64,000 nt of DNA, taken from contig CANMAW010000007.1 of NCBI GenBank assembly GCA_947495915.1, forward strand, positions 124,001 to 188,000, read 5' to 3'. The notes below the pieces were generated by a model, which made no database searches, was not told where the DNA came from, and saw nothing but the letters and a program-made list of their open reading frames with translations. Positions 1 through 64,000 of the stretch are shown here, one piece after another; the stretch's first letter is position 1; every line of letters starts with the position of its first letter. Origin of the DNA: Maribacter algarum (ex Lu et al. 2025) (nom. illeg.) (GTDB taxonomy: Bacteria; Bacteroidota; Bacteroidia; Flavobacteriales; Flavobacteriaceae). The position numbers and the translations under genes are program-made.

Positions 1-647
1 TGCTCAATGGTTGCAATCGTTCCCACACCAATTTTCTCATTTTCACGCGTGCCGTTTTGTATGATAGCAATGGAAGAATTCGATTTGCCTTCTGATTTAA
101 ATAAGGATACTATTTGTGAGAGTTTTGACATTCCCATTAAAATAACCACTGTAGCATTTGACTTGGCAGCCAATTGCACATCATTAGATAGTTTGTGATT
201 TTTAGTAGTACCTGTGATGACCCAAAAGCTCTCAGAAAAACCTCTTTTAGTCACTGGAATGTTCTGAGCTGCAGGCACTGATAAACAAGATGAAATTCCT
301 GGTACCATTGCTACTTCTAGTCCTTGTGCTGCTGCATATTCCATTTCTTCTGACCCTCTACCAAAAACAAACGGATCTCCTCCTTTTAAACGAACTACAT
401 GACCGTGACTTTTGGCACGACTAACAATCAATTCATTGATTTGTTCTTGTTGATAGGCATAGCATCCTCGGCGCTTTCCGACGAAAATTTGTTCTGCCTT
501 TGAAGCATATTCCAACAATGCTGTATTTACTAGCGCATCATACAAAACTACATCTGCACTCGCCAATACCTTTATGGCTTTCAATGTAATTTGATCTACG
601 TCGCCCGGGCCTGCACCCACTACCGAAAGTTTTGCTTGCTTATACAT
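1..647 (-). CDS. cobA: Uroporphyrinogen-III C-methyltransferase (SUMT), 3' end cut by window edge
   Basis: Minus-strand reading frame starting at 647 (MYKQAKLSVVGAGPGDVDQITLKAIKVLASADVVLYD...), with the typical SUMT N-terminal VGAGPGDxDxIT motif; overlaps the end of the sulfite reductase ORF. Confidence 0.9.
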   Translation of the reverse strand, partial: MYKQAKLSVVGAGPGDVDQITLKAIKVLASADVVLYDALVNTALLEYASKAEQIFVGKRRGCYAYQQEQINELIVSRAKSHGHVVRLKGGDPFVFGRGSEEMEYAAAQGLEVAMVPGISSCLSVPAAQNIPVTKRGFSESFWVITGTTKNHKLSNDVQLAAKSNATVVILMGMSKLSQIVSLFKSEGKSNSSIAIIQNGTRENEKIGVGTIATIE

Positions 648-2745
648 TTTGTAATTCTGCTTTTCGAAATAATTCAACCTGATCTAAAAATTGCAAAGCA
701 CTATTCAAATAAGTCTCAGCAAATTCTTTTGTTGGCGCATTCTTATTAATTTCAAGAGTCATTTTATCAAAACCCCCTGGAACATTAATTCTACCAGACT
801 TCACAAATTTCTCTTCAAAATCTTTAATAATACTGTGATGAGTATTTACCCTCACTTTTTCAGAAGTCAACATTGCTTTAGCAGTATTAACCATTGAAGA
901 ATAAGAATGGTAAATACTCGCCGACCATTTTTCAGCAATCAAAGCCTCTTTAGCATTGGCTATTTTCTCTTCACTTTCTAAAAGGAGTGTAGCAATAAGA
1001 TCAATTACTACACCAGCACATTCACCGACGCCAATCGCCTTTTCATATTTTTTATCTGTACCCCAGTCAATGAAATCTTGAGGAGTAAGATTGTCAATTT
1101 CTGTTAGTGGTTTTAGAAAATCATAAAAATAATGCTCCCCTTTTTCCGCATAATAGTCAGCATATGTTTGCCCATTTCCATTGGCATCAAAATCATTTAA
1201 AATTAATCGTAATGCCTCAGGACCTCTTCTACTTGGCACTTTTACTACTTTATCAGCAAAACGACCTTCACCATTTCCAATATTACCTCCACCTAATAAC
1301 ACTTGAAGTGCTGGCGCAACCAATTTATCCTTAGTTCGAATACTCATTCCTTGAAAACCAATATTCGCCATGTTGTGTTGCCCACAAGCATTCATACAAC
1401 CACTAATCTTGATTACCACATCAGCATTACTGATATACTGCGGGTATTCTGATTTAATAACTCTTTCTAATTCTTCGGCAATTCCGGTACTACTAGCAAT
1501 TCCTAAATTACAGGTGTCTGTACCGGGGCAAGCAGTAATATCTAAAGCTTTATTATAACCAGCCTCTACAAAACCAAGTTTTTCTAACTCAGTATAGAAA
1601 AATGGAATAAATTCTTCACGAACATAGGGTATCAATATGTTTTGCCGTAATGATAATCGAATCTCACCAGCTGCATAATTCTCTACCAAATCAGCTAACA
1701 AACGAGCTTTGTCAGTATAAAAATCACCTAACAAAACTTTAATGCCGATGGCTACAAAACCCTCTTGTTTTTGTGGAACAATGTTGGTTGATTTCCAAGT
1801 TTCAAAAGCAACTGAATCTTTTATTTCAATTTGTGGCGGAGTGTTTTCAGACACATTAACTTTAGGATAGCTTTCTGCATTAATAGGATAGCTTTCATAA
1901 GGCACCGCTTTTTGCTCTTCCTCTAGAAGTGCCTTAAATCCTTCTAATCCGAAATCTTTTAATAAGAATTTCATACGCGCTTTAGCTCTACTCTTTCTTT
2001 CACCATAGCGATCAAAAACACGAATCACACCATCCATTAAAGGAATAATTTTATCAGCAGCTAAGAATTCAAAAAGAACATCTGCATGTCTTGGCTGTGA
2101 ACCTAAACCACCACCTAACATTACTTTAAAACCAATAACACCATCTTGAATTTTCGCGATGAAACCTAAATCATGCATATAAGATAATCCGGTATCAGCA
2201 TCACTCGCTGAAAAGGAAACCTTAAACTTTCTACCTAATTCTTGACCAATTGGATTTCTCAAAAAATACTTAAATAATGCATCGGCATACGGTGAAACAT
2301 CAAAAGGCTCATCAACATCAACACCAGCGGTTTCACTTGCTGTAACATTTCGTACGGCATTACCACAAGCCTCTCTTAATGTTACATCATCTTTTTCAAG
2401 TTCTGCCCACAATTCAGGAGTTCTGTCTAAATCAACATAATGAATTTGAATGTCTTGACGCGTTGTGATATGCAAGCGACCAATAGAGTACTCATCAGAA
2501 ACCTTTGAAATTCGATGCAATTGTTTCGAAGTTACCTTACCGTATGGCAGTTTAATACGAATCATCTGCACACCTGGCTGGCGCTGACCGTAAACCCCAC
2601 GTACCAAACGAAGACTTCTAAACTTTTCTTCATCTAGTTCACCCCCTTTGAACTGACGTATTTTACGCTCTAATTCAAGAATATCTTTTTCTACTATTGG
2701 GTTTTCTATTTCTGTTCTAAAACTTTGCATTTTTCTAAGATTCAA
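640..2745 (-). CDS. Assimilatory sulfite/nitrite reductase (siroheme/4Fe-4S family) with C-terminal HEPN-like extension
   Basis: 701 aa; Cys motif CPGTDTCNLGIASS...ISGCMNACGQH; location next to cobA and cysN; about 130 extra C-terminal residues. Confidence 0.9.
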   Translation of the reverse strand: MNLRKMQSFRTEIENPIVEKDILELERKIRQFKGGELDEEKFRSLRLVRGVYGQRQPGVQMIRIKLPYGKVTSKQLHRISKVSDEYSIGRLHITTRQDIQIHYVDLDRTPELWAELEKDDVTLREACGNAVRNVTASETAGVDVDEPFDVSPYADALFKYFLRNPIGQELGRKFKVSFSASDADTGLSYMHDLGFIAKIQDGVIGFKVMLGGGLGSQPRHADVLFEFLAADKIIPLMDGVIRVFDRYGERKSRAKARMKFLLKDFGLEGFKALLEEEQKAVPYESYPINAESYPKVNVSENTPPQIEIKDSVAFETWKSTNIVPQKQEGFVAIGIKVLLGDFYTDKARLLADLVENYAAGEIRLSLRQNILIPYVREEFIPFFYTELEKLGFVEAGYNKALDITACPGTDTCNLGIASSTGIAEELERVIKSEYPQYISNADVVIKISGCMNACGQHNMANIGFQGMSIRTKDKLVAPALQVLLGGGNIGNGEGRFADKVVKVPSRRGPEALRLILNDFDANGNGQTYADYYAEKGEHYFYDFLKPLTEIDNLTPQDFIDWGTDKKYEKAIGVGECAGVVIDLIATLLLESEEKIANAKEALIAEKWSASIYHSYSSMVNTAKAMLTSEKVRVNTHHSIIKDFEEKFVKSGRINVPGGFDKMTLEINKNAPTKEFAETYLNSALQFLDQVELFRKAELQNV

Positions 2746-2790
2746 GACGCTAGAATATCATTCTAGACACGCATTTATTAATCTATTTTT

Positions 2791-2807
2791 CCTATCGATT
2801 TTATAGG
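2791..2807. promoter_or_regulatory. Candidate operator CCTATCGATTTTATAGG (CCTAT-N7-ATAGG)
   Basis: Inverted repeat upstream of the sulfite reductase gene; similar to the site at 6022-6038. Confidence 0.5.
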
Positions 2808-2865
2808 TTTTATTGTAATTATTGATGCCATTTTGTAAAACGGCATCTTATGTAATCAACACTAG

Positions 2866-4113
2866 TTAGCCAATAAAACCAGCACCTACTGTACTATTGG
2901 TTTGTGTGTCAATAAGTATGAAAGAACCATTTGTACGATGCTCTTTGAATTTATCGTAAAAGATAGACTTGTTTAACTTAAATGTTACCTGTGCTATATC
3001 ATTCATTCCTAAACTTTGAACGGTATCATCAATACCTGAATAATCAGGATTAATTTTATGATGAATAGTGTCTACCTTAGCCAATACTTTATTCACGCCA
3101 TGCTGTACAACATACTTCTTACCAGGAACCATATTATCAGTATCCATCCAAGAAACGGTTGCGGTAAATTGTTTTTCAATAGTCGGTAAATCGTTAGCTT
3201 TTACTAACATATCACCTCGGCTGATATTGATTTCATCTTCAAGTGTAATAGTTACCGAAGATCTTCTTGATGCCGTTTGATATTTTTTATCATAGAAATA
3301 GATTTCTTTGATTTTTGACCTCGTTTGTGAAGGTAAAGCCACCACCTCGTCACCAACACTCAATTCACCCCCATATACCTTACCAGCAAAACCTCTAAAG
3401 TCATGAAACTCTTCTGTTTTAGGCCGTATAACATATTGTACGGGAAATCTTGGTGTTCCCGCATTTGAAACCGCGGCTAAATCTAATTCTTCTAAATGCT
3501 CTAATAAAGTTTCACCTTTATACCAAGGTGTATTTTCAGATTTATGAACTACGTTATCACCTTTCAAAGCACTAACAGGAATAAATGTAATTTTTTGGTC
3601 TTGATAATCACGTTTTGCCATCAACTCCTCAAAATCTGCTTTAATCTCGTTGTATCTATCTTCAGAGAAATCAACCAAATCCATCTTATTAATTGCTACA
3701 ACAACTTCTTTAATTCGCAGTAGGTTATTAATAAAAAAGTGTCTATTTGTTTGTTCGATGACACCTTTACGAGCATCAATCAAAATGATCGCTGCCTGAG
3801 AAGTCGATGCCCCAGTAACCATGTTTCGGGTGTACTCCACATGCCCTGGGGTATCTGCAATAATATAACTCTTCGTAGCCGTTGAAAAATAGATGTGCGC
3901 TACATCAATGGTAATACCTTGCTCACGCTCGGCGACCAATCCGTCAGTTGCAAGTGAAAAATCAAGGTAGTCGTACCCATTCTTTTTACTGGTTTTTTCA
4001 ATGGCCTCTAACTTATCTGAAGTCAATGATTTTGTATCGTAAAGTAAGCGTCCTATCAAGGTACTTTTACCGTCATCTACGCTTCCTGCTGTTGCTATTT
4101 TTAGTACTTCCAA
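2866..4113 (-). CDS. cysN: Sulfate adenylyltransferase subunit 1 (GTPase)
   Basis: 415 aa; GSVDDGKSTLIGRLLYD, DTPGHVEYTRNMVTGAS and NKMD GTPase motifs; next to cysD. Confidence 0.95.
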   Translation of the reverse strand: MEVLKIATAGSVDDGKSTLIGRLLYDTKSLTSDKLEAIEKTSKKNGYDYLDFSLATDGLVAEREQGITIDVAHIYFSTATKSYIIADTPGHVEYTRNMVTGASTSQAAIILIDARKGVIEQTNRHFFINNLLRIKEVVVAINKMDLVDFSEDRYNEIKADFEELMAKRDYQDQKITFIPVSALKGDNVVHKSENTPWYKGETLLEHLEELDLAAVSNAGTPRFPVQYVIRPKTEEFHDFRGFAGKVYGGELSVGDEVVALPSQTRSKIKEIYFYDKKYQTASRRSSVTITLEDEINISRGDMLVKANDLPTIEKQFTATVSWMDTDNMVPGKKYVVQHGVNKVLAKVDTIHHKINPDYSGIDDTVQSLGMNDIAQVTFKLNKSIFYDKFKEHRTNGSFILIDTQTNSTVGAGFIG

Positions 4114-4184
4114 TTTCTTTTTGTTTTTGGTTCTTAGTGTTTTTTTCTTTGGAATTTTTTTTCCATAAAAACTATTCGTACCTA

Positions 4185-5087
4185 TTAAAAATATCCTTGT
4201 TGTTTTCTTTTTTCCATTGCTGCTTCTGAGCGCTTGTCATCAATTCGGGCTCCTCTTTCTGAAATTGTAGAATCTCTAATCTCCTGAACTACAGATTCGA
4301 TGTCAGCTGCTTCTGAAAATACTGCTGCGGTACAGCTCATATCGCCTACAGTTCTGAATCGAACCATACGCTCAAGCACTTCTTCATCTTCTTCTTGAAA
4401 AACATAATCAGAATGAGACCAGATTAAACCATCTCTTAAAAATACTTTTCGTTTGTGTGCAAAATAAATTGAAGGAATTTCAATTTTCTCTTTTTCTATA
4501 TAAGACCATACGTCTAATTCTGTCCAGTTCGAAATAGGAAAAACGCGTACATTTTGTCCCAACTCAATTTGGCCGTTTAACATATCAAACAATTCCGGAC
4601 GTTGGTTTCTTTCATCCCATTGACCAAAGTCATCACGTACTGAAAAAATACGCTCTTTTGCTCTTGCTTTTTCTTCGTCTCTACGTGCACCTCCGATACA
4701 GGCGTCAAATTTAAATTCTTCGATGGCATCTAGTAAAGTAGTAGTTTGCAAGGCGTTTCGACTTGAATATTTACCAGACTCTTCCTTTACTTTACCTTGA
4801 TCAATAGAATCTTGAACATTTCTTACGATAAGCTCTAAACCTAATTCTTCCACCAATCGATCTCTAAATTCTATGGTTTCAGGAAAATTATGACCCGTAT
4901 CAATGTGCATTAAAGGAAAAGGAATCTTTGCTGGCCAAAATGCCTTTTGTGCCAAGCGCACCAAGGTGATGGAATCTTTTCCTCCTGAAAAAAGTAAAAC
5001 GGGCTTTTCAAATTGGGCCGCTACTTCTCTAAAAATATAGATTGCTTCATTTTCTAAAGCATTTATATGTGCTGTACTATTACTCAT
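4185..5087 (-). CDS. cysD: Sulfate adenylyltransferase subunit 2
   Basis: LLFSGGKDSITLVRLAQKAF PP-loop; GGARRDEEKARAKERIFS; ends in the typical EKRKQQGYF. Confidence 0.95.
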   Translation of the reverse strand: MSNSTAHINALENEAIYIFREVAAQFEKPVLLFSGGKDSITLVRLAQKAFWPAKIPFPLMHIDTGHNFPETIEFRDRLVEELGLELIVRNVQDSIDQGKVKEESGKYSSRNALQTTTLLDAIEEFKFDACIGGARRDEEKARAKERIFSVRDDFGQWDERNQRPELFDMLNGQIELGQNVRVFPISNWTELDVWSYIEKEKIEIPSIYFAHKRKVFLRDGLIWSHSDYVFQEEDEEVLERMVRFRTVGDMSCTAAVFSEAADIESVVQEIRDSTISERGARIDDKRSEAAMEKRKQQGYF

Positions 5088-5097
5088 CTTTTTTGAT

Positions 5098-5721
5098 TTA
5101 GGTGTGTAGACCACATTCTCGGTTTTCTAACACCTTGGTTGGGTCGAAATATTTATGTTCGTTCGGCAAATTTCTATCTTTCAAATAAGCATCCAACAAG
5201 GTATCATTCCAATGGTAAAACGGACTAACCTTAAGAACACCGTCTTTGCTTAGGCTTAAAATATCTAAAGAATCACGATGTGCTGTCTGCCCCTTTCGCA
5301 GATTGGTAAACCATACATCGGGTTGATGCGCTTTCATCGCTCTCTTAAATGGCTCTAATTTCACCTGCTCGGTAAAAACCGTATGTTTAGGATCGTCAAT
5401 ATTAGGAATACCCATAACAGCATCACGATGCGATGCAGTTTGTTTAGGAACGTATAAATCAATATTCAAATTTAGACGCTCAATTAATTCTTCAGCATGT
5501 TTATACGTATTAGGTGTATTGTAACCTGTATCGCACCAAATCACTGGAATATCATTTTTTACTTCAACCACCGCATTTAATATTGCAACTTCATAAGGCC
5601 TAAAATTGGTAGTTACCACCGGATTCACCGCATTTTTAACAGCCCAAGAAATGATTTCTCCGGGTGGAATTCCTTTAAACTGAATATTTAATTTCGCTAT
5701 TTGTTCTTGTGTAAAAGCCAT
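5098..5721 (-). CDS. cysH: Phosphoadenylyl-sulfate reductase family protein (no Cys-Cys Fe-S motif seen)
   Basis: VVTTNFRPYEVAILNAV, WFTNLRKGQTAHRDSLD, C-terminal ECGLH motif; likely start at MAFTQEQ. Confidence 0.88.
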   Translation of the reverse strand: MAFTQEQIAKLNIQFKGIPPGEIISWAVKNAVNPVVTTNFRPYEVAILNAVVEVKNDIPVIWCDTGYNTPNTYKHAEELIERLNLNIDLYVPKQTASHRDAVMGIPNIDDPKHTVFTEQVKLEPFKRAMKAHQPDVWFTNLRKGQTAHRDSLDILSLSKDGVLKVSPFYHWNDTLLDAYLKDRNLPNEHKYFDPTKVLENRECGLHT

Positions 5722-5731
5722 AATTTCTTTT

Positions 5732-5995
5732 TTACTTACCCCAATTAATTTTATTCCATAAACGCTCATGAAAGAAATAAAGAAACATTTTTGTTACAAA
5801 ATCAATGGAAGCAATTGAAGCCGCAATGGCAACCTCTCCTGTTAATAAATAAGAAATCAACAAGGTATCTAAAGTGCCTATAACGCGCCAGCTTACTGCC
5901 TTGGCGACACTTCTAATTGGCTTTTCCGATTTCTTATCTTCCTCGAACTTACCTTTAGATTCTTGCTTCTTTAAAACTATTTGGTCAACTATCAT
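5732..5995 (-). CDS. DUF2061 domain-containing membrane protein
   Basis: 87 aa; RSVAKAVSWRVIGTLDTLLISYLLTGEVAIAASIASIDFVTKMFLYFFHERLWNKI is characteristic of DUF2061. Confidence 0.9.
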   Translation of the reverse strand: MIVDQIVLKKQESKGKFEEDKKSEKPIRSVAKAVSWRVIGTLDTLLISYLLTGEVAIAASIASIDFVTKMFLYFFHERLWNKINWGK

Positions 5996-6021
5996 ATTGA
6001 ATTTATAAGTAATCTAATTAC

Positions 6022-6038
6022 CCTATTGATTTAATAGA
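6022..6038. promoter_or_regulatory. Candidate operator CCTATTGATTTAATAGA
   Basis: Contains the perfect CTATT-N5-AATAG inverted repeat (6023-6037), just upstream of the DUF2061-cysHDN operon. Confidence 0.5.
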
Positions 6039-6177
6039 GTAAACAAATGTAAGCTAAAATTATTGTTACATTCTAATTTTTTGGCAAGATTTAACATTTA
6101 TCCTATAGAATTAGTAGATTAATAATGTATAGCAGAAAATATTATGAATTAACTAATGTTTTAAATACAAAATTAAT

Positions 6178-6591
6178 CTAAGTTATGATTAGGTCGGCCA
6201 AGGTATTATGGCGATACACCGAAAGATTTGCATCTCTTACTTTCAGCATTAATTTATTAACTGCACAGGTGTTTTCATCAGGGCAATCATCACACTTTTC
6301 ATAAAAGTTTAAACTTACACAAGGTACCATGGCAATTGGCCCTTCTAAAACCCGCATGACGTCGGTCATCAAAATTTCGTCTGCATTCTTCAGAAGATAG
6401 TAACCGCCCCCTTTGCCCTTTTTAGAACCAAGAAATCCGGTTTTACGAAGCGATAACAAAATACTTTCTAAAAACTTTTGAGATATATTCTCATGACTTG
6501 CTATTTCAGCAATTTGTACGGGTTTTTTATCCTTTTGTGAGGCTAAAAAACTCAAAGCTTTTAATCCGTATTTAGTCTTTTTAGAGAGCAT
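6178..6591 (-). CDS. Rrf2 family transcriptional regulator
   Basis: 137 aa; N-terminal MLSKKTKYGLKALSFLA wHTH, Cys-containing region CVSLNFYEKCDDCPDENTC; next to cys genes. Confidence 0.92.
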   Translation of the reverse strand: MLSKKTKYGLKALSFLASQKDKKPVQIAEIASHENISQKFLESILLSLRKTGFLGSKKGKGGGYYLLKNADEILMTDVMRVLEGPIAMVPCVSLNFYEKCDDCPDENTCAVNKLMLKVRDANLSVYRHNTLADLIIT

Positions 6592-6685
6592 TTCGCTAAG
6601 ATAAGTAAAATAGCTTAGGAGAAAGCGGAGCTTTTAAAAATGAAAATCCTTCCAAATAATTCTATGTTCAGATATATTCCTCGAA

Positions 6686-7562
6686 TTAACTCAATTTATC
6701 TTTAAAAAAATTGATGGTACGTTTCCAGGCTAGTTCTGCATCTTCACGATCGTACCTTGGCGTAGTGTCATTATGAAAACCATGATTGGCTCCATCATAA
6801 ATAAAGGCTTCATACTCTTTATTATGCTCATTTAATGCAGTTTCGTAAGCAGGCCAACCTGCATTTACCCTTTTATCTAGGCCCCCGAAATGCAATAGCA
6901 ACGGAGCATTAATATCAGCAATACCTTCTGTGGGCTGACCACCATAAAATGGAACCGCAGCAGCCAAATCAGCTACTTTAATCGCCATCATATTTGAAAT
7001 CCAACCACCGAAACAAAAGCCAACCACCCCAACTTTTCCCGAACATTCTGGGTGCACTTTTAGATATTCAAATGCGGCAATAAAATCTTCTAGCATTTTA
7101 TTTCGATCTCTTTTACGCTGCATTTCTCTACCTTCATCATCGGTTCCTGGATATCCGCCAAGCGGCGTTAACGCATCTGGCGCTAAAGAAATAAAGCCAG
7201 CCAAACCTGAACGTCGCCCTACATCTTCAATATGCGGATTTAAGCCTCTATTTTCATGAACTACAATAATACCTGGAAGTTTCTCTTTCACTTCGATTGG
7301 TCTTGACAATAATCCTTTTATTGAACCACCCCCCCTTTGGAGAATCATAAGTGATATACTCGGTTTTTAATCTTGAATCATCTTGAGAAATCTGAATCTT
7401 CTTTACATAATCAGGAGATACAAAACCCAACAAGGAAGAAACGGTAAGCCCGCCAACCGCATAGGTAGATAACTTATCTAAAAACAGTCTTCTACTTACC
7501 CTATTATGCGCATAATCATCATACAAGTCAAAAATACCTTGATCTAAGTCTTCTTTCTTCAT
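6686..7562 (-). pseudogene. Dienelactone hydrolase family protein, split by a one-base frameshift at a 7-G tract
   Basis: ORF 7254-7562 ends ...[11 protein letters not shown] 6686-7348 continues as [41 protein letters not shown]... A 6-G tract at 7329-7335 would restore one frame. Confidence 0.75.
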
Positions 7563-7793
7563 AGCTATAGTACTTTTAGATTTTAATCGAAAATTGGTAT
7601 CCCTTTATTCACTACAAGAGAGGTACTTACAATTTACAAAATGTATGTATTGCTTTTTAGCAATTCTGCCATAAATAACAAATACTTAACTAGTAAACAA
7701 TACCGACCCAGCCATAAAAAAAGAAAATGCCATATAAAATTAAAGCTAGCAAGAATTCTTTAACGCAGATTGACTCTATAGCTATTAAACGCA

Positions 7794-8957
7794 CTAATTT
7801 AAAGCCTGTTCAATATCTCTAATAATATCATCAATATGCTCTAGGCCAACAGAAACGCGAACCATACCATCGGTAATACCAGTTTCTGCTCTTTCTTCGG
7901 ATGATAACTTACTATGTGTGGTAGATGCAGGATGCGTTACAATGCTACGAGAATCTCCTAAATTTGCAGATAATGATAACAGTTTAATTCCATCAAAAAA
8001 ATCTTGACCGGCTTTTAGTCCACCTTTAACCTCAAAGGCTACCACACAACCACCAGCCTTCATCTGCTTTTTGGCAATTTCATAGTTAGGATGCGATTTT
8101 AAAAAAGGGTATCTCACCCAATTCACTTTTTCATGCGCTTCTAAATATTCGGCCAATTTCAAAGCATTCTCACAATGTCGGTCTACTCGTAACGCTAAAG
8201 TTTCGAGACTTTTTGATAACACCCATGCGTTAAAAGGTGACAGAGCCGGACCGGTTATTCTTGAAAATCGGTAAACTTTATCAATTAAATCTTTGTCACC
8301 TACAGTAATACCTGCAAGAACTCGACCCTGACCATCCATAAGTTTTGTACCTGAATGTATGACTAAGTCTGCCCCATACTTGATGGGCTGTTGTAAATAA
8401 GGAGACGCAAAACAATTATCAATTACCAATATGAGCCCATGCTTTTTTGCAATTTTCCCTAGTCTTTCTAAATCTAGAACATCAACCCCCGGATTCGTTG
8501 GTGATTCTGCATAGATGATTTTGGTTTTAGGTGTTATTAAACGGTCTATAGCCTCTAGTTCATTTATTTTGAAATAACTATGCGTAATATTCCATTTCGG
8601 AAAGAAGTTATTAAACAAAGAATGCGTTGAGCCAAAAATACTTCGAGCTGATAACACATGATCGCCACTATCTAATAGTGCCGCTAAAGTTGAAAAAACA
8701 GCAGCCATACCTGAAGCAAAAGCAAAACCTGCCTCTGCTCCTTCCATTTGGCATACCTTTTCCACAAATTCTGAAGAATTAGGGTTAGAGTATCTTGAAT
8801 AGATATTTCTCTGTTTTTCTTCAGCAAAAGATGCTCGCATATCTTCTGCATCATCAAATACAAAACTAGAAGTTAAATATAACGGAACAGAATGTTCCAA
8901 ATTTTGCGTACGTTCAAGTTGAGTGCGTATTGCGTTGGTTTCAAATTTATTCTTCAT
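7794..8957 (-). CDS. metZ: Trans-sulfuration PLP enzyme, O-succinylhomoserine sulfhydrylase-like
   Basis: 387 aa Cys/Met metabolism PLP family: VIHSGTKLMDGQGRVLAG, SLSANLGDSRSIVTHPASTTH. Confidence 0.85.
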   Translation of the reverse strand: MKNKFETNAIRTQLERTQNLEHSVPLYLTSSFVFDDAEDMRASFAEEKQRNIYSRYSNPNSSEFVEKVCQMEGAEAGFAFASGMAAVFSTLAALLDSGDHVLSARSIFGSTHSLFNNFFPKWNITHSYFKINELEAIDRLITPKTKIIYAESPTNPGVDVLDLERLGKIAKKHGLILVIDNCFASPYLQQPIKYGADLVIHSGTKLMDGQGRVLAGITVGDKDLIDKVYRFSRITGPALSPFNAWVLSKSLETLALRVDRHCENALKLAEYLEAHEKVNWVRYPFLKSHPNYEIAKKQMKAGGCVVAFEVKGGLKAGQDFFDGIKLLSLSANLGDSRSIVTHPASTTHSKLSSEERAETGITDGMVRVSVGLEHIDDIIRDIEQALN

Positions 8958-11900
8958 TATCCTTTTTCTGCAATTCTTAATATATCTCCGAAAACACCTC
9001 TTGCAGTAACAGCGGCCCCAGCCCCTGCACCTTGTATAACCAAGGGATTTTCTCCGTAAGATTCTGTATAAATTTCTATTATTGAGTCTGAACCTTTTAC
9101 TTGGCCTAGTGCACTCTCTTTTGGAACGGAGATGAGTTTTACATCTAACAGTCCTTTTTCTTCTTGCAGGTTACCATGAAGATCACCAACATAGCGCAAA
9201 ACATGTCCTTCTTTTTGGTTCTTTTTTATTTCGTTGAAGGTATCATCTAACATTCCTAAATTCTTTAAGAAATAGTCGGTTTCACCCTTTTGCAATTGAT
9301 TAGGAATGAGGTTCTGTATTTTAACATCAGAAAACTCATTACTTAGATCAAGCTCACGAGCTAAGATTAATAGCTTTCTACCCACATCATTCCCTGACAA
9401 ATCTTCTCGTGGATCTGGTTCTGTAAAACCTTGGTGCATGGCATCTTTTAAAATTTGAGAAAAAGGTGCATTCACTTCTGAAAATGTGTTAAATATATAA
9501 CTCAATGAACCTGAAAAAACACCCTTTATTCTGGTAATATTCTCACCAGACAAATGCAATAATTTAATCGTATCAATTAAGGGTAAACCAGCACCCACAT
9601 TGGTTTCATATAAATACCTTTTTTGATTTTTATCTAACTCCTCTCGTAATAATTGGTAATAATCAAACCCCAAGGTATTTGCAATTTTATTTGAGGAAAC
9701 AATATCAAATCCGTTTTCAACAAAATCAAAATAATTCGCCACAAAGTCTTCACTTGCGGTATTATCAACAACAATTAGATTTTCAAGATGATTTTCTTTT
9801 GCAAAATCAAAAACATCTTTTAACTCATAATCAACTCCCTTTTTATCTAAAGATGATTTCCATGATTTTGGAATACCTTTTTTATTGATCAAAAGTTTTC
9901 TTGAATTTGCTACTGCAAACACTTTCAAATCAATTCCTTTGCGACTAGCAATAGTTTCTGAAGACTTTAATATTTGTTCGATTAGTGTTCCTCCTACGTT
10001 ACCATGGCCGAAAACCGCCAAGTTTACACGTTTGCTAATACCAAAAATTTGGCCATGCATTACATTTAGCGCCTTGTGCAAATCTGATTTTTTAAGAACT
10101 AAACTTACATTCTTACCAGAAACGGTGTTATTGAATAAAAGTGGAATGATTTGATTTTTTATCAAAGCATTATATGGTTTGTGAAATGTGCTTAAATCTT
10201 GACCCACAATGGAAACAACTGATACATCATCAATAACCGTAATCATATTGATGTCTTTTGACTTCACATCACTTGAAAATTCTAATTCTAAAGCCCGTTT
10301 AGCTTTTTGAGCGTTCGTAGCACTCACAACAAGCCCGATACCTCTTTCTGAAGAGCCTTGAGAAATAATACTAACATTGATGTTATTTGCTTCTAAGGTT
10401 TTAAAAATTCTGGCATCAATACCCACTTTACCCAGCAGACCTCTACCTTCAAGGTTCACTAAAGAAACATCATCAATATTAGACAATGACTTGATGCCTT
10501 CCTTACTTGATTTTGCACTAATTAAGGTACCCTCGTTATCATCATTAAAAGTGTTCAATATTCTTAAAGGAATATTTTTTTCAATCAATGGAATAATTGT
10601 TTTAGCATGCAAAATCTTAGCTCCAAAATTTGCCAACTCATTAGCCTCAGCGTACGATAAATTTGATAGTCGTTTTGCCTCTACCACAAAATCAGGATTC
10701 GCAGTAAAAATACCATCAACATGAGTATAATTTTGCAACTCTTCAGCATTCAAATAATTAGCAAGTAATGCGGCTGAATAATTACTACCATTTCTACCTA
10801 GGGTTGTTGTTTCACCATCGGCATTAGAAGCAATAAACCCTGTAAAAATTGGAACAGAACCTGTTGGTAGTTCTGCAAATTTAAGTAGTAAATTCTCTTT
10901 AGATATAGCTTCTAAAATTGTAGCATCTCCAAAATTATTATTCGTTTTTAATAAGGTTCTTGCATCAATGAACTTTGCATTAATTCCTTTACCTATTAAA
11001 AGCTTAGTAACTAATTTGGCCGAAATTATTTCGCCATAAGCTAAGACCTCATCTTTAATTTTAGGACTATAATCACCTAACAATGAAATACCTTCAAATA
11101 GTTTTGCAAGACTTTTGAATTCTAAAGAAAGGTTTACATTACTAAAAGTGTGTTTTTGATATTTTTCAAAGGCTTCAAAATCTTTAATATAGTTTTGACC
11201 CTTGGCTGCCTTTTCAAGCATCAATTCTAATTGGTCTGTCGCTTTTTCTCTAGCTGATAAAACCACTGCGATATTAGCTTCTTGATTTACCTTATTAGTA
11301 ATAATTTCTAATACTCGCCCTAACCCTTCACCATTACTCAACGACTTTCCGCCAAACTTTAAAACTGTAACTTTTTTTGATTTCCCGTTTTTGTTGAAAA
11401 TTCCGTTCAATAATTTTTCTAATTGTTCAAATTCAATTAGAAAAGCATCATGCCCGTGCAACGACTGAATTTCGCCATAAGTAACATTACTATTAGCTTG
11501 TGCAATTTGCTTAAATGTATCTTTATTCTCTTTTGCCGTAAAAAACAAATCAGAGTCTACACCAATAATATGAATATTAGTTTTGCTATTTTGTAAATTG
11601 GTGAAATTCTTTTGGCCATCTCTAGTTACATCAATGGTTTTCAACAATTGATTCATTAGTTTATAAGCTGAAAGTTGAAATCTTTCTTGTAATTTTTCAC
11701 CATGATGCATTAACCAACTCTCTACATTAAAAACTTGTAGTTCTTCATTAGTACTGCGTTTAAATCGTTCTTTAAAAGATTCAGGTGTTCGATAACAAAG
11801 CATGGCATGCATTCTAGCATCGTGCACCGGTTGCTTAGAATTCACTAAAAATTGCTCTTGAATTTGACAATTAGCAATTAACCAATCGGTAGATTTCCAA

Positions 11901-12343
11901 TCAGAAGCAACAGGAATCAAATGTTCGGTTAATTTTGGATTTATCGCAGCCATTTCCCAAGCAATTCCACCGCCTAATGATCCGCCTATTATGGCATATA
12001 GGTTATCGATTTCAAGTTGGCGCAGTCCTTCTAAAAAAATATGCGCTATATCACCGGCTACAAAGTCTTTATAATTATCGATTACAAACTTATCGTATCC
12101 ATTACCAGGTATATTGAACGATAAAATGGTATACTTTCTAGTGTCTATGCATTTTCCATCACCGATCAATGCAGACCACCAGCCAGTTTTTCCTGTAACA
12201 TCAGAATTACCTGTTAAGGCATGATTAACTAAAACTATAGGTGCATCATGCAGCTTTTTGCCAAATACCTCATATGACAATTCAATATTTTGAGTTACAC
12301 CACTTAGGGTTGTAAAATCTTTTATTTTAAGATGATGGAGCAT
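8957..12343 (-). CDS. Fusion of homoserine O-acetyltransferase (MetX-like), aspartate kinase and homoserine dehydrogenase
   Basis: 1128 aa: N-terminal alpha/beta hydrolase (VNHALTGNSDV, GGSLGGGIAWE), then aspartokinase (VTVLKFGGKSL, ACT domains), then homoserine dehydrogenase (VNLAVFGHGNVGG, ETNVGAGLPLIDTIK). Confidence 0.93.
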   Translation of the reverse strand: MLHHLKIKDFTTLSGVTQNIELSYEVFGKKLHDAPIVLVNHALTGNSDVTGKTGWWSALIGDGKCIDTRKYTILSFNIPGNGYDKFVIDNYKDFVAGDIAHIFLEGLRQLEIDNLYAIIGGSLGGGIAWEMAAINPKLTEHLIPVASDWKSTDWLIANCQIQEQFLVNSKQPVHDARMHAMLCYRTPESFKERFKRSTNEELQVFNVESWLMHHGEKLQERFQLSAYKLMNQLLKTIDVTRDGQKNFTNLQNSKTNIHIIGVDSDLFFTAKENKDTFKQIAQANSNVTYGEIQSLHGHDAFLIEFEQLEKLLNGIFNKNGKSKKVTVLKFGGKSLSNGEGLGRVLEIITNKVNQEANIAVVLSAREKATDQLELMLEKAAKGQNYIKDFEAFEKYQKHTFSNVNLSLEFKSLAKLFEGISLLGDYSPKIKDEVLAYGEIISAKLVTKLLIGKGINAKFIDARTLLKTNNNFGDATILEAISKENLLLKFAELPTGSVPIFTGFIASNADGETTTLGRNGSNYSAALLANYLNAEELQNYTHVDGIFTANPDFVVEAKRLSNLSYAEANELANFGAKILHAKTIIPLIEKNIPLRILNTFNDDNEGTLISAKSSKEGIKSLSNIDDVSLVNLEGRGLLGKVGIDARIFKTLEANNINVSIISQGSSERGIGLVVSATNAQKAKRALELEFSSDVKSKDINMITVIDDVSVVSIVGQDLSTFHKPYNALIKNQIIPLLFNNTVSGKNVSLVLKKSDLHKALNVMHGQIFGISKRVNLAVFGHGNVGGTLIEQILKSSETIASRKGIDLKVFAVANSRKLLINKKGIPKSWKSSLDKKGVDYELKDVFDFAKENHLENLIVVDNTASEDFVANYFDFVENGFDIVSSNKIANTLGFDYYQLLREELDKNQKRYLYETNVGAGLPLIDTIKLLHLSGENITRIKGVFSGSLSYIFNTFSEVNAPFSQILKDAMHQGFTEPDPREDLSGNDVGRKLLILARELDLSNEFSDVKIQNLIPNQLQKGETDYFLKNLGMLDDTFNEIKKNQKEGHVLRYVGDLHGNLQEEKGLLDVKLISVPKESALGQVKGSDSIIEIYTESYGENPLVIQGAGAGAAVTARGVFGDILRIAEKG

Positions 12344-12357
12344 GGTTATGTAAATAA

Positions 12358-12389
12358 AATTTCACAGGCCCTTTAGACCTGTGAAATTT
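12358..12389 (-). other. Intercistronic hairpin between metY and the MetX-AK-HSD fusion gene
   Basis: On minus strand AAATTTCACAGG-tctaaaggg-CCTGTGAAATTTTATTT; long stem followed by a T-rich stretch. Confidence 0.6.
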
Positions 12390-12398
12390 GAAGTTAAA

Positions 12399-13691
12399 TT
12401 AGGCCTCTACTGAATTTTTAATTGCAGAAAAAGCGTTTTCTAAATCTGTTTTAAGGTCAGCAATATCTTCAAGACCAACAGACAATCGAATTAAATCTTG
12501 TGAAACTCCTGCAGCAGCTTGCTGTTCTTCTGACAACTGTTGATGTGTAGTACTTGCCGGGTGAATAATTAATGATTTTGTATCACCAATATTGGCCAAT
12601 AATGAAAACACCTCAGTGGCATCTGTTAATTTTTTGGCCGCTTCGAAACCACCTTTAACTCCGAATGTCACTAAGCCACTTTGCCCTTTTGGCAAGTATT
12701 CTTTGGCTAGCTCATGGTACTTATTACTTTTTAATCCAGGGTAATTAACCCAAGCCACCTCATCTCTACCCTCTAACCAAGTAGCTAATTCAAGAGCATT
12801 TGCACTATGTTGTTTAATTCTAACAGGAAGTGTTTCTAAACCTTGAATAATTTGAAAAGCGTTAAACGGACTTAACGCTCCACCGAAATCTCTTAATCCC
12901 TCTAAAATAAGTTTGAAGGTAAAAGCAGCAGCACCTAAGGCTTCACTATAAACCAAACCATGGTAGCCTGCTGAAGGCTCTGTAAACTCCGGAAATTTTC
13001 CGTTAGTCCAATCGAAAGTACCAGCGTCAATTATTGCGCCACCCAAAGATGTACCTTGACCTCCGATATATTTGGTAAGAGAATGAATTACTAAGTTTGC
13101 GCCATGCTCGATCGGATTAAGTAAACCTGGTGTAGCTACCGTATTGTCTACAATAAAAGGCACCTTAGCAGCTTTTGCCTCTTTTGAAATAGCTCTTAAA
13201 TCTAAAACATCGAGTTTCGGATTACCTAAAGATTCTACAAAAATGGCTCTAGTATTCTCTTGCACAGCTTTACCAAAATTTTCAGGTTCTGAAGCATCTA
13301 CAAACGTTGTAGTAATACCTAGCCGTGGCAGGGTTACGTTAAGTAAATTAAAAGTACCGCCATACAAACTACTTGAGGCCACAATATGATCACCTGCTTT
13401 AAGAAGCGTTAATAAACCTGTTGAAATTGCAGCAGTACCTGAGGCAAAAACCACCGCACCAACTCCGCCTTCCACGGCAGCCAAACGTTCTTGAAGTATT
13501 TGATTTGTAGGGTTATTTAATCGCGTATAAATAAATCCTAATTCTGCTAAAGAAAATAAGTTTGCTGCGTGTTCTGTATCGTTAAAAACATACGATGATG
13601 TTTGATAAATAGGAACAGCTCTAGTACCCCCTGTTTGAGTGGTGTCGTGACCTGCGTGTAATGCGTTTGTTGCTAATTTTTTAGTGCTCAT
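12399..13691 (-). CDS. metY: O-acetylhomoserine aminocarboxypropyltransferase / sulfhydrylase
   Basis: 430 aa; HAGHDTTQTGGTRAVPIYQTSSYVFNDTEHAANLF, VIHSLTKYIGGQGTSLGGAIID. Confidence 0.95.
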   Translation of the reverse strand: MSTKKLATNALHAGHDTTQTGGTRAVPIYQTSSYVFNDTEHAANLFSLAELGFIYTRLNNPTNQILQERLAAVEGGVGAVVFASGTAAISTGLLTLLKAGDHIVASSSLYGGTFNLLNVTLPRLGITTTFVDASEPENFGKAVQENTRAIFVESLGNPKLDVLDLRAISKEAKAAKVPFIVDNTVATPGLLNPIEHGANLVIHSLTKYIGGQGTSLGGAIIDAGTFDWTNGKFPEFTEPSAGYHGLVYSEALGAAAFTFKLILEGLRDFGGALSPFNAFQIIQGLETLPVRIKQHSANALELATWLEGRDEVAWVNYPGLKSNKYHELAKEYLPKGQSGLVTFGVKGGFEAAKKLTDATEVFSLLANIGDTKSLIIHPASTTHQQLSEEQQAAAGVSQDLIRLSVGLEDIADLKTDLENAFSAIKNSVEA

Positions 13692-13722
13692 GATTTTCGA
13701 TTTATTAATTTTTTAAAATGAT

Positions 13723-13761
13723 TAAAAAATCCAAACCCTTGTAACAGACATCGTTTCAAGG
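13723..13761 (-). terminator. Putative SAM-I expression-platform terminator upstream of metY
   Basis: Minus strand CCTTGaAAC-gatgtct-GTTaCAAGG followed by GTTTGGATTTTTT. Confidence 0.55.
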
Positions 13762-13816
13762 TAAAATCAAAAAGTTATAAGAAAGCTAAAGATTACTTTT
13801 GTAAGTAATTCGTTGC

Positions 13817-13920
13817 GTTATCTGTCCTTTATTATAGGATAGAATTTAGCACCTTCTCTGTAAAGAACAAAGGGTTGCTAAGGCTTCATAGGGTCTAATC
13901 CCTCCGCCTTTCTTGATAAC
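13817..13920 (-). ncRNA. SAM-I (S-box) riboswitch upstream of metY
   Basis: Minus strand GTTATCAAGAAAGGCGGAGGGATTAGACCCTATGAAGCCTTAGCAACC...AAGGTGCTAAATTC...GATAAC; matches the S-box core with a closing P1 (GUUAUC/GAUAAC). Confidence 0.95.
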
Positions 13921-14095
13921 TATTCAATACGTGTTTGAACTTTGTATAGCACAAATTAAAGTCAGAAAGATTTAAAAACCTAATGTTTCACATAAAATTA
14001 TAAATTGTGAAAAACCAATTCTCTAAACCTATCACTTAAGAAATTTCTTTTTTTATCTAATGACACCTTTCAGAGCTTGATAAAAACAATTTCTT

Positions 14096-15595
14096 TTATG
14101 AAGTTATTTTGATTGATATTTTTTTAATATGTTCCATCGTTTGCTTCAGCCTATAAATTAATTCATATAGCTCTACTTCATTATAAGTGGCAAAGCCAAT
14201 TCGTATTGAATTATGTTGCCGCTTTGCAAAATCATATCGTTGCCAGTTTCCGATTTCTAAATGGTAATTCTTAGCAACCTCTGCAACCATTGCCCAAGAA
14301 TACCTCATATTCAGCTTCACCCAAACTGCCATACCACCTTTTGGTTTTTCAAAATGCAACATATCGCCGAATTCCTTCTTTAATAGTTTGCAGAATAAAT
14401 CACGACGCTGTTTATATATCTTTAATACTTTACGAATATGACGGTCTAAATCGCCCGATCTAATAAATTCAGCAAATGTCAACTCAAGAAGTGCGTCACC
14501 TTGTCGGTCTACGATACCTCTTAATTTTGAAGCTTCATCGACGAAAGCTTTTGAGGCGATGAGGTAGCCTATTCTAAATACCGGCGCTACGGTTTTACAA
14601 ACTGAACCTATATATACCACATTACCGTTTATGTCGTGACTTGCTAACGGTAAAATAGGCGCATGATTGTAATTAAAATCATAATCGTAATCATCTTCTA
14701 TAACCGCAAAATTATACTGCTTTGAAAGATTTAATAAGTGTATTCTCCTTTCAGCAGAAAGGGTAACTGTAGTTGGATGATGATGATGCGAAGTAACATA
14801 AACTGCCTTTATCTTCTTTTTTTGGCATAGCTTTTCGAGCTCTGTAGTTAACAGTCCGTTTTCATCGACTTCTACGCGATACAAGCTAGCATTTTGGGTT
14901 ATAAAAGTAATATCTGCACTGATATAATTGGTTGTACCCACAACAACAATATCATCTTTTCTAAGTAATAATTGAGATGATAACCAAATACCCATTTGAC
15001 TACCTCGCGTAATCAAAACATTTTCTTTGGTAATATTTAAACCTCTTGAAATATTTAAATAAGACACTAGGGTTGATCTCAACTCGTCATTGCCATACGT
15101 TGTGCCATAAGTTAAATGATCTATTATTTTTTTCTTTGCTGAGATACCACGATAGATACGACCAATAGAAACCATTGGTGTTAATCGTTCATCAGACAAA
15201 CCATCATTCAAATACATAAAACTCTTTTGCTTTTCAAATGTCTTACTCAGTAGGTGCTGATTGGTGTAAAAATCAAAACCGGCGGTTTTCTTTAGCTGTT
15301 TATACGTATTAGACTGGAGTTGCTTTTGACTTAACACTGGTAAATTATGATGTACAAAAGTTCCCTTTTTTGGAATGCTCTCTACCCAACCTTGTAATGC
15401 TAACTCTTCATAACAAGCTACTATAGTTTTACGATGTACGTGTAATATTTCAGCTAAAGTTCTGCTACCAGGTAATTTGGTATTTGATGCTAATACTTGG
15501 TTTTTTATCAATTGTATAATCTGGTTTGCTAACTGCAAATACAAAGGCTTGTTGCTTTGTCTATCAAACTGAATACTTGTTTTATATGGAAACAT
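14096..15595 (-). CDS. MocR/PdxR-type GntR regulator with aminotransferase domain
   Basis: 499 aa; N-terminal GntR wHTH (KPLYLQLANQIIQLIKNQVLASNTKLPGSRTLAEILHVHRKTI) fused to an AAT-I fold (EDDYDYDFNY, GSVCKTVAPVFRIGYL). Confidence 0.93.
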   Translation of the reverse strand: MFPYKTSIQFDRQSNKPLYLQLANQIIQLIKNQVLASNTKLPGSRTLAEILHVHRKTIVACYEELALQGWVESIPKKGTFVHHNLPVLSQKQLQSNTYKQLKKTAGFDFYTNQHLLSKTFEKQKSFMYLNDGLSDERLTPMVSIGRIYRGISAKKKIIDHLTYGTTYGNDELRSTLVSYLNISRGLNITKENVLITRGSQMGIWLSSQLLLRKDDIVVVGTTNYISADITFITQNASLYRVEVDENGLLTTELEKLCQKKKIKAVYVTSHHHHPTTVTLSAERRIHLLNLSKQYNFAVIEDDYDYDFNYNHAPILPLASHDINGNVVYIGSVCKTVAPVFRIGYLIASKAFVDEASKLRGIVDRQGDALLELTFAEFIRSGDLDRHIRKVLKIYKQRRDLFCKLLKKEFGDMLHFEKPKGGMAVWVKLNMRYSWAMVAEVAKNYHLEIGNWQRYDFAKRQHNSIRIGFATYNEVELYELIYRLKQTMEHIKKISIKITS

Positions 15596-15693
15596 CTGGA
15601 CTATCGTTTATATCAAAACTGGATTATTACAACAGTCCACAAATGTAGTATTTTTACCAAGAAATTGACTAACGTCATAGAAAACAACAACTT

Positions 15694-15984
15694 ATGTTAT
15701 CAATACGACCCAACTGCGAACATTGCAACAAGGCACTACCCAACAACTCAACAGAAGCCATGATCTGCTCTTTTGAATGCACTTATTGTAGCACTTGTGC
15801 TTTAGAAATCTTTGAAAATGTTTGCCCTAGTTGTTCTGGAAATTTTGTTCCGCGTCCTATTCGACCAAAAAACGAAATTGTAAACCACCCTGCTTCTAAC
15901 GAAAAAATATTTAAACCAAAAGATCTTAAAAAGGCGAAGATAAATACGGAATTCTATAAAAATATACCTCCAAATAAAAGATAA
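15694..15984 (+). CDS. DUF1272 domain-containing protein
   Basis: MLSIRPNCEHCNKALPNNSTEAMICSFECTYCSTCALEIFENVCPSCSGNF Cys-rich signature. Confidence 0.88.
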   Translation: MLSIRPNCEHCNKALPNNSTEAMICSFECTYCSTCALEIFENVCPSCSGNFVPRPIRPKNEIVNHPASNEKIFKPKDLKKAKINTEFYKNIPPNKR

Positions 15985-15990
15985 ATACAC

Positions 15991-16650
15991 ATGAAAGAAT
16001 ATACAAAATCTAAATTGAACCGTGTAAAACGTGGTCATAACAGGGCTACTTACGATGTTGAAAAAATCAATACCATTCTTGACGCTAGTTTCATTGGTTA
16101 CGTATCCTATATCTACGAAAATCAAGCCATTGCATTACCTATGGCCTATGGCAGAAAAGAAGATAAGATTTACTTGCATGGTTCACAAAACAATCGAATG
16201 TTACGCGCTTTATTAGCAGCTGAAACAGCAAGTATGACCGTGATGCATTTAGATGCTTTGGTGCTAGCTCGGTCAGGTTTACACCATTCGGTTAACTACA
16301 GGTCAGTAACCTTATTCGGAGGAATAAAAAATATTACTGAACCCCGTGAGAAAGAAGATGCATTATATTGTTTTATGGAGCATATGATGAAAGGTCGATG
16401 GAACGGTATAAGGCCTATGCACAAAGATGAACTAGAACGAACAATTGTTGCAGAAATAACTATAGAAACAGCATCTGCAAAAGTAAGAGATGTAGGCGTA
16501 GGTGATGAACCTGAAGACTACGATTTAGATGTTTGGGCAGGCCTTGTACCTTTAAAACAAATAGCTACCTACCCTATTCCTGACCAAGGCCTACCACAAG
16601 AAATGGATATACCAGCGCATGTGCTCCACTATTATGAAAAGAACCAATAA
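15991..16650 (+). CDS. Pyridoxamine 5'-phosphate oxidase family (FMN-binding split barrel) protein
   Basis: 219 aa; INTILDASFIGYVSYIYENQAIALPMAYGRKEDKIYLHGSQNNRMLRAL. Confidence 0.88.
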   Translation: MKEYTKSKLNRVKRGHNRATYDVEKINTILDASFIGYVSYIYENQAIALPMAYGRKEDKIYLHGSQNNRMLRALLAAETASMTVMHLDALVLARSGLHHSVNYRSVTLFGGIKNITEPREKEDALYCFMEHMMKGRWNGIRPMHKDELERTIVAEITIETASAKVRDVGVGDEPEDYDLDVWAGLVPLKQIATYPIPDQGLPQEMDIPAHVLHYYEKNQ

Positions 16651-16660
16651 CTATTTACCA

Positions 16661-18595
16661 CTACTCTAGCACAGAGAATTCTATGCTAGAGTCTGTAAAT
16701 ACGGTATGCGTTTGCGTTTTGAAGTCTTCAGCATTAGCTTTAAAAATATTATCCACATAAGTTTGCGGATTCAAATCAATAAGTGGAAACCAAGTACTCT
16801 GCACTTGAATTTGTAGTTTATGACCTTTTTTAATCGTGTGAAATACATCTTGAAGTTTAATATTTACTTCAGTTTTTTTATTAGGAACAAAAGGTTCTGG
16901 AACCGCAAAATTATTACGGAATCGCCCTCTCATAACTTCACTTCGCACCATCAAATGATAATTACTCATTTTTAAATGACCCTGCATTTCTTCATTAGTT
17001 TCTATGTCTGCAGGATGCACATCAATAACCTTAACAATCCAGTCTGCCGCATCTCCTGTCGTCGCAACTTTGAGCTTTGCCAAAATATCACCTGACAAGG
17101 TTAAATCTTCTTCTAAAACTTCAGTTTCAAAAACCAACACATCTGATCTACGAGCAGCAAATCGTTGATCATCAGTCATGTATTTTCTAGGGGTAAACAC
17201 AGATTTAATATCTTCAGAATAAGGCACAGGTTTCTTAAAATTACTAACAAAATCAATACCTACTGTGCTTATCAATTCATTCGTTAAGGTTTCATTTTCT
17301 GATAAAAACAGATCTTTCTTTTTCACTCCTTTTGGTGGCCATGAGTCATATTTTTTCCATTCTTTTCTACCTGTATCAAACACATAAGCTTCTGGCAGCC
17401 CACTGTCTTTATCGCCACTTCCTTTTAAAAAATGATTAAAGAATTTAGTTTCTATATTTTCTTGAAAAAATTCTGATATTTCATCACCGAAATAGTAATT
17501 ACCTACCACCGTTCGCCCATCTCTTTTTGACCAACGACCATGATCCCAAGGGCCAAAAACCATAGTATTGTAATTGTCTATATTATATTTTTCAATATTC
17601 TTGTATGTTTCTAATGGCCCGTATAAATCCTCTGCATCAAACCAACCGCCGACAACCATAGTAGCTACATGTGATTTTACATTTTTTAAGTGTTGAATTA
17701 GGCCTCTGCTTTGCCACAGTTCATCATAATTTGGGTGTTCTTTTAGTTCATTCCAAAAGAAATCATCTGTCATGCCATCTGGTGCTATTGAAACTTCATC
17801 ATTAATATCATATTCAAAAAATGAATCTAAATTTTTAAGAGGTCCTTTATCTAAAAAGAACTGATATTGATCTTCAGTTGGCAGGTTGGGTAATTTATAC
17901 CAAGCTGTGTCAATAGGCATATCTCCATTAGGCCTTGGTGTACCAAACAACGAAGTTGCTCTAAAATAACTCAATAAATAAGCACCATTATGATGAAAGT
18001 CATCAAAGAAAAAATCACCAATACTAGCTTGAGGAGATGCCGCTTTTAATGCCGGGTGCGCGTCGACCGTGGCGTAAGTCGAATAATACCCTGGATATGA
18101 TATTCCCCAAATGCCAACATTGCCATTATTATTAGCTACATTATTTACCAACCATTCTATAGTATCATAGGTATCTGAACTTTCATCGACATCTTTATCT
18201 GTAGATTTATTCGGAATATATGCTCGCATATTTTCATAATGTCCCTCACTCAACCATCTACCTCTAACATCTTGATAAACAATAATATTTCCCTCTTGCA
18301 TTAAATGTATATTCGGACCTATTTTTTCTTTAAACTTTCCTGCACCATACGGCCTTGAACTATAAGGCGTACGTTGCATAATTATTGGGTACTCTTGAGA
18401 AGTATCTTTTGGAGAATAAATAGTGGTATGCAATTTATTGCCGTCACGCATTTCAATATCAACTTCTTGTTTGGTATAATTATCAGAAACATAAGTTTTA
18501 GATATCTCCGATGTTTCAGTATGCGTAGTCTTTCCACACGATACCACTAAAACACCAAATAGAAATCCTAAAAATATAATTGAAAACTTTTGCAT
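16661..18595 (-). CDS. CocE/NonD family hydrolase (X-Pro dipeptidyl-peptidase-like), lipoprotein
   Basis: 644 aa; lipobox VVSCGK; RTPYSSRPYG, VGIWGISYPGYYS, GPWDHGRW. Confidence 0.92.
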   Translation of the reverse strand: MQKFSIIFLGFLFGVLVVSCGKTTHTETSEISKTYVSDNYTKQEVDIEMRDGNKLHTTIYSPKDTSQEYPIIMQRTPYSSRPYGAGKFKEKIGPNIHLMQEGNIIVYQDVRGRWLSEGHYENMRAYIPNKSTDKDVDESSDTYDTIEWLVNNVANNNGNVGIWGISYPGYYSTYATVDAHPALKAASPQASIGDFFFDDFHHNGAYLLSYFRATSLFGTPRPNGDMPIDTAWYKLPNLPTEDQYQFFLDKGPLKNLDSFFEYDINDEVSIAPDGMTDDFFWNELKEHPNYDELWQSRGLIQHLKNVKSHVATMVVGGWFDAEDLYGPLETYKNIEKYNIDNYNTMVFGPWDHGRWSKRDGRTVVGNYYFGDEISEFFQENIETKFFNHFLKGSGDKDSGLPEAYVFDTGRKEWKKYDSWPPKGVKKKDLFLSENETLTNELISTVGIDFVSNFKKPVPYSEDIKSVFTPRKYMTDDQRFAARRSDVLVFETEVLEEDLTLSGDILAKLKVATTGDAADWIVKVIDVHPADIETNEEMQGHLKMSNYHLMVRSEVMRGRFRNNFAVPEPFVPNKKTEVNIKLQDVFHTIKKGHKLQIQVQSTWFPLIDLNPQTYVDNIFKANAEDFKTQTHTVFTDSSIEFSVLE

Positions 18596-18644
18596 AATCT
18601 ATGTATAAATTTGCCTAAAACTACTAAAGAAATAGCAGTATCAA

Positions 18645-18682
18645 AAAAGCCTAACAATCTAAATTGATGTTAGGCTCTTTTT
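18645..18682 (-). terminator. Rho-independent terminator after metK
   Basis: AAAAAAGCCTAACA...TGTTAGGCTCTTTTT inverted repeat between metK and the CocE gene. Confidence 0.75.
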
Positions 18683-18703
18683 CAATTAATACAATTAAAT
18701 AAG

Positions 18704-19960
18704 TTATAGGTTGAATTCTTTTTTGATGGCATCAACTTGATCTAACTTTTCCCATGTAAATAGTTCAACTTCCTTCTCTACACGGCCATTATAAGGTGAT
18801 TCAAATACCTTAGTTACAATCTTAGACTCTTTACCCATATGACCATAAGCAGCGGTTTCTAAATAGATAGGACTTCTAAGTTTTAATCGTTTCTCAATGG
18901 CAAAAGGTCGCATATCGAATATTTTTTCAACCTTTCTAGCTATTTCACCATCGGTTAATTCGACATTTGAAGTGCCATAAGTATCAACAAATATTGATGT
19001 TGGCTCAACGACTCCAATAGCATAACTGACTTGAACCAAAATTTCATCAGCTACACCAGCCGCTACCAAATTTTTAGCAGCATGACGTGCCGCATAAGCT
19101 GCACTTCGGTCTACTTTACTAGGGTCTTTACCACTAAATGCACCACCACCATGAGCGCCTTTTCCGCCATAGGTATCAACTATAATCTTTCGCCCAGTCA
19201 AACCAGTATCACCGTGAGGGCCTCCAATTACAAATTTTCCTGTAGGATTTATGTGATATTTAATTTGATCATCAAAAAGATTTTGAATCTTTTTGGGTAA
19301 TTTTTTCTTTACCAATGGAATCAAAATTTCAACAATATCTTTTTTAATTTTTGCCAGCATTTTCTCATCGCTCTTATGAAAAGCGTCGTGTTGGGTAGAT
19401 ACTACAATGGTATCAATTCGCTGCGGAATATTGTCATCAGAATACTCAATGGTAACTTGAGATTTCGCATCAGGTCTTAAATAATCAATTTCTTTTCCTT
19501 TACGTCTGAGATCTGCTAAAACTTGTAATATTTTATGCGAGATATCAAGCGCTAGAGGCATATAATTACTCGTCTCTTTAGTGGCATAACCAAACATCAT
19601 ACCTTGATCACCAGCACCTTGTTCTTCTTTAGACCCTCTATCAACCCCTTGATTTATATCTTGCGATTGCTCATGAATTAAAGAGATCACCCCACATGAA
19701 TCACCACTAAATTGATATTCACCTTTGGTATACCCTATCTTGTTTATTACTTGTCGAGCTATGTTTTGAACATCTAAATAGGTCTCACTTTTTACTTCAC
19801 CCGCCAAAACTACCTGACCCGTAGTAACTAGAGTTTCGCAGGCCACTTTACTTTCGGGGTCAAAAGCTAAAAAACTATCTAATAACGCGTCACTAATTTG
19901 GTCTGCTACCTTATCTGGGTGCCCTTCACTAACTGATTCTGAAGTAAATAAATATGCCAT
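18704..19960 (-). CDS. metK: S-adenosylmethionine synthetase
   Basis: 418 aa; [55 protein letters not shown]. Confidence 0.98.
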
Positions 19961-19975
19961 TCGTTCTATTTTTCA

Positions 19976-19987
19976 GGAAGATTTGAC
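19976..19987 (-). promoter_or_regulatory. Candidate anti-aptamer segment GTCAAATCTTCC upstream of the metK start
   Basis: Complementary to 20047-20059 (GGAAGGATTTGAC on minus strand): 12 bp with one bulged G. Confidence 0.6.
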
Positions 19988-20010
19988 GAAAAGGCTACAA
20001 GAAGTTTACA

Positions 20011-20065
20011 CCGCTTTTTAGCATTTTTTTACCGAGGTTGCAATCAGTCAAATCCTTCCTCCTTG
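20011..20065 (-). ncRNA. SAM-II-like riboswitch aptamer upstream of metK
   Basis: Minus strand GAGGAAGGATTTGACTGATTGCAACCTCGGTAAAAAAATGCTAAAAAGC; matches the remembered SAM-II core GAUUUaAcNGUAUUGCAA...GCUAAAAAGG. Confidence 0.82.
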
Positions 20066-20307
20066 TTTTTTTACAAAAATATGAAAATAGTTTTGTTGTA
20101 AAAGGTATTATTAAAAGATTTCAAAATGAACGTAACCGTCCTTTTTTACACCCTATTTACATTTAACTAATCTCCATAACTACTACATAAAGCTATTCAT
20201 ATAATTCAATTCGTATTTCAACAACTATTTTTTCGCAAACTAGATATACTTTGTATCTTGTCAGACGTTCACTTTAGCCAAAAGCTAACCATAATTTATA
20301 CATTCAC

Positions 20308-20922
20308 ATGCATATTGCCGTTGCAGGAAACATTGGAGCCGGAAAGACTACTCTAACCAAATTATTGTCAAAGCATTACAAATGGGAGGCACATTTTGAA
20401 GATGTAGTTGACAACCCATATTTAGATGATTTTTACACCCAAATGGAACGTTGGAGTTTTAATCTGCAAATCTATTTTCTAAATCATCGTTACCGACAAA
20501 TTCTTAAAATTCGTGAATCTGGAAAGAGCATAATTCAAGATCGTACAATCTATGAAGATGCCTATATTTTCGCTCCCAACTTGCACGCCATGGGTTTGAT
20601 GACCAACCGCGATTTCAACAACTATTCAAGTCTGTTTGAATTAATGGAGAGTTTGGTACAACCACCTGATTTATTAATTTATTTACGTAGTTCAATACCA
20701 AATTTAGTAAAGCAAATTCATAAGAGAGGTCGTGAATATGAAAACACCATTTCAATTGATTACTTAAGTCGATTAAATGAGCGTTATGAAGCTTGGATTC
20801 ACGGTTACGAAAAAGGAAATCTATTAGTTATCGATGTTGATGATCTTGATTTTGTAGATAACCCTGAAGACTTGGGCACAATTATCAACAAAATTGATGC
20901 TGAAATCAACGGACTATTCTAG
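20308..20922 (+). CDS. Deoxynucleoside kinase family protein
   Basis: 204 aa; MHIAVAGNIGAGKTTLTKLLSKHY P-loop, QDRTIYEDAYIFA. Confidence 0.92.
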   Translation: MHIAVAGNIGAGKTTLTKLLSKHYKWEAHFEDVVDNPYLDDFYTQMERWSFNLQIYFLNHRYRQILKIRESGKSIIQDRTIYEDAYIFAPNLHAMGLMTNRDFNNYSSLFELMESLVQPPDLLIYLRSSIPNLVKQIHKRGREYENTISIDYLSRLNERYEAWIHGYEKGNLLVIDVDDLDFVDNPEDLGTIINKIDAEINGLF

Positions 20923-20923
20923 C

Positions 20924-21634
20924 ATGAACAATTGTATTCTTGCCAGCACATCTACCATTTACGGAAGTACCTATTTAGAATATATTTTTGCAGAATTACT
21001 GGAGTTATTTCAAAACACCGACGAAGTACTATTTATACCTTATGCAAGACCTAGTGGTATTACCTATGACCAATACCTAGAAATAGCTGCCACAGCTTTT
21101 CAAAAAATAGGCAAAAGACTCGTAGGAATTCATTGCTTTGAAAATAAGGTTGAGGCCATTCAAAATGCAAAAGGAATTTTTACTGGTGGAGGCAATTCTT
21201 TTGTTCTTGTTTCAGAGTTATACAAACAACAAATAATTGAACCCTTACAAAACGCTATTGCTTCAGGCACACCCTATTTAGGTACAAGCGCCGGAAGCAA
21301 TATTGCTGGCCCTAGCATCAAAACCAGCAACGATATGCCAATTGTTTACCCACCAAGCTTTGATACTTTAAGTATTGTGCCTTTTAATATTAATCCGCAT
21401 TATTTAGACCCTGACCCGAATTCGAAACATAAGGGCGAAACTCGCGAAACCCGAATTAAAGAATTTCATAAATTTAATGATATACCTGTTATTGGTTTGC
21501 GTGAAGGTAGCTGGATTAGCGTAAAAGAAAAAAAATGTGATTTAAAGGGAATTGGACTCACAGCACGCATATTTGAGAAGGATAAAACTCCTTATGAAAT
21601 TGAAGAAAATAGCAGTTTAGATTTTCTCAAATAA
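20924..21634 (+). CDS. pepE: Peptidase E / dipeptidase E family (S51)
   Basis: NAKGIFTGGGNSFVLVSELY, GTPYLGTSAGSNIAGPSIKTSNDMPIVYPPSF; start MNNCIL just after the upstream stop codon. Confidence 0.9.
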   Translation: MNNCILASTSTIYGSTYLEYIFAELLELFQNTDEVLFIPYARPSGITYDQYLEIAATAFQKIGKRLVGIHCFENKVEAIQNAKGIFTGGGNSFVLVSELYKQQIIEPLQNAIASGTPYLGTSAGSNIAGPSIKTSNDMPIVYPPSFDTLSIVPFNINPHYLDPDPNSKHKGETRETRIKEFHKFNDIPVIGLREGSWISVKEKKCDLKGIGLTARIFEKDKTPYEIEENSSLDFLK

Positions 21635-22643
21635 AACCATGCATTTTTGCATGTTCGATGGCATCTTCACTTTTCTCAACGACTAAAATCGGTGTAGATT
21701 TATAATTTTTGATTAGGGCGTATATGCGTTTCATTTTTCTTTTATGAGAAACACTTCGTAGGTAAATAGCTAATATTCTATTCGGAAATGCATCGGTAAT
21801 CTCCATATAAATATCAGCATCATGCTCACCACTATCACCAATGAGTATAAAAGGAAGATTTGGGTAAGTTTTTAAAAGATTCACAATCTCTTTTTGCTTT
21901 TGTGGTTTTTCACCCCTATTTCGATTTCTAAAATCAGAGAAACTACGCAATAAAATAGGTCCTTTTGGAAAGTTATTATTGGTAAGAAACATGTCAAGAT
22001 AACGGTATAAATTCCACGGACTATGACTGACATAAAATATTGGGTTCGCCTCTTTTGCAGATTTTCCGCGATGTAATAAGTGATAAAAATCAGCAGCACC
22101 CTCTAATGCCTTACGTTTTTCAGCAGCTTTAAAAAAGGTATTTAAAATCACCCTCCATTTAAAAGAAGATACCACTCCTGTATGCAAAATAGTATCATCA
22201 ATATCACTAGCGACACCAAATTTAGCAGTCGCTGAAGGAATAAGCATTTCACCTGGAAATCGATTTTGATTTAAAATTTCTCTACGCAAATCAGAGCTAG
22301 CATACGATAATTCATAGGTTAACCAACCTTCTTCATTTGCTAAGTCTTCTAAATTTTCAATGGCGGTATCAATTTTATAATACCCGTTCTTATCGGTCTT
22401 GCCTTTTAGCGTACGGCCATCAGAAAGCGTTAATCGAATATCCGCATTTTTCACTTCGTCAGTTTCAAAACGCTTCCATGTATTGGTAAGTAGATTTAAG
22501 AATCCTTTTTCTGACAAATCAATGCTTTCATCTTCTAAAGCACGACCACGAGTATAAAAATGGGTATCAGTGCCATAAGCTTGAAAAGCTATTAGCTGCA
22601 GTCTGTCTTTTTTGCCCAACCATCCCATATCATAAAAATACAC
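21627..22643 (-). CDS. App1 family phosphatase (DUF2183)
   Basis: GVASDIDDTILHTGVVSSFKW DxDxT motif, FYVSHSPWNLYRYLDMFL, FILIGDSGEHDADIY. Confidence 0.88.
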   Translation of the reverse strand: MYFYDMGWLGKKDRLQLIAFQAYGTDTHFYTRGRALEDESIDLSEKGFLNLLTNTWKRFETDEVKNADIRLTLSDGRTLKGKTDKNGYYKIDTAIENLEDLANEEGWLTYELSYASSDLRREILNQNRFPGEMLIPSATAKFGVASDIDDTILHTGVVSSFKWRVILNTFFKAAEKRKALEGAADFYHLLHRGKSAKEANPIFYVSHSPWNLYRYLDMFLTNNNFPKGPILLRSFSDFRNRNRGEKPQKQKEIVNLLKTYPNLPFILIGDSGEHDADIYMEITDAFPNRILAIYLRSVSHKRKMKRIYALIKNYKSTPILVVEKSEDAIEHAKMHGFI

Positions 22644-22919
22644 ATCTTGACGGCAATAGAAAGCTATTTCTTCGGAAGTTCCGCTCCAATTCCATTGAAT
22701 TTTCTATAAACCTCATTCACCCATACTTATGCATTTAGGCTATTCACTCATTGTAATGGGCATTTCCCTAAAAGCACATTTTTTAGCAAGTCATTTAAGT
22801 ATAGCTTAGAAGTAACAACAAGCAGGCCTAAAAACGAACTATTTCGGCAACGGATACCAAATAGTAGACTTGAATGAATGTTAAACCATGTTCGCCTGAT
22901 GGCGGACAAAAAACCTTAA

Positions 22920-23624
22920 ATGATGAAAGTAAAAAAGAATCCAAAAAAAGATCTAACTCGTAACAGCGGCCTGTTTTTTATAGCAGGATTAACCATGGTA
23001 CTTGCACTAACTTATGTAGCTTTAGAGTGGAAGTCGTTTTATGAAACCCCCAACGTAGACTTAAGTCAAACCGTTTTTGACGAACTTGAGGAACCTGTAG
23101 ATTTATTCACGGTAGAACTTCCCCCTCCGCCAAAACCTATTGTCACTCCTCCTGTTATCGAAATTGTACCTGATGAAACGGAAGTAAAAGAGACAATTAT
23201 TGAAGCGGTTGAGCCTGATCAAAATACTGAGATTATTGAAGTAGGCTCAGTTGATGTTGAAGAAATACCAGAAGAAATCGATGTACCTTTTAGCGTTATT
23301 GAACATGTACCTGTTTTTCCTGGCTGTGAAAATTCTAATGATAAGCGAGAATGCTTCAATACCATGATGTTAAACCATATCAGCAAAACCTTTCGCTACC
23401 CCGAGATCGCTCAAGAAATGGGTGTGCAGGGCCGAGTAAGTGTAATGTTTACTATTCAAAAAGATGGTAGCATTGGCAATGTAAGAATGAGAGGGCCAGA
23501 TAAAAATCTTGAAAAAGAAGCGGCTAGAATCATTAGCAAGCTACCAAAAATGACTCCTGGTAAGCAACGCGGAAATGCTGTAAGAGTACCCTTTAGTATT
23601 CCTATCACCTTCAAATTAAAATAA
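22920..23624 (+). CDS. TonB family energy transducer
   Basis: N-terminal TM, ELPPPPKPIVTPPV Pro-rich segment, C-terminal TonB domain (PEIAQEMGVQGRVSVMFTIQKDGSIGNVRMRGPDKNLEKEAARIISKLPKMTPGKQRG). Confidence 0.93.
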   Translation: MMKVKKNPKKDLTRNSGLFFIAGLTMVLALTYVALEWKSFYETPNVDLSQTVFDELEEPVDLFTVELPPPPKPIVTPPVIEIVPDETEVKETIIEAVEPDQNTEIIEVGSVDVEEIPEEIDVPFSVIEHVPVFPGCENSNDKRECFNTMMLNHISKTFRYPEIAQEMGVQGRVSVMFTIQKDGSIGNVRMRGPDKNLEKEAARIISKLPKMTPGKQRGNAVRVPFSIPITFKLK

Positions 23625-23650
23625 GCGTGGCATAATCATTGAATTCATAA

Positions 23651-23682
23651 AACCATTCCGCGTTCCGAGGAATGGTTTTTTA
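23651..23682 (+). terminator. Rho-independent terminator after tonB-like gene
   Basis: AACCATTCC-gcgttccga-GGAATGGTT followed by a T-rich run. Confidence 0.8.
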
Positions 23683-23698
23683 TTTAAATAAATGACTT

Positions 23699-23929
23699 AT
23701 GAAAATTAAAAAAAACCTTGAAAAAGACTTAAACCAACAAAGAGGATTATTCTTTGCAATTGCAATAGTATTTGTTTTGGCTTTTATATATATGCTTTTA
23801 GAATGGAAAAGTGCCGAGAACTATCGTGGCTATGACATAAAAGTAGAGCAACGTACAGGCATAAAAAAGAACGACTCATCTATTCAATTGGAAACGAAAG
23901 CAATAAAAAAACCATCAACTAAAAGTTGA
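23699..23929 (+). CDS. Short TM protein, paralogous to the N-terminus of the upstream TonB-like protein
   Basis: MKIKKNLEKDLNQQRGLFFAIAIVFVLAFIYMLLEWKS resembles MKVKKNPKKDLTRNSGLFFIAGLTMVLALTYVALEWKS. Confidence 0.6.
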   Translation: MKIKKNLEKDLNQQRGLFFAIAIVFVLAFIYMLLEWKSAENYRGYDIKVEQRTGIKKNDSSIQLETKAIKKPSTKS

Positions 23930-23940
23930 TGGTTCTCTTT
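23911..23940. terminator. Bidirectional terminator hairpin
   Basis: ACCATCAACT-aaa-AGTTGATGGT, overlapping the 3' end of the preceding short ORF and lying just past hppA. Confidence 0.75.
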
Positions 23941-23957
23941 TTTAAGTATCCATTTTG

Positions 23958-26336
23958 CTATTTTCTTATATCAACTTTTTCAATGGTTATTTCTGTTTCA
24001 TCTTCAGATGAAGTAACTGTCGCGTTTTCAAAACGCTCTAACTGTGCTTTCACCTCAGCTTTAGTTCCTTTAAAAACTTTCTGTTCAGAAATCTTTTCTC
24101 CATTTACTACCGTGGTATAGTTTACTGTAGCTTCAGCCGTGTCATTATTTTCAACATTCATGGTAATGGTCTTAGCCATTTCTTCATTGACTTCTGCTAA
24201 ACCAGTTGCTGAGTCCATTGCAATACTAGGTGCGATTACTAAGGCAACAACAGACATTAATTTTAATAAAATATTTAATGAAGGACCTGAAGTATCTTTA
24301 AAAGGGTCACCAACGGTATCACCAACTACAGCTGCTTTGTGCGCATCGGTACCTTTACGGCCATCAGATTCTATCATTTTCTTAGCATTATCCCAAGCAC
24401 CACCTGCATTTGATTGAAAAATGGCCATTAGTACACCACATGTAGTTACCCCGGCTAATAATCCTCCAAGCATTTCAGCTCCACCTATAAAACCAACTGC
24501 TACCGGCACAATGATTGCCAATAAGCCAGGTAGCACCATTTCTTTAATAGATGCTTTGGTTGAAATATCAACACACTTGTCATATTCTGCCAAACCATCG
24601 GCGGCATCAAATGTTGCACGTTGTTCAGGTGTAGCTTTAGACATATCAGAATCAACGGCGCGCATCACTTCTAACGCTGCTTTCAATTGTGGAATATCTC
24701 TAAACTGTCTTCTTACTTCTTCAATCATTGCCATTGCCGCTCGACCTACTGCGTTCATAGAAAGTGCTGAAAAAACAAACGGCAACATACCACCTACTAA
24801 TAAACCTGCCATAATTTTAGGCTGAGACACATCAATAGAGCTCACATTGGCCACCTTCATAAATGCAGAAAACAAGGCCAAAGCCGTTAATGCAGCTGAA
24901 GCAATTGCGAATCCTTTTCCAATAGCTGCTGTTGTATTTCCTACCGCATCTAATTTATCTGTTCTTTCACGAACCTCAGGATCTAATTCTGCCATTTCAG
25001 CAATACCACCGGCATTATCTGAAATTGGACCGTATGCGTCAACTGCTAACTGAATACCAGTATTCGCTAACATTCCAACTGCTGCAATTGCAATTCCATA
25101 TAAACCTGCAAAATGATGCGATACTAAAATTGCAGCAGCAATTAAAATAATCGGAATCATCGTTGACATCATACCAACTCCTAAACCAGCAATAATATTC
25201 GTAGCCGCACCAGTTTCAGATTGAGCTACAATTGAATTTACCGGTTTTGTACCGGTACCTGTATAATATTCGGTTATTTTTCCAACACCAAGACCTGCCA
25301 CCAAACCAGCAATTGTGGCGATAAATATACCCATAGCACCTTGTGGCAAACCTTCTACCGTTTCAGGAATCAAAGCATGAATAATAAAATAAGAGGCCAC
25401 CACCATTAATCCTGCAGAACCAAACTCTCCTATATTCAATGCTGTTTGAGGGTTTCCACCATCTTTCACTTTCACGAAGAAGGTTCCAATAATTGACATT
25501 AATATTCCCACAGCAGCTAAAACCAACGGAAGGTATACTGCACCTAAACCTGCAAAATCAGGGGTAATAATAAATGCACCTAAAACCATAGTACCGATAA
25601 TTGAACCAACATAAGACTCAAATAAATCAGCTCCCATACCCGCAACATCTCCAACGTTATCTCCAACATTATCAGCAATTGTAGCAGGGTTCAACGGGTG
25701 ATCTTCAGGAATACCTGCCTCAACCTTACCTACTAAATCAGCGCCTACATCAGCTGCTTTTGTGTAAATACCACCACCAACACGTGCAAATAGTGCAATA
25801 GAGGAAGCTCCTAAAGAAAAACCTGATAAAACATTTAAAACAAGTCCTAAGTTTTCTGCCCCAGGCCACATTGATTGATAAACTATAAATAAACCGCTTA
25901 AGCCTAAAACGCCGAGGCCTACAACCCCAAGCCCCATTACGGCTCCACCTGCAAAAGCAACTTCTAAGGCTTTACCTAAAGAAGTTTTAGCAGCTTGTGT
26001 GGTTCTCACATTAGCCTTTGTGGCTACTTTCATACCAATAAATCCTGCTAAAGCCGAGCAAATAGCACCTACTACAAATGAAACTGCGACCATTCCGTTT
26101 GAACCAACTTCATTGCTGCCTTTAAAAAATAATAAAACCGCTACAGCGATTACAAAAATGCTGAGTATCTTATATTCGGCTTTTAAAAATGACATTGCAC
26201 CATCTGCAATATTTTTTGCTATTCGCGCCATTTTAGCATCGCCTACTTCTTGTTTAGATACCCACATGTTTTTTACAAACACGAAAAGCAGAGCTACTAC
26301 ACCAAATACTGGTAATAATTGAATAATTAACTTCAT
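23958..26336 (-). CDS. hppA: Membrane-bound proton/sodium-translocating pyrophosphatase
   Basis: 792 aa; [70 protein letters not shown]. Confidence 0.97.
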
Positions 26337-26387
26337 TCGTTTAGTTGTTTTAGTTTCTTAATGGCAACTAATGTACTAAAATCAAAT

Positions 26388-26430
26388 AGAAAAAAAAAAG
26401 CCACTTTTATTGCTAAAAGTGGCTTTTTTT
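26388..26430 (-). terminator. Terminator hairpin between ppa and hppA
   Basis: AAAAAAAAGCCACTTTTATTGCTAAAAGTGGCTTTTTTT. Confidence 0.8.
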
Positions 26431-26444
26431 ATAGTATAAATTAT

Positions 26445-26984
26445 CTATATCGTAAAGGTTCGCTTCTTTTTATGTTCACTTTCATCATAACGCTCTACAC
26501 ATTCATGATAAATTTTGATAGCTTCTTTGGCATTACCCCAACCACCTGTATCAACTTTCTTTTGTTCTAAATCTTTATATACTTTGAAGAAATGCTTGAT
26601 TTCTTTAAGTCGATGCGGATTAATATCACTTAGGTCAAATTTCTTATTCCATACAGGATCACTAATAGGAACACAAATTATTTTTTCATCAGGTCCTTTC
26701 TCGTCTGTCATATGAAATACTCCAATTGGCCTCACCTCCATTACAACCATAGGATACGTTGGCTCAGTACCTAACACTAAAACATCTAAAGGGTCTTGAT
26801 CTAAAGCTAAAGTTTCGGGTACAAAACCATAATCACCAGGATACATCATTGATGAAAATAACATGCGATCAAACCTTATCTTATTTAAGGTAAAGTCATA
26901 TTCGTACTTATTTCTGCTTCCTTTTGGAATTTCAATTAATACATCAAAAGTTATATCGGTATCTGGGGTAATTTCTTTACTCAT
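26445..26984 (-). CDS. ppa: Inorganic pyrophosphatase (family I)
   Basis: 179 aa; VLIEIPKGSRNKYEYD, YPGDYGFVPETLALDQDPLDVLVL. Confidence 0.96.
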   Translation of the reverse strand: MSKEITPDTDITFDVLIEIPKGSRNKYEYDFTLNKIRFDRMLFSSMMYPGDYGFVPETLALDQDPLDVLVLGTEPTYPMVVMEVRPIGVFHMTDEKGPDEKIICVPISDPVWNKKFDLSDINPHRLKEIKHFFKVYKDLEQKKVDTGGWGNAKEAIKIYHECVERYDESEHKKKRTFTI

Positions 26985-27131
26985 ATTAGTGTTTGTTTAG
27001 AGATGCAAATATAAGCTAACGGTTCAGTTATGAACTTAGTATATATATTAAAACTTGGTTAAATCATGAACATAATTATGCATTTAAAAAACTTGATGAT
27101 AAAATCAATATCTAGCTAAAGCGATATTAAA

Positions 27132-29633
27132 TTAGAAGTTAAATCCGAAAGTACCTGTAATGCTAAATGGTCTCGCATTTGGGCTATCTAAGTAATTTCC
27201 TCGAAAATTAAAATCAACGCGAAGTATCTTAAAAATATTTCCTACTCCCACAGAGTATTCATAATAAATTTTATCAGATGGCGCTTGTAGCAGAGTTGTT
27301 ATTGAGGCTGGTGCACTCAATGCTTTGTTTTCATCAGATAATTCTCCCCATACACCTCGTAAAGCTATTATTTCTCTCAAATTTAGTTTTCTTAAAAACG
27401 GAACTCTTGAAAACAATCGCCCATTAAAATTATGCTCTAAATGCAATGATGCATAGGTATCGGTTACAAATTCATAAAAATCTAAATTTGGAAATGTGCC
27501 ATAGTTTGAAAAAAATGTTTGGTTACCAGGCACCACACTTAACAACCCTAAAGGAACCTCACCAAAAGTTTTACCAATTTCTAAGGTACTAAATAAGCGA
27601 CCAAAACCGCCTACTTGCCAAGGTTGACTGTACGAAAATTGTAAACGATCATAGCTAAAATCGCTATTCATTGCCCCTTCAATACCTCGGGTGTATTTTA
27701 ATAAAAGTGTGCTATAATTATCATTAATATCTCTGCGCTCAACACCGTAGCCAATGGTACGTTTACCTGGTGTGTAAATAATCAGAGCATTCAAGTCAAG
27801 TTGTCGAATTTCAGAAGAAACTCCCGTGGGCGAATCAGCATTCACATAATCAAGACTAAAATCATTAGGTAACGCTGAACTTAGCGTTCGAAAAGTACCC
27901 CCAACTCCAATTCTAAAATTAGTACGTGGTTCTATCTCTAAACTCAAGGCGCTCAAATTAATATTCGTTAGTCTATTATTTGCCCCAACAGTTAATAATG
28001 AAGAAGAGGCAATACTTCTTCCTAAAACATCATTTGTAGCCGTTAAACTCACCCCCAATTGCTCTATATCACGCCTATTCCCTCCTGATATAATAAGTCT
28101 ACTTTTTCGATCTAATATTGCTTTACCTGAAATTCCTGTTTTAAATTTACGATCAGCAAATCCGTAGGCAGTATAACCTTCCAAACGCCATAAATCATTT
28201 TCTCCAAAGTAAGTTCTTGCTCCTATTCTAACTCGAGCTCCTTCAGCATCATTGTATCCGAAGAAATCATATACCGAACCTAGATCTACATTCCATTTAT
28301 CAATTTCAACATACCCTGAGCCTAAAATACTAACGAGATTATAGTATGATTTAAATTTAGGAACGGTTTTTAAAGTATCTAGTAGCTTGTATATTCCAGC
28401 TTCATCTTTATTTAAGTTTTCTAATCGGTTAGCAGCCCAAAAATCATCACTTTTTACGACCAATGCAGGATCAAAGGGATTCTTATCTGTTTTATAAAAT
28501 TCTTTAGGCTTTTCTTCGTCAAACTTATAGTTATCGTAAACGGTAGTTCGTTTTCCATAAACACCTCGCGATTCTTCTTTTTTCTGAAAACTAAAATCAC
28601 TGAGCATGTAATCTCGTTTTAACAAAAAAATAGAATCATTAACTACATCAAATTCTTGCTCAATATAAATTTCTTTAACCCAGTTAATGTTAGCACTTTT
28701 GGTTACCTCCAAATTAATATTCTTTATCGCATAGGTAGAATCATTAACCCAAAAATCGCCTTTAAAAGTTAACTCATTTTTACGTCTTGGATAATAGACA
28801 ATATTATAACACCATTTATTGTCAATGAAAGCACTATCTCTTAAAGCATAATTATAGGTGTCAACCCCAGTTCGTGAAAGCGGACTCGTAAAACTCTTGT
28901 CAAAAAACTTTAGATAATTATCATAAATATCATACTCTTGATAAAGATCTGCTACAAAAGCTATTATTGCTTGATTATTATCAAAACCAGAGTTTTTATT
29001 GCCTATTATATTCTCCTTTTCTTCTTTCAGCTTATTATCACCATAGACTTCTGAAAAAGTTTCATTTAAGAATATTGGCAAATAGGTTTTACCGGTAATT
29101 CTTGAGGTATCTAAATCTTGAAAGATAAATTCTAACCCTTTGAAAATTTTTCTTTTCATTAGAACACTATCAATTGTATTCAAGTCGAATTCAACTTTCT
29201 CATATTTATCAAAAGCATATTGATCAAACTTTCGCAAGCCATTAACACGCTTCTTTGCCCAAATTTTTCGTAAAATATCGACTGCTGGATTATTCTTTTT
29301 CGATTGCTTGCCAGATATTAGCACAACTTCATCAAGCTGCTCTGTGCTTTCAACCATTATAATTTCTAAGTCGTACATTACCTTAGAGGTCAATACTATT
29401 TCTTTATCAGTATAACCGATAAAAGAAATCAATAGCGTTTCATACGTCTCTTCAGACTCCATATAAAATCGACCATTATCATTGGTAATAGTACCTTCAT
29501 TAGAGTTTTTGAAAATTACATTTGCGAATGCTACAGGCTCACCCATTTCGTCAACAACCAGGCCACTAACTTTAGATTGTGCGCTGACCACATTAACAAA
29601 AAGAAATAGGAATAAAAAAAGAAAATGTTTCAT
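27132..29633 (-). CDS. DUF5686 / carboxypeptidase-regulatory-like outer membrane protein
   Basis: 833 aa; signal peptide, N-terminal CarboxypepD_reg-like repeat (SGLVVDEMGEPVAFANVIFKNSNEGTITNDNGRF), C-terminal beta-barrel. Confidence 0.88.
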   Translation of the reverse strand: MKHFLFLFLFLFVNVVSAQSKVSGLVVDEMGEPVAFANVIFKNSNEGTITNDNGRFYMESEETYETLLISFIGYTDKEIVLTSKVMYDLEIIMVESTEQLDEVVLISGKQSKKNNPAVDILRKIWAKKRVNGLRKFDQYAFDKYEKVEFDLNTIDSVLMKRKIFKGLEFIFQDLDTSRITGKTYLPIFLNETFSEVYGDNKLKEEKENIIGNKNSGFDNNQAIIAFVADLYQEYDIYDNYLKFFDKSFTSPLSRTGVDTYNYALRDSAFIDNKWCYNIVYYPRRKNELTFKGDFWVNDSTYAIKNINLEVTKSANINWVKEIYIEQEFDVVNDSIFLLKRDYMLSDFSFQKKEESRGVYGKRTTVYDNYKFDEEKPKEFYKTDKNPFDPALVVKSDDFWAANRLENLNKDEAGIYKLLDTLKTVPKFKSYYNLVSILGSGYVEIDKWNVDLGSVYDFFGYNDAEGARVRIGARTYFGENDLWRLEGYTAYGFADRKFKTGISGKAILDRKSRLIISGGNRRDIEQLGVSLTATNDVLGRSIASSSLLTVGANNRLTNINLSALSLEIEPRTNFRIGVGGTFRTLSSALPNDFSLDYVNADSPTGVSSEIRQLDLNALIIYTPGKRTIGYGVERRDINDNYSTLLLKYTRGIEGAMNSDFSYDRLQFSYSQPWQVGGFGRLFSTLEIGKTFGEVPLGLLSVVPGNQTFFSNYGTFPNLDFYEFVTDTYASLHLEHNFNGRLFSRVPFLRKLNLREIIALRGVWGELSDENKALSAPASITTLLQAPSDKIYYEYSVGVGNIFKILRVDFNFRGNYLDSPNARPFSITGTFGFNF

Positions 29634-29739
29634 TTGAAGATTAATGTTCTCGACCGAACTTTATCAAATAGTATACCAATAAAAATGCTTCGCCAACTTT
29701 TAGTCGACGAAGCAAAGGTATCGTTACAAAATTTGTTTT

Positions 29740-30717
29740 TTACTTATATAACACTTTCTTAACAGCATTAACCACATCTTTATGGTTTGGCAGCCATTCT
29801 TCAAGCAAAACTGGTGAGTAAGGTGCTGGCGTATCAGCGGTATTGATTTTTTCAATGGGAGCATCTAAGAAATCAAATGCATGTTTTTGAACATGAAACG
29901 TTATTTCAGTAGCTACGTTACCAAACGGCCATGCTTCCTCTAAGATTACTAAACGGTTTGTTTTCTTTACAGAATTTAAAATAGCGTCATAATCCATTGG
30001 TTTTACTGTTCTCAAATCGATGATTTCACAGCTTATTCCTTCCTTTTCTAATTCATCTGCCGCTTTATCAGCTTCTTTAATGATTTTTCCAAAAGAAACT
30101 ATAGTAACATCATTACCCGATCTTCTAATATCAGCGACGCCCAAGGGAATGGTATATTCTCCTTCAGGAACTTCACCTTTATCACCATACATTTGCTCAG
30201 ACTCCATAAAAATTACTGGATCATCATCGCGAATCGCAGACTTCAATAAACCTTTAGCATCAGCAGGATTTGAAGGCACAACCACTTTCAAACCAGGACA
30301 ATTTGCATACCAGCTCTCAAAAGCTTGAGAGTGTGTTGCTGCCAATTGACCTGCAGAAGCCGTAGGCCCTCTAAAAACTATAGGACAAGGAAATTGTCCA
30401 CCTGACATTTGGCGAATTTTAGCCGCATTGTTTATAATCTGATCAATACCAACAAGGGCAAAATTAAAGGTCATAAACTCAATTATTGGTCGATTACCAG
30501 TCATTGTTGAGCCAACACCAATACCTGCAAAACCTAATTCAGAAATAGGCGTATCAATAACGCGCTTTTCACCAAACTCATCTAACATTCCTTTTGAAGC
30601 CTTATAAGCGCCGTTATACTCGGCAACTTCTTCACCCATTAAATAAATGGATTCATCTCTTCTCATTTCTTCTGACATCGCCTCGCAAACAGCTTCTCTG
30701 AATTGTAGTGTCTTCAT
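29740..30717 (-). CDS. pdhB: Pyruvate dehydrogenase E1 component subunit beta
   Basis: 325 aa; FREAVCEAMSEEMRRDESIYLMGEEVAEYNGAYKASKGMLDEFGEKRVIDTPISE. Confidence 0.95.
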   Translation of the reverse strand: MKTLQFREAVCEAMSEEMRRDESIYLMGEEVAEYNGAYKASKGMLDEFGEKRVIDTPISELGFAGIGVGSTMTGNRPIIEFMTFNFALVGIDQIINNAAKIRQMSGGQFPCPIVFRGPTASAGQLAATHSQAFESWYANCPGLKVVVPSNPADAKGLLKSAIRDDDPVIFMESEQMYGDKGEVPEGEYTIPLGVADIRRSGNDVTIVSFGKIIKEADKAADELEKEGISCEIIDLRTVKPMDYDAILNSVKKTNRLVILEEAWPFGNVATEITFHVQKHAFDFLDAPIEKINTADTPAPYSPVLLEEWLPNHKDVVNAVKKVLYK

Positions 30718-30809
30718 ATTGTATGGTTTCTTATTTATGCTAAAAATGCATGCAAAAATATGAAAATATATATCAAAAAAACCTTCGTTGAAATCAAAAA
30801 AAGTTATAA

Positions 30810-30835
30810 AATTTACTATGCATGCATAGTAAATT
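30810..30835. promoter_or_regulatory. Perfect 26-bp palindrome, candidate operator
   Basis: AATTTACTATGCATGCATAGTAAATT in the divergent pdhB-etfB intergenic region. Confidence 0.7.
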
Positions 30836-30884
30836 AGGAAATTAATACCTATCTTAGCCCCGTCATTTTAAAGACCTTATTATA

Positions 30885-31625
30885 ATGAAAATATTAGTTT
30901 GTATAAGTAACGTACCGGATACTACTTCCAAAATAAATTTTACAGATGGTGATACAAAATTTGACTCTAATGGAGTACAATTTGTAATCAACCCTAACGA
31001 CGAATTTGGACTCACCAGAGCTATGTGGTTCAAAGAAAAACAAGGCGCTAGTGTTCATGTCGCAACCGTTGGTGGCCCTACTACTGAACCTACAATTAGA
31101 AAAGCATTAGCTATTGGTGCAGATGAGGCCTTTCGCGTTAATGCAGAACCTACAGATGGTTTTTTTGTTGCTGAGCAATTAGCCGAAGTTGTTAAGAACG
31201 GAAACTATGATTTAGTAATCGCAGGCCGCGAATCTATTGATTATAATGGCGGCATGGTACCAGGTATATTAGCAACACTTTTAGATATGAATTTTGTTAA
31301 TACCTGCATAGGATTAGAAATTGATGGCACCAATGCTACTGCCATGCGAGAAATTGATGGAGGAAAAGAAAAACTAACAACCTCACTACCATTGGTTATT
31401 GGCGGTCAAAAAGGTTTAGTTGAAGAAAGCGACCTAAGAATACCTAACATGCGTGGTATCATGATGGCCCGCAAAAAGGCATTAACTGTAATCGAACCAA
31501 TTAATGCATCTGCAGCTACTGCCGATACTAAGTTTGAAAAACCAGCTGCAAAAGGTGCTGTTAAACTAGTTGATAATGTTGATGATTTAGTAAACCTTCT
31601 TCATAACGAAGCAAAAGCAATTTAA
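30885..31625 (+). CDS. etfB: Electron transfer flavoprotein subunit beta
   Basis: 246 aa; MKILVCISNVPDTTSKINF, GRESIDYNGGMVPGILA, MMARKKALTVIEP. Confidence 0.96.
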   Translation: MKILVCISNVPDTTSKINFTDGDTKFDSNGVQFVINPNDEFGLTRAMWFKEKQGASVHVATVGGPTTEPTIRKALAIGADEAFRVNAEPTDGFFVAEQLAEVVKNGNYDLVIAGRESIDYNGGMVPGILATLLDMNFVNTCIGLEIDGTNATAMREIDGGKEKLTTSLPLVIGGQKGLVEESDLRIPNMRGIMMARKKALTVIEPINASAATADTKFEKPAAKGAVKLVDNVDDLVNLLHNEAKAI

Positions 31626-31637
31626 AAAAAGAAAATT

Positions 31638-32606
31638 ATGTCAGTATTAGTATATACAGAATCTGAAAACGGAAAATTCAAGAAAAATGCTTTTGAAGTT
31701 GCTTCTTATGCAAAAGCTGTAGCCGACGAACTTGGCACTTCAGTGACTGCAATTTCAATTAATGCAGATGAAAATGAAAGTTTAGGTAATTACGGGGTTT
31801 CTAAAGTATTAAATGTTTCAAACGAAAATTTAAACACTTTCAACGCAAAAGCTTTTGCAAACGCAATTAGTGAAGCCGCCACCAGTGAGGGAGCATCAGC
31901 GATTATTTTAAGCTCGAGCACAGACACCAAGTTTCTTGCTCCGATTGTCGCTGGCAAATTAAAGGCAGGCTATGTACCCAATGTGGTCGCTGCACCTGAG
32001 AGCACAAGTCCCTTTACGGTTAAACGCTCCGCTTTTAGTAATAAAGGGTTTGCCCAAACGCAAATCAATACCGACATCAAAGTGGTAGGCGTATCAAACA
32101 ATGCTTTTGGTGCTCATGAAAATACAACTACGGCTTCAGTGGAGGCTTTTAACCCAGCAATAAGTGATGCAGATTTTTCTACAAAATCGGTTGAAGTTGA
32201 CAAAGTAGTTGGAAAAGCAACCATTGCCGATGCAGATATTGTTGTTTCAGGAGGAAGAGGTCTTAAAGGCCCTGAAAATTGGGGGATGATTGAAGAATTA
32301 GCCGATGTTTTAGGTGCAGCTACTGCCTGCTCAAAACCTGTCTCTGATTTAGGCTGGAGACCCCATGGCGAACATGTTGGTCAAACTGGTAAACCTGTGG
32401 CAAGCAACTTATATATTGCTATCGGTATTTCAGGTGCAATACAACATTTAGCAGGGGTAAGCTCTTCAAAAGTTAAGGTGGTAATCAACACAGACCCTGA
32501 AGCCCCCTTCTTTAAAGCAGCTGACTATGGTATTGTTGGTGATGCCTTCGAAGTTATACCGCAGCTTATCGAAAAATTAAAAGAATTTAAAGCTCAAAAC
32601 GCTTAA
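31638..32606 (+). CDS. etfA: Electron transfer flavoprotein subunit alpha
   Basis: 322 aa; VVSGGRGLKGPENWGMIEELADVLGAATACSKPVSDLGW...HGEHVGQTGKPVASNLYIAIGISGAIQHLAGV. Confidence 0.97.
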   Translation: MSVLVYTESENGKFKKNAFEVASYAKAVADELGTSVTAISINADENESLGNYGVSKVLNVSNENLNTFNAKAFANAISEAATSEGASAIILSSSTDTKFLAPIVAGKLKAGYVPNVVAAPESTSPFTVKRSAFSNKGFAQTQINTDIKVVGVSNNAFGAHENTTTASVEAFNPAISDADFSTKSVEVDKVVGKATIADADIVVSGGRGLKGPENWGMIEELADVLGAATACSKPVSDLGWRPHGEHVGQTGKPVASNLYIAIGISGAIQHLAGVSSSKVKVVINTDPEAPFFKAADYGIVGDAFEVIPQLIEKLKEFKAQNA

Positions 32607-32630
32607 TTTTTGTTAATTTGCCCTATTGTA

Positions 32631-32684
32631 AAAGGGCTGTTCAAACTAATTGGTCAACCCTTTTTGTTTGAACAGCCTTTCTTA
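32631..32684 (+). terminator. Long terminator-like hairpin after etfA
   Basis: AAAGGGCTGTTCAAAC ... GTTTGAACAGCCTTTC inverted repeat. Confidence 0.7.
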
Positions 32685-32697
32685 GTTTAAAACTTCT

Positions 32698-33327
32698 ATG
32701 AGTTTAGTACGATTAAAAATAAAAGGAATTTCTTATAGCCAGACTCAAAATGGCGCTTATGCTCTTATTTTGAATGAGGTTGACGGCGATAGAAAATTAC
32801 CGATTGTAATAGGTGCGTTTGAAGCACAATCAATTGCCATTGCATTAGAAAAAGAGATAAAACCACCTAGACCGCTGACACATGATCTATTCAAGAATTT
32901 TTCTGACCGTTTTGAAATTGTAATAAAACAAGTAATTATTCACAAGTTAGTTGATGGCGTTTTCTATTCAAGTATTATTTGTGAACGTGATAAAATAGAA
33001 GAAATAATAGACGCCCGAACTAGTGATGCCATAGCCTTAGCACTACGTTTTAATGCACCTATTTTTACCTACAAAACCATTTTAGATAAAGCGGGTATTT
33101 TCTTGAAATTCTCTTCAAAAGATAAAGATAAAGAAGATGGTGACGACAGTATAATGGTTGACGAAATTCTGCAAGAAGGTGAAACGGTTGAAATTGAGCA
33201 AGGTGCCACTGATGGCTATACTGAACTCACAATTGACGAATTAAATAAAGAGCTCGAACGTGCTGTTGCCAGTGAAGATTATGAAAAAGCAGCCAAGTTG
33301 AGAGACGAAATTTCAAAACGTAATTAA
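32698..33327 (+). CDS. Bifunctional nuclease family protein with UvrB/UvrC motif
   Basis: DUF151 domain (SYSQTQNGAYALILNEVDGDRKLPIVIGAFEAQSIAIALE) and C-terminal UVR motif (LNKELERAVASEDYEKAAKLRDEI). Confidence 0.92.
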   Translation: MSLVRLKIKGISYSQTQNGAYALILNEVDGDRKLPIVIGAFEAQSIAIALEKEIKPPRPLTHDLFKNFSDRFEIVIKQVIIHKLVDGVFYSSIICERDKIEEIIDARTSDAIALALRFNAPIFTYKTILDKAGIFLKFSSKDKDKEDGDDSIMVDEILQEGETVEIEQGATDGYTELTIDELNKELERAVASEDYEKAAKLRDEISKRN

Positions 33328-33348
33328 TCTATCAACACGCAAGTATAT

Positions 33349-35139
33349 ATGAAAATCAAACTTTGGATTTTAGTACTTGCGCTATTCATTTGTTTTTCAT
33401 CATTTGGACAAAACTTAATTTCTGCTGATTCTACCTCAAATGTAATTTTTGTTCCCCAAAAGACCGCTGACTTAAATTTAGCTAGATCATGGCAGCTTAA
33501 TGAGAATATCATTTACGAAGATTTAGCTGTTTATAAAGATAGTATTGCTGCTGAAGTTGAAGTGAACAAAGGTGCTGAGTTTCTTAGCTTAAACAACGAT
33601 GGCAGCTACACTGCTATTTTAAATGGTGTATCAACCAACGGTTTTTGGTTGAAAAACAAAAATCTTATCGTTTTTAAACAAAAGGCACCTATTGTGGTAG
33701 ATGTCTATTATCAAATCACCGAACAATCCAACATCGTATTGAAATTAAAAAATCAAAATTCGATTTTTACTTTTCTCTCTGAAGCACACCCTGATTTTGT
33801 TACTCTTAAGTCATCAAACAGTACAATAATTTCCAACCAAGATGTTTCGATATCAAGTATAATTCGAGGTCTTTTTGGCATGTTATCTTTATTATTTATC
33901 GCCTTTTTATTTAGTAGCAACAGAAGGGCAATCAATTGGAAAACAGTAGGATTTGGACTGGTGATTCAAATTTTTATTGCTATCGGAGTTTTAAAAGTTC
34001 CTTTTGTTCAACGGGCTTTTGAAAATGTTGGGAAAATTTTTGTGAGTATATTGGACTTTACTCGAGCAGGAAGTGAATTTCTCTTTTCTGGTATTATTGA
34101 TGTAAATTCTTATGGATTCATATTTGCCTTTCAGGTACTACCAACAATAATTTTCTTCTCTGCCTTAACTTCATTATTATTCTATTTAGGAGTAATTCAA
34201 AAAGTGGTTAAAGGGCTAGCCTGGTTACTTTCTAAATCTCTTGGTATTTCGGGGGCTGAAAGTCTTTCTGTAGCTGGCAACATTTTTCTAGGTCAAACGG
34301 AGGCACCGTTGCTTATTAAAGCCTACTTAGAAAAGATGAATAAATCTGAAATTCTTTTGGTAATGGTAGGCGGCATGGCCACCGTCGCCGGAGCTGTTCT
34401 GGCAGCATACATTGGCTTTCTTGGAGGTGATAATCCAGCATTGCGGCTTCAATTTGCAAAACATTTATTGGCAGCTTCTGTAATGGCAGCCCCAGGTGCA
34501 ATTATAATCTCAAAAATTCTATGTCCGCAAACGGAACCTATAAATACCGATGTTACGGTATCTACTGAAAAAATAGGCGCTAATATTTTAGACGCTATAT
34601 CAAACGGAACAACCGAAGGTTTACGATTAGCAGTGAATGTCGGGGCGATGCTTTTGGTTTTTGTTGCTTTCATCGCAATGTTAAACGGAATTTTCGGATG
34701 GACAGGTGAAGTCACTAATTTGAATACCTGGCTGGCCTCAAACACACAGTATGACAAACTATCTCTAGAAGCAATTCTTGGCACCGTCTTCGCACCATTG
34801 ATGTGGTTAATAGGAGTGGCGAAAGAAGATATGATGCTCATGGGACAGCTTTTAGGGGTCAAATTAGCCGCAAGTGAATTCATAGGATATATACAACTAG
34901 CAGATTTAAAGAATGCTGCAAATACTACCCATCTAGCATACAATAAATCTATTGTTATGGCTACATATATGTTATGTGGCTTTGCCAACTTTGCATCTAT
35001 TGGCATTCAAATTGGAGGCATAGGTTCATTAGCTCCAGGCCAACGAAAAACCCTTTCAAAGTTTGGTATGAAAGCCGTTTTAGGAGGTTCATTAGCCTCC
35101 CTACTTTCTGCCACTATTGCCGGAATGATTTTAGGGTAA
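33349..35139 (+). CDS. Concentrative nucleoside transporter (NupC/CNT family) with N-terminal secreted lipocalin-like extension
   Basis: 596 aa; signal peptide and about 150-aa soluble region, then CNT core (GNIFLGQTEAPLLIKAYLEKMNKSEILLVMVGGMATVAG). Confidence 0.9.
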   Translation: MKIKLWILVLALFICFSSFGQNLISADSTSNVIFVPQKTADLNLARSWQLNENIIYEDLAVYKDSIAAEVEVNKGAEFLSLNNDGSYTAILNGVSTNGFWLKNKNLIVFKQKAPIVVDVYYQITEQSNIVLKLKNQNSIFTFLSEAHPDFVTLKSSNSTIISNQDVSISSIIRGLFGMLSLLFIAFLFSSNRRAINWKTVGFGLVIQIFIAIGVLKVPFVQRAFENVGKIFVSILDFTRAGSEFLFSGIIDVNSYGFIFAFQVLPTIIFFSALTSLLFYLGVIQKVVKGLAWLLSKSLGISGAESLSVAGNIFLGQTEAPLLIKAYLEKMNKSEILLVMVGGMATVAGAVLAAYIGFLGGDNPALRLQFAKHLLAASVMAAPGAIIISKILCPQTEPINTDVTVSTEKIGANILDAISNGTTEGLRLAVNVGAMLLVFVAFIAMLNGIFGWTGEVTNLNTWLASNTQYDKLSLEAILGTVFAPLMWLIGVAKEDMMLMGQLLGVKLAASEFIGYIQLADLKNAANTTHLAYNKSIVMATYMLCGFANFASIGIQIGGIGSLAPGQRKTLSKFGMKAVLGGSLASLLSATIAGMILG

Positions 35140-35231
35140 ACCTTCGTTGATAACCTTTTAATAAATTAGCGTAAAATCTCCTTTTTTAGGCCAACAAATT
35201 TCTAATTTAGTGCACGTTTAAACCAACAATA

Positions 35232-36056
35232 ATGCAACAGTATCACGATCTTCTTAAGCATGTTTTAGCCACAGGAAACCAAAAAGGAGACCGTACCGGC
35301 ACCGGTACTGTTAGTGTTTTTGGGTATCAAATGCGTTTTGATTTAAGCAAAGGCTTTCCAATGGTAACCACCAAAAAGTTACATCTAAAATCTATTATTT
35401 ACGAATTACTTTGGTTTTTAAAAGGTGATACCAATATCAAATACCTTCAAGAAAATGGTGTTCGTATTTGGAATGAATGGGCTGATGAAAATGGAGATCT
35501 TGGCCCGGTTTATGGTCATCAATGGCGCAACTGGAATAGCGATGAAATTGATCAAATTAAAGAAGTTATTCATTCATTGAAAAATAACCCCAATAGCAGA
35601 CGTATGCTTGTATCTGCGTGGAACCCCAGTGTTTTACCCGACACTTCAAAATCGTTTGCAGAAAACGTTGCCAATGGCAAAGCAGCTTTACCACCTTGCC
35701 ATGCATTTTTTCAATTTTACGTAGCAGACGGAAAACTTTCTTGTCAACTCTATCAACGTAGTGCTGATATCTTTTTAGGCGTACCTTTTAATATTGCTTC
35801 TTATGCATTGTTTACGATGATGATGGCTCAAGTTTGTGGCTATGAAGCTGGTGACTTCATACATACTTTTGGTGATGCCCATATCTATAATAATCACATG
35901 GAACAGGTGGAATTACAATTAAGTCGTGAGCCGCGTGCGTTGCCGAAAATGATTCTAAATTCAGAAATAAAAGATATTTTCGATTTTACTTTTGACGATT
36001 TTACTTTAGTTGATTATAACCCACACCCACATATTAAGGGCGTTGTAGCCATTTAG
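35232..36056 (+). CDS. thyA: Thymidylate synthase
   Basis: 274 aa; [62 protein letters not shown]. Confidence 0.98.
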
Positions 36057-36187
36057 CAATTATTTTTTTTTAATTAACTTGGTAATTGGTAGTTTCATTT
36101 CACGACTATTATTAAATATCACTTAGGTGTTATTTTTCAATGATCAAGTTAGTTAATCCCAAAGTTATTTCAACCGCTTTGTCTAAT

Positions 36188-36222
36188 GGTTTCTAAATCC
36201 AAAAATATACGGATTTGAAACC
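36188..36222. other. Inverted repeat between thyA and egtB
   Basis: GGTTTCtAAATCC-aaaaatatac-GGATTTGAAACC: 12 bp with one bulge. Confidence 0.6.
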
Positions 36223-36351
36223 TTCATGTGATGTTTAAAAACTGGACAGAATTCTCTTGATTGATTTATTTAATAATTTAATGCCATAAAGTTGTCTTGT
36301 AGATCAAACATGAATTAACTAACAGCATATTTTTAAAGAATAACCATTACT

Positions 36352-37512
36352 ATGATTAAGATAGAATCGCTTTTAGATTTCTTCCTAGATACTCGAAAGC
36401 ATACTGAAGATATTTGCAAACCACTAGAAATTGAAGATTATGTGGTTCAACCCATTATTGATGTTTCACCCCCGAAATGGCATTTAGGTCATACTACTTG
36501 GTTTTTTGAAGAATTCATTTTAAAAGTATATATGAAAGATTATGCTGTTTTTGATGATGATTTCTCCTTCGTTTTTAACAGCTACTATGAAACCGTTGGC
36601 AAACGAGTCATTCGAGCAGATCGAGGCAACCTGTCTAGACCTTCCGTAAAACGTGTGTATGAATATCGGAAATACGTTACTGAGGCAATGAACACTCTTT
36701 TCTCAGAACACACAACTCAAGAACTTCTTGAATTATTAGAAATTGGCATACACCATGAAAAGCAACATCAAGAATTACTACTTACCGATATCAAATATAT
36801 ATTAGGCAACAACCCGTTGCTTCCAACATATTCTAAGGAATTTAACGAGCATTCTATAGAAAAACATGAGCATGAATGGATTGCCTTAGATGAAGGGATT
36901 TATGATATTGGTCATCATACCGAAGATTTTTGTTACGACAATGAGTTAGGCCACCATAAAGTGTATTTACAAGGATATCAAATATCCAACAAGTTGGTAA
37001 CCAATCAAGAGTTTGTTGATTTTATTAATGCCGGAGGATATCAGCAATTTGAATTATGGCATGCGGAAGGCTGGGATTGGGTTCAAGCCAATACTATAAA
37101 TTCACCTTTATATTGGCACAATATTGATGGAGAGTGGTTTTATTATTCTTTTCAGGGATTACAAAAAATAAATTTAAAAGCTCCAGTAACACATATTTCA
37201 TACTTTGAGGCCTTCGCCTTCGCCCAATGGAAAAATTGTCGATTACCGACAGAATTTGAATGGGAAGCTTCTCAGAAATATTTTCCATGGGGAAAACGAT
37301 GGGAATGGACCGAAAGCGCCTACCTACCATATCCAAATTATAAAAAAGCAGAAGGGGCATTAGGAGAGTATAACGGCAAATTTATGGTTAATCAAAAAGT
37401 GCTACGCGGCGGGTCTGTTGCTACGCCGACAAATCATACAAGACCTACATACCGCAACTTCTTTCAAACCAATTTACGCTGGCAATATACTGGTTTGCGA
37501 TTGGCGAAATAA
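36352..37512 (+). CDS. egtB: Ergothioneine biosynthesis sulfoxide synthase EgtB
   Basis: 386 aa; DinB_2 iron-binding part (HLGHTTWFFEEFIL, GIHHEKQHQELLLTDIKY) plus FGE-sulfatase domain (LRGGSVATPTNHTRPTYRNFF...WQYTGLRLAK). Confidence 0.95.
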   Translation: MIKIESLLDFFLDTRKHTEDICKPLEIEDYVVQPIIDVSPPKWHLGHTTWFFEEFILKVYMKDYAVFDDDFSFVFNSYYETVGKRVIRADRGNLSRPSVKRVYEYRKYVTEAMNTLFSEHTTQELLELLEIGIHHEKQHQELLLTDIKYILGNNPLLPTYSKEFNEHSIEKHEHEWIALDEGIYDIGHHTEDFCYDNELGHHKVYLQGYQISNKLVTNQEFVDFINAGGYQQFELWHAEGWDWVQANTINSPLYWHNIDGEWFYYSFQGLQKINLKAPVTHISYFEAFAFAQWKNCRLPTEFEWEASQKYFPWGKRWEWTESAYLPYPNYKKAEGALGEYNGKFMVNQKVLRGGSVATPTNHTRPTYRNFFQTNLRWQYTGLRLAK

Positions 37513-37560
37513 ATTCAAAATCAACGGTATAGTTTCATTCTTTTTAACGACGAACATTAC

Positions 37561-38532
37561 ATGCAACAAGAAATCCAAACGCATTTTAAAACCGCATTTG
37601 AGCAAGACGTTTACAAAGGTCTCACCGAAGAGCCTAAACATCTGTCCTCAAAATATTTTTATGATAAGAAAGGGGATAAACTTTTTCAAGACATCATGAA
37701 CATGCCAGAATATTATCTAACTGATGCTGAATTTGATGTTTTAGATCGCCATAAAGAAGAAATTATCTCATTGTTTTCAGAAAAAAATGAAAATTTCAAC
37801 CTTATTGAATTAGGTGCCGGTGATGGTAAAAAAACAAAACTTCTTCTAAACTATTTATCAGAAAAAAAGATTCCGTTTAAATACCTACCTATTGATATTA
37901 GCCAAAATGCCCTAGATCAATTGAAAAATTCTCTCCAAATAGAATTACCGACAGTGCAAGTAAGCACGCAGCAAGGTACTTATTTTGAGGTTTTAGCAGA
38001 TATAGCTAAACTTACTGATACCAAAAAAGTAATCTTGTTTTTAGGATCTAATATTGGAAATCTTCTACATGAACAAGCTATTTCATTCTTGAGTAATGTA
38101 CAACAATTGATGCATGAAGATGATTTGTTTTTTGTTGGGTTCGACCAAAAAAAGAATCCGCAAACTATTTTAGATGCCTATAATGATAAAACCGGAATAA
38201 CCGCCGCATTCAACAAAAACGTTTTAGCCAGAATTAACACTGATTTAGGTGGCAATTTTAATTTAGAGCATTTTCTGCATTGGGAGGTTTACGACCCCGA
38301 AACAGGCACGGCAAAAAGTTTCTTGGTTTCAAAAAAAGAACAACATGTACGAATTAATCAACTAGATCTTAATGTAAGTTTTCGTCCGTGGGAAACTATT
38401 CACACTGAAATTTCTCAAAAATATGACGACAAAACCGTAGCGTGGCTAGCTCAACAATCAGGCCTAGCTATAAAAACACAATTTACAGATTCAAAAAAAC
38501 AATATAAAAACTACGTTTTTAAGAAAAAATAA
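37561..38532 (+). CDS. egtD: L-histidine N(alpha)-methyltransferase EgtD
   Basis: 323 aa; LSSKYFYDKKGDKLFQDIMNMPEYYLTDAEFDVL, LIELGAGDGKKTKLLL, LFLGSNIGNL. Confidence 0.95.
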   Translation: MQQEIQTHFKTAFEQDVYKGLTEEPKHLSSKYFYDKKGDKLFQDIMNMPEYYLTDAEFDVLDRHKEEIISLFSEKNENFNLIELGAGDGKKTKLLLNYLSEKKIPFKYLPIDISQNALDQLKNSLQIELPTVQVSTQQGTYFEVLADIAKLTDTKKVILFLGSNIGNLLHEQAISFLSNVQQLMHEDDLFFVGFDQKKNPQTILDAYNDKTGITAAFNKNVLARINTDLGGNFNLEHFLHWEVYDPETGTAKSFLVSKKEQHVRINQLDLNVSFRPWETIHTEISQKYDDKTVAWLAQQSGLAIKTQFTDSKKQYKNYVFKKK

Positions 38533-38564
38533 AGGGCATAAAACGCCAATCAAAATACAGAATT

Positions 38565-38846
38565 ATGAAGGCAATTTGGAACGATACTATTATAGCAGAA
38601 AGTGATGACACAGTAATGGTTGAAAACAATCACTATTTTCCTGCAGAAAGCATTAAAAATGAATATTTTAAAAATTCAGAAACACACACTACATGCCCAT
38701 GGAAAGGTCAGGCACATTACTATACCATAGAAGTAGATGGACAACAAAACCCTGATGCCGCATGGTTCTACCCTGAAGTTAGTGAACTTGCCAAAGGAAT
38801 TAAAGGTAGAGTAGCATTTTGGAAAGGCGTAAGCATTGAAAAATAA
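38565..38846 (+). CDS. DUF427 domain-containing protein
   Basis: 93 aa; MKAIWNDTIIAESDDTVMVENNHYFPAESI...TTCPWKGQAHYYTIEVDGQQNPDAAWFYPEVS. Confidence 0.93.
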   Translation: MKAIWNDTIIAESDDTVMVENNHYFPAESIKNEYFKNSETHTTCPWKGQAHYYTIEVDGQQNPDAAWFYPEVSELAKGIKGRVAFWKGVSIEK

Positions 38847-38876
38847 CCGCTTTTACCTATACTAGCTCAAAATAAA

Positions 38877-38913
38877 AAGCCAGAATGACTAAGTCACTCT
38901 GGCTTTCTTTTTT
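38877..38913. terminator. Bidirectional terminator
   Basis: AAAGCCAGAATGAC-taa-GTCACTCTGGCTTTCTTTTTT. Confidence 0.75.
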
Positions 38914-38927
38914 CTAAAGTTCAAATA

Positions 38928-39227
38928 CTACAATTCAAGAACTGCATTTTCAGAACCGGCAAAGTCGTTCCATTGGTAACGATCTGCTTGACTTTCATTT
39001 ACATAATCACCATCGATAATGTATTTAAATTCGTAAGCATTTTCTTTAGGTAAATCAAAAGTGCCTTTAAAAGTTCCATTTTTCAACTTTTTTAAAGTAC
39101 TTGCTTTGTTGGCTTTCCAATTGTTAAAATCTCCAACAACAGTTACTTTTTTTGCTTCTTCAGCTGGTACAGTAAAAGTTACTTTACAAACTGGTTTTGT
39201 TTTTAAATACTGTTTTGCTATTGCCAT
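38928..39227 (-). CDS. Isoamylase early-set / CBM48-like glycogen-binding domain protein
   Basis: 99 aa; VTFTVPAEEAKKVTVVGDFNNWKANKASTLKKLKNGTFKGTFDLPKENAYEFKYIIDGDYVNES. Confidence 0.88.
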   Translation of the reverse strand: MAIAKQYLKTKPVCKVTFTVPAEEAKKVTVVGDFNNWKANKASTLKKLKNGTFKGTFDLPKENAYEFKYIIDGDYVNESQADRYQWNDFAGSENAVLEL

Positions 39228-39403
39228 AATATTTTCTTTTTTAAATTAATTTTACCTCTTGCATATTAAATTCACTGCAAATCTAAAGCAATAACGTCCT
39301 CATTTACAATGACTAAAGTCATTTTTATGATTTTCGTAATTTTTTGCCAAAAAAATAGTAACCTTAATTAAAAAATCTGATTTATTTCTCAAGTAATGAA
39401 TTA

Positions 39404-40489
39404 CTAAAGCCTGGTTTTCAACAATTTCAGAATAGCATTTAGGTCTTTTTCAGTATTATAAAAGTGGAAGCCGAGCCTAATTCCATCTCCACGTTGAGTA
39501 CAGATCACGTCATTTTCAGTTAAATAGTCAAATTTACCTTGATCACCTTTAATATTGAAAATAGTACTATGGGCATTTCTAGCAACTACCATGTCTTGAA
39601 GTAAGCCTAGTTTTGAAAACTCAACCTTAGCAATTTTACCTAATTTCTCATTTTGAGCAGCTATTTTATCTTTTCCGATACCTTCAAAAAATTCTAATGA
39701 AAATTTCAGACTCCCAAAATTCATTGGTGCAAGGTGGCCGGGTTCAAATCGTTTAGCAAAACGAATTAATTCTTTTTTTTCAGGCATTCCATCTGCTGAA
39801 TTAAACCCAATAGTTTGCAGTTTACATTGTCTTTCAACATCATCTTTAAACAACATAAAACCGCTGCCATAACCAGCTAATAGCCATTTGTAGGCACTAA
39901 CACCTAAAACGTCTATTGCAGAATCAGAAAAACTAAAATTAGTGGTGCCCAAAAATTGTGTGCCATCAGCAATTATTAGCAAATTTGGATGTTCTTTTTT
40001 TAATTGCGTTAAGAATTCAAGATCAACTAAAATTCCATTTTGCCATTGAACAATACTCAAAGCTAAAATGGAAACTTTCTCTTCAACAATAGCATTTTTA
40101 ATATTCAATTCTAGGTTGGCATCAATCTTAGCGTATGAAATATCAAACCCTCTTTTATAGAACGGCCAATCAACCGAAGGGTAGTCATTTTCAAGTAATA
40201 ATACTTTTCTCTTTTTATCAATGCCTTCTAAAAGCATATTTAAACCCGTAGAAAAATTATTTAACAACGCAATATTTTCTCTTTTACAATTAAAATAACG
40301 ACCAACAATCGTTCTACAATCAGAAATAGTTTCTAGTGATTTGTTACGCATTCGACTTCCTTTCAATAAAAAGTCTAATTCAAATTCTTGTTTCCAATCA
40401 TACAAATCATCATATAGCGGTCCGAAAACTGGAGTATTCACATAAATTGACTGCCGTAATACAGGAAATTTATTACGTATATTTTCCAT
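39404..40489 (-). CDS. Class V aminotransferase-fold PLP enzyme (cysteine desulfurase/C-S lyase-like)
   Basis: 361 aa; ADGTQFLGTTNFSFSDSAIDVLGVSAYKWLLAGYGSGFMLF (PLP lysine motif SAYKW). Confidence 0.85.
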   Translation of the reverse strand: MENIRNKFPVLRQSIYVNTPVFGPLYDDLYDWKQEFELDFLLKGSRMRNKSLETISDCRTIVGRYFNCKRENIALLNNFSTGLNMLLEGIDKKRKVLLLENDYPSVDWPFYKRGFDISYAKIDANLELNIKNAIVEEKVSILALSIVQWQNGILVDLEFLTQLKKEHPNLLIIADGTQFLGTTNFSFSDSAIDVLGVSAYKWLLAGYGSGFMLFKDDVERQCKLQTIGFNSADGMPEKKELIRFAKRFEPGHLAPMNFGSLKFSLEFFEGIGKDKIAAQNEKLGKIAKVEFSKLGLLQDMVVARNAHSTIFNIKGDQGKFDYLTENDVICTQRGDGIRLGFHFYNTEKDLNAILKLLKTRL

Positions 40490-40652
40490 TCTAAATCATC
40501 AAAGGGTTTTACTATCTTTAAGAGATTAAAGTTAACCAATAAAAATAGTAAGTTTACCTGCCAAAATTTTAAAAGTAAGACCATGCCTTACCAGCTTTTG
40601 CAAAATGGTCTGTTTTTTGTTTTGACAATTACAAACCAAACACCATAAACCA

Positions 40653-41147
40653 TTGAACACAATCACCCTTATAGCGGCAGCTTCAAAAAACAATGCCTTA
40701 GGAAAGAACAACGACTTACTTTGGCATTTACCTGATGATTTCAAACGATTTAAACAATTAACCTCTGGTCATAAAATTATTATGGGCAGAAAGACTTTTG
40801 AAAGTCTACCAAAACCTTTACCCAACCGAACACATATTATAATTACCCGAGATAAAGATTATCAAGTTGATTTTGAATCTTGTATTGTAGTACATTCCAT
40901 TGAAGCAGCCATAAAACTTGTTGAAAATGACGAAACTTCTTTTGTTATTGGAGGAGGCGAAATTTATCGACAAAGTGAAAAATTTGCAAATCGAATTGAA
41001 TTAACTCGGGTGCACAAAGCATTTGAAGCTGATACTTTTTTTCCTGAAATAGATTTAAACGATTGGGAACTTATTGCTGAAAAATATCATCCAAGAGATG
41101 ACAAACACATTTACGATTTCACTTATTTAACTTACGTAAGAAAGTAA
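40653..41147 (+). CDS. folA: Dihydrofolate reductase (apparent TTG start)
   Basis: 164 aa; ITLIAAASKNNALGKNNDLLWHLPDDFKRFKQLTSGHKIIMGRKTFESLPKPLPNRTHIIIT. Confidence 0.95.
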   Translation: MNTITLIAAASKNNALGKNNDLLWHLPDDFKRFKQLTSGHKIIMGRKTFESLPKPLPNRTHIIITRDKDYQVDFESCIVVHSIEAAIKLVENDETSFVIGGGEIYRQSEKFANRIELTRVHKAFEADTFFPEIDLNDWELIAEKYHPRDDKHIYDFTYLTYVRK

Positions 41148-41185
41148 TTAACACGGTGTATTTCCACAAGCAGTATAGATTAGAT

Positions 41186-41974
41186 TTAAAAATCTAAATA
41201 CTCAATTTTGGTATTGCTAGTTACGTCTACCAAAAAGGATTGTAAAATAGCTACATTAGCATTCGTGTAAAAAAGGTGTTCTACATTTTCTTCAGCATGA
41301 TTCTCAATACCGTAAGCATTTAAAATAGCCTTTGTTTGACGCGCTACAGCTTCACCTGAATCAATGATTTTTATGTTCTCAGGAATTATTTGTCGTAACA
41401 CCGGAATTAAATATGGATAATGTGTACAACCTAAAACTAAATGATCTATACCTTCTTCAAGCATAGGATTTAGATATTTCAACAATAATTCTCTAGTCTT
41501 ATGATTCTGTATTTCACCTTGTTCAATTAAAGGCACTAATCCCGTGCCTTCTTGCTCTAAAATTTGAATGCCAGCAGCATGGTTCTCAGATGTACTATGA
41601 AAAAGGCTACTTGATAAAGTTCCTTTGGTAGCCAACACTCCAACTTTTTTTGACTTCGATTGTAATGCAGCAGGTTTTATGGCAGGCTCAATTCCAATAA
41701 ACGGAATATCATAATTGGCTCTCAAATATGAAATACTGTTTGTAGTTGCTGTATTGCATGCCACAACAATAATCTTACATTGATTTTTGAGCAGCAATTC
41801 TGTATTTTTTATACTTAATTGTAGAATTTGCTCTTCAGACTTTTCACCGTAAGGAGCATTTTTACTATCTGCTAAGAAAATTGTATTTTCATTGGGCAAC
41901 AATCTGGTAATTTCTTTCCAAATGGAGGTGCCTCCAATACCAGAATCAAATAATCCAATAGGTTGCCGGTTCAT
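41186..41974 (-). CDS. murI: Glutamate racemase
   Basis: 262 aa; IGLFDSGIGGTSIWKEI, VVACNTATTNSISYLR, LVLGCTHYPYLIPVL. Confidence 0.95.
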   Translation of the reverse strand: MNRQPIGLFDSGIGGTSIWKEITRLLPNENTIFLADSKNAPYGEKSEEQILQLSIKNTELLLKNQCKIIVVACNTATTNSISYLRANYDIPFIGIEPAIKPAALQSKSKKVGVLATKGTLSSSLFHSTSENHAAGIQILEQEGTGLVPLIEQGEIQNHKTRELLLKYLNPMLEEGIDHLVLGCTHYPYLIPVLRQIIPENIKIIDSGEAVARQTKAILNAYGIENHAEENVEHLFYTNANVAILQSFLVDVTSNTKIEYLDF

Positions 41975-41981
41975 ATTTTTG

Positions 41982-43652
41982 TTATTCTAATACCTTGGTA
42001 ATGGGTGAACCAGTTGTTCCATTTGGAAATGCTATTCCTAAAAGTGCAGCTATGGTAGGTGCAACATCAGGTATTTCAGTTCTTTCAAAAGTACTTCCTG
42101 GTTTAATTCCTTTCCCATAAAATAAAAGAGGAACATGAGTATCATAAATTTGCGGAGAACCATGAGTTGAACCCGTTTTCGAATAAGTAATAAAACCTGG
42201 CTTTAAAACTAGCAAAACATCACCAGATCGTTTTTGATTATATCCTTTTTGTAGAATATAAGGTATACCCTCAGTATAATTGTTCTGCCACATTTGATCA
42301 GCGGTGTAAGCATGATCAAAAGCATCATAACTCAACAATTCTCTTGCGATGATCTTTTGAGCTTGAGATAAATCAATATCAAGATTTTGAATTACTTTAT
42401 GGTCTAAAAAAACTTGATAATTTGAAAAGTTTTTGACAATTTCTTCAGTTCCAAATTTATACTTTAAAAACTCTGCAAATTTTGATTTTACCGCACTGAA
42501 ATCAACATAACCTGCAGGAATCTTTTGATCATTTAAATAGGCAGGTACGTTTATGGCACCATGATCTGCAGTTAAAAAAATGGTGTAATTATTTTTACCC
42601 ACCTTTTTATCTAAAGCACTTAAAATTCTGGCAATATCGGCATCTAGTTGTATGTAGGTGTCTTCAATTTCTTTAGAATTTACACCAAACATATGCCCAA
42701 CATAGTCAGTACTTGAAAAACTAATTGCTAAAAAGTCAGTGACTTCATCTTTTCCTAGTTTTTCACCATCCAATGCTGCTAGAGCAAAATCAGCTGTTAG
42801 GCTATTACCAAAGGGAGTGATTTTTATGATATCATAATCTTTAGATTTACTTAGTAAGCTGGCAGGACTATGAGGAAAAATTGGTGCTGTTTCTGTATCA
42901 AACAAACCCTCATAGGCATTATTATCGCTACCACTCTCCATATAAGAATTGATAACTTTACTCGTATTCCATGTTTTTTTATACGTTTCAGCAGTATTTG
43001 ATGCATTAAAACTAGTTACCCATTTTGGAAGTTCACTCATGTAATACGTACTAGAAATCCAATTGCCTTCATCAGCCCCATGAAACCAATAAGCAGCATT
43101 GGCCGTGTGGCCACCAGGTAAAATCGCACCTCTATCTTTAAGGGCAACTGCAATAGTTTTACCGCGCATTTGGGTATGTAATCGTAATTGATCTGTAATG
43201 GTAGTAACCGTCAATCGCGTAGGTGCCATTTTACCAGAATCAGTGGCAGTTCCAACAGAATTATACCCGCTATCTTCAGCACAGTAGACATCAGCATTGG
43301 TAATTTTATCATACCAATTATTACCAATAATACCATGTGTGGCCGGAGTTGTACCTGTGTAAATGGAAGCATGCCCCGGCCCCGTACTCGTTGGCGCATA
43401 GTTGTAGTGATTATTTTTACAATTGAATCCGTCGTTAACCAATCTTTTAAATCCGCCTTCTTCAAATTGGTTCCAAAACCGTGTTAAATAATCGTAGCGC
43501 ATTTGATCTACAACAATACCAACAACAAGTTTAGGAGTGGTTTTTAAATGCTCTTCTGAATCTATTTTCGATTTTTTCTGACCGTATGAATCGGGTATAA
43601 AGAAGAGGATAAAGAAAAAAGCAAAGATCACTTTGCAAAAGTTCGTATACAT
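41982..43652 (-). CDS. PafA-type alkaline phosphatase
   Basis: 556 aa; VVGIVVDQMRYDYLTRFWNQFEEGGFKRLVNDGFNCKNNHYNYAPTSTGPGHASIYTGTTPATHGIIGNNWYD. Confidence 0.92.
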   Translation of the reverse strand: MYTNFCKVIFAFFFILFFIPDSYGQKKSKIDSEEHLKTTPKLVVGIVVDQMRYDYLTRFWNQFEEGGFKRLVNDGFNCKNNHYNYAPTSTGPGHASIYTGTTPATHGIIGNNWYDKITNADVYCAEDSGYNSVGTATDSGKMAPTRLTVTTITDQLRLHTQMRGKTIAVALKDRGAILPGGHTANAAYWFHGADEGNWISSTYYMSELPKWVTSFNASNTAETYKKTWNTSKVINSYMESGSDNNAYEGLFDTETAPIFPHSPASLLSKSKDYDIIKITPFGNSLTADFALAALDGEKLGKDEVTDFLAISFSSTDYVGHMFGVNSKEIEDTYIQLDADIARILSALDKKVGKNNYTIFLTADHGAINVPAYLNDQKIPAGYVDFSAVKSKFAEFLKYKFGTEEIVKNFSNYQVFLDHKVIQNLDIDLSQAQKIIARELLSYDAFDHAYTADQMWQNNYTEGIPYILQKGYNQKRSGDVLLVLKPGFITYSKTGSTHGSPQIYDTHVPLLFYGKGIKPGSTFERTEIPDVAPTIAALLGIAFPNGTTGSPITKVLE

Positions 43653-43762
43653 AGCAGTTTATTCTAGCGCAAAAATAAATAAAATACCCCTTTAAAGATT
43701 AAATCGAGGTTAAATCAATTCCTTTATTATTATTTTTACGATACGAAGTATAATTCAGTTAA

Positions 43763-44500
43763 ATGAAATACCTATCTGATATTGGTAGCTATGCGATAAT
43801 GGTTATTGAAGTTTTCAGAAAGCCCACAAAATGGCGAATCATGAAAACCTTAATTCTTAAAGAAATCGATGAACTCATCTATGGTTCTTTAGGCATTCTC
43901 ATATTCATATCCTTTTTTATTGGAGCCGTTGTTGCTATTCAAACAGCTATGAATATTACCAACGATTTAATTCCAAAAAACTTAGTTGGTTTTGCTACCA
44001 GACAATCGATAATTTTAGAGTTCGCCCCTACCTTCTGTTCAATTATCATGGCAGGTAAAGTAGGGTCTTTCATCACTTCAAGCATAGGTACCATGCGCGT
44101 TACAGAGCAAATAGATGCGCTCGAGGTTATGGGTATTAATGCGTTAAACTATCTGGTATTTCCAAAAATCATAGCATTACTACTTTATCCGTTCATTATA
44201 GCAATTGCAATGTATGTGGGTATTTTTGGAGGTTGGTTCGCCGGGGTTTTTGGCGGCTTTAGTACAAGTGCAGATTTTATTGAAGGGTTAAAATTAGACT
44301 TCATTCCTTTTCATGTCACGTATTCCTTTATCAAAACACTTGTTTTCGCATTTTTACTTGCCACAATTCCGTCATTTCACGGCTTTTACATGAAAGGTGG
44401 TGCATTAGAAGTTGGTAAAGCAAGTACCACCTCTTTTGTTTGGACAAGTGTGGTCATTATTATAGCAAATTATATATTAACCCAATTGTTACTAACCTAA
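43763..44500 (+). CDS. MlaE-family ABC transporter permease
   Basis: 245 aa; SFFIGAVVAIQTAMNITNDLIPKNLVGFATRQSIILEFAPTFCSIIMAGKVGSFITSSIGTMRVTEQIDALEVMGI. Confidence 0.93.
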   Translation: MKYLSDIGSYAIMVIEVFRKPTKWRIMKTLILKEIDELIYGSLGILIFISFFIGAVVAIQTAMNITNDLIPKNLVGFATRQSIILEFAPTFCSIIMAGKVGSFITSSIGTMRVTEQIDALEVMGINALNYLVFPKIIALLLYPFIIAIAMYVGIFGGWFAGVFGGFSTSADFIEGLKLDFIPFHVTYSFIKTLVFAFLLATIPSFHGFYMKGGALEVGKASTTSFVWTSVVIIIANYILTQLLLT

Positions 44501-45267
44501 TGATAGAAGTAGATAGCATACATAAATCGTTTGGCGAAGCCCATATTTTAAAAGGTGTATCAACAGTTTTTGAAACGGGAAAAACGAATCTTATTATTGG
44601 GCAAAGCGGATCAGGTAAAACTGTTTTTTTAAAATGTTTATTAGGATTATTTTCTCCGGAAGAAGGTAGTATTATATATGACGGTCAAAAATATGCCGAT
44701 TTGACAAGTCAAGAACAACGTGATCTACGGCAAGATATGGGTATGGTTTTTCAAGGAAGCGCACTATTCGATGGCATGACGGTAGCTGGCAACGTGATGT
44801 TTCCATTAGAAATGTTTACAAAATTAGCGAAGTCTGAAATGGAAGACCGCGTTGATATCGTGTTAAAAAGAGTCAACCTTGTTGATGCGCATCATAAGTA
44901 TCCTTCTGAAATATCTGGAGGTATGCAAAAAAGAGTTGCAATAGCTCGTGCCATTGTAATGAATCCTCAATATTTGTTTTGTGACGAACCTAACTCAGGC
45001 TTAGATCCAAGAACTGCTATAGTGATTGATAATCTCATTAAAGAAATTACGGAAGAGTATGATATCACTACAGTAATTAATACCCACGATATGAATTCGG
45101 TGATGGAAATTGGTGAAAAAATCCTTTTCTTAAAAGATGGGCTCAAAGAGTGGGAAGGCACCAAAAATGAAATCTTTAAAACCGACAACAAAGCCGTTAC
45201 CGATTTTGTTTATTCTTCAGAACTATTTAAAAAAGTTCGTCAAATGTATATTGAAGAAAGAAACTAA
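44500..45267 (+). CDS. MlaF-family ABC transporter ATP-binding protein
   Basis: IIGQSGSGKTVFLKCLLGL Walker A, SGGMQKRVAIARAIVMNPQYLFCDEPNSGLDP; start overlaps the upstream stop. Confidence 0.94.
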   Translation: MIEVDSIHKSFGEAHILKGVSTVFETGKTNLIIGQSGSGKTVFLKCLLGLFSPEEGSIIYDGQKYADLTSQEQRDLRQDMGMVFQGSALFDGMTVAGNVMFPLEMFTKLAKSEMEDRVDIVLKRVNLVDAHHKYPSEISGGMQKRVAIARAIVMNPQYLFCDEPNSGLDPRTAIVIDNLIKEITEEYDITTVINTHDMNSVMEIGEKILFLKDGLKEWEGTKNEIFKTDNKAVTDFVYSSELFKKVRQMYIEERN

Positions 45268-45297
45268 AACCTTACTTCATTTGGTTAATCTCTTAAT

Positions 45298-46041
45298 ATG
45301 AAAAAAATTCTAGTCTTAATTGGTGCTTTTGTTTTCTATTACAGTTCTATAACAGCGCAGCAAACAAATATCATTTTAGATGATGATGTTTTAAAAATTG
45401 AACAAATCAGCGAAAACACTTTTGTTCACATTTCCTATTTAAAAACCAACGATTTTGGCAACGTTGCCTGCAACGGTATGGTCTATATTAATAATAAAGA
45501 AGCTATTATTTTTGATACACCCACTACGAACGCCGCCTCAGAAAAACTAATTCAATGGTTGCAAAAAATAAAGGTTGATACGATTAAGGCTGTTGTAGCT
45601 ACTCATTTTCACATTGATTGTATTGGAGGTATAGAACCTTTTCACAAAAAAGGTATTCCGTCGTATGCTAGCGACACCACACTTCAACTATTAAGAGAAA
45701 AAAAACAAACGGTAATTCCTCATAATGAATTTGAACAACAAATAGTGTTTACTATTGGAGAAGAAAAAGTATATACTACTTTTTACGGTGAAGGTCACAC
45801 TGTTGATAATGTGGTAGGTCACATACCTAGTGACCACGTCTTGTTTGGTGGCTGCTTGGTCAAATCTGTAAATGCAGGCAAGGGAAACCTAGAGGACGCG
45901 AATGTAATTGCGTGGTCGAAAACTATTAAAAAGATTAAGACTGAAAATCCTGATTTAAAAATTGTAGTACCAGGCCATGGAAAAACCGGAGGTACAGAGC
46001 TTTTAGATTTCACCATGCAACTCTTCGAGAACAATAAATAG
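45298..46041 (+). CDS. Subclass B1-like metallo-beta-lactamase
   Basis: 247 aa, signal peptide; zinc ligands THFHIDCIGG, GEGHTVDNVV, LFGGCLVKS, VPGHGKTGG. Confidence 0.88.
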   Translation: MKKILVLIGAFVFYYSSITAQQTNIILDDDVLKIEQISENTFVHISYLKTNDFGNVACNGMVYINNKEAIIFDTPTTNAASEKLIQWLQKIKVDTIKAVVATHFHIDCIGGIEPFHKKGIPSYASDTTLQLLREKKQTVIPHNEFEQQIVFTIGEEKVYTTFYGEGHTVDNVVGHIPSDHVLFGGCLVKSVNAGKGNLEDANVIAWSKTIKKIKTENPDLKIVVPGHGKTGGTELLDFTMQLFENNK

Positions 46042-46042
46042 T

Positions 46043-47515
46043 TTAGTCTTGAATAATTTCAGTCAACAATATCGTACTATCTTTTAGGCGAACTTGTAAC
46101 CACCGATGCAGCTTTTTTGCATCTTTTACAATTTCAACTCTTCGCGCATCTCGCTTCCATTTTGCTTCAAAAACTGACACCGTATCCTGCTTTTTAAAAT
46201 CCGTTCGAATCGCATTTGAAAATGCCAAATATTCTAGATTTTCGTAACTTGCTTGTGCTTCTTTACTAATATCTTGAAAAGGAATCTGTTTCGCATTAAG
46301 CTTATTGAGTCTTTTCAGCTCTGATTCTAAAAATAGAATTCTTGCATCTTTATCTACTAAAGCATTTTTTTGAGATTGGTACAATTCTTCTACATATTTG
46401 AGTTGATTGCCCTGTTCACCTTGAGAACCTTGAATAATTTTTAAATCACAATTTTCAAGGTCATCATAATTGCTCATATTAGCTTGCCATGTAGCAATAA
46501 CTCCATCAGGAACGCCTTCATTTCCCATAAAAATTAATTCTATGGTTGACTCTTCATCTCGGTTATAATTCAAAACAGACAAATCTTTTAAAAACCTGCC
46601 ATCTTTTGTAAACTTGTACGGCGTAATATTTTCTTCGATAAAAGAATTAGCGTCACTTTTAAACTTAAATTCTTGATATACGCCCCAGAATATCCAGCCG
46701 GCAGGAATCATCACTGCTAGTGCGGTTAACGAAACTAAACGTGCAATTAATCGTCTTCTCTTCGAATTCGCATAACGAACCATTGGAAAACGTAAAATTT
46801 TAAGTACTAAGAAGGTGGCTAAGCCTATGAAAATTGTATTTATTCCGAAAAGTAATAAGGCACCACCAGCATAATCCCAACGACCAATTGCTAAGCCAAA
46901 ACCTACCGTACATAATGGCGGCATTAAAGCGGTTGCAATAGCGACCCCAAAAATAACACTTGCGATTGTTCCCTTTTTAGCTCTGGCAATTACCAAAGCC
47001 AATCCACCGAAAAAAGCAATTAAAACATCACGTATATCAGGTTTGGTACGGGCTAATAATTCTGAAGATTCTTCTTGTAAAGGAAATACGGCAAAAAACA
47101 GATAGGCTGTTAAGACACTTAAAACAACCATAACGGTTAAATTTTTTAAAGATCGTCTTAGTGTATCAATATCATTAATCGCCAACGACATACCCATACC
47201 TAAGATTGGGCCCATTAGCGGAGATATTAACATAGCCCCGATGACAACAGCCGTTGAATTCGCATTCAAACCAACCGAAGCAATAAATATAGAGCAGATT
47301 AGAATCCAAGACGTATGTCCTTTGAAAGGTATATCGGCAATAATAGCTTCTTTCGTAGCTTCTTGATCTGTATTCTTTCGAATGTCTAAAAGTTCAGAAA
47401 GAAACTTTTTAGTACTACCCAATAAACCCTGAAAGTCTTTTTTTACTTCTTGTTTACTTTCTATTGGCTCGTCATCGGTTGGTGTAATATTGTCTTGACC
47501 TAAGTCTTCGCTCAT
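46043..47515 (-). CDS. DUF389 / TIGR00341 family membrane protein
   Basis: 490 aa; LICSIFIASVGLNANSTAVVIGAMLISPLMGPILGMGMSLAINDIDTLRRSL. Confidence 0.9.
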   Translation of the reverse strand: MSEDLGQDNITPTDDEPIESKQEVKKDFQGLLGSTKKFLSELLDIRKNTDQEATKEAIIADIPFKGHTSWILICSIFIASVGLNANSTAVVIGAMLISPLMGPILGMGMSLAINDIDTLRRSLKNLTVMVVLSVLTAYLFFAVFPLQEESSELLARTKPDIRDVLIAFFGGLALVIARAKKGTIASVIFGVAIATALMPPLCTVGFGLAIGRWDYAGGALLLFGINTIFIGLATFLVLKILRFPMVRYANSKRRRLIARLVSLTALAVMIPAGWIFWGVYQEFKFKSDANSFIEENITPYKFTKDGRFLKDLSVLNYNRDEESTIELIFMGNEGVPDGVIATWQANMSNYDDLENCDLKIIQGSQGEQGNQLKYVEELYQSQKNALVDKDARILFLESELKRLNKLNAKQIPFQDISKEAQASYENLEYLAFSNAIRTDFKKQDTVSVFEAKWKRDARRVEIVKDAKKLHRWLQVRLKDSTILLTEIIQD

Positions 47516-47518
47516 ATA

Positions 47519-48598
47519 TTATGCAAATTGATCGCCAAAGGTATCTTTTACCTTATTTAGCACTTGTTTTATATCTTGTTCTTTTGACTTTGGATAGATT
47601 AGCAAAACCTCCTCTTTATCAACTATAATATAATCATTTAATCCATCTACAACAACAACCTTTCCTTTTGGAGAACGAATCATGTTACCAGAGGCGTCTT
47701 CTGCCAAAAGCTGCGCGCCAACGACCGCATTATCTGCTGACCCATCATTCATCTTGTCGTACAACGACCCCCAAGTACCTAAATCATTCCAATCAAAGGT
47801 TGCCGGAAGCACAAAAATAGATTTAGAATTTTCTAAAATAGCATAATCTATAGAAATATTCTCGGCTTTTGGATAGTTCTCTTTAATAAATGCAGACTCA
47901 TCAGAAGTATTATAACATGACATTCCGGCATCAAACAATTCAAACTGTTCTTTTTGAAAATTCTGAAAAGCCTTAACAATTGTTTTTACGCTCCACATAA
48001 AAATACCCGCATTCCATAAGAAATTACCTTGTGCTAAAAAGTCTTTAGCCGTTTCGTAATCAGGTTTTTCCCTAAATTGATTTACTTTTTTGACACCTTC
48101 ACCACTGTTCTTATCAAATTCAATATAACCAAAACCTGTATTTGGAAAGGAGGGTTTAATACCTAAGGTGCAAAGTACCTCTTCGTTCTCACATTTTGTA
48201 AAACAAGTGGTTACATCTTTGGCAAATGCATCTTCATCTTCTATCCAATGATCACTTGGTGCCACAATCATTACCCCATTCGGATTCATTTTTTGAATTT
48301 TCAATGCGGCATACAAAATACATGGTGCAGTATTTCTCATTGCCGGTTCTAAAACAACTTGCTCTTGTTTTACCATAGGCAATTGTTCTAATACAAGATC
48401 GTTATAACGTTCATTCGTAAGTATTAGAATATTTTCTGTTGGCACAAATTTATTGAGCCTTTTAAACGTTTTTTGAATTAGGGTATCGCCTGTGCCAAGC
48501 ATGTCATGAAACTGCTTGGGGTAATCTGAAGTGCTAATAGGCCAAAATCTTGAACCTACACCACCGGCCATTAACACTGCATAATAATTTTTATTCAT
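47519..48598 (-). CDS. manC: Mannose-1-phosphate guanylyltransferase
   Basis: 359 aa; YAVLMAGGVGSRFWPISTSDYPKQFHDMLG, VAPSDHWI, FQFREKPD-type motifs. Confidence 0.92.
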   Translation of the reverse strand: MNKNYYAVLMAGGVGSRFWPISTSDYPKQFHDMLGTGDTLIQKTFKRLNKFVPTENILILTNERYNDLVLEQLPMVKQEQVVLEPAMRNTAPCILYAALKIQKMNPNGVMIVAPSDHWIEDEDAFAKDVTTCFTKCENEEVLCTLGIKPSFPNTGFGYIEFDKNSGEGVKKVNQFREKPDYETAKDFLAQGNFLWNAGIFMWSVKTIVKAFQNFQKEQFELFDAGMSCYNTSDESAFIKENYPKAENISIDYAILENSKSIFVLPATFDWNDLGTWGSLYDKMNDGSADNAVVGAQLLAEDASGNMIRSPKGKVVVVDGLNDYIIVDKEEVLLIYPKSKEQDIKQVLNKVKDTFGDQFA

Positions 48599-48601
48599 AT
48601 T

Positions 48602-49213
48602 TTAATTTTTTATCATTTCTACTTCAGCATTGGGTTGAAACAAGAACATTCTTCCAGTATTCAATTCAATACATTCGTATCGCTTAACCCGTTTATTTCC
48701 TTTTTTAAATAGCTTACCGTTATGAATGCGAAAAACACTACCAAGAGGTAATTCAAAAACGTAAGAATTTTCTGATTGTTGTGTGTCAAATTGCTTCAAT
48801 GCAATTGACAATTGTGCGTCTGTACTACTACTCGCTTTCGGATTTCTAAAATGTTTTGCCAATAGTGGCAACAATTTCGATGGAAAAACCTCAGGTCTTA
48901 AAAATGGTAGCATCAAATATTGAAAAGTTTGTTTCCATTCTTTTCCATGGGGCTTAATTCTTCTTCCAAATTTTTCGAAAGCAACTAAATGTGCAATTTC
49001 ATGAATTAAGGTTATTAAGAATCGATATTGGTTTAGTGTTGCATTTACAGTTATAAGGTGTCTGCCATCTGGCATTCTTCTGTAATCACCATGTCTAGTG
49101 ACCCTTTCATTTACTATTTTTAAATGAACACCCGTGTCTTTAATCAATTCTAAACACGAATTAACAGCACGTTCCGGTAGATATTTTTTTAAGATCATAT
49201 CCATCGTATACAA
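48602..49213 (-). CDS. SprT-like zinc metalloprotease domain protein
   Basis: 203 aa; LITLIHEIAHLVAFEKFGRRIKPHGKEWK (HExxH). Confidence 0.9.
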   Translation of the reverse strand: MYTMDMILKKYLPERAVNSCLELIKDTGVHLKIVNERVTRHGDYRRMPDGRHLITVNATLNQYRFLITLIHEIAHLVAFEKFGRRIKPHGKEWKQTFQYLMLPFLRPEVFPSKLLPLLAKHFRNPKASSSTDAQLSIALKQFDTQQSENSYVFELPLGSVFRIHNGKLFKKGNKRVKRYECIELNTGRMFLFQPNAEVEMIKN

Positions 49214-49258
49214 AAATAGTACTTTTAGACGTCGTCAATTCACTGAATGCTCATTGTT

Positions 49259-49879
49259 ATGAAAAAAATTAGTTTCGTACTTACCGTATTTCTTTTAATA
49301 GGGTGTAATCAAAAAATTCTAAAATCAAAATGGACACGTGAAATTGCGCCCAACAATTTTACAGTTCGGTTCGAAACCTCTAAAGGCGCATTCGATGTCG
49401 AAGTAGAACGCGAATGGAGCCCCAAGGCGGTAGATAGATTTTACCAACAAGTGAAATACAAGTTTTTTGAAAATGCTGTTTTCTATAGAGTCATTCCAAA
49501 TTTTGTTGCGCAATTCGGAAGTAGTGATACCGTAAAAATCAAAGCTTGGAGCAAGTATAAAATTCCTGACGAGAAAGTGATTTTAAGTAATACTAAAGGC
49601 ACCCTTAGTTATGCACGTTCAACGAAAGAAACCAGAGGATCAGAACTCTACTTTAATTTAGCAGATAATACCAGATTAGACACCCTAAATTATAATGAAG
49701 TAACGGGTTTTCCTTCTTTTGGCAAAGTAACTAACGGCTTAGCTGTGGTTTCTGAAATCTATTCAGACTATGAGGCTAATTCTGTTCGTAAATTAAATTT
49801 GTTATATTCAGACAGAAAGAAATACCTTGAGGAATTTTCAAAGCTAGACACTATTCAAAAAGTATACTTTATTAAATAA
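49259..49879 (+). CDS. Peptidylprolyl isomerase (cyclophilin), lipoprotein
   Basis: Lipobox LLIGC; FYRVIPNFVAQFGSSD, SYARSTKETRGSELYFNLADNTRLD, GFPSFGKVTNGLAVV. Confidence 0.9.
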   Translation: MKKISFVLTVFLLIGCNQKILKSKWTREIAPNNFTVRFETSKGAFDVEVEREWSPKAVDRFYQQVKYKFFENAVFYRVIPNFVAQFGSSDTVKIKAWSKYKIPDEKVILSNTKGTLSYARSTKETRGSELYFNLADNTRLDTLNYNEVTGFPSFGKVTNGLAVVSEIYSDYEANSVRKLNLLYSDRKKYLEEFSKLDTIQKVYFIK

Positions 49880-49893
49880 TTATCATTCAAAAA

Positions 49894-50571
49894 TTATGGT
49901 GTAGAATTTGACACTTGTAACAATTTTCCATTATACATTTTGTGACCAGTTAGCGCAAATTCTTTAATATAACTTGCCATTTCAAGTGCTGTAACTGGGG
50001 CTTGATACCCAGGAAATGCTTCTTCTAACATTTCAGTTTGAACTGCACCTAAAGCCAATACATTGAATGAAGGACCAGACTCTTTAAACTCTTCTGCCCA
50101 TAATTCAGTTAAGGTTATGACAGCAGCTTTACTTGAACTATAAGCCGACAAACCAGGAAACTTCATGCTTCCCTGAACACCTCCCATAGAACTGATGGTA
50201 ACCACGTGACCTTCTTTTGACATTTTTGGTAAAACTACCTTTGTTACCGATGCTACTCCAAAAACATTCACCCTATATACCTCTTCAAACTCAGATGCCG
50301 AAGTTTCAATAAAAGGTTTATTCAACAATCTGCCTGCATTATTTATTAATATATCAACGGAAGCCCAATTATCTAAATAATCTTTCAAGGTTTTTAAATC
50401 AGAGGATATGGATAGATCAAATGGAAAAAATTCAATGTTTTTATGCGATAGCTTTGCAATTGGATCAACGTTACGAGATAAAGCCAAAACCTGATGACCT
50501 TCATTTGCCATTAGTTGCGCAAGTTCAAAACCAATACCTCTACTTGCACCAGTGATAATTACGTTTGCCAT
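49894..50571 (-). CDS. SDR family oxidoreductase
   Basis: 225 aa; VIITGASRGIGFELAQLM, NNAGRLLNKPF, YSSSKAAV. Confidence 0.93.
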   Translation of the reverse strand: MANVIITGASRGIGFELAQLMANEGHQVLALSRNVDPIAKLSHKNIEFFPFDLSISSDLKTLKDYLDNWASVDILINNAGRLLNKPFIETSASEFEEVYRVNVFGVASVTKVVLPKMSKEGHVVTISSMGGVQGSMKFPGLSAYSSSKAAVITLTELWAEEFKESGPSFNVLALGAVQTEMLEEAFPGYQAPVTALEMASYIKEFALTGHKMYNGKLLQVSNSTP

Positions 50572-51494
50572 TAGTTATATTTTATTTCTTGTTCTGAAGC
50601 ATTAACAATACCTTCCATCACAGGAATCAACTTATTAACAATCATTGCCATGTGATTAAAATTCATCAAACTATTTTCATCACCAACTTTATGATAGTGA
50701 TCAAAATTAGTAAAGTCAAAAGTAGAATACGTTTGCGATGGTACTGCAAATGCTTCATGAAAAGGATAATTATCTGATCGTTGAAATAGGTTAAACTCTT
50801 TGGCCTTCGGTAAAAACCCAGCTACTTTTTCTTCAGAATATGAATTACTTACATCGGCTAAATTTGACAATTCATAACCCGTTAAATACATTAAATAGTC
50901 TTTATCAACTAAAGGAACTCCAACCATCTCAAAATTTAACATGGCATACAGATTTAAATCAGCATTTTTAAGTTTTTCAGCTAGATGTTTCGATCCTAAT
51001 AGTCCTTTTTCTTCAGCACTAAATAAGGCAAAAATTATACTACGTTTGTTTGATTTAGCTCCTCCAAAGTATCGAGCCAACTCTAAAACCGTTGCTGTAC
51101 CAGAAGCATTATCATTGGCTCCATTCGCAATGGTATCTTCTGAATTAGACTGAGTTACTCCAATATGATCATAGTGTGCACCGATTATTACATATTCATT
51201 TTTAAGCTTCTTGTCTTTCCCTTCAATAAAACCAACGACATTATAGGCGACCTCATCAAAATTAGAAAGGGTATCACGGTAAGAATCAAAATAAGGATCA
51301 ATCTTATTTTTCTTAAAACTATCTTCAATAAAAGTCGCTGCAGCGGCAATTCCTTCAGTGCCCGCCTCTCTTCCTTTTAACTCATCTGATGCTAAAAAGC
51401 CCATAATACTTTCCATTTGCGCATTCGTAGAAGGCTCAGGCATAATTTTACAACTAATGATCAAAATTAACAGGCAAATTATAACATACTTCAT
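50571..51494 (-). CDS. M28 family peptidase, lipoprotein
   Basis: Likely start MKYVIICLLILIISCKI; YVIIGAHYDHIG, GANDNASGTATVLELARYF, FALFSAEEKGLLGS. Confidence 0.9.
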   Translation of the reverse strand: MKYVIICLLILIISCKIMPEPSTNAQMESIMGFLASDELKGREAGTEGIAAAATFIEDSFKKNKIDPYFDSYRDTLSNFDEVAYNVVGFIEGKDKKLKNEYVIIGAHYDHIGVTQSNSEDTIANGANDNASGTATVLELARYFGGAKSNKRSIIFALFSAEEKGLLGSKHLAEKLKNADLNLYAMLNFEMVGVPLVDKDYLMYLTGYELSNLADVSNSYSEEKVAGFLPKAKEFNLFQRSDNYPFHEAFAVPSQTYSTFDFTNFDHYHKVGDENSLMNFNHMAMIVNKLIPVMEGIVNASEQEIKYN

Positions 51495-51525
51495 AGGTCT
51501 TGGTTTTGAACTTTTTAAAGATAAA

Positions 51526-51554
51526 AAAAGCATCCGTTGTTTGACGGATGCTTC
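51526..51554 (-). terminator. Terminator after pdhC
   Basis: AGCATCCGT-tgtttg-ACGGATGCT with a T-run on the minus strand. Confidence 0.75.
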
Positions 51555-51578
51555 ATCTATAAATTATAATATCTTTAA

Positions 51579-53216
51579 CTATGCCAACATAGTTACTGGG
51601 TTTTCTAAATAAGCTCTTAACGTTAACAAGAACTGGGCACCAGTAGCACCATCAACAGTTCTATGATCACAAGCTAAGGTTACTTTCATAGTATTACCTA
51701 CAACGATTTCACCATTGCGAACAACTGGTTTTTGAACAATTGCACCAACAGAAAGTATTGCTGAGTTTGGCTGATTAATTATAGAAGTGAACTCTACAAT
51801 ACCAAACATACCCAAGTTAGAAACCGTAAAGGTACTACCCTCCATTTCAGCTGGAGTCAACTTTTTATTTCTTGCTCTACCCGCTAAATCTTTTACGGAA
51901 CCTCCAATTTGAGTTAAACTCATTTGGTCTGCAAATTTTAATACCGGAACAACCAATCCATCAGGTACTGCAACAGCAACACCAATATGAACGTGCTGAT
52001 GATAAGTCATTGCATCATTACCCCATGTTGTATTGACCTGTGGATGTTTTTTTAAAGCCATTGCACAAGCCTTTACCACCATGTCGTTAAATGACACTTT
52101 AGTATCAGGCAAGTCGTTAATTCTTTTACGTGAAGCCATTGCTTCACTCATATCTACCTCAATATTTAAATAATAATGAGGAGCAGTAAATTTAGATTCT
52201 GAAAGGCGTTTTGCGATAACTTTACGCATCTGCGAGTTCTTAACCTCTTCAGTACCTTCTTGGCCTACAGGTAAATTTATTACTGGGGCAACTGCACTGC
52301 CTGAAACTGTTGATGACTGAGCAGCGGCTGGTGCTGATGTAGATGCTGAAGGAGTAAAATTCTCTACGTCTTTTTTAACAATTCTACCGTGATCACCTGA
52401 CCCACTTACATCTGCCAGATTAATACCTTTTTCCTTCGCTATTTTCTTTGCTAATGGTGAAGCAAAAATGCGCTTACCACTTTGTGATGGGGTATTTTCT
52501 TTTACTGATTCTGTTTTAGTTTCAGCTGGTTGAGCAGCAACTTTATCATCTGATTTAGAACTAACAGATGTAGATGCGCTGCCATTTAAAACAGCATCAA
52601 CATCAGTACCCTTAGGACCTATTACCGCTAAAACTTCATCAACAGGTGAAGATTCACCTTCTTTAATTCCAATATATAACAAGGTGCCTGAATAAAAAGA
52701 TTCAAACTCCATAGTTGCTTTATCGGTTTCTATTTCGGCCAGAATATCTCCTTCTTCAACAGTGTCACCAACATTTTTTAGCCATGCAGCTACAGTACCC
52801 TCTTCCATGGTATCACTCAAACGCGGCATTTTTATAACCTCAACACCTTCAGGTATCTCAGTCGCTTCACCAGTATTGGCAGGTGCTTCAGCCTCATCAG
52901 TTTTGGCAGCAGGTACTTCTTCTGCAGGAGAATCAGCGCCATTACTACTTCCATTTAAAATAGCCGAAATATCCTCACCTTCTTCACCTATTACCGCTAA
53001 TAAAACATCAACAGGAGCGGTATCACCCTCAGCCACACCTATATGCAATAAGGTACCTTCGTTAAAAGACTCAAATTCCATAGTAGCCTTATCGGTTTCT
53101 ATTTCTGCTAAAATGTCTCCCTCTTCTACCCTATCTCCTACTTTTTTCAACCAAGCGGCAACTGTACCTTCTTCCATGGTGTCGCTTAATCGGGGCATGT
53201 TTACTACTATTGCCAT
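51579..53216 (-). CDS. pdhC: Dihydrolipoamide acetyltransferase of pyruvate dehydrogenase, two lipoyl domains
   Basis: 545 aa; two ...AEIETDKATMEFESF lipoyl domains, E3-binding domain, catalytic LACDHRTVDGATGAQFL. Confidence 0.96.
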   Translation of the reverse strand: MAIVVNMPRLSDTMEEGTVAAWLKKVGDRVEEGDILAEIETDKATMEFESFNEGTLLHIGVAEGDTAPVDVLLAVIGEEGEDISAILNGSSNGADSPAEEVPAAKTDEAEAPANTGEATEIPEGVEVIKMPRLSDTMEEGTVAAWLKNVGDTVEEGDILAEIETDKATMEFESFYSGTLLYIGIKEGESSPVDEVLAVIGPKGTDVDAVLNGSASTSVSSKSDDKVAAQPAETKTESVKENTPSQSGKRIFASPLAKKIAKEKGINLADVSGSGDHGRIVKKDVENFTPSASTSAPAAAQSSTVSGSAVAPVINLPVGQEGTEEVKNSQMRKVIAKRLSESKFTAPHYYLNIEVDMSEAMASRKRINDLPDTKVSFNDMVVKACAMALKKHPQVNTTWGNDAMTYHQHVHIGVAVAVPDGLVVPVLKFADQMSLTQIGGSVKDLAGRARNKKLTPAEMEGSTFTVSNLGMFGIVEFTSIINQPNSAILSVGAIVQKPVVRNGEIVVGNTMKVTLACDHRTVDGATGAQFLLTLRAYLENPVTMLA

Positions 53217-53224
53217 CTAATTTC

Positions 53225-54220
53225 TTATTTATGTTCTACAAATGGAAAATCTTCTTGCTCATACACCATATCATATAATTGTTGAACTGGTGGATATTCT
53301 GATTCTTCGGCAAATTTCTCGCATTCTAACACACGAGCTTTCACCCTTTTATCTATCGCTTTAATTTCTTCCTCGGTAGCGTATTCTTTTTCTTTGATTA
53401 CGTCTAAAACTTGAGTAATAGGATCAATTTTCTTATACTCTTCTACTTCCTCCTTTGTTCTATAGTGCTGGGCATCAGACATAGAATGACCTCTATATCT
53501 ATATGTTTTCATTTCCAAGAAAGTTGGTCCTCCACCACTTCTAGCTCTCTCAATGGCTTTACTCATTTCTTCTGCTACAGTCACAGGGTTCATAGCATCT
53601 ACTGGTCCGCAAGGCATTTCGTAGCCTAACCCTAGTTTCCAAATATCAGTAGTGTAAGATGTTCGTGCTACAGAAGTTCCCATAGCGTAACCATTATTTT
53701 CACAAATAAAAACCACAGGTAATTGCCAAAGCATTGCCAAATTAAGTGCCTCGTGAAAAGCACCCTGTCTAACAGCTCCATCACCCATATAACATAGCGT
53801 TACATTATCTCTTCCGGCGTATTTATCTCCAAATGCCATACCAGCACCTAAAGGAATTTGGCCACCAACGATACCATGCCCTCCATGAAAGCGATGTTCT
53901 TTAGAAAAAATATGCATCGAACCTCCCATTCCTTTCGAAGTTCCGGTGACTTTACCATATAACTCCGCCATTACTTGCTTTGGATCAACACCCATACCAA
54001 TTGGTTGAACGTGATTTCTATAGGCTGTTATCATACGATCTTTGGTTAAATCCATCGCATGTAATGCTCCAGCTAAAACGGCTTCTTGACCGTTATATAA
54101 GTGTAAAAAACCTCTAACTTTTTGTTGAATATAAACGGCGGCTAATTTATCCTCGAACTTTCTCCAGAATAACATATCCTCATACCATTTTAGGTATACC
54201 TCTTTGGTGATTTTTTCCAT
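53225..54220 (-). CDS. pdhA: Pyruvate dehydrogenase E1 component subunit alpha
   Basis: Likely start MEKITKEVYLKWYEDMLFWRKFEDK; GKGMGGSMHIF-like region, GDGAVRQGAFHEALNLAMLWQLPVVFICENNGYAMGT. Confidence 0.95.
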   Translation of the reverse strand: MEKITKEVYLKWYEDMLFWRKFEDKLAAVYIQQKVRGFLHLYNGQEAVLAGALHAMDLTKDRMITAYRNHVQPIGMGVDPKQVMAELYGKVTGTSKGMGGSMHIFSKEHRFHGGHGIVGGQIPLGAGMAFGDKYAGRDNVTLCYMGDGAVRQGAFHEALNLAMLWQLPVVFICENNGYAMGTSVARTSYTTDIWKLGLGYEMPCGPVDAMNPVTVAEEMSKAIERARSGGGPTFLEMKTYRYRGHSMSDAQHYRTKEEVEEYKKIDPITQVLDVIKEKEYATEEEIKAIDKRVKARVLECEKFAEESEYPPVQQLYDMVYEQEDFPFVEHK

Positions 54221-54385
54221 TAACTTGATTTTTGTAGAAATTCCGAAAAAACGGAAAACAAAAATACATATTAAATTAATAGGGGAAAAAATTTGAAGAA
54301 AAAGCTTTAACAAAATTTCGTTGTTTCACAAAGCTGTTAAAATTTGTAAGATTCAATCATTAATCACCCTTTAAAAAATTAACAA

Positions 54386-54871
54386 TTAATCTAAAAACGA
54401 ACTATTAAATGCTAATGGTAGAATATCTGCAAGAGCGTTACATTTCAAGATTTGACCTGTTTCACCCATCATTAATATTGCTATTGGTTGTTCTTGTTTT
54501 ATTTCATATTCAGAGATTGCTTGTCTACAATTACCACAAGGTGCTGCCGGCTTATCAACTACATGATTTAAAGATGTTGCAGAAATAGCAATAGCCTGTA
54601 TTGGCACATTTGGAAATTTTGCGCCAGCATAAAAGATTGCGACACGCTCTGCGCACAAACCCGATGGATACGATGCATTTTCTTGATTACTACCAGTTAC
54701 AATTTCACCATTTGCTAATTGAATTGCAGCACCCACTTGAAAGCTAGAATAGGGCGCATAGGCATTGATTCGGGCATCTATTGCAGACAACATTAATTTT
54801 TGATGTTCGGCAGATAGCTCATGCAAATCATCAAAAATGGTAAGATCAAAACTAATTTTTTGTTTTTTCAT
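54386..54871 (-). CDS. cdd: Cytidine deaminase
   Basis: 161 aa; NASYPSGLCAERVAIFYAGAKFP, APCGNCRQAISEYE. Confidence 0.95.
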   Translation of the reverse strand: MKKQKISFDLTIFDDLHELSAEHQKLMLSAIDARINAYAPYSSFQVGAAIQLANGEIVTGSNQENASYPSGLCAERVAIFYAGAKFPNVPIQAIAISATSLNHVVDKPAAPCGNCRQAISEYEIKQEQPIAILMMGETGQILKCNALADILPLAFNSSFLD

Positions 54872-55179
54872 TTCGGAAAATATATATCAGCGAATGTACT
54901 TAATAGAATTAGAACAAGAATAACACTATGAATCAAGGTGATCTTTTTCTTTTTTTTAATAAAATGAATCATGGTGAAAATGAGCAACACAAAAGATATC
55001 AATCGAATCGCTGCTTTAATTACAGATTCAAGAACTAATGTCATTGACAATTGCTCTGCATTTACAACTCGCTTCGCCTCCGGAATATTTCGACCATCAA
55101 AATAGAATAGATAAATTACCAAAGACAAAAAACCTAAATTGAGTAGTAAAACGATTATTCTAAAAACACTCTTTTTCAA
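54868..55179 (-). CDS. Small membrane protein of unknown function
   Basis: 103 aa with several hydrophobic segments, overlapping the cdd start. Confidence 0.65.
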   Translation of the reverse strand: MKKSVFRIIVLLLNLGFLSLVIYLFYFDGRNIPEAKRVVNAEQLSMTLVLESVIKAAIRLISFVLLIFTMIHFIKKKKKITLIHSVILVLILLSTFADIYFPK

Positions 55180-55214
55180 TACAAACTAATGGGTTAAAAA
55201 AAGACCAAAAACAA

Positions 55215-55245
55215 CAAAACCTGCAAAAAGCAGGTTTATATTTTC
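55215..55245 (-). terminator. Terminator after porV
   Basis: AAACCTGC-aaaaa-GCAGGTTT; minus strand followed by TTGTTGTTTTT. Confidence 0.7.
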
Positions 55246-55259
55246 ATTTGCGAATTATT

Positions 55260-56408
55260 TTAATCATTAAAATATTCTTCACCTAAGTTAAAAGTAAGCG
55301 AAAAACGCAAGGTATTTTCTAATGGATTTCTAACCTGCGAGGTTGAAAACAAATATGACAAATCAATTTGAGCTGACTTAAATGCAAATCCAGCCCCGAG
55401 GGTAAAATATTTTCTTGACCCTTTCTCTTCACTTTCATTGAAATAGCCGGTACGTAACATAAAAGAATCTTGATACGTATATTCTGCTCCTAATGCCCAT
55501 GTAAATTCTTTTAACTCCTCTCCAAATCCGTCAGGGGCATCTCCAAATGATTTAAAAATTCCATTGAAAAAACCGATCTGTTGGTATTCATCATTATCTA
55601 AGGCGTCAATACTACCATCACCATTAAAATCTTGTGGGGTTGGCACTAACAATTTATTAAACTCTGTAGTCAACCCAATAACATTATCTTGATCTAAAAT
55701 AAAATCAAACCCAACACCAGCACTTAAATTTGTAGGCAAAAAATTCTCTTGCCCACCTTCATCATATTGAATTTTTCCACCAAGGTTTGAAAAATTGAAA
55801 CCACCTCTCCATCGACCATCAAAACTATTGTATGCTTTTTCTCTAGAGCGATAAAAACCAGAAACATCTACAGCAAATGAGCTTGCAGCTTGCGAATCTA
55901 CATCTCCGTTTTGAGGCAACTTTAAATTTGATCTTATAAAACGACCCGCAACCGACATTGAAAACGTAGGACTTAATTTTAATGAATAAGACCCATCAAA
56001 TGATAATTCATTTGGTTTTGCTAAAGTACCTGGGTCATTAGCAAACTGTCTCAATTCAATTTCACCCAAAGTAAAGTAGCGAAGACTTAACGCAAATGCA
56101 CTTTGATCATCAATCTTAGTAAAAAAGCTAGCGTTTAAAAGTGAAATATCTGTAATTATACTTTCTAAATATGGCGTGTAACTCACTCCAATTCCCATCT
56201 TTCGTTCAGCAAAGGCAAATTTAGCTGGGTTCCATTGTTGCGAAAAGGCATCAGTTGAGGTTGCAACACCCATATCACCCATACCTGCTGATCTTGCATC
56301 AGCTGCAATCGTTAGAAAGGGAACAGCAGTGGTAATAACGCGTTCATTACTTTGGGCAGATATTTTTCCCACGAAAGCAAGCAGGACTAGTACAATTATT
56401 TTTTTCAT
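55260..56408 (-). CDS. porV: Type IX secretion outer membrane protein PorV (LptO)
   Basis: 382 aa; ITTAVPFLTIAADARSAGMGDMGVATSTDAFSQQWNPAKFAFAERKMGIGVSYTPYL. Confidence 0.93.
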   Translation of the reverse strand: MKKIIVLVLLAFVGKISAQSNERVITTAVPFLTIAADARSAGMGDMGVATSTDAFSQQWNPAKFAFAERKMGIGVSYTPYLESIITDISLLNASFFTKIDDQSAFALSLRYFTLGEIELRQFANDPGTLAKPNELSFDGSYSLKLSPTFSMSVAGRFIRSNLKLPQNGDVDSQAASSFAVDVSGFYRSREKAYNSFDGRWRGGFNFSNLGGKIQYDEGGQENFLPTNLSAGVGFDFILDQDNVIGLTTEFNKLLVPTPQDFNGDGSIDALDNDEYQQIGFFNGIFKSFGDAPDGFGEELKEFTWALGAEYTYQDSFMLRTGYFNESEEKGSRKYFTLGAGFAFKSAQIDLSYLFSTSQVRNPLENTLRFSLTFNLGEEYFND

Positions 56409-56872
56409 TTCTTCTAGCTAAGTTTAATTGGCTTTTATTATTCAAAAACACAACCCAAAAACTTAAAACATTGGGGCCGTATGACACGTAAACGGCTATT
56501 TCGGAGATATCTTATATCAAATGGTCATTATTTTTAAACTACCATTTACAAGATAGAACCTTGCAAAAAACAGAATTACAGAACTAATTACTAAAAAAAG
56601 GCATGCTAATTATACCTATAAGTAATGTCTAATCTTAAAACACAATTATGGTGTCATTCATACTATCTAATACTTTATTGCGTTATGATTTTTGAATACC
56701 ATTGCTTTAGGTTTAAACTAGAGAATTCGATTTGGAAAATATTTCTTCGATGAATGAAATATTATATCCAAATCATCGTTTTATATGCCGAAAGTGATGC
56801 TTAATTAATCAAAATCCAAATTACCGACTGTTTTGAAGAACAGTTAACTTATTTGAATCTCAAGTCCTAATT

Positions 56873-58543
56873 ATGAAAAAACAGTTTATCAAAGTTGTAC
56901 TTTCTTGTGCAGTTATAGCGGGAGGTTTTACGGTTACCAGCTGTAAGAAGTCTTCCGGTTCTTCTAAAAATGTTTCAAGAGCTACAGGTTGGAAAATTAA
57001 CGCCAAAGAAGGTGGCTTCCAATACAATACCGATTTTAAGGAGCAAGAAACGTCTCCTGGTCTTGTATTTATTGAAGGTGGTACATTTACAAAAGGTAAA
57101 GTACAAGATGACGTTATGCACGATTGGAACAACACCCCAACTGCACAACATGTTCAGTCTTTTTATATGGATGAAACTGAGGTTACCAATGTCATGTACT
57201 TAGAATATTTAGATTATTTGAAGAGTGTTTATCCTCCTGAGAATCCAAAATATACTAATATTTACAAAGGAGCTTTACCAGATACTTTGGTTTGGAGAAA
57301 CCGATTAGGCTTTAATGAAACAATGACAAATAACTATTTACGTCACCCAGCGTATGCAGAATATCCTGTTGTTGGTGTAAACTGGATTCAAGCAACACAA
57401 TTTGCTGAATGGAGAACTGACCGTGTAAATGAAGTTTTATTAGAAAGAGAAGGATATTTATCTGAAGACGCTAAATATCAAGCAGCCTCAGGAGAAGTTG
57501 AAGGCACTTTCAGTACTGAAGCTTATTTGAACAGACCAGAATCTGTTTATAACGGACAAATCGATTCTTTACAAGGAAAACAGAAAAAAGACAGTACCAA
57601 TACATATGCTAAAAGAAGTAGTGGTGTAATTACTCCAGAATATAGACTTCCAACTGAAACGGAATGGGAGTATGCTGCTCAGGCGAATCAAGGTACTCGT
57701 GAGTACAACAACTACCGAGGTAGAAAGAAGTACCCATGGGAAGGTGATTACACAAGAAATGGCCAACGTGTAGGTAGAGGTGATCAACTTGCAAACTTTA
57801 AACAAGGAAAAGGTGACTACGGCGGAATCGCTGGATGGTCAGATGATGGTGCCGATATTACTGCACAAGTAATGTCATACAAGCCAAACGATCTTGGATT
57901 ATATGATATGGCTGGTAACGTTGCGGAATGGGTTGCTGATGTATACCGACCAATTGTTGATGATGAAGTAAGTGACTTTAACTACTACCGTGGTAATATA
58001 TATATGAAATCTGCTATTGGTGAAGATGGTAAAGTGAACATCTTAAGAGATTCAGTAGTATATGACACCTTGCCAAATGGTAAAGTGGTTGCTGTAAACT
58101 TACCAGGTGAAATTAAAATGGTGCCTGTTGATGAAGAAGAAACGTATTTAAGAACAAACTTCGATTCATCTGATAATAGAGCCTACAGAGATGGTGATGC
58201 AGGTTCTTCCAGATTCTTTGATCAATTCAATGATGAAGAAGATGAGGAAAATCAAAGAAAAATGTATGATTCTCCAAAGCACAAAGTAGAGCGTGACTCA
58301 ACTGGTAAAGTAACTCGTCAATATGATGAATCAAACAACAGAACTACTTTAATTAACGACGAAGTTCGTGTATTTAAAGGAGGATCTTGGAGAGATAGAG
58401 CTTACTGGTTAGACCCAGCACAAAGAAGATACTTACCACAATATATGGCAACTGATTACATCGGATTTAGATGTGCAATGTCAAGAGTTGGTTCAAAGTC
58501 TAAGACTAAGAATAAAACTCCGAGAGGTAAAAAAGCAAGATAA
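56873..58543 (+). CDS. gldJ: Gliding motility lipoprotein GldJ
   Basis: 556 aa; lipobox TSCKK, FGE-sulfatase-like domain, FVEGGTF-type motif, MAGNVAEWVADVYRP. Confidence 0.94.
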   Translation: MKKQFIKVVLSCAVIAGGFTVTSCKKSSGSSKNVSRATGWKINAKEGGFQYNTDFKEQETSPGLVFIEGGTFTKGKVQDDVMHDWNNTPTAQHVQSFYMDETEVTNVMYLEYLDYLKSVYPPENPKYTNIYKGALPDTLVWRNRLGFNETMTNNYLRHPAYAEYPVVGVNWIQATQFAEWRTDRVNEVLLEREGYLSEDAKYQAASGEVEGTFSTEAYLNRPESVYNGQIDSLQGKQKKDSTNTYAKRSSGVITPEYRLPTETEWEYAAQANQGTREYNNYRGRKKYPWEGDYTRNGQRVGRGDQLANFKQGKGDYGGIAGWSDDGADITAQVMSYKPNDLGLYDMAGNVAEWVADVYRPIVDDEVSDFNYYRGNIYMKSAIGEDGKVNILRDSVVYDTLPNGKVVAVNLPGEIKMVPVDEEETYLRTNFDSSDNRAYRDGDAGSSRFFDQFNDEEDEENQRKMYDSPKHKVERDSTGKVTRQYDESNNRTTLINDEVRVFKGGSWRDRAYWLDPAQRRYLPQYMATDYIGFRCAMSRVGSKSKTKNKTPRGKKAR

Positions 58544-58563
58544 TTTATTGCTAGAGAAAGATT

Positions 58564-58597
58564 AAAAAGCCTTGACTTCATTGTCAGGGCTTTTTTT
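58564..58597 (+). terminator. Terminator after gldJ
   Basis: AAAAAGCCTTGAC-ttcatt-GTCAGGGCTTTTTTT. Confidence 0.8.
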
Positions 58598-58611
58598 ATA
58601 TTTTTGTTTTT

Positions 58612-59889
58612 ATGACTATTGCTGAATTACACAAGATTTTTTTAACCTTTCCGAAGGTTAGCACCGACACTCGAAAAATTACTAAAGATTGTATTTTTTT
58701 CAGCCTTAAAGGCGATAATTTTAATGGTAACAAATATGCGAAAGATGCCTTGGAAAAAGGTGCGCGTTATGCTGTAGTCGATGAAGCTGAATTTGCCATC
58801 TCTGAGAATTATGTACTTGTTGAAAACGTGTTACAAACCTTGCAAAAACTTGCTACATTTCATAGAAATTATTGCAATGCAAAAATTATTGCACTAACCG
58901 GTAGTAACGGTAAAACCACCTCCAAAGAACTTATAAATGCTGTACTGTCAAAGCGATATAACACCATTGCGACTATCGGCAATTTAAACAACCATATTGG
59001 TGTGCCGCTAACCTTACTCTCTATTTTACCAGACACTGAAATTGCAGTTGTCGAAATGGGTGCCAATCACTTGAAAGAGATCGAATTTTTATGCAAAATT
59101 GCCGCCCCCGATTTTGGCTATATTACCAATTTTGGCAAAGCTCATTTAGAAGGTTTTGGTGGTGTTGAAGGAGTTATTAAAGGCAAGAGTGAAATGTATA
59201 GCTACCTAACTTCAGAAAACAAGCCAGTATTCATGAATGCTGACGATCCTATTCAATTAACCAAACTAAGTAGTTACATTAATAAGTTCGGATTTAGCGA
59301 AACTAAAAATGAGTTTTACAGCATTAAGTTTATAGAAGCTAACCCCTATGTTCATTTACAAGTTGAAGGTGTCGAAATTCGATCGCAATTAATTGGAAGC
59401 TACAATTTCACCAATAGCGCTGCAGCAGTTCTCATGGGAAAATATTTTAATATTTCTCTTGAAAAAATTAAAGATGCTATTGAATCTTACATTCCTGAAA
59501 ACAATCGTTCTCAAATTCTTGAAAGAAATGGTTATGAAATTATTCTAGATGCTTACAATGCCAACCCAACTAGCATGAAGGCAGCTTTAGAAAATTTCAA
59601 AACTTTAAAAGGATCAAACAAAACGGCCTTTCTTGGAGATATGTTTGAACTTGGAGAATCGGCGGCAAATGAACATGAAGAAATAGCAAATCTTGCAGCT
59701 ACATTCAATTTCAATCAAGTGTATTTAGTGGGTGAAAATTTTGCGAATACAAATACTTCTTTGAACACCTTCAAAACTTATGACGACCTTTTGGAGTCAC
59801 TTAGAAAAAAACCGTTGAAAAATCAGGATAAAATACTTATAAAGGGTTCTCGAGGTATGGCCTTAGAAAGACTTCTTGATATACTGTAA
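58612..59889 (+). CDS. murF: UDP-N-acetylmuramoyl-tripeptide--D-alanyl-D-alanine ligase
   Basis: 425 aa; IALTGSNGKTTSKELINAVLSKRY, ILDAYNANPTSMKAALENF. Confidence 0.95.
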   Translation: MTIAELHKIFLTFPKVSTDTRKITKDCIFFSLKGDNFNGNKYAKDALEKGARYAVVDEAEFAISENYVLVENVLQTLQKLATFHRNYCNAKIIALTGSNGKTTSKELINAVLSKRYNTIATIGNLNNHIGVPLTLLSILPDTEIAVVEMGANHLKEIEFLCKIAAPDFGYITNFGKAHLEGFGGVEGVIKGKSEMYSYLTSENKPVFMNADDPIQLTKLSSYINKFGFSETKNEFYSIKFIEANPYVHLQVEGVEIRSQLIGSYNFTNSAAAVLMGKYFNISLEKIKDAIESYIPENNRSQILERNGYEIILDAYNANPTSMKAALENFKTLKGSNKTAFLGDMFELGESAANEHEEIANLAATFNFNQVYLVGENFANTNTSLNTFKTYDDLLESLRKKPLKNQDKILIKGSRGMALERLLDIL

Positions 59890-59921
59890 ACAAACACCAA
59901 ACTTAGTGTTCTAGATGTATG

Positions 59922-59953
59922 AAAAAAATAGGTGTGGTCTAAACCACACCTAC
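59922..59953 (-). terminator. Terminator after the MscS-like gene
   Basis: AGGTGTGGT-ctaa-ACCACACCT with a T-run on the minus strand. Confidence 0.75.
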
Positions 59954-59976
59954 CTCAACCAAACCAATTCATCTCA

Positions 59977-60801
59977 TCAACGAATTTCAACTCTACTTTC
60001 AACTATTTCTTTAATAGGCACAACTATTTTGCCCTTAGCGGTTTTAATAGTCACAAAAATACTGTCAATAGCTTCTATAGTACCTTCAACATCACTGAAT
60101 TTAATTACATCTCCAACAGCATAACTTTTTCTTGCATAAAATGTTTTCAACAAGCTAGCCACCACCTCTCTCGACCCCAAACCAAATGCAATAGAAAATG
60201 CTAATAAGAATGAACCTAGAATTATCGTAAAATTACTAGTGATAATTGAAGTATCAATTCCCGCTTGATTTAACGCTGTAATTGTAACGAATATCAATAG
60301 GATATAAAACACAATACCGCTTACCAATTTTGAACCTCCGAAACCCATTGAATCGAAAACTCTTACAAGCATGTTTTTGATCAATTTTGCTGCAAAAAGA
60401 CCAACCATGAAAATCACCATGGCACTTAATAAGATAGGCAGATAACGTAGCAGATTTGCTATTTCCGTAGATATTACCGTCATTTCTGCGATATCGGCCG
60501 CGGCGATAATAAACACCAATAAAAGCAACCATTTTACAAAACTCAGTAATACTTTTTCAATATCAATCTTAAAATCACTATCTCCAAATAACTTAGCATC
60601 ATTAATTTTATCTGAAACTTTTGAAACCTGTGCTACTTTCAAAACCTTTTTAAGCACTAATCTCAAAACTTTGCTAATAACCCACCCTACAAGTAATACT
60701 ACCAGAGCTCCTACTATCTTAGGAAAAGCTGATGCTATATCCATTAAAATGGTAGAAATAGTATTAAAACTGAGGTCTTTCCACTGATTCACCGTTTCCA
60801 T
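59977..60801 (-). CDS. MscS-like mechanosensitive ion channel protein
   Basis: 274 aa; FSIAFGLGSREVVASLLKTFYARKSYAVGDVIKFSDVEGTIEAIDSIFVTIKTAKGKIVVPIKEIV. Confidence 0.9.
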   Translation of the reverse strand: METVNQWKDLSFNTISTILMDIASAFPKIVGALVVLLVGWVISKVLRLVLKKVLKVAQVSKVSDKINDAKLFGDSDFKIDIEKVLLSFVKWLLLLVFIIAAADIAEMTVISTEIANLLRYLPILLSAMVIFMVGLFAAKLIKNMLVRVFDSMGFGGSKLVSGIVFYILLIFVTITALNQAGIDTSIITSNFTIILGSFLLAFSIAFGLGSREVVASLLKTFYARKSYAVGDVIKFSDVEGTIEAIDSIFVTIKTAKGKIVVPIKEIVESRVEIR

Positions 60802-60812
60802 ATCTTGTTTAA

Positions 60813-61016
60813 TTATTTAGATTTATTGTTGCTATCCTTACTTGTTTTCATCATTCCTTCAATCGCTGCTTTATAATTACAGGTAAACAAAGAAGCCATT
60901 TCCATAACCAATTTGGCTGCGGCTATGTCATCCATTACCTTCTTTTTCATATGAGGCGGAACATCTTGAATAGAGATATCCAACTCCTTAAAGGGATTTT
61001 GTTTTTTCTCTGACAT
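60813..61016 (-). CDS. 67-aa protein of unknown function, translationally coupled to the sigma factor
   Basis: Starts in a TAATG overlap with the upstream sigma stop codon; MSEKKQNPFKELDISIQDVPPHMKKKVMDDIAAAKLVMEMASLF. Confidence 0.8.
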   Translation of the reverse strand: MSEKKQNPFKELDISIQDVPPHMKKKVMDDIAAAKLVMEMASLFTCNYKAAIEGMMKTSKDSNNKSK

Positions 61017-61588
61017 TATGGAATTTTATTATAAAGTTCTGCAATGCGAGCTTTGGCTCGTTTTAATCTCATTTTAACTGCGCTCTCACCTATTTCCATA
61101 AGTACAGCAAGTTCTTTAATCGTTACATCATCTTGATATTTTAACAATAATATTGATTTGTCTTCGGGGTCAATTAAATCTAATGCTTTTTTTAATTTAA
61201 CTGAACGCATTTCTAAAATGCTATCATCGTCAATTTGCTCACCAAGCTTATTAGGGTCATCGGCGATAGAATCAGATTTATCACTTATTTTCCGACCCTT
61301 ATTTCTGTTTACATAATTGACACAAAAATTGTATGTAAACGAGTAAACCCAACTCGAAAATTTAGAACGTCCTTGAAAACTTCCCAACTTAACAAATAGC
61401 ATCAAAAAAACATCTTGCGTCAAATCTTCTGCTTCTGCTGGTGACTTAGCAAAACCATAACATTTGTTATAAATTACCTGTGAATATCGATCGTAAAGTA
61501 TCGCAAACAACATCATATTATTGTTCTTGACAATGTTACGAACGAGCTCTTCATCAGTCATTTTTTCAGAAGCCAATTCCGTTTCCAA
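61016..61588 (-). CDS. ECF-type RNA polymerase sigma factor
   Basis: 190 aa; region 2 (AEDLTQDVFLMLFVKLGSFQGRSKFSSWVYSFTYNFCVNYVNR) and region 4 (VTIKELAVLMEIGESAVKMRLKRAKARI). Confidence 0.94.
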   Translation of the reverse strand: METELASEKMTDEELVRNIVKNNNMMLFAILYDRYSQVIYNKCYGFAKSPAEAEDLTQDVFLMLFVKLGSFQGRSKFSSWVYSFTYNFCVNYVNRNKGRKISDKSDSIADDPNKLGEQIDDDSILEMRSVKLKKALDLIDPEDKSILLLKYQDDVTIKELAVLMEIGESAVKMRLKRAKARIAELYNKIP

Positions 61589-61770
61589 TTTTAAAATTCA
61601 GTTGAGATTACAATTCTTTTGACACCAATTTTTGAGAATAGTCACTTTTCAAAAATTAAATTTAACTGCTATCAATAAAATCAGTTCAGAAATGTACTGA
61701 AAAGATTCAATAAATGTGTGAAAATATATGTTAGTTGTTTTAATACAATCACCAACATTGTTCAAAAACG

Positions 61771-61792
61771 AAAAAAGCCCCTTTAGGGGCTT
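61771..61792 (-). terminator. Terminator ending the candidate structured RNA
   Basis: Minus strand AAGCCCC-taaa-GGGGCTTTTTTCG. Confidence 0.8.
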
Positions 61793-61936
61793 CTACTGAC
61801 CGAATTAAACAACTCGGGGGAACCAAATTTTGAAAAGATAATTAAACCTCCCAACAGAATTTCTAATCAAAATTACCTCGTTTAATCGTGGTCAGCTACT
61901 AAACAGTTAAGGTTAGTGTTTGCATAGCTATAACTG
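61793..61936 (-). ncRNA. Candidate structured RNA of unknown family
   Basis: Nested complementary pairs 61796-61801/61890-61895, 61803-61810/61880-61887, 61826-61833/61867-61874, plus 61903-61909/61931-61937; ends at a terminator. Confidence 0.45.
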
Positions 61937-62089
61937 TCAATTTTTTCGTTTTTGTTTAACTTTTTGTACAATTAACTTCTTCTTTAAATAAAAATCAAAT
62001 AGTGTAGTAGGTAATATCACTACTAAAGCTATTAAAAAAAAGATGACTCCGGTTACAAATAGAGAATCAGAAAAAGTAATATCAGTCAT
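61937..62089 (-). CDS. 50-aa single-TM small membrane protein (not in the ORF track)
   Basis: Translates as MTDITFSDSLFVTGVIFFLIALVVILPTTLFDFYLKKKLIVQKVKQKRKN*. Confidence 0.6.
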   Translation of the reverse strand: MTDITFSDSLFVTGVIFFLIALVVILPTTLFDFYLKKKLIVQKVKQKRKN

Positions 62090-62262
62090 TTTAAATCAAT
62101 GTTATTTGTGTGTCTCAATTATTAAGACACCACATTTTTCAAAAAGTCACATTAGTTACGAAAAAAAGAAAAAAAAGTTTTGAGAAGAGATAAAATTGTA
62201 GCGCATATTACCCACTTTCACTCTTTAATAACAGAAGTATATATTGACTAAACAATTAAAAG

Positions 62263-62337
62263 TGGGATATACTGGATTCGAACCAGTGACCTCTGCCCTG
62301 TCAAGGCAGCGCTCTAAACCAACTGAGCTAATATCCC
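62263..62337 (-). tRNA. tRNA-Val (anticodon GAC)
   Basis: GGGATATTAGCTCAGTTGGTTTAGAGCGCTGCCTTGACAGGGCAGAGGTCACTGGTTCGAATCCAGTATATCCCA; acceptor, D, anticodon (CTGCC-TTGACAG-GGCAG) and T arms all readable. Confidence 0.95.
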
Positions 62338-62838
62338 ATGAAGACTACGAAGTTAAAACTTATTTCGATTTCAAAAAACTTAAATTTGAAAGAACGATGA
62401 CCTTATAAATTCAATTAGGAATTAAGTAAAAACACAGTTTAAAATACCATTTTGATAATAACCACTCTTACCACTAAATAAAGCACTTTATTTTTGCATC
62501 AACACTATTTCTTACAGTTAATATTAATTCAAAAGACACTCAAACTTTAGCACAAGCTCATCACACTTATCAAAAACCTATTAACAACAACAATTTCAGC
62601 TATTTACCACTGGTTATTGCTAGGGTGTAATGCTATTTGTTCATAAAATATCTAGTTGACAAATCGCCATTTGTAGTTATCTTAAAGTATATTGAAAACA
62701 TTTCAATTAGTTATTCTTCCATTTGTATCATTTAAATCATTTCTTAAAACCTAATTTGCTTTATATTATCTACGTATAATAAACACGTGAGGATAATGAA
62801 TACTTGAATGATTAAATAGTGACTAAACAAACCTCGTA

Positions 62839-64000
62839 ATGAATACCATATTAGCATTTGATTTTACCAATTTCGTTGGTCGTTTCCATCCTCTTTTTGT
62901 ACACTTACCTATTGGTTTTTTAATACTAGGAGTGCTGATGGAGTGGTACCAGCGCATACGCAAGTCGGACAAACCAAGCAACCTTATTGCATATGCTTGG
63001 CTCTTAGGTGGTATTGGAGGAGCATTCGCAGCATTCTGCGGGTGGTACTTGGGCGAAACTGGCTTGTATTTCGAAGATGACCTCTTTTTACATCGTTGGA
63101 TAGGTATTGCCATAGTTGTTCTCTCTTTCGCAGGTTGGTGGATAAAGAAAAATTCAGAAAAATATTCAAATACAATACATCAAATTGCTAACATTAGCCT
63201 AATAGTATTATTATCAACGGAAGGACATTTGGGAGGAAACCTGACGCACGGAGAAGAGTACTTATTTGAATACGCACCCGAGTCCGTAAAAAACATGATG
63301 TTAGATCAAAAAGATTTAACAACAGATTTATCTCGTACTGATTCCGTTGTGGTTTACACAGATTTAGTGCAACCTATTTTTGAACAAAAATGCATGGCTT
63401 GTCATGATAACAAAGTGCAACGTGGAGGTCTCAACATGGCTTCAATAGACTCTATGTTGATAGGTGGCGACGGCGGCCCAGCCTTTGCTTCGGGTGATAT
63501 TTCAGAAAGCGAACTCTTTGAGCGAATTACACTGCCTCAGAAAAATATAAAATTCATGCCTCCAGTAGGTGACCCATTAACTTACGATGAAATAAAAATC
63601 GTAGAATGGTGGATTAGTCAAGGAGCATCTGCATCAGCTACAATTGCTGAAACTGAAATAGCTGACGACTTGAAACCCACCCTTTTAAGAACTTATAACT
63701 TAGACACTAATCCGAAAGCATACTACGAAACCGTTTCAATACCTCCTTTAGATAGTATTCAAATCACTGCACTTGAAAATAACGGATTTAAAGTAAACCT
63801 ACTTGGTGGTCAAAATCCTTTAATAGATGTAAAATTTATAGGATCAGAACTTACCGATAAACAATTACAAAGCCTTGAGCCTGCTGCTAAACATATCACT
63901 TGGTTATCCTTTGCAAAAACTAATATTAGTGATCAACAACTTTCTTTTGTTTCGAAGTTTGAAAATCTGACAAGACTTCAGTTAGAAGGTACTGCAATTT
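62839..64000 (+). CDS. DUF2231 / c-type cytochrome domain protein with LRR-like segment, 3' end cut by window edge
   Basis: Start MNTILAFDFTNFVGRFHPLFVHLPIGFLILGVLMEWYQRIRK; CMACHD heme motif; DKQLQSLEPAAKHITWLSFAKTNISDQQLSFVSKFENLTRLQLEGTAI. Confidence 0.88.
   Translation, partial: MNTILAFDFTNFVGRFHPLFVHLPIGFLILGVLMEWYQRIRKSDKPSNLIAYAWLLGGIGGAFAAFCGWYLGETGLYFEDDLFLHRWIGIAIVVLSFAGWWIKKNSEKYSNTIHQIANISLIVLLSTEGHLGGNLTHGEEYLFEYAPESVKNMMLDQKDLTTDLSRTDSVVVYTDLVQPIFEQKCMACHDNKVQRGGLNMASIDSMLIGGDGGPAFASGDISESELFERITLPQKNIKFMPPVGDPLTYDEIKIVEWWISQGASASATIAETEIADDLKPTLLRTYNLDTNPKAYYETVSIPPLDSIQITALENNGFKVNLLGGQNPLIDVKFIGSELTDKQLQSLEPAAKHITWLSFAKTNISDQQLSFVSKFENLTRLQLEGTAI

Follow-up and report, generated by a model that had tools for sequence, protein, structure and literature searches.

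A SAM-II aptamer ahead of metK in Maribacter algarum is followed by a conserved anti-aptamer strand, suggesting strand-exchange control of the start codon

The window analyzed here is a stretch of 64,000 nucleotides from Maribacter algarum that contains metK, encoding methionine adenosyltransferase, on the minus strand with an aptamer just ahead of it. An initial annotation made from the letters of the window had claimed a SAM-II-like riboswitch on metK, and covariance search bears this out with a match to RF01726 at 64.4 bits, well above the gathering score of 44 bits. By its match to TIGR01034, the gene directly downstream of this aptamer is a SAM/methionine gene, and its ATG lies at 19960-19958 on the minus strand. 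The features of the aptamer and gene are:

20074..20081 (-), -7 promoter box TATTTTTG, fitting the TAnnTTTG consensus
20008..20067 (-), SAM-II aptamer (Rfam RF01726, 'SAM-II long loop'), cmscan 64.4 bits, E 1.3e-11
20040..20047 (-), P2 5' strand CTGATTGC, whose first C is common to strand A (below)
20034..20037 (-), P1 3' strand CCTC, partner of GAGG at 20061-20058 in the cmscan alignment
20011..20023 (-), P2 3' strand TGCTAAAAAGCGG, from the cmscan alignment and the sequence
18704..19960 (-), metK, methionine adenosyltransferase (TIGR01034, 508 bits)

The cmscan alignment and the sequence contain the P1 stem GAGG/CCTC, the conserved L1 GATTTGACTGATTGC and both strands of the P2 pseudoknot, the 3' strand of which ends (20011) 50 nt ahead of the metK AUG. 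Weinberg et al. (2010, PMC2864571) described RF01726 from marine DNA and Bacteroidetes, and the aptamer in the window is an ordinary member of this family by sequence, P1 and P2 strands, and metK context. The window copy is predicted from its sequence to bind SAM. The position of the -7 box implies a transcript that begins shortly before the aptamer. TAnnTTTG, a promoter consensus taken from PMC9723704, is found in 214 of 222 leaders no more than 45 nt upstream of P1, against 9.2 expected. We also observed an AUG behind an A-run inside the aptamer (AAAAUGCUAAA, at about 20024-20022 in the window) that resembles a flavobacterial start site and is present in 205 of the 222 leaders. An upstream ORF beginning at this AUG was considered and rejected, as its length (3-53 codons) and frame vary between leaders.

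The same window contains a SAM-I riboswitch (RF00162, 76.5 bits; 13815-13922, minus strand) 6 kb from the SAM-II on metK and ahead of a gene for a Cys/Met PLP enzyme (12399-13691). Directly after this gene is a single ORF of 1128 aa (8957-12343, minus strand) that combines a MetX-like alpha/beta hydrolase, an aspartokinase with an ACT domain and a homoserine dehydrogenase. Both SAM-I and SAM-II occur in 116 of 151 genomes of the family; a 2007 survey (PMC2258182) had found no species with both. The two classes apparently divide the work, SAM-I serving methionine genes and SAM-II serving metK.

Three elements between the start of the aptamer and metK are predicted to form a structure that competes with the folded aptamer:

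20047..20059 (-), strand A, the P1 5' strand and L1 (GGAAGGATTTGAC), paired with A' in the minimum free energy (MFE) fold
19994..20022 (-), AP2, a hairpin of the SAM-free state in which the P2 3' strand is engaged, from the MFE fold and covariation in relatives
19976..19987 (-), A', the anti-aptamer strand GTCAAATCTTCC, complement of strand A with one bulge

The initial annotation had described complementarity with one bulge between 20059-20047 and 19987-19976, and we found the sequence and both pairs of coordinates exactly as claimed. It had further proposed that this pairing uses P1 and the loop and excludes the folded aptamer; strand A indeed consists of the P1 5' strand and L1, and the two folds are mutually exclusive. 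The distance of A' from the metK AUG, given as about 15 nt, was 15 nt by count. Folding the leader as a single strand yielded an MFE structure of -24.8 kcal/mol that includes the claimed pairing, and forcing P1 while leaving the P2 strands unpaired gave -13.7 kcal/mol, a value in which P2 and SAM are uncounted. In the SAM-free MFE fold, A:A' is the outer helix and AP2 the inner one, with GCUA (20022-20019) paired to UAGC (19997-19994) and, inside this, AAGcGGU to ACUuCUU. The duplex of strand A with the downstream sequence was equalled or bettered in 9 of 200 dinucleotide shuffles, so that the window sequence alone is no proof of the pairing and the conservation and covariation in relatives decide.

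RF01726 is present in 144 of 151 genomes of the family of the window, Flavobacteriaceae, and in 14 of 15 genomes of its genus, and nearly all of the copies that we fetched sit on metK. We gathered 103 loci from the family genomes and more by a class search and a pattern scan of named genomes, which together left 219 distinct metK leaders from Flavobacteriaceae and related Bacteroidota whose downstream sequence could be used. The aptamer of each leader was compared with its own downstream stretch, and expected counts were obtained from shuffles. Among leaders with a GATTTG core, 60 of 125 contained their own anti-ATTTGA-type 6-mer (9.6 expected); just 3 of 94 leaders with an AATTTG core did so. 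GCAATC, which is complementary to the P2 5' strand GATTGC, was found in 36 of the 94 AATTTG-core leaders (1.2 expected), making the P2 5' strand the target in this class. A complement of the P2 3' strand (anti-CTAAA plus the next base) occurred in 51 of 94 AATTTG-core leaders (5.6 expected) and 16 of 125 GATTTG-core leaders (4.2 expected). Two controls, copies on the same strand and sequences complementary to the P1 3' side, gave counts at or near chance across the 219 leaders. A finer scan of 6-mers along the aptamer in the first 118 leaders showed that the signal is concentrated at the P1/L1 and P2 elements. Judged by motif, about one third of the leaders have neither register.

Several further observations were made in this set. 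Two SAM-II copies that are not on metK also carry an A'-like element (GATTTGAC / GTCAAATC in L009 and AAGGATTT / AAATCCTT in L033), suggesting that the platform may travel with the aptamer. In leaders L024, L047, L053, L058, L063, L064 and L067 and their relatives, the opening CGTC of A' forms one arm of a small GACG-loop-CGTC hairpin, which would be a competitor of A:A'. Flavobacteria-like metK leaders L191 and L194 come from records titled Candidatus Rokubacteria and Klebsiella pneumoniae MAG, which are probably misbinned contigs.

We then scored covariation in A:A' by anchoring leaders on CAAAT only and counting pairs at the flanking positions against shuffled rows, a comparison that ignores relatedness. 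At the variable position x-2, which lies outside the invariant core (20055 in the window, with its partner z+2 at 19979), A-T was found in 32 and G-C in 22 of 85 leaders; 55 Watson-Crick pairs were counted versus 34.0 with rows shuffled, and none of 5000 shuffles was as high, with relatedness ignored. Under the same proviso, position y+2 had 61 Watson-Crick pairs versus 48.4, and the base after GCTAAA in AP2 had 67 (G-C 53, A-T 14) versus 50.1. Position y+3 is unpaired, and sliding the columns by one gave no covariation in the A:A' test. Leader L052 has an altered core, AATTTGGTC (GGAATAATTTGGTC), and a partner altered to match it exactly, GACCAAATT (GACCAAATTATTC). In an alignment of 23 rows, structure pairs occupied 93% of cells compared to 25-53% when slid, with few cells (7) changed on both sides. 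Tree-based independent contrasts for x-2:z+2 counted 6 and 10 changes on the tree, with few branches supported.

The initial annotation named two outcomes that would refute it, absence of a SAM-II covariance hit and lack of conservation of the 12-bp complement in homologous metK leaders; the hit is there, and the complement is conserved and covaries. A chance origin of the complementarity, on which the window was indecisive (9/200), is rejected by this conservation and covariation over relatives, and the anti-aptamer is very likely a real, selected feature. The leader has a downstream strand that complements part of the aptamer, excludes its fold and has evolutionary support, the arrangement of a strand-exchange riboswitch. 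The first reading nevertheless needs extending: there are two anti-aptamer registers that depend on the aptamer sub-type, and a second SAM-free hairpin, AP2, holds the P2 3' strand. The strong conservation of CGTCAAATC in part of the family could instead mean that A' is kept for another reason, such as a protein or sRNA site or an mRNA stability element, its complementarity to the aptamer being incidental. We regard this as very improbable given that the register switches with aptamer sub-type, that a changed core comes with a changed partner and that the edge of the pairing is sharp, with y+3 unpaired.

The first reading left the OFF step unexplained. We propose that the link to the start codon is that the SAM-free helices keep busy the strands that could otherwise cover it. 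Two further features in the window are involved in the predicted bound-state fold:

19979..19995 (-), anti-start strand GCC-UU-UUCGU-CAAA-UCU, overlapping A' and AP2
19956..19967 (-), start region AGA-ACGAA-U-GGC, which includes the AUG

The computed energy of the duplex between them is -10.1 kcal/mol. We approximated the bound state by taking the aptamer out of the fold, leaving the pseudoknot unscored. When this is done, GCC (19995-19993) and UUCGU (19990-19986) pair with 19967-19956 and the AUG lies inside the stem; the SAM-free MFE fold keeps both segments off the start codon. In the window, the unpaired probability of the start region falls from 0.74 in the free state to 0.48 with the aptamer excluded. 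Across the 219 leaders, with the start region scored as -15 to +9, it went from 0.584 to 0.519; shuffled linkers gave 0.537 free and 0.535 bound, a change of 0.002 (native versus shuffled, p=1.4e-13). The significance of this difference comes chiefly from a native free state that is more open than chance, and not from a more closed bound state, so that it does not demonstrate a dedicated sequestering hairpin in many species. A universal sequestering hairpin was rejected, the bound-state start pairing of the GATTTG class being not above chance.

A clear start-site stem was found in a compact sub-group (L002, L003, L005, L014, L036), in which a UUGCUUU/AAAGCAA stem adjoins the AUG with A' in the loop, and in the window and two relatives. 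In the latter three the anti-start strand varies with the second codon of metK: the window (L096) has GCA and GCC/AUGGC, L084 has CCC and GGGC/AUGCCC, and L218, from Flagellimonas meridianipacifica, has CCA and GGCAUUC/GAAUGCC. Leaders as a whole fitted their own start regions better than start regions from another second-codon class (p=1.4e-3); own and swapped start regions inside one second-codon class did not differ (p=0.42).

Flavobacteria lack Shine-Dalgarno (SD) sequences, and structure around the AUG tunes their initiation (PMC6847099). In the classic model of SAM-II the P2 3' strand is the ribosome binding site (review PMC10907184), and were metK controlled by direct occlusion like metX SAM-II, P2 would block the ribosome and the downstream complementarity would be irrelevant to switching. 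There is little to commend this here, as the P2 3' strand stops 50 nt short of the AUG and holds no ribosome binding or SD site close to the start codon, SD is unused in the phylum (PMC6847099), and conservation and covariation are seen for A', GCAATC and AP2. The same anti-aptamer could alternatively have a transcriptional output, in which, with SAM bound, Rho or an unusual terminator stops transcription within the leader or early in metK and A:A' is the antiterminator. Alpha-proteobacterial SAM-II often has terminators downstream (PMC1273637), metZ of S. meliloti is predicted to act through termination (PMC9373788), and some AATTTG-class leaders have U-rich runs after GCAATC. However, positions 19800-20200 of the window contain 0 terminator-like sites, that is, no hairpin followed by a U tract, and both the start-site effect and the changes with the second codon point to the AUG. 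We consider a transcriptional output unlikely, though less so than direct occlusion. The absence of SD, the 50 nt between the P2 3' strand and the AUG, and the lack of a terminator-like site favour translation as the regulated step.

Based on these results, we suggest, with a probability of roughly 0.7, that the leader is a strand-exchange SAM-II OFF switch that exposes the metK start through the SAM-free pairing and shuts it when SAM binds. The aptamer matches RF01726, the SAM-free helices are conserved and covary, and predicted start pairing differs between the two states; from these we infer which way the switch works and that translation is what it regulates. When SAM is scarce, A' (19987-19976) would pair with the P1 5'/L1 strand and undo the aptamer, AP2 would absorb the P2 3' strand, and the strands able to cover the AUG would be occupied, leaving the start region open. 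When SAM is present, the ligand would lock P1, P2 and L1 and free A' and the 3' strand of AP2. The freed GCC..UUCGU..UCU would then pair with AGA-ACGAA-U-GGC and fewer rounds of translation would start. The proposal in the initial annotation of a built-in switch unlike plain SD-masking, itself a prediction from sequence, gains support from the conserved, covarying pairing.

The RF01726 model has 60 positions and ends at about the end of the aptamer, so A', GCAATC and AP2 lie outside it. The small H-type pseudoknot is common to this family and alpha-proteobacterial SAM-II, RF00521 (Corbino et al. 2005, PMC1273637; Scheuer et al. 2022, PMC9373788; metX structure 2QWY). Alike too, although predicted here, are SAM sensing, an OFF switch on methionine or SAM genes, and a promoter just before P1. 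The outputs differ: RF00521 acts by occlusion of the ribosome binding site by P2 or by an intrinsic terminator, whereas the flavobacterial leaders have anti-aptamer pairing to P1/L1 or P2 and no SD. A shared switching strand and mutually exclusive folds are traits of strand-exchange 'group 3' riboswitches such as ZTP (PMC10907184). That review places SAM-II in group 1, direct occlusion; the flavobacterial members would work like group 3. In the openly readable literature that we searched, neither an anti-aptamer in flavobacterial SAM-II nor such a switching arrangement in the SAM-II class had been described, which makes any priority provisional. It is somewhat more likely than not that, across the family, SAM-II in the SD-less Flavobacteriia has moved from direct occlusion to strand exchange, with anti-P1/L1 and anti-P2 registers split by aptamer sub-type and a start-burying strand that co-evolves with the second codon of metK. 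On the best reading, the leader holds a riboswitch that is SAM-II by its aptamer and works like a strand-exchange riboswitch.

SAM-II is the textbook example of a direct-occlusion riboswitch. Bacteroidota have no Shine-Dalgarno sites and therefore the textbook SAM-II mechanism cannot apply there as it stands. How the aptamer communicates with the output has been called the most important open problem (review PMC10907184). The riboswitch is found in nearly every member of the family, and its conserved, covarying platform offers a concrete model, open to mutation, of how a riboswitch can control translation in the absence of Shine-Dalgarno sites; flavobacterial SAM-II shows one aptamer evolving different outputs. 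In this flavobacterium, as in most of its relatives, metK begins with a known SAM sensor followed by a conserved strand that is predicted to be able to undo the sensor when SAM is scarce.
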